Shown here: piece after piece, positions 1 to 12,374 of the stretch | Layout of the letters: each line of letters opens with the position of its first letter | How positions within the stretch are numbered: the first letter of the stretch is position 1 | Assembly: GCA_003105305.1 (NCBI GenBank) | Contig: PQAQ01000067.1 | Coordinates: 23,255-35,628, forward strand | Source: Candidatus Methylomirabilota bacterium | GTDB lineage: Bacteria; Methylomirabilota; Methylomirabilia; Methylomirabilales; Methylomirabilaceae | Direction: 5' to 3' | Length of the DNA stretch: 12,374 nucleotides | Translations under genes and position numbers: made by a program | Notes under the pieces: model-generated | Database searches by the model: none | The model's input: the letters and a program-made list of their open reading frames with translations, nothing else | Told to the model about the DNA's origin: nothing

Positions 1-702
1 GTGCTCGACGAGATTCAGAAGACTCAGGTGGAGGCGATCGACAGAGCAGCCGACCTGATCTTCTCATCTCTTCTGGCTGATGGCGTTCTGCACGTCTTCG
101 GGAGCGGTCACTCGGAACTCGTTGCCCAAGAGGCGTTTCACCGCGCTGGTGGACTGGTCCCCGTCAACACGATGGCCGAGCCGTTTCTCAGTCCGCTTAC
201 GCCGCCGAAAAAAAGCGGGCGGCTTGAGCGGCTCAGCGGCATCGCCGACGTTCTGCTTGACTATCACGAGCCGCGGGCCGGCGAGTGCCTGATCATCATC
301 TCGAATGCCGGCATCAACCCGGTTCCGGTCGAGTTGGCGCTGGAGGCGAAGATGCGGAACCTTACCGTTATCGCAATTACATCGCTAAGCCATGCCATGG
401 CCGTCGCATCTCGCCACACCGGCGGTAAGCGCCTCTTCGAGGCCGCCGATGTCATCATTGATAACTGCGGTGCGACTGGTGACGGCGCCCTCGCGTTCCC
501 GGACCTTGCCGCCAAGGTGGGCGCAACCTCGCTGATAGCGGGAGCGTTCATCATGAACTCGATTATCTGCAGTGTTGTCGAACGGTTCATTGCAAAGGGG
601 CTGATGCCGCCGGTCTATCTCAGCGCCAATCTTCCAGACGGCGACGAGCACAATCGTCGATTAGAGGCGAAGTACAGGGAGCGCATCAAGTTATTGGCGT
701 AA
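1..702 (+). CDS. SIS-domain sugar-phosphate protein, 5'-truncated
   Basis: This is a sugar-isomerase (SIS) fold protein of the SIS_2/UPF0309 type, a cytoplasmic family that binds phosphosugars and includes relatives of MurQ. The sequence shows the first SIS loop, FGSGHSELVAQEAFHRAGG (about residues 33-51), and the second loop, IIISNAGINPVPVE, followed by a conserved LALEAKMRNLTVIAITS stretch. The later DNCGATGDGAL segment is also typical. Family members usually carry about 10-20 more N-terminal residues, so the GTG at base 1 is probably an internal valine codon and the gene most likely starts before the window. It precedes a D-aminoacylase and a C26 hydrolase on the same strand, which suggests catabolism or salvage of an amino sugar or a peptidoglycan fragment. 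The substrate cannot be read from the sequence. I am sure of the family and unsure of the reaction. Confidence 0.85.
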   Translation: MLDEIQKTQVEAIDRAADLIFSSLLADGVLHVFGSGHSELVAQEAFHRAGGLVPVNTMAEPFLSPLTPPKKSGRLERLSGIADVLLDYHEPRAGECLIIISNAGINPVPVELALEAKMRNLTVIAITSLSHAMAVASRHTGGKRLFEAADVIIDNCGATGDGALAFPDLAAKVGATSLIAGAFIMNSIICSVVERFIAKGLMPPVYLSANLPDGDEHNRRLEAKYRERIKLLA

Positions 703-775
703 GCAAATATCCTGCGGGACACGGGAGACGAACGAACGCGACGCAACGAAATCGATCACGCTACACTGAAATGAA

Positions 776-845
776 GGTATAGGGTTCGGGTTTTAGGTTG
801 AAGGACGTCACCCTATACCCTAAACCCCATACCCCATACCCTGAG
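776..845. repeat. Heptameric repeat block with 10-bp inverted repeat
   Basis: The plus strand reads five consecutive 7-mers from 811: CCCTATA, CCCTAAA, CCCCATA, CCCCATA and a degenerate CCCTGAG. On the left (776-797) related heptamers occur in the opposite orientation. GGTATAGGGT (776-785) is the exact reverse complement of ACCCTATACC (810-819), giving a 10-bp perfect inverted repeat around a 24-bp loop. The block fills the end of the 152-bp gap between the SIS gene and the amidohydrolase and stops 9 bp before the ATG. The first part of the gap (703-775) shows nothing I recognise. The block could be an intergenic repeat family or a regulatory hairpin. Confidence 0.75.
811..841 (-). promoter_or_regulatory. 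Putative G-quadruplex motif upstream of the amidohydrolase
   Basis: Read on the minus strand, this stretch has five G-tracts of 3, 4, 4, 3 and 3 guanines separated by loops of 3, 3, 4 and 4 nt. This satisfies the usual G3N1-7 quadruplex rule with one spare tract. It lies 14-44 bp before the start codon of the D-aminoacylase gene, on its template strand. The G-tracts are seen directly; folding and any effect on expression are inferred. Confidence 0.5.
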
Positions 846-854
846 TGATGCTTT

Positions 855-2465
855 ATGGCTTCCTATGATCTGGTCATACGCGGGGCTAATCTTATCGACG
901 GAACCGGGACGCCCGTGCGGAAGGGCGACCTCGCCGTCGTCGGCGACCGGATCGTAGAGATCGGACAGGTCGCCGCATCCGGAGGATACCGGGTGATCGA
1001 CGCAACCGGTCTTGCGTTGGCGCCCGGCTTCGTGGATATCCATTCGCACTCCGATTATCATCTGCTGCTTCAACCGACGGCCGACAGCGCCGTTCGACAG
1101 GGGGTCACCCTCGAGATCGGCGGCAACTGCGGCTACGCGGCCGCTCCGATATGGGGACCCTGGTACGAAGAGCGCGCCGCCAGCTACCGCACGCTCTACA
1201 ATCTCGATCATGCATGGCGGGGAGCGGCAGACTACTTTACGAGATTGGAGGCGGAAGGCATCTCCGAAAACTTCGGCCTCCTGATCGGCCACAACACATT
1301 GCGGGGCTCAGCTATGGGAGGCGCCAATCGCGCGCCCTCGACAACAGAGTTGCAGGCGATGATCGACGGAGCGCGACAGGGGATGGCCGACGGCGCGCTT
1401 GGCCTGTCCACAGGCCTGTTGTATGCCCCCGCCTGCTTTTCCAGGCCGGAGGAGCTGATCGCGATTGCCGCCGCCGTGCGGGATTGTGGCGGCATCCTGA
1501 CCTGCCACATGCGCAGCGAAGGCGATGGGCTGCTTGAGTCAATCGATGAGATTATCGACGTCGCTGAGCAGGCGGATATCCCGCTTCAGATCTCGCATCT
1601 CAAGACTTCCGGAGAGCGCAACTGGGTGAAACTTCCCGAGACGATTCGCCGCATTGAGGACGCACGGGCGCGAGGAGTCGACGTCTCCTGTGATCGGTAC
1701 CCCTACACTGCCTCAAACACCGGCCTCCAGGCGGTGTTGCCGAATTGGGCCCTGGAAGGCGGGCAACAGGAGCGTGTCGATCGATTAGGCGATCCGGCGG
1801 CGCGCATCCGAATGGCGCATGACCTTGCCTCGCGCTATCCTTCTGAGTACTGGTCGCAACTGATGATCTCTGAGGTGACCCAAGAGGAACATCGGCAATA
1901 CGAAGGATTGCGCGTCAACGAGGCGGCAAGGCTGACTCAGACCGAACCGGTCGACTTTGTGCTCGGCCTGCTGCTGGCCGAGCGGATGCAGGTTGACGCT
2001 ATCTTCTTTACGATGTGTGAAGACAATCTGACTGCGATCCTTCAAAAACCGTATGCGATGATCGGGTCGGATTCCGGCTGTCGCAGCCACCAGGGGCCGC
2101 TCAGCCATGGTCGGCCCCATCCCAGAACCTTTGGAACGTTTCCTCGGGTACTGGGCCGGTTTGTGCGAGAAAAGGGCGTTCTCGATCTGCCAACCGCTGT
2201 CAGGAAGATGACCTGGGATCCATGTCGCAAACTCGGCCTGTTGGACAGGGGCCGTCTGCGGTCAGGCTGTGTGGCAGACCTCGTTCTCTTCGACCCGGCG
2301 TCCATATCCGACCAGGCCACCTACGAGAGACCGATCCGCTACCCTCTCGGCATACAACATGTCTTCGTCAACGGCGTCCCGGTAGTTGAGGCCGGCGAGC
2401 ATACCGGCAACCGACCGGGCCGCGTTGTGCGGCGATGCAGCCCTGAGCCCCGCCAAAAAAGGTAA
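855..2465 (+). CDS. D-aminoacylase / N-acyl-D-amino-acid deacylase family amidohydrolase
   Basis: This is a metal-dependent amidohydrolase (536 aa) of the N-acyl-D-amino-acid deacylase type, which removes the acyl group from N-acyl-D-amino acids such as N-acyl-D-glutamate. The N-terminal small beta domain (1-55) is followed by the metal motif GFVDIHSHSD with H63, H65 and D67. The family cysteine sits in GGNCG (C92), with further ligand candidates H218 in HMRSEG, H248 in ISHLK, and D406 in IGSDSG. The C-terminal ADLVLFDP and VFVNGVPVVE segments are characteristic of the family. Length matches the usual 480-540 aa. The ATG at 855 is preceded by only a weak GAG-type ribosome site. The next gene starts 3 bp after its stop, so the two are almost certainly co-transcribed. 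The cytoplasmic location is inferred from the lack of a signal peptide. Family assignment is firm; the exact substrate is not known. Confidence 0.93.
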   Translation: MASYDLVIRGANLIDGTGTPVRKGDLAVVGDRIVEIGQVAASGGYRVIDATGLALAPGFVDIHSHSDYHLLLQPTADSAVRQGVTLEIGGNCGYAAAPIWGPWYEERAASYRTLYNLDHAWRGAADYFTRLEAEGISENFGLLIGHNTLRGSAMGGANRAPSTTELQAMIDGARQGMADGALGLSTGLLYAPACFSRPEELIAIAAAVRDCGGILTCHMRSEGDGLLESIDEIIDVAEQADIPLQISHLKTSGERNWVKLPETIRRIEDARARGVDVSCDRYPYTASNTGLQAVLPNWALEGGQQERVDRLGDPAARIRMAHDLASRYPSEYWSQLMISEVTQEEHRQYEGLRVNEAARLTQTEPVDFVLGLLLAERMQVDAIFFTMCEDNLTAILQKPYAMIGSDSGCRSHQGPLSHGRPHPRTFGTFPRVLGRFVREKGVLDLPTAVRKMTWDPCRKLGLLDRGRLRSGCVADLVLFDPASISDQATYERPIRYPLGIQHVFVNGVPVVEAGEHTGNRPGRVVRRCSPEPRQKR

Positions 2466-2468
2466 CCG

Positions 2469-3212
2469 ATGCGGCCGAGGATCGGGATCACTGCCTGGCA
2501 TTATCGGGATGACGATGAGCGCTGGCACGCGATTCTGGAGGGGTATCCACAGGCTATCCTGGAGGCCGGCGGCCTTCCGTTGATCCTGCCGACCCCCCAC
2601 GACACGCCTGCCTTGAGTTCCGGCGAAGGGCAGATGTTGACGGACGCCTATCTGAACACGATTGACGGACTCCTCTTGACCGGAGGGGCCGATATCCATC
2701 CCTCCTATTACGGAGAAACGATCCTCGATCGATGCGGCGAGATCGACGAAGCGCGGGATCGCTTTGAAGTGGAGATCGTTCGCGCCGCCCGCAGCCGCGG
2801 GCTGCCGCTGTTAGGCATCTGTCGCGGGCTGCAGGTTCTGAATGTCGCCATGGGGGGCAGCCTCTATCAGGACCTGTCCTACCGAAACGAAACCGATCCG
2901 GCGCACCAGAGCCCTCGGGAGCGCCGCGCAGAGCCTACTCATCACATCACGATTGTACCCGGTACCCGTTTGGCCGGGTTCTTTCGTGCCCGGGAGTTAC
3001 GCGTAACCAGCACCCACCACCAGATCATTCGCGATCTGGCGCCTGGACTCACGGTCAACGCCCTGGCCCCTGATGGAGTCATCGAGGGCGTTGAAGACGA
3101 CAGGCAATTTCTGCTGGCCGTCCACTGGCATCCCGAGCGGATGTTCACCCGGCATCCGGAACAACTCGCACTCTTTCGAGCGCTGATTGACGCTGCCGGC
3201 ACTTCCTCGTAG
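2469..3212 (+). CDS. Peptidase C26 / gamma-glutamyl-gamma-aminobutyrate hydrolase family protein
   Basis: This is a class-I glutamine-amidotransferase-fold hydrolase (247 aa, normal length) that cleaves gamma-glutamyl amide bonds with a Cys-His-Glu triad. LLLTGGADIHPSYYGE matches the family's GGxD-P motif. The nucleophile elbow is GICRGLQVLN with C118, and HWHPERM supplies H221 and E223. The closest known enzyme type is PuuD, which hydrolyses gamma-glutamyl-GABA in putrescine breakdown. No other putrescine-pathway gene is present here. AAGG at 2459-2462 lies 6 nt before the ATG and overlaps the end of the amidohydrolase gene. With a D-aminoacylase directly upstream and nagZ in the facing operon, hydrolysis of the gamma-D-glutamyl bond of muropeptides is a possible alternative role; this is inference only. 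Confidence 0.9.
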   Translation: MRPRIGITAWHYRDDDERWHAILEGYPQAILEAGGLPLILPTPHDTPALSSGEGQMLTDAYLNTIDGLLLTGGADIHPSYYGETILDRCGEIDEARDRFEVEIVRAARSRGLPLLGICRGLQVLNVAMGGSLYQDLSYRNETDPAHQSPRERRAEPTHHITIVPGTRLAGFFRARELRVTSTHHQIIRDLAPGLTVNALAPDGVIEGVEDDRQFLLAVHWHPERMFTRHPEQLALFRALIDAAGTSS

Positions 3213-3216
3213 CCGC

Positions 3217-3861
3217 CTACTGCCGGCCTACGCACTCCTGCTTGACCGTTGACAGCAGATCTTCATATGGCGGAGGAACGTTTTTAATCGGCTCATGCCA
3301 ACTGTCGCCGCGCGCCCTCTGGGCCAGGCGCAGCGAGATCCACATCGCACAGCTCCGCCCGCTGTGAAGCCAGAGTCGCAGTCCAATACGCTCAGCCTCG
3401 ATCTCCTGGGCAAGCGTATACTCGCTGCTCTCCCTCACGCCTTCTACGATTCCCGCCAGCAATAGCCCTCCAGGCACCACCGCAATAGCGACCTCCTCCA
3501 TCGCCTGACGCGCGCCAGAAGGGTTCACGTCGGCCACCGGATGGGCCAACAGGTCGTGCCCCAGGCTATGAGCAATAAGTTGGGCCAACTCATCGTCTGG
3601 GGCATCGCGGGCGACCGTGTGGCTGAGATAGACAATGCCGGGCGCGATATTCCATGCCGAGGCCCGATCATCGCCTACAATCTGGAAGGTAAACGACCGT
3701 CTGGATATGTTGGCAGGAAAGGCCCTCACCAACGTCTGGGCGGTTCGCTCCACGCGGAGCGTTTCATCGGGCGCCCGCAGAACCTCCAAGCCGGCGCCGG
3801 TAGTACATGCGGTGGCCATCAGCACGATCAGCATGGGCACCGATCGACGCAGATGCCTCAT
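3217..3861 (-). CDS. M48-like lipoprotein with altered HExxH (HSLGH), probable pseudopeptidase
   Basis: The 214-aa product begins with a basic, hydrophobic lipoprotein signal (MRHLRRSVPMLIVLMATAC; candidate lipid-bearing C19, with a non-ideal ATAC lipobox). The body follows the M48 zinc-peptidase layout: a NIAPGIVYLSHTV strand, then DELAQLIAHSLGHD, then EIEAERIGL, then a C-terminal PPPYEDLLSTVK resembling the usual HPP-R tail. Zinc ligands H98, H102 and E153 are in place, but the catalytic glutamate of HExxH is S99, and the usual aspartate after the third ligand is E157. It may bind zinc without cleaving peptides. I chose the ATG at 3861 rather than an earlier ATG at 3924 because the latter lies inside nagZ and would disrupt the signal peptide; no clear ribosome site is visible. 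It lies 7 bp downstream of nagZ and is the last gene of the run. It probably acts at the outer-membrane face of the periplasm. Confidence 0.72.
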   Translation of the reverse strand: MRHLRRSVPMLIVLMATACTTGAGLEVLRAPDETLRVERTAQTLVRAFPANISRRSFTFQIVGDDRASAWNIAPGIVYLSHTVARDAPDDELAQLIAHSLGHDLLAHPVADVNPSGARQAMEEVAIAVVPGGLLLAGIVEGVRESSEYTLAQEIEAERIGLRLWLHSGRSCAMWISLRLAQRARGDSWHEPIKNVPPPYEDLLSTVKQECVGRQ

Positions 3862-3868
3862 GATCGAA

Positions 3869-4933
3869 CTACTGCGCGCGCGCAGCCAACCGTCGGTGGG
3901 CAGCGCAACCCACAATCGCGCCAATCTCCCCCGGAGAAGCCTCTCGTCCGTCGCGCAGGTACTGCGCCTTTACCCTGGCAATACGATCATACGACGCCTG
4001 CACTCGCTCCTCGGACAGGCGTCCGATCTCCACAGCGTCAACCACGGCGCGCAACGCCTGCCGCTGCGCCGCCTCGTCCTGGCAAATCAGCATGAGGTCG
4101 CCGCCGGCCTCCAGGAATCGAACGCCCGCCTCACCGGGCGAGGTGCTCTCCGCAATCCCCTGCATCAGGAGATCGTCGCTGATAATCAGGCCGTCAAAAC
4201 TCATCTGCGCCCGCAACAGATCGGTCAGGATCCGTCGAGATAGTGTGGCGGGCCGGTCCGGGTCCAAGGCGGGGATCAACAGATGAGCCGTCATGAGCGC
4301 GGGAATATCCGCCTCAATCGAGGCGACAAATGGAATGAACTCGATGGTCGAGAGCCTGTCGAGGTCATGCGAGACAAGCGGGAGTGCGAGGTGCGAGTCA
4401 ACCGTCGTATCGCCATGACCCGGGAAGTGCTTCCCGACTGCGATGACGCCCTGTTCCGCAAGCCCTTTAAAAAAAGCGATCCCGTGCCGTGCGACCATGC
4501 GCGGATCTGAACCATAACTTCGGCCGGCCATGACCGGATTGGCGGGATTGGTCAGCACATCAAGCACCGGCGCCATGTCCATATTGATCCCAACCGCCAT
4601 CAGCTCCCTACCGATGGAAGCGGCGATGGCGCGGGTAAGATCCGGGGAGTCGGCCGCTCCGACGGCATCGGCGGACGGCCACCGCGTGAAGGGCGCCTGC
4701 AAACGGGCTACCTTCCCCCCTTCCTGATCAATCGCGACGAACAGCGGCGTTGAAGAGATCGCTTGGAGCGCATCGATCAGCACCGCAATCTCTTCCGGCG
4801 TACCCAGATTACGCCCAAACAGAATGACCCCCCCGGGGGCGAGGTCTCGCACGAACTCTCTGAGCCTCTCAGTCGGCCTGTCACCATCAAAACCCAGAAT
4901 GAAGAGCTGGCCGATCGCTTCCTGTAGGGTCAT
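3869..4933 (-). CDS. nagZ: Beta-N-acetylhexosaminidase, glycoside hydrolase family 3
   Basis: This is a GH3 beta-N-acetylglucosaminidase of the NagZ type, which releases N-acetylglucosamine from GlcNAc-anhydroMurNAc-peptides in peptidoglycan recycling. In the 354-aa protein, VAIDQEGG (66-73), KHFPGHGDTTVDSH (168-181, with the NagZ D179/H181 dyad) and IISDDL (nucleophile D253) are all present. Length is near that of single-domain Gram-negative NagZ. The start at 4933 was chosen because its ATG overlaps the TGA of the upstream gene (ATGA), has GGAGG 4 nt before it, and begins the conserved MTLQEAIGQLFILGFDG. A longer reading from 5005 adds only non-conserved residues. There is no signal peptide, so the enzyme is probably cytoplasmic, as in E. 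coli. The overlap implies translational coupling with the upstream gene. Confidence 0.93.
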   Translation of the reverse strand: MTLQEAIGQLFILGFDGDRPTERLREFVRDLAPGGVILFGRNLGTPEEIAVLIDALQAISSTPLFVAIDQEGGKVARLQAPFTRWPSADAVGAADSPDLTRAIAASIGRELMAVGINMDMAPVLDVLTNPANPVMAGRSYGSDPRMVARHGIAFFKGLAEQGVIAVGKHFPGHGDTTVDSHLALPLVSHDLDRLSTIEFIPFVASIEADIPALMTAHLLIPALDPDRPATLSRRILTDLLRAQMSFDGLIISDDLLMQGIAESTSPGEAGVRFLEAGGDLMLICQDEAAQRQALRAVVDAVEIGRLSEERVQASYDRIARVKAQYLRDGREASPGEIGAIVGCAAHRRLAARAQ

Positions 4934-5721
4934 CGCGCCTCCGCCGTCTTGATGAAAAAGGTCTGCCGAAATGCCTCCAGATCCGACGCATGCACCTCCG
5001 GCCACGTACTCATCTGCCGGTAGAGCCCGTCGGGATTGGTGCGGAGTTGATCGAAGAGCTTATGACTCGCCTCAACAATCATATGCACCCGACGGTCGAT
5101 AATTGATCGGAGCACCGGCGATAGCAGCTTCGTCATCGTGTGAAAAAAAAGCTGATCGATCCGGAGATAGAAACCCGGGTCGCTGTCTATGAAGGTCCGG
5201 CTTCCTTCGCGAACTTCGCGATAACGGAAGATCACCACCATCCGACCGGTAAAATGGAGAAGATTGGCGAGAGATCGAAACTCCCCCTGAAACCGATAGA
5301 TGTGCCGATCATCTGCCGCTCCGATCAACCTCGCCTCGCCTCGCAGCGAGCCGCGGTCTTCAATCGTATAGATGCCTTGCTCGATCCGCGTCACGTTATA
5401 CCCATCTAACTGTGGATACAGACGCTTGGCGATCTGACTGGAAAGCGGCGGGTGGCTCGCGAGAAACTCGTAGGTCCGACGATCGCTTGAAAATCGGATG
5501 CGTGACATCTGTTGGTACAGGGTCGGTCGCGCGATGATCTCACGAATCTCCGGATCATCAATCAACACGCCACTCGGGGATGCAACCTCCGTCCACGTCG
5601 GCGACGCGAGCGCGGATGTCGGATCGAGCCATGGGAAGCCACCGATGACGGGATAGGAAAGGAACATGAACAAAAGACCGACGACTGCAACGATTCCGCA
5701 GCTAGAACGGGGTGTCAGCAC
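4930..5721 (-). CDS. Uncharacterised secreted or membrane-anchored protein
   Basis: I do not recognise this 263-aa protein. It has a short basic N-terminus and a hydrophobic stretch at residues 9-29 (CGIVAVVGLLFMFLSYPVIGG) that could be a signal peptide, with possible cleavage after ALA at 37-39, or a single membrane anchor. The rest is soluble and mixed alpha/beta in character, with many charged residues and a late RSIIDRRVHMIVEASHKLFDQL helix-like segment. No catalytic motif is evident. The GTG at 5721 was chosen over the ATG at 5829 because the latter lies deep in the methyltransferase gene, while the GTG has GAGG 6 nt before it and starts just before the hydrophobic stretch. It sits 8 bp after the methyltransferase and overlaps nagZ by 4 bp, so a cell-envelope role is plausible. 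Confidence 0.8.
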   Translation of the reverse strand: MLTPRSSCGIVAVVGLLFMFLSYPVIGGFPWLDPTSALASPTWTEVASPSGVLIDDPEIREIIARPTLYQQMSRIRFSSDRRTYEFLASHPPLSSQIAKRLYPQLDGYNVTRIEQGIYTIEDRGSLRGEARLIGAADDRHIYRFQGEFRSLANLLHFTGRMVVIFRYREVREGSRTFIDSDPGFYLRIDQLFFHTMTKLLSPVLRSIIDRRVHMIVEASHKLFDQLRTNPDGLYRQMSTWPEVHASDLEAFRQTFFIKTAEAR

Positions 5722-5727
5722 GATCGA

Positions 5728-5731
5728 CCTC
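5728..5731 (-). promoter_or_regulatory. Ribosome binding site deciding the GTG start at 5721
   Basis: GAGG on the minus strand overlaps the TGA stop of the methyltransferase gene and lies 6 nt before GTG 5721. This supports the short start and suggests coupled translation. Confidence 0.6.
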
Positions 5732-6425
5732 AGCCGGCAGGCCCAGCATCTGTTGGACGCATTCGCATGAGAACGTGAAAAAAGCCGTTCAGTCCCTCGT
5801 GCTCCTCCTCGATCGCCACGATCTCGCATTGCGCGCTAAAGATATCGGCGAAGTCCCGTTTGACGAAGAAGCGATCATAGTGGCCACGATGCACGCACCA
5901 ATTGCGTGTTCGCCGCTCGCCGGGATAGTGTTTGAATCTGGCACTGAAAACCGTCAGATGAACGTAACCCCCAGGCTTCACAAGTCCGAGCACACGATTG
6001 AGATAGATCGGCCAGTCGGCTTTTTTGAGATGATGGAACACCCCGCTGTCCACCAGCACATCGAAACGCCCCGACTTCAACGGCGGCATGAGCGCATCGC
6101 CCAGCAGAAGTCTGATCAGTGACGTCAGTCGCTTCGCGCGGGCCCGTTGCGCAACGGTTCTGAGCGGGGCCGCCAGATAGTCGAGACCAACGGTGAAGCA
6201 ACCGGTGTGAGCAAACAGCAGCGTATGGCGTCCCTCACCACAACCCAGGTCCAGTATCCGGCTACTGCCCTTGCGCCGCTTCACTAGTCGAGCTAATCGT
6301 CTGAGCGCTGGCGTCGGTTCGACAGACGGCCACGGCGTCGCCGCGCCGGACTCATAAACCTGCGCAAAAAACCTACGCTGCCGTCGATATAAATCGCTGC
6401 TTGCAGTGCTAATACAGGGCCTCAC
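5730..6425 (-). CDS. Class I SAM-dependent methyltransferase
   Basis: This is a Rossmann-fold methyltransferase of about 231 aa. Motif I is RILDLGCGEGRHTLLFA (glycine loop at residues 59-65), followed by GLDYLAAPLRTVAQRA for the second strand, LLLGDALMPPLKSGRFDVLVDSGVFHHL for motifs II-III, and VLGLVKPGGYVHLTVF for the motif after the D-strand. It resembles methyltransferase domains 11/25 and the thiopurine-methyltransferase-like group, but the substrate cannot be read. Two GTG starts are possible. 6449 would overlap the cytochrome gene and has its ribosome site too close, whereas 6425 follows the cytochrome stop by 7 bp with GAGGG 4 nt upstream. I prefer 6425. It lies in the run between cytochrome c and an unknown envelope protein, so the context gives no clear partner. 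Confidence 0.87.
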   Translation of the reverse strand: MRPCISTASSDLYRRQRRFFAQVYESGAATPWPSVEPTPALRRLARLVKRRKGSSRILDLGCGEGRHTLLFAHTGCFTVGLDYLAAPLRTVAQRARAKRLTSLIRLLLGDALMPPLKSGRFDVLVDSGVFHHLKKADWPIYLNRVLGLVKPGGYVHLTVFSARFKHYPGERRTRNWCVHRGHYDRFFVKRDFADIFSAQCEIVAIEEEHEGLNGFFHVLMRMRPTDAGPAG

Positions 6426-6432
6426 GCCACCC

Positions 6433-7062
6433 TCAATGTCGATGCCCACCTTCGGTCAGGCTCTTCAGGTACGCGACAAGATCGATAAGTTGCTGAACAG
6501 TCATCGTGTCGTTGTAGCTGGGCATCTTAGATTTACCATCAGCCCCGAGATACCCTTTGTGTTCATCCTTGTGGTGCTTGATCCGCCAGGCGACAGAGGC
6601 ATTCGGGTCGATCATCGTTTCCAGGAAATACTCCGCGGGGTGCATCGCACCCATTCCGGAAAGCGCAGGTCCGACGTCGCCCTGTTCGACCTTAGGCGCC
6701 GGAAAATCCTCACCGACAACCTCATGACACTTGAAGCATTCATAATCGATAAACACTTGCCGCCCAGTGTGATGATCTCCGGCTGGAACGGCAAACCGCC
6801 ACTTTGGGGGTACGGCGAGGCGAGGCGCCTGCGCGACCGGGGCTTTCTGTTGCGAAACCGCCGGCGGGGGTGTCGTTGCCGGGTGATGATGGTGTCCTCC
6901 AGCCGGCGGGGGTTCGTCGCTCCATCCGCTCTGTACGCCGACCAAGAGCAGGCCGCACGTGAGAACCGCTCTCCATAGCCATACCTCACCTCTAAGCATA
7001 GGGCGCCCATCGGCGCTCCCGTCCCGCACGGAGCGCTTTGCCATCCTCCACGTTACACGCAT
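6433..7062 (-). CDS. Secreted monohaem c-type cytochrome
   Basis: The 209-aa precursor has a hydrophobic signal segment, RAVLTCGLLLVGVQSG, likely cleaved near residue 48. A low-complexity linker rich in histidine, proline and alanine (GGHHHHPATTPPPA) follows. The cytochrome domain contains one haem-binding motif, CFKCH (C109, C112, H113), and a downstream KMPSYND with M180 as probable distal haem ligand. DVGPALSGMG and LVAYLKSL are also typical of class I cytochrome c. It should carry electrons in the periplasm. The ATG at 7062 has GGAGG 10 nt upstream and is preferred, though ATG 6999 would give a more usual signal-peptide length and no long basic leader. It follows a lipoprotein gene by 47 bp and is followed closely by the methyltransferase. 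Confidence 0.9.
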   Translation of the reverse strand: MRVTWRMAKRSVRDGSADGRPMLRGEVWLWRAVLTCGLLLVGVQSGWSDEPPPAGGHHHHPATTPPPAVSQQKAPVAQAPRLAVPPKWRFAVPAGDHHTGRQVFIDYECFKCHEVVGEDFPAPKVEQGDVGPALSGMGAMHPAEYFLETMIDPNASVAWRIKHHKDEHKGYLGADGKSKMPSYNDTMTVQQLIDLVAYLKSLTEGGHRH

Positions 7063-7072
7063 TGTCTCACTT

Positions 7073-7077
7073 CCTCC
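7073..7077 (-). promoter_or_regulatory. Ribosome binding site of the cytochrome c gene
   Basis: A perfect GGAGG stands 10 nt before ATG 7062, in the 47-bp gap after the lipoprotein gene. The later in-frame ATG at 6999 has no comparable site, so this decides for the longer N-terminus. Confidence 0.55.
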
Positions 7078-7109
7078 ACTCTCAGGATATCTCCTCGTTA
7101 TCAGATACG

Positions 7110-7673
7110 TTATGAGACAAATACCCACACCGTACCCCGCCACTGCATGATTCCCCGCTCTGCGGTGACTTTGAGTCCCACCCGAAAGGGGGCCTCGATC
7201 GACTTCCCCACCGGCACTACCGGCTTGCCGTCTTTCCCGATGGCCACAAGGATCACTTGAACTGTGCTATTAGGCTCAATAGTTGTCGGTTGCGTCGAAA
7301 ACCGATCGCGATCTGTTTTTACCCCAATCGCATATGAGATACTGTCAGCCGTAATGAAGATCCCGTTTGTCCACGCGATGCGGATCGTCGAGGTCGTAGG
7401 ATTGGAAATCGTGAGCTGCACCTCGGCGGATCCGGCCTTCGCATGATCGATCTTGAATGGCGCAGGATCCATCCCCTTGGCCGGCTGCACCGTTACTTCA
7501 TGCTTGAGCGGGGACAGCCTGATCGGTGACTTGAACGTTCGGAGCTCCGGTGGGATGAACTGACACCCCGACAGTAACAATAATCCTACCGCTCCCGCAA
7601 TACGGGCAACCCTCAACAACCGGACGTGTTCAGCCGCGGTCGCCACGCTGCCGCCCCTCGATCCTCTCTTCAC
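7110..7673 (-). CDS. Lipoprotein of unknown function
   Basis: The 187-aa product has an arginine-rich N-terminus, a hydrophobic run (AGAVGLLLL) and a good lipobox, LSGC (C37), so it should be a lipid-anchored envelope protein. The mature part is beta-rich, with the pattern VQLTISNPTTSTIRIAWTNGIFI and later IEPNSTVQVILVAI. This looks like an immunoglobulin-like or LEA-type sandwich that modifies neighbouring complexes, but no named family can be assigned. The GTG at 7673 overlaps the TGA of radC (GTGA). An internal GTG at 7646 with GAGGGG upstream would give a signal peptide of more ordinary length and is a real alternative. It is followed by the cytochrome c gene. Confidence 0.75.
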   Translation of the reverse strand: MKRGSRGGSVATAAEHVRLLRVARIAGAVGLLLLSGCQFIPPELRTFKSPIRLSPLKHEVTVQPAKGMDPAPFKIDHAKAGSAEVQLTISNPTTSTIRIAWTNGIFITADSISYAIGVKTDRDRFSTQPTTIEPNSTVQVILVAIGKDGKPVVPVGKSIEAPFRVGLKVTAERGIMQWRGTVWVFVS

Positions 7674-8407
7674 CGCGTCCGATGCCCGTCAAAGGAGCCG
7701 CCATACTGTTCGATCAGCCCTTCGTCGGCGAAGCTATAATACCGGCCATCGCCGATAATCACGTGATCCAGGACACCGATCTTGAGCAGCCGCCCCATTG
7801 ACACCAACTGCTCCGTGAGCGACTTATCTGCTGAACTCGGGCGAGGATTACCCGACGGGTGGTTATGGGCAACGATTAACGCCGCTGCCCGATGCCGATT
7901 CGCAAGATTCACCAGATCCCGAAGGTAGACCGGACTTTCCGTCAGCGATCCTTCCGAGACGATGACGCACTCCAATACCTCGTTATTGCCGTTGAGCAAG
8001 AGCGCCTTAAAGACCTCCTTTGTCAGGCTCTGCATCTGCGGTCGCAGCCATTCGTACACCTCTTTCGAGGAGGTCACGGCCCCCCGCACCTTCTTCTCCT
8101 CCGCCATCAACCGACGGCCCAACTCGAACGCCGCCTTGAGTTGAGCGATCTTCGCCAAGCCCAGCCCCTTCGCCTCCTGCAGCTCTTCTGCGCCCTTGCG
8201 GTCCAACTCGCGCAGGCCACCAGTCCGGTCCAACAAGCTCCTGGCCAGTTCTACCGCGCTCTGGCCGCCGGTCCCCGTGCGCAGCAGGATCGCGAGCAGT
8301 TCCGCTGTCGTGAGCGCGCCCGGGCCAAGCTGAAGCAGCCGCTCCCGTGGCCGCTCTTCGACCGGCCACGCCTTGATTGTCGACGTATATCGTTGCTTGA
8401 GCCCCAT
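7670..8407 (-). CDS. radC: RadC family JAB/MPN-domain protein
   Basis: This is a 245-aa full-length RadC homologue. The N-terminal helix-hairpin-helix part contains RPRERLLQLGPGALTTAELLAILLRTG, then a GLGLAKIAQLKAAFELGRR segment. The C-terminal JAB/MPN domain carries the JAMM metal motif HNHPSGNPRPSSAD preceded by ALIVA. The ATG at 8407 has CGGAG 5 nt upstream and is preferred to the in-frame TTG at 8422. RadC proteins were once named for DNA repair; that role is not established for the family. It is the first gene of the minus-strand run and shares a 4-bp overlap with the lipoprotein gene. Confidence 0.93.
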   Translation of the reverse strand: MGLKQRYTSTIKAWPVEERPRERLLQLGPGALTTAELLAILLRTGTGGQSAVELARSLLDRTGGLRELDRKGAEELQEAKGLGLAKIAQLKAAFELGRRLMAEEKKVRGAVTSSKEVYEWLRPQMQSLTKEVFKALLLNGNNEVLECVIVSEGSLTESPVYLRDLVNLANRHRAAALIVAHNHPSGNPRPSSADKSLTEQLVSMGRLLKIGVLDHVIIGDGRYYSFADEGLIEQYGGSFDGHRTR

Positions 8408-8425
8408 GGCGTCTCCGTTCAACCT

Positions 8426-8455
8426 CTTTTACCCTCTCGCCCCCAACCCTGTCAA
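8426..8455 (-). promoter_or_regulatory. Probable sigma70-type promoter of the radC operon
   Basis: A perfect TTGACA -35 box (8450-8455) is followed after 18 bp by TAAAAG (8426-8431; four of six matches to the -10 consensus). Transcription would start about 13 nt before the radC ATG, leaving room for its CGGAG ribosome site. The 18-bp spacer and imperfect -10 make this a prediction. Confidence 0.5.
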
Positions 8456-8698
8456 GCCAAGGCCTGGTAGTTGCACCGCACTCAGAAGACTGAGGTTGGC
8501 AGTCAAAGCGTCAGGACGACCGTCACAGAGTCGGTGTCCCACGCGATGGGGAGAGGCATGGGCTTCACCGGTCTCCTGTGAGTTTTTGGGGTACGGACAC
8601 TATCCATCATGAACCGGATTCCATCGGTAATTCCGGTCGGCTGACGGTCTCTTTCTCGGGGGCAGGCGTGTTGTCTGGTGTAGAGTTCCGTTAGATGG

Positions 8699-8989
8699 TC
8701 ATGCGACTCCTTCGATCGCCACAATGTCAGTGTTCGCGCTCTGACGGCGCAGACCTCTCGCCTCGCGATACTCCGGCGATTCCAACCACTGCTTCGCGTG
8801 GCCGACATCCGGAAACTCCAGGATCACCAGTCGCGTGGGAGACCAATCGCCTTCAAGGGTTTCCGTTCGACCCCCACGCGCCAGATACTTGCCGCCATAC
8901 ACAGCAAGGGCCGGCGCTGCCGCTTGCTTGTACCGCTCAAAACCGACCGGATCGGTCACCTCAATATCGAGAATTATATAGGCTGGCAT
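8699..8989 (-). CDS. DUF1330 family protein
   Basis: This small 96-aa cytoplasmic protein matches DUF1330, a dimeric ferredoxin-like alpha/beta-barrel family. The start MPAYIILDIEVTDPVGFERYK, the central YGGKYLARGGRTETLEGDW and the end RLVILEFPDVGHAKQWLESPEY are diagnostic. No enzymatic role is established for the family. A purine-rich leader with AAGG 4 nt before the ATG, and GGAG further up, serves as the ribosome site. It stands alone: 221 bp follow the oxidase-like gene upstream, and the next gene downstream (radC) begins 291 bp away. Confidence 0.9.
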   Translation of the reverse strand: MPAYIILDIEVTDPVGFERYKQAAAPALAVYGGKYLARGGRTETLEGDWSPTRLVILEFPDVGHAKQWLESPEYREARGLRRQSANTDIVAIEGVA

Positions 8990-9039
8990 GCTACCTTGTG
9001 TCTCCTCTCAAATAGTGTTCCGAAGGTCTTCCCCTTCTG

Positions 9040-9136
9040 TCATTGCGAGAGAGCCCAGCAACCGAAGCAATCGCACCGCTCTTCGCATTACCAAATACGG
9101 TAAGATTGCCACGCGCCCGTTGGTCGCTCGCAATGA
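9040..9136. repeat. 97-bp imperfect palindromic intergenic repeat
   Basis: The outer arms TCATTGCGAG (9040-9049) and CTCGCAATGA (9127-9136) are perfect reverse complements. The inner arms GCAATC (9067-9072) and GATTGC (9104-9109) share exactly the same centre, position 9088. A further TTACC/GGTAA pair lies in the middle. It resembles the dispersed TCATTGCGAG...GCAATC palindromes found between genes in many bacteria (REP- or MITE-like, non-coding). It occupies nearly half the gap between the oxidase-like gene and the DUF1330 gene. No transposase is nearby. Confidence 0.75.
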
Positions 9137-9210
9137 CGAGCGACCGAGTAGCAGAGGCGCCAGACTGACGTTCATACCCATGGGCACGCTCACCGGCTGT
9201 CGCATACCCG

Positions 9211-9795
9211 TCAGCCAGCGGAAGGCTCGCCTGGAGTTTCAGGCTGTGGGAGCCACGTGATGGCCGGAAGCCCATCAATACTGGTGGCGTTCCTTGTAAG
9301 CTGATACTGCCGGAGGCCATCGGCGCCCTTCCGATCGGACCACTCGATCAGCTCAGATCGATCTCGCTCGAATCGAAACATCGGAACACCAAAGCCGCAC
9401 GACACCGAGATGCGGCGAACCGACATGCGAATAATCGCCCGGTCGGGCGGATAGACCGGAAAGAGCGATCGGAGTTGCCGGTATGCAGCACTCATGGGTT
9501 CCAATACTTCGCCGATACCGTGAAGGCGCACGACCTTCGGTCGTCCCTCCAGCGCGCACAACATGAGAACAATCCGGCCGTTTTCTTTCAGATGTCCGAT
9601 CGTTTCTGTCCCGCTGCCGATGTAATCCAGATACGCGACCTGGCGCGGACCGAGAATCCTCAGTGTATCCAATCCCTTCGGCGATACGTTGACATGGCCG
9701 CTCGCATCGAGCGGGGCCGTGGCCACGAAGAACAGCCGCTGTGCTTCAATGAATGTGCGAAGTCCATCATCGATTTCGTCGTAGACTTTACCCAT
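9211..9795 (-). CDS. Pyridoxamine 5'-phosphate oxidase-like (split-barrel flavin-binding) protein
   Basis: This 194-aa protein matches a well-defined subgroup of the PNPOx-like split-barrel family that begins MGKVYDEIDDGLRTFIEAQRLFFVATAPL. It contains HVNVSPKGLDTLRIL, VAYLDYIGSGTETIGHLKENGRIVLMLCA and, near the end, SIDGLPAI. Relatives bind FMN or a similar flavin; the substrate of this subgroup is unknown. Only the fold, not a vitamin B6 reaction, should be assumed. Its ATG overlaps the stop of mazF by one base (TAATG), and I see no clear ribosome site, so its translation probably depends on the toxin gene. It is thus the distal gene of the MazEF transcript unless it has an internal promoter. 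Confidence 0.88.
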   Translation of the reverse strand: MGKVYDEIDDGLRTFIEAQRLFFVATAPLDASGHVNVSPKGLDTLRILGPRQVAYLDYIGSGTETIGHLKENGRIVLMLCALEGRPKVVRLHGIGEVLEPMSAAYRQLRSLFPVYPPDRAIIRMSVRRISVSCGFGVPMFRFERDRSELIEWSDRKGADGLRQYQLTRNATSIDGLPAITWLPQPETPGEPSAG

Positions 9796-10139
9796 TACCG
9801 ACCCAACACCACATCGATACCAGCCAGGATCAGTTCGAACTTTGTGGCCGGAAGTTTTCCGACCCGTTCCGTGAGGTACGTCTTATCGATGGTCACTAAC
9901 TGCGAGACGTTCGCGACCGATTCCTTGGTGAGCCCGGTCACGCGTGGCAAAAGGATCACGTTGCCGGGTGCGGCCGCCCATTTGAGATTACTGGTCAACG
10001 GAACGCAGACGACGGTTGCGATGCGGCTGCGGTTCAACCCGTCTCCCTGGACCACCACAACGGGACGCCGAACACCGTGGCCGGAGCCGATAGGCGCCGG
10101 AGAATCCGCCCACCAGACCTCGCCCTGCGCAATCACCAC
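9795..10139 (-). CDS. mazF: Type II toxin, MazF/PemK family endoribonuclease
   Basis: The 114-aa protein has the MazF/PemK layout: QGEVWWADSPAP at the N-terminus, the RRPVVVVQ strand with R25, and the VVCVPLTSN strand with T49. R25 and T49 correspond to the catalytic Arg and Thr of the family. MazF toxins cleave mRNA at short sequence sites when free of antitoxin. Two adjacent GTG codons (10139 and 10136) could start it; the second forms a GTGA overlap with the antitoxin stop. In either case translation is coupled to the antitoxin. The PNPOx-like gene follows with a one-base overlap. Confidence 0.92.
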   Translation of the reverse strand: MVIAQGEVWWADSPAPIGSGHGVRRPVVVVQGDGLNRSRIATVVCVPLTSNLKWAAAPGNVILLPRVTGLTKESVANVSQLVTIDKTYLTERVGKLPATKFELILAGIDVVLGR

Positions 10140-10372
10140 TCGTTACGCTCCAGTGTTTCGCGCGACGCCGCAACCGCGAACTCGTCCGCAGCACCCTCCC
10201 CCAGTTCGGCGCACACGCGATCCATCGCCTCGGTGACTTCCTCCGGAGTATGGCGTGCGACGTACTCCCGAAGCGCCTCGCTGAACATCCGACTGCGAGA
10301 CATGTGCGCTCGCTTAGCCAACCGCTCGGCCTGTTTGAAAATCTCATCGGGGACAGATACAGCAGTTTTCAT
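10133..10372 (-). CDS. mazE: Type II antitoxin, MazE-like ribbon-helix-helix protein
   Basis: This is a 79-aa antitoxin. The N-terminal MKTAVSVPDEIFKQAERLAKRAHMSRSRMFSEALREYV is a classical ribbon-helix-helix DNA-binding domain (about residues 1-40). The acidic C-terminal half (EEVTEAMDRVCAELGEG...ERNEW) should wrap and neutralise MazF. The ATG at 10372 begins the conserved strand, so the start is firm. There is no Shine-Dalgarno site. The -10 hexamer lies only 6 nt upstream, predicting a leaderless transcript. It probably autorepresses its own promoter. Confidence 0.9.
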   Translation of the reverse strand: MKTAVSVPDEIFKQAERLAKRAHMSRSRMFSEALREYVARHTPEEVTEAMDRVCAELGEGAADEFAVAASRETLERNEW

Positions 10373-10378
10373 ACCGGA

Positions 10379-10407
10379 AGTATAACCTCAGGTGTCGTCA
10401 GCGTCAA
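10379..10407 (-). promoter_or_regulatory. Promoter of mazEF, predicted leaderless
   Basis: TTGACG (10402-10407) and TATACT (10379-10384) are separated by exactly 17 bp, close to the sigma70 consensus. Only 6 nt separate TATACT from the mazE ATG, so the expected start of transcription is the A of the ATG. A small palindrome ACCT-N-AGGT (10385-10393) directly abuts the -10 box and may be part of the autoregulatory operator. The -35 box starts 9 bp past the higA stop. Confidence 0.75.
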
Positions 10408-10415
10408 GCTGTCCG

Positions 10416-10721
10416 TTAGTGGGCCTCGGCATAGACTCGAACCTCCCGCTCGAGTCTTTTTCCCACTTGGTCCTCTTCCACATCCAGATCGTACTGAGCC
10501 TGCAGTCCAAGCCAGAATTCGGGGGAGGTCTGGAAATACCGGCCGAGTCGCAGGGCGGTATTGGCCGTAATGCCTCTCTTACCCAGGACGATTTCATTGA
10601 TGCGGCGAGGATCGACTCCGATGTCCAACGCCAGACGATGCTGACTCAGACTAAGGGGCTTCAAAAACTCTTCTTCGAGCACCTCACCCGGATGCACCGG
10701 CTCCAGTTTCCTACCAGCCAT
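10416..10721 (-). CDS. higA: Type II antitoxin, HigA family helix-turn-helix protein
   Basis: This 101-aa antitoxin begins with the HigA signature PVHPGEVLEEEFLKPL (about residues 8-23). An XRE-type helix-turn-helix follows (LSLSQHRLALDIGVDPRRINEIVLGKRGI, about 23-51), then the FWLGLQAQYDLD segment typical of HigA/VapI proteins. It should neutralise HigB and repress the operon. AGGAGG (10730-10735) overlaps the higB stop codon and lies 8 nt before the ATG, so, unlike higB, it has a normal ribosome site. Gene order is toxin then antitoxin, as is standard for higBA. Confidence 0.93.
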   Translation of the reverse strand: MAGRKLEPVHPGEVLEEEFLKPLSLSQHRLALDIGVDPRRINEIVLGKRGITANTALRLGRYFQTSPEFWLGLQAQYDLDVEEDQVGKRLEREVRVYAEAH

Positions 10722-10733
10722 AACCCCTACCTC

Positions 10734-11015
10734 CTAATGATAGTCAGCAATCTCAACCTCATAGGCGTCGTCGTCCCGCCATTCAAAGCAGACTCGCCAC
10801 TGGTCATTGACCCGGATCGAGTACTGCCCGGCCCGATCGCCTCTCAACTTCTCAAGCCGATTCCCAGGTGGAGAGCGCAGATCTTGAATTGACTTGGCAT
10901 TGTTGATCATCCTGAGTTTTCGCAGCGCTGCCTGCTGCACTTCCGCGGGGAGCCTCTTGTCAAACTCCCGCAGATAGACGCCTTCGGTCTGCTCGTTCGC
11001 AAAGGATTTGATCAC
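10734..11015 (-). CDS. higB: Type II toxin, HigB/RelE-superfamily mRNA interferase
   Basis: This 93-aa toxin has the HigB pattern: the N-terminal IKSFANEQTEGVYLREFDKRLPAEV, the central DLRSPPGNRLEKLRGDRAGQYSIRVNDQWRVCFEW (about residues 45-79) and the terminal DAYEVEIADYH. Family members cleave mRNA on the ribosome. The start is the GTG at 11015, since the family conservation begins at the following Ile-Lys-Ser-Phe. TATACT lies 6 nt before this GTG and no Shine-Dalgarno site exists, so the transcript is predicted to be leaderless. Confidence 0.92.
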   Translation of the reverse strand: MIKSFANEQTEGVYLREFDKRLPAEVQQAALRKLRMINNAKSIQDLRSPPGNRLEKLRGDRAGQYSIRVNDQWRVCFEWRDDDAYEVEIADYH

Positions 11016-11021
11016 AGAAGA

Positions 11022-11050
11022 AGTATATAGCGTCGTCCGCTAAGCGTCAA
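11022..11050 (-). promoter_or_regulatory. Promoter of higBA, predicted leaderless
   Basis: TTGACG (11045-11050), a 17-bp spacer and TATACT (11022-11027) repeat the architecture of the mazEF promoter. The shared sequence extends to TTGACGCT at the -35 side and TATACTTC at the -10 side. The GTG start codon is 6 nt beyond TATACT, so transcription should begin at, or within a base of, the start codon. Confidence 0.75.
11028..11042. promoter_or_regulatory. Candidate HigA operator palindrome
   Basis: TAGCG-N5-CGCTA is a perfect inverted repeat that occupies the spacer between the -10 and -35 boxes of the higBA promoter. Binding there by HigA would block RNA polymerase. A 9-bp copy of its right side (CGTCCGCTA) recurs at 11132-11140, next to a GGACG/CGTCC palindrome (11125-11136). 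The operator function is inferred. Confidence 0.55.
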
Positions 11051-11151
11051 TCGCCATATACGGGGAAATCTGCTAACGGGGTTACGGGTTCGGCCGGCAG
11101 GCGGAAGCGCGAGCGGGTTCGCATGGACGACCGTCCGCTACCATCGCGCAA

Positions 11152-11847
11152 CTATGGCTTAGTGTAATCTACCCTGAGCGTAAGATCACCTAGCAGAGTC
11201 CAACATTTATCGTTATTTTTTATCAGGCCGTATTCTTCTGTAGAGCCTACAAATACGAAGCCGAAATTCGTTTTTGCCCCACTCGCCCAAGCTTTGACCG
11301 CATCGGTCACATCAACACTGACTTTCGAACCGAGAGGACTTTTAGACAGACCATCCTTATAGAGGTCTCCCAAAATAGTATCAGGTGCCTTTGCGATATC
11401 TACCTCGGGGATGCCGTGCCAATCTTCTTTCGCGAGCAAAAGCTTTGTCGCACATGATTCGATGAATCCTTTGCTTGGTGCCTCTGTGCCGGTTTGAATC
11501 GTATAGTTTAATGTAGCTTTGGTGACCGTCTTGGCTGGAGGCTCGCTCAGCAGACCTACGTTGAATTGCACACCGCCTCGATAGATATGATTATGTATTC
11601 GCGTATTAAAATCGTCGTCATATCCAAAAAAGTGTTCCCAACCCACTACAACACTTTCTGTCCCGCGCTCATAAAGGGCCATTTGAGCGTCTCCCCCAAG
11701 TCCGCCCCTACCCTCGTCTTGGAATTCAAGATGAACGGAACTTCCAACTTTTGTTGGCCCGAAAAGATAGGGACTTCCGCAGCCGCCGAGGAAAAGCACA
11801 AGTGCCCAGCCGAAAAACACCCAGAACCCGCGTATTCTAAGTCGCAT
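11152..11847 (-). CDS. DNRLRE-like domain lipoprotein
   Basis: The 231-aa product starts with a clear lipoprotein signal, MRLRIRGFWVFFGWALVLFLGGC (LGGC lipobox, C23), so it should be anchored in the outer membrane. The mature part follows the DNRLRE/TGF-beta-propeptide-like beta-sandwich pattern found in surface proteins. VHLEFQDEGRGGLGGDAQMALYE is at the beginning (38-60), RGGVQFNV occupies the position of the RALLRFDL strand, and VDVTDAVKAWASGAKTNFGFVFV near the end (178-200) is the most diagnostic part. The ATG at 11847 has AAGGAG 7 nt upstream and is preferred to the ATG at 12096, which reads through the intergenic hairpins. Its base composition is visibly lower in GC (sampled lines 42-47%) than its neighbours. 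Its function is unknown; cell-surface binding is a family-level guess. Confidence 0.75.
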   Translation of the reverse strand: MRLRIRGFWVFFGWALVLFLGGCGSPYLFGPTKVGSSVHLEFQDEGRGGLGGDAQMALYERGTESVVVGWEHFFGYDDDFNTRIHNHIYRGGVQFNVGLLSEPPAKTVTKATLNYTIQTGTEAPSKGFIESCATKLLLAKEDWHGIPEVDIAKAPDTILGDLYKDGLSKSPLGSKVSVDVTDAVKAWASGAKTNFGFVFVGSTEEYGLIKNNDKCWTLLGDLTLRVDYTKP

Positions 11848-11998
11848 GTCAGATCTCCTTGTTTGATGTACCGCACTGCATGAGTGATACTGTGAAGGCG
11901 CTATACCAATGCACACACAGATCATGGTGGTCTTGACGTCCTCACACTCGAGCCGCTCTTGATCTCTACGGAAAACCAGCGCTCGCTCCTGAAAACAC

Positions 11999-12034
11999 AA
12001 CGGCCCTCCAAGGCAAACACCCTGAAGGGCCGTT
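11999..12034 (-). terminator. Probable rho-independent terminator of hppA
   Basis: AACGGCCCT and AGGGCCGTT are perfect 9-bp inverted arms around an 18-nt loop. On the minus strand the hairpin is followed by GTGTTTTC, a short U-rich stretch. It lies 125 nt after the hppA stop. The long loop contains a second small CCCT/AGGG pairing, so alternative folds are possible. Confidence 0.65.
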
Positions 12035-12047
12035 AGACTTATACCGC

Positions 12048-12071
12048 CAGTCAGACGTTCCCGTCTGGCTG
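12048..12071 (-). other. Stable GGAA-tetraloop hairpin in the hppA 3' region
   Basis: The minus-strand RNA would form a 10-bp stem (CAGCCAGACG with CGUCUGACUG, one G-U wobble) closed by GGAA, a GNRA-class tetraloop. It precedes the terminator hairpin by 13 nt and is not followed by a U-tract on that strand. It may protect the hppA 3' end or form part of a compound terminator. Confidence 0.55.
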
Positions 12072-12158
12072 TATATTCTGGTTCCCCTGCTGACAACCAT
12101 TACCGTATCCTCTGTCAGGATGACCGGCAGGAGATTTAGAGCAAAGGCCATCGGTTGG

Positions 12159-12374
12159 TTAGTGCGCGCGGCTGGCCTCCGCTTGCTTGGCTGCCGCGGC
12201 TGGCTCGTCCTCGACGATTGAGCCGCGCTTGCTGAAGACCACCGACATCCCGAGGATGAGCACACACGCCGCAAAAATCAACCCCCGTACGCCCCAACTG
12301 ATCTGGCGAATAGCCAATGGGGCCACCAGGATCGCGACCAAGTTCATGACCTTGATCATCGGGTTGATGGCCGG
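12159..12374 (-). CDS. hppA: C-terminus of membrane pyrophosphatase (proton-pumping)
   Basis: Only the last 71 residues are in the window; the gene continues upstream beyond base 12374. The visible PAINPMIKVMNLVAILVAPLAI is the highly conserved C-terminal signature of membrane-bound H+-translocating pyrophosphatases, which couple PPi hydrolysis to ion pumping. The last transmembrane segment is GLIFAACVLILGMSVVF, followed by a charged tail rich in alanine and glutamate (EDEPAAAAKQAEASRAH) that is longer than in many homologues. Ion specificity (K+-dependent or independent) cannot be judged from this part. The ATG at 12359 is an internal methionine. Two hairpins follow the stop codon. Confidence 0.9.
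   Translation of the reverse strand, partial: PAINPMIKVMNLVAILVAPLAIRQISWGVRGLIFAACVLILGMSVVFSKRGSIVEDEPAAAAKQAEASRAH

Follow-up and report, generated by a model that had tools for sequence, protein, structure and literature searches.

Matching close-set promoters predict leaderless mRNAs for neighbouring higBA and mazEF operons in a Methylomirabilota bacterium

Two toxin-antitoxin operons of different families, higBA and mazEF, lie side by side in the genome of a methane-oxidising Methylomirabilota bacterium and raise the question of why they carry nearly the same promoter at the same short distance from their first start codon, and whether that distance means that both mRNAs begin on the start codon itself. 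The original prediction, made on the window (the whole stretch of 12,374 nt analysed here, from a draft assembly of 2.1 Mb that is 80% complete), read both transcripts as leaderless and offered either promoter copying between the modules or a shared regulatory logic as the reason. The question touches on a more general one, for which there is, to our knowledge, no single accepted answer: what keeps a toxin-first module from killing the cell that carries it.

Two type II modules with matching promoters

Both operons lie on the minus strand. In the first, a gene at 10734..11015, with a GTG start at 11015, encodes a HigB-like RelE-fold toxin (PF05015, E 1.8e-20, 73.6 bits against a cut-off of 27) and is followed directly, after a gap of 12 nt, by a HigA-family antitoxin gene (10416..10721; TIGR02607, E 4.1e-31, 106.6 bits against a cut-off of 47.7); by this gene content it is predicted to be a toxin-first HigBA type II module. 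Only 43 nt separate the end of higA from the start of mazE (10133..10372, ATG at 10372), whose product matches the ribbon-helix-helix family PF01402 (E 9.1e-6, 25.9 bits, above the cut-off). The mazF/pemK toxin gene that follows (9795..10139; PF02452, E 1.5e-22, 80.3 bits, above the cut-off) has a GTG start that overlaps the end of mazE, and this order, a PemK/MazF toxin after a ribbon-helix-helix antitoxin, is the one expected of a putative RHH-type MazEF module. Directly 3' of mazF lies a PNPOx-like gene (9211-9795) and after it a DUF1330 gene (8699-8989), both on the minus strand; judged by eye, the gene order after mazEF is the same in the Methylomirabilis genome G013 (L157).

Upstream of each operon stands the same arrangement, TTGACG-N17-TATACT-N6-start, with exact spacings. 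In the higBA promoter, the best sigma70-like promoter found there by scoring (L003), the -35 element TTGACG (11045..11050, minus) is separated by a 17-nt spacer from the -10 element TATACT (11022..11027, minus), which lies 6 nt before the start codon. The mazEF promoter, identified by motif match and promoter scoring, has its -35 element TTGACG at 10402..10407 and its -10 element TATACT at 10379..10384 (both minus), again 6 nt before the ATG. The near-identity originally claimed for the two promoters, including the 17-bp spacing and the 6 nt to the start, is exact: TTGACGCT-N15-TATACTTC-N4-RTG matches the window twice with no mismatch, at 10370-10407 and 11013-11050, both on the minus strand, and gave no match in 200 dinucleotide shuffles of the window. 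When the 2.1 Mb assembly was searched for the double motif, a check suggested together with the claim, TTGACGCT-N12..18-TATACTTC was found in the higB and mazE promoters only, and a reversed-pattern control gave no match.

Start codons and Shine-Dalgarno sites

The open frame continues for only 8 codons above the higB GTG and for only 5 above the mazE ATG, and neither extension contains an ATG, GTG or TTG. In 79 relatives of higB the aligned first residue is a start codon throughout (ATG in 47, GTG in 32), and the N-termini of the mazE kin read M-K-T-A or M-K-I-A. Because upstream starts are absent and the aligned starts and N-termini are kept in relatives, the assigned start codons stand; conserved N-termini that would move them elsewhere, which had been named as a way for the prediction to fail, were not encountered in either family.

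The contrast drawn earlier between higB and mazE starts that lack a Shine-Dalgarno sequence and a perfect AGGAGG at higA was confirmed, with one nuance. The higA site (10730..10735, minus) overlaps the higB stop codon and lies 8 nt before the higA ATG. No Shine-Dalgarno site is present at the usual spacing before the higB GTG, and mazE has only GAGGT, a partial match 12 nt before its ATG that is kept in 2 of the 15 mazE kin, window included. Among the higB relatives, a match of at least 4 nt precedes higB in 10/79 loci and higA in 46/74 (five loci have no recognisable higA); the latter count is likely too low, as the start of higA is probably wrongly placed in some loci, L056 being one example. 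Three of the 15 mazE kin have a match of this length.

Predicted transcription starts

A -10 box usually ends 6 nt before the transcription start site. This rule can be calibrated on Synechocystis ssr5020, which encodes a HigB that is 52.7% identical to the window HigB. Table 2 of PMC4963859 gives its transcription start as 24162, with 19 nt from there to the start codon, and the gene begins at 24181 in the sequence record. The distance from its TATACT to the published start is exactly 6 nt, and the rule therefore holds in a HigB homologue; our promoter scoring had placed this promoter at 5 nt, which the published start contradicts. With its 19-nt leader the ssr5020 mRNA is not leaderless, though among homologues whose starts are published it is the closest.

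Applied to the window, where both -10 boxes lie 6 nt from the start codon, the rule would place position +1 on the G of the higB GTG and on the A of the mazE ATG. Leaderless transcription of higB and mazE, as originally predicted, is thus likely and well supported by comparison, by the published start of ssr5020 as well as by a layout that is kept in both families. No sign of special RNA structure was seen where the two transcripts are predicted to begin (z 0.0 and -0.7).

Conservation of the layout

The 79 higB relatives derive from the best 80 of 525 found (53-72% identity) and so represent close relatives only; L086, whose match starts at residue 13, was left out. In each, up to 75 nt of upstream sequence were scored for the best sigma70-like -35/-10 pair. 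It lay 5-8 nt before the higB start in 64/79 relatives, and at exactly 6 nt in 32/79, compared with 9, 9 and 8 of 79 in three shuffles; for higA, the second gene, a best promoter at 5-8 nt was found in 3/74. By taxon group, as taken from record titles that are mostly those of metagenome bins, the 5-8 nt promoter is present in Chloroflexota (18/20), Gemmatimonadota (6/6), Deltaproteobacteria/Syntrophia (6/6), Nitrospirota (3/3), Verrucomicrobiota (3/3), other Pseudomonadota (10/12), Actinomycetota (4/4), Planctomycetota (3/5), Acidobacteriota (2/3), Bacillota (1/2), others (6/9) and loci with no group label (2/4), and in neither of two Cyanobacteriota. Only two pairs of the 79 upstream stretches are at least 80% alike. 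In a second set of higB kin, reduced from 30 loci to 17 with a match from residue 1-3, window included, and to 16 by removal of L032, which has too little upstream DNA, 15/16 have their best promoter at 5-8 nt, again counting the window.

A TANNNT motif at 5-7 nt was observed in 57/79 higB relatives, 10/16 higB kin and all 15 mazE kin. Before the mazE ATG it stands at exactly 6 nt in 14/15, window included, and at 7 nt in the remaining one, while a TTGAC -35 is kept in 5/15, window included. The mazE kin exclude two partial matches (L164, L166) and the weaker ribbon-helix-helix matches L043-L055, many of which are preceded by Shine-Dalgarno-like stretches.

The genomic background was taken from the congener G006, in which 349 ORFs in 400 kb gave 213 genes with an upstream gap of at least 50 nt. 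TANNNT stands at 5-7 nt in 5/213 of these and the best promoter at 5-8 nt in 24/213 and at 6 nt in 3/213. Each ORF was taken to begin at its first possible start codon, which is wrong in some cases, and for this reason a second count admitted any start in the first 30 codons, giving TANNNT at 5-7 nt in 19/213 and at 6 nt in 5/213. The idea that a leaderless layout is the norm of the genus was rejected, since TANNNT at exactly 6 nt occurs in 0/213 genes by the first count.

Operator-like repeats

Each promoter also contains an inverted repeat of its own. In the higBA spacer, TAGCG-N5-CGCTA (11028..11042, minus) is an exact match to the HigA-operator-like pattern TARCG-N5-CGYTA. The form with a gap of 3 to 7 nt, TARCG-N3..7-CGYTA, has exact matches in 42/79 higB relatives, where shuffles average 0.1, and 56/79 match if one mismatch is allowed (shuffle average 1.4). 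Where the repeat and a 5-8 nt promoter occur together (48 relatives), the gap is 5 nt in 47, and the repeat lies between -35 and -10 in 32. This repeat is likely the HigA operator, as predicted from its pattern and position.

The candidate MazE operator, ATAC-N5-GTAT (10371..10383, minus), overlaps the -10 box and the start codon of mazE. GTTATACT and GTATG recur in the mazE kin, and the repeat is likely the site that MazE would bind. The higB-type repeat TARCG-N5-CGYTA is absent from the window mazE promoter even at two mismatches, a tolerance at which it appears in 3/10 mazE kin (shuffles mean 1.7). No operator common to both promoters was found, of the kind by which a single shared regulon would be recognised.

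The layout in other toxin-first operons

For BrnT (the family that we take DUF497 to be), HicA and PhdYefM, the 30 best loci per family were collected from the window's phylum, with starts, including those of the following ORFs, picked by script. BrnT is encoded first in its operon; one locus gave no start, and of the other 29, 19 have their best promoter at 5-8 nt (13 of them at exactly 6 nt) and 17 have TANNNT at 5-7 nt. A Shine-Dalgarno match of at least 4 nt precedes BrnT in 10/29 loci versus 24/29 for the following ORFs. In L178, L190, L196 and L197, palindromes such as TATGCAC...GTGCATA in the brnT promoter reach the -10 box before the start codon and are possibly BrnA operators.

Among the HicA genes TANNNT stands at exactly 6 nt in 7/30, all of them among nine with a HicB-like ORF behind (checked with Pfam in three of the nine, and by resemblance in the rest). 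Toxin-first HicA thus have the motif at this position in 7/9 cases versus 0/21 for other HicA, the nine having a KV[GR] N-terminus and having been grouped after the sequences were seen; a Shine-Dalgarno match is present in two of the nine and in eight of their following ORFs. In the toxin-first members of this set (L229-L258), TANNNT at 6 nt mostly accompanies low-scoring -35 boxes. A leaderless layout for HicA as a whole was rejected, as a same-strand ORF ends near the HicA start in 24/30, three of the nine KV[GR] HicA being among these 24. PhdYefM antitoxin genes, assumed to be first in their operons, have TANNNT at 5-7 nt in 0/30 (4/30 counting any candidate start), the best promoter at 5-8 nt in 3/30 and a Shine-Dalgarno site in 23/30. 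Methylomirabilis genomes are rich in toxin-antitoxin genes, with matches per genome reaching 12 for BrnT (G013), 18 for HicA (G005) and 14 for PhdYefM (G008 and G010).

A plasmid set of 16 loci, together with ssr5020, was chosen for spread of host from 100 plasmid matches listed. For mazE the plasmids gave a single match, which is outside this set. In the 16, a Shine-Dalgarno match precedes one toxin and all 16 antitoxins, and a 5-8 nt promoter is present in 8 (BrnT 3/7, HigB 5/9, the HigB being of wider identity); the IncT HigB of Providencia has no such promoter. The ssr5020 locus has no Shine-Dalgarno match on either the toxin or the antitoxin gene.

We tentatively suggest, at a little under an even chance, that toxin-first operons of many phyla share a device in which a leaderless toxin gene devoid of a Shine-Dalgarno site precedes an antitoxin gene that bears one, which would explain antitoxin excess. 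The pattern is a tendency and not a law: mazE is antitoxin-first yet leaderless by prediction, and half of the plasmid loci depart from the layout. Its breadth over HigB, BrnT and toxin-first HicA operons may be new, as titles and abstracts of the open-licence literature yielded no cross-phylum account of leaderless toxin-first operons, though one may have been published elsewhere; the excerpts of PMC4803016, PMC3968373, PMC9098466 and PMC6918082 do not bear on leaderless promoters of toxin-antitoxin genes.

Discussion

The explanation that we consider best, and probable, is that higBA and mazEF are unremarkable type II operons whose separate, close-set sigma70-type promoters have converged on the same form, and that in higB the leaderless start damps the toxin. 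Layout, conservation, Shine-Dalgarno contrast and differing repeats were computed; the transcription starts, the repression and the dosage role are what we infer from them. Transcription would begin with the first base of the start codon or no more than a base or two away from it. Bound between the two promoter elements, HigA would repress its own operon; once the promoter is free, polymerase would start on the GTG, and the toxin would be weakly translated from a leaderless mRNA, while AGGAGG would give higA stronger translation, offsetting the unfavourable toxin-first order and keeping the antitoxin in excess. In mazEF, bound MazE would lie over both the -10 box and the start codon, and translation of the overlapping mazF is probably coupled to that of mazE. 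The layout cannot serve toxin damping alone, because mazE is antitoxin-first and yet leaderless in the same prediction, and the dosage idea leaves this unexplained.

That one module's promoter was copied from its neighbour by recombination or gene conversion, as had been proposed, now seems very improbable. The hexamers and flanking bases are indeed identical between the two; among the 15 mazE kin a TTGACG -35 occurs only in the window genome and G006, the two genomes in which higA was found beside mazE, and the window higB spacer agrees at 8/17 positions with that of G006 mazE, more than with the window's own mazE. The window's two spacers, however, match at only 5/17 and the 40 nt above their -35 boxes at 12/40, and the operator-like repeats differ. 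Moreover, the window mazE spacer is closer to the mazE spacers of G006 (13/17), G009 (10/17) and G013 (9/17; 5/17 in G004), and the mazE promoter is kept in G013, G009 and G004, where tblastn found no higA around mazE in stretches of 5-6 kb each; a further nine mazE kin, with shorter loci, likewise gave no tblastn match to higA. The two promoters probably reached their likeness independently, and convergence on the sigma70 consensus with a common 6-nt geometry suffices to account for it. The paired arrangement, to which significance had been attached, likewise looks like local adjacency and not a system, since a higA copy stands beside mazE in G006 and none was found in the G013, G009 and G004 stretches. 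The G006 locus (L156, G006:C1:1258800-1263500) carries two copies of higA. One is interrupted by a frameshift and ends 47 nt before mazE; the other is complete and lies about 1.3 kb further up, together with a truncated higB that is matched over residues 32-93. As judged from its sequence, the locus is a duplicated, partly broken version of the window tandem.

The other alternatives to convergent leaderless promoters with a damped toxin concern the mRNAs themselves. It is unlikely that the transcripts are not leaderless, with starts further down or up or readthrough from upstream supplying the main mRNA: start choice varies by promoter, and mazE, 43 nt after higA, could be read through, but ssr5020, by its published start, conforms exactly to the 6-nt rule, and the open frames of higB and mazE offer no start codon further upstream. 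We give a larger, though still minor, share of belief to the short distance being a by-product of compact autorepressed promoters, in which the leader shrank and had no translational role. The mazE operator-like repeat itself overlaps the ATG, and mazE would be leaderless without being toxin-first, both as such a by-product would have it. PhdYefM antitoxins also belong to autoregulated operons, yet in the same phylum they mostly retain leaders and Shine-Dalgarno sites, with no TANNNT at 5-7 nt in the 30 loci. A shared stress logic, by which undissociated 70S ribosomes or ribosomes lacking the anti-Shine-Dalgarno, perhaps after MazF cleavage, would translate both modules, is distinctly unlikely. 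In M. tuberculosis many toxin-antitoxin modules do have leaderless mRNAs, and leaderless mRNAs increase during starvation, according to excerpts of PMC3898074; the layout, however, is kept separately in each family (for higB, in hosts of many phyla), so that a specialised-ribosome logic is not needed, higA mostly retains its Shine-Dalgarno site, and two studies, as cited in a passage of the review PMC7167474, failed to find MazF-made specialised ribosomes. Of the earlier interpretation, the leaderless part is thus supported; promoter copying finds no support in the divergent spacers and operators, and a ribosome logic is not needed where each layout is kept within its family.

If the combination of a leaderless toxin and a Shine-Dalgarno-bearing antitoxin is widespread, sequence could reveal both the order of the genes and their mode of translation, and start-site maps would be the place to examine how broad the toxin-first tendency is. 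The locus also carries a warning that promoter similarity of neighbouring modules need not mean copying or co-regulation.

Comparison with known systems

Leaderless toxin-antitoxin transcripts, for which precedent had been claimed, are known, and they include toxin-first ones. Excerpts of PMC4963859 give three leaderless toxin-first pairs of Synechocystis 6803, namely sll1651, sll1965 (DUF497) and ssl7039-ssl7038, the last a RelE with gp49 domain described as a HigB subclass, in which ssl7039 comes first at a start-codon distance of 0; its authors remark that all three leaderless loci have the reverse gene order. Like the window higBA, these pairs have the toxin gene first, and their published transcription start lies on the start codon (PMC4963859). 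They differ in being three loci of one cyanobacterium, with no promoter comparison across phyla noted in those excerpts, and Synechocystis also has counter-cases, the HigB ssr5020 with its 19-nt leader and the DUF497 gene ssr0757 with a leader of 45 nt (PMC4963859).

Of 37 toxin-antitoxin pairs of Mycobacterium tuberculosis that have a primary start, 32 are leaderless according to the part of PMC3898074 concerned. As predicted for the window, the first genes are leaderless, and TANNNT is centred 7-12 bp before the start site; unlike the window, a quarter of all genes there are leaderless, with no conserved -35 (PMC3898074), while the layout is rare in the Methylomirabilis sample. No tie of leaderless genes to gene order is noted in the same part of that paper. 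PaaR2 of the paaR2-paaA2-parE2 operon in E. coli O157 is, as described in excerpts of PMC8630535, a leaderless first gene supported by 5' RACE and mass spectrometry, but it is a separate regulator on a cryptic prophage and neither toxin nor antitoxin. In Pseudomonas higBA/graTA, the palindromes bound by HigA and GraA are printed as TTAAC GTTAA and TAACGTTA in passages of PMC6987408 and PMC6393540, whereas the arms of the window repeat have a 5-nt gap; the HigA-family antitoxin there binds a promoter palindrome of TAAC/GTTA type, to which the window repeat is related.
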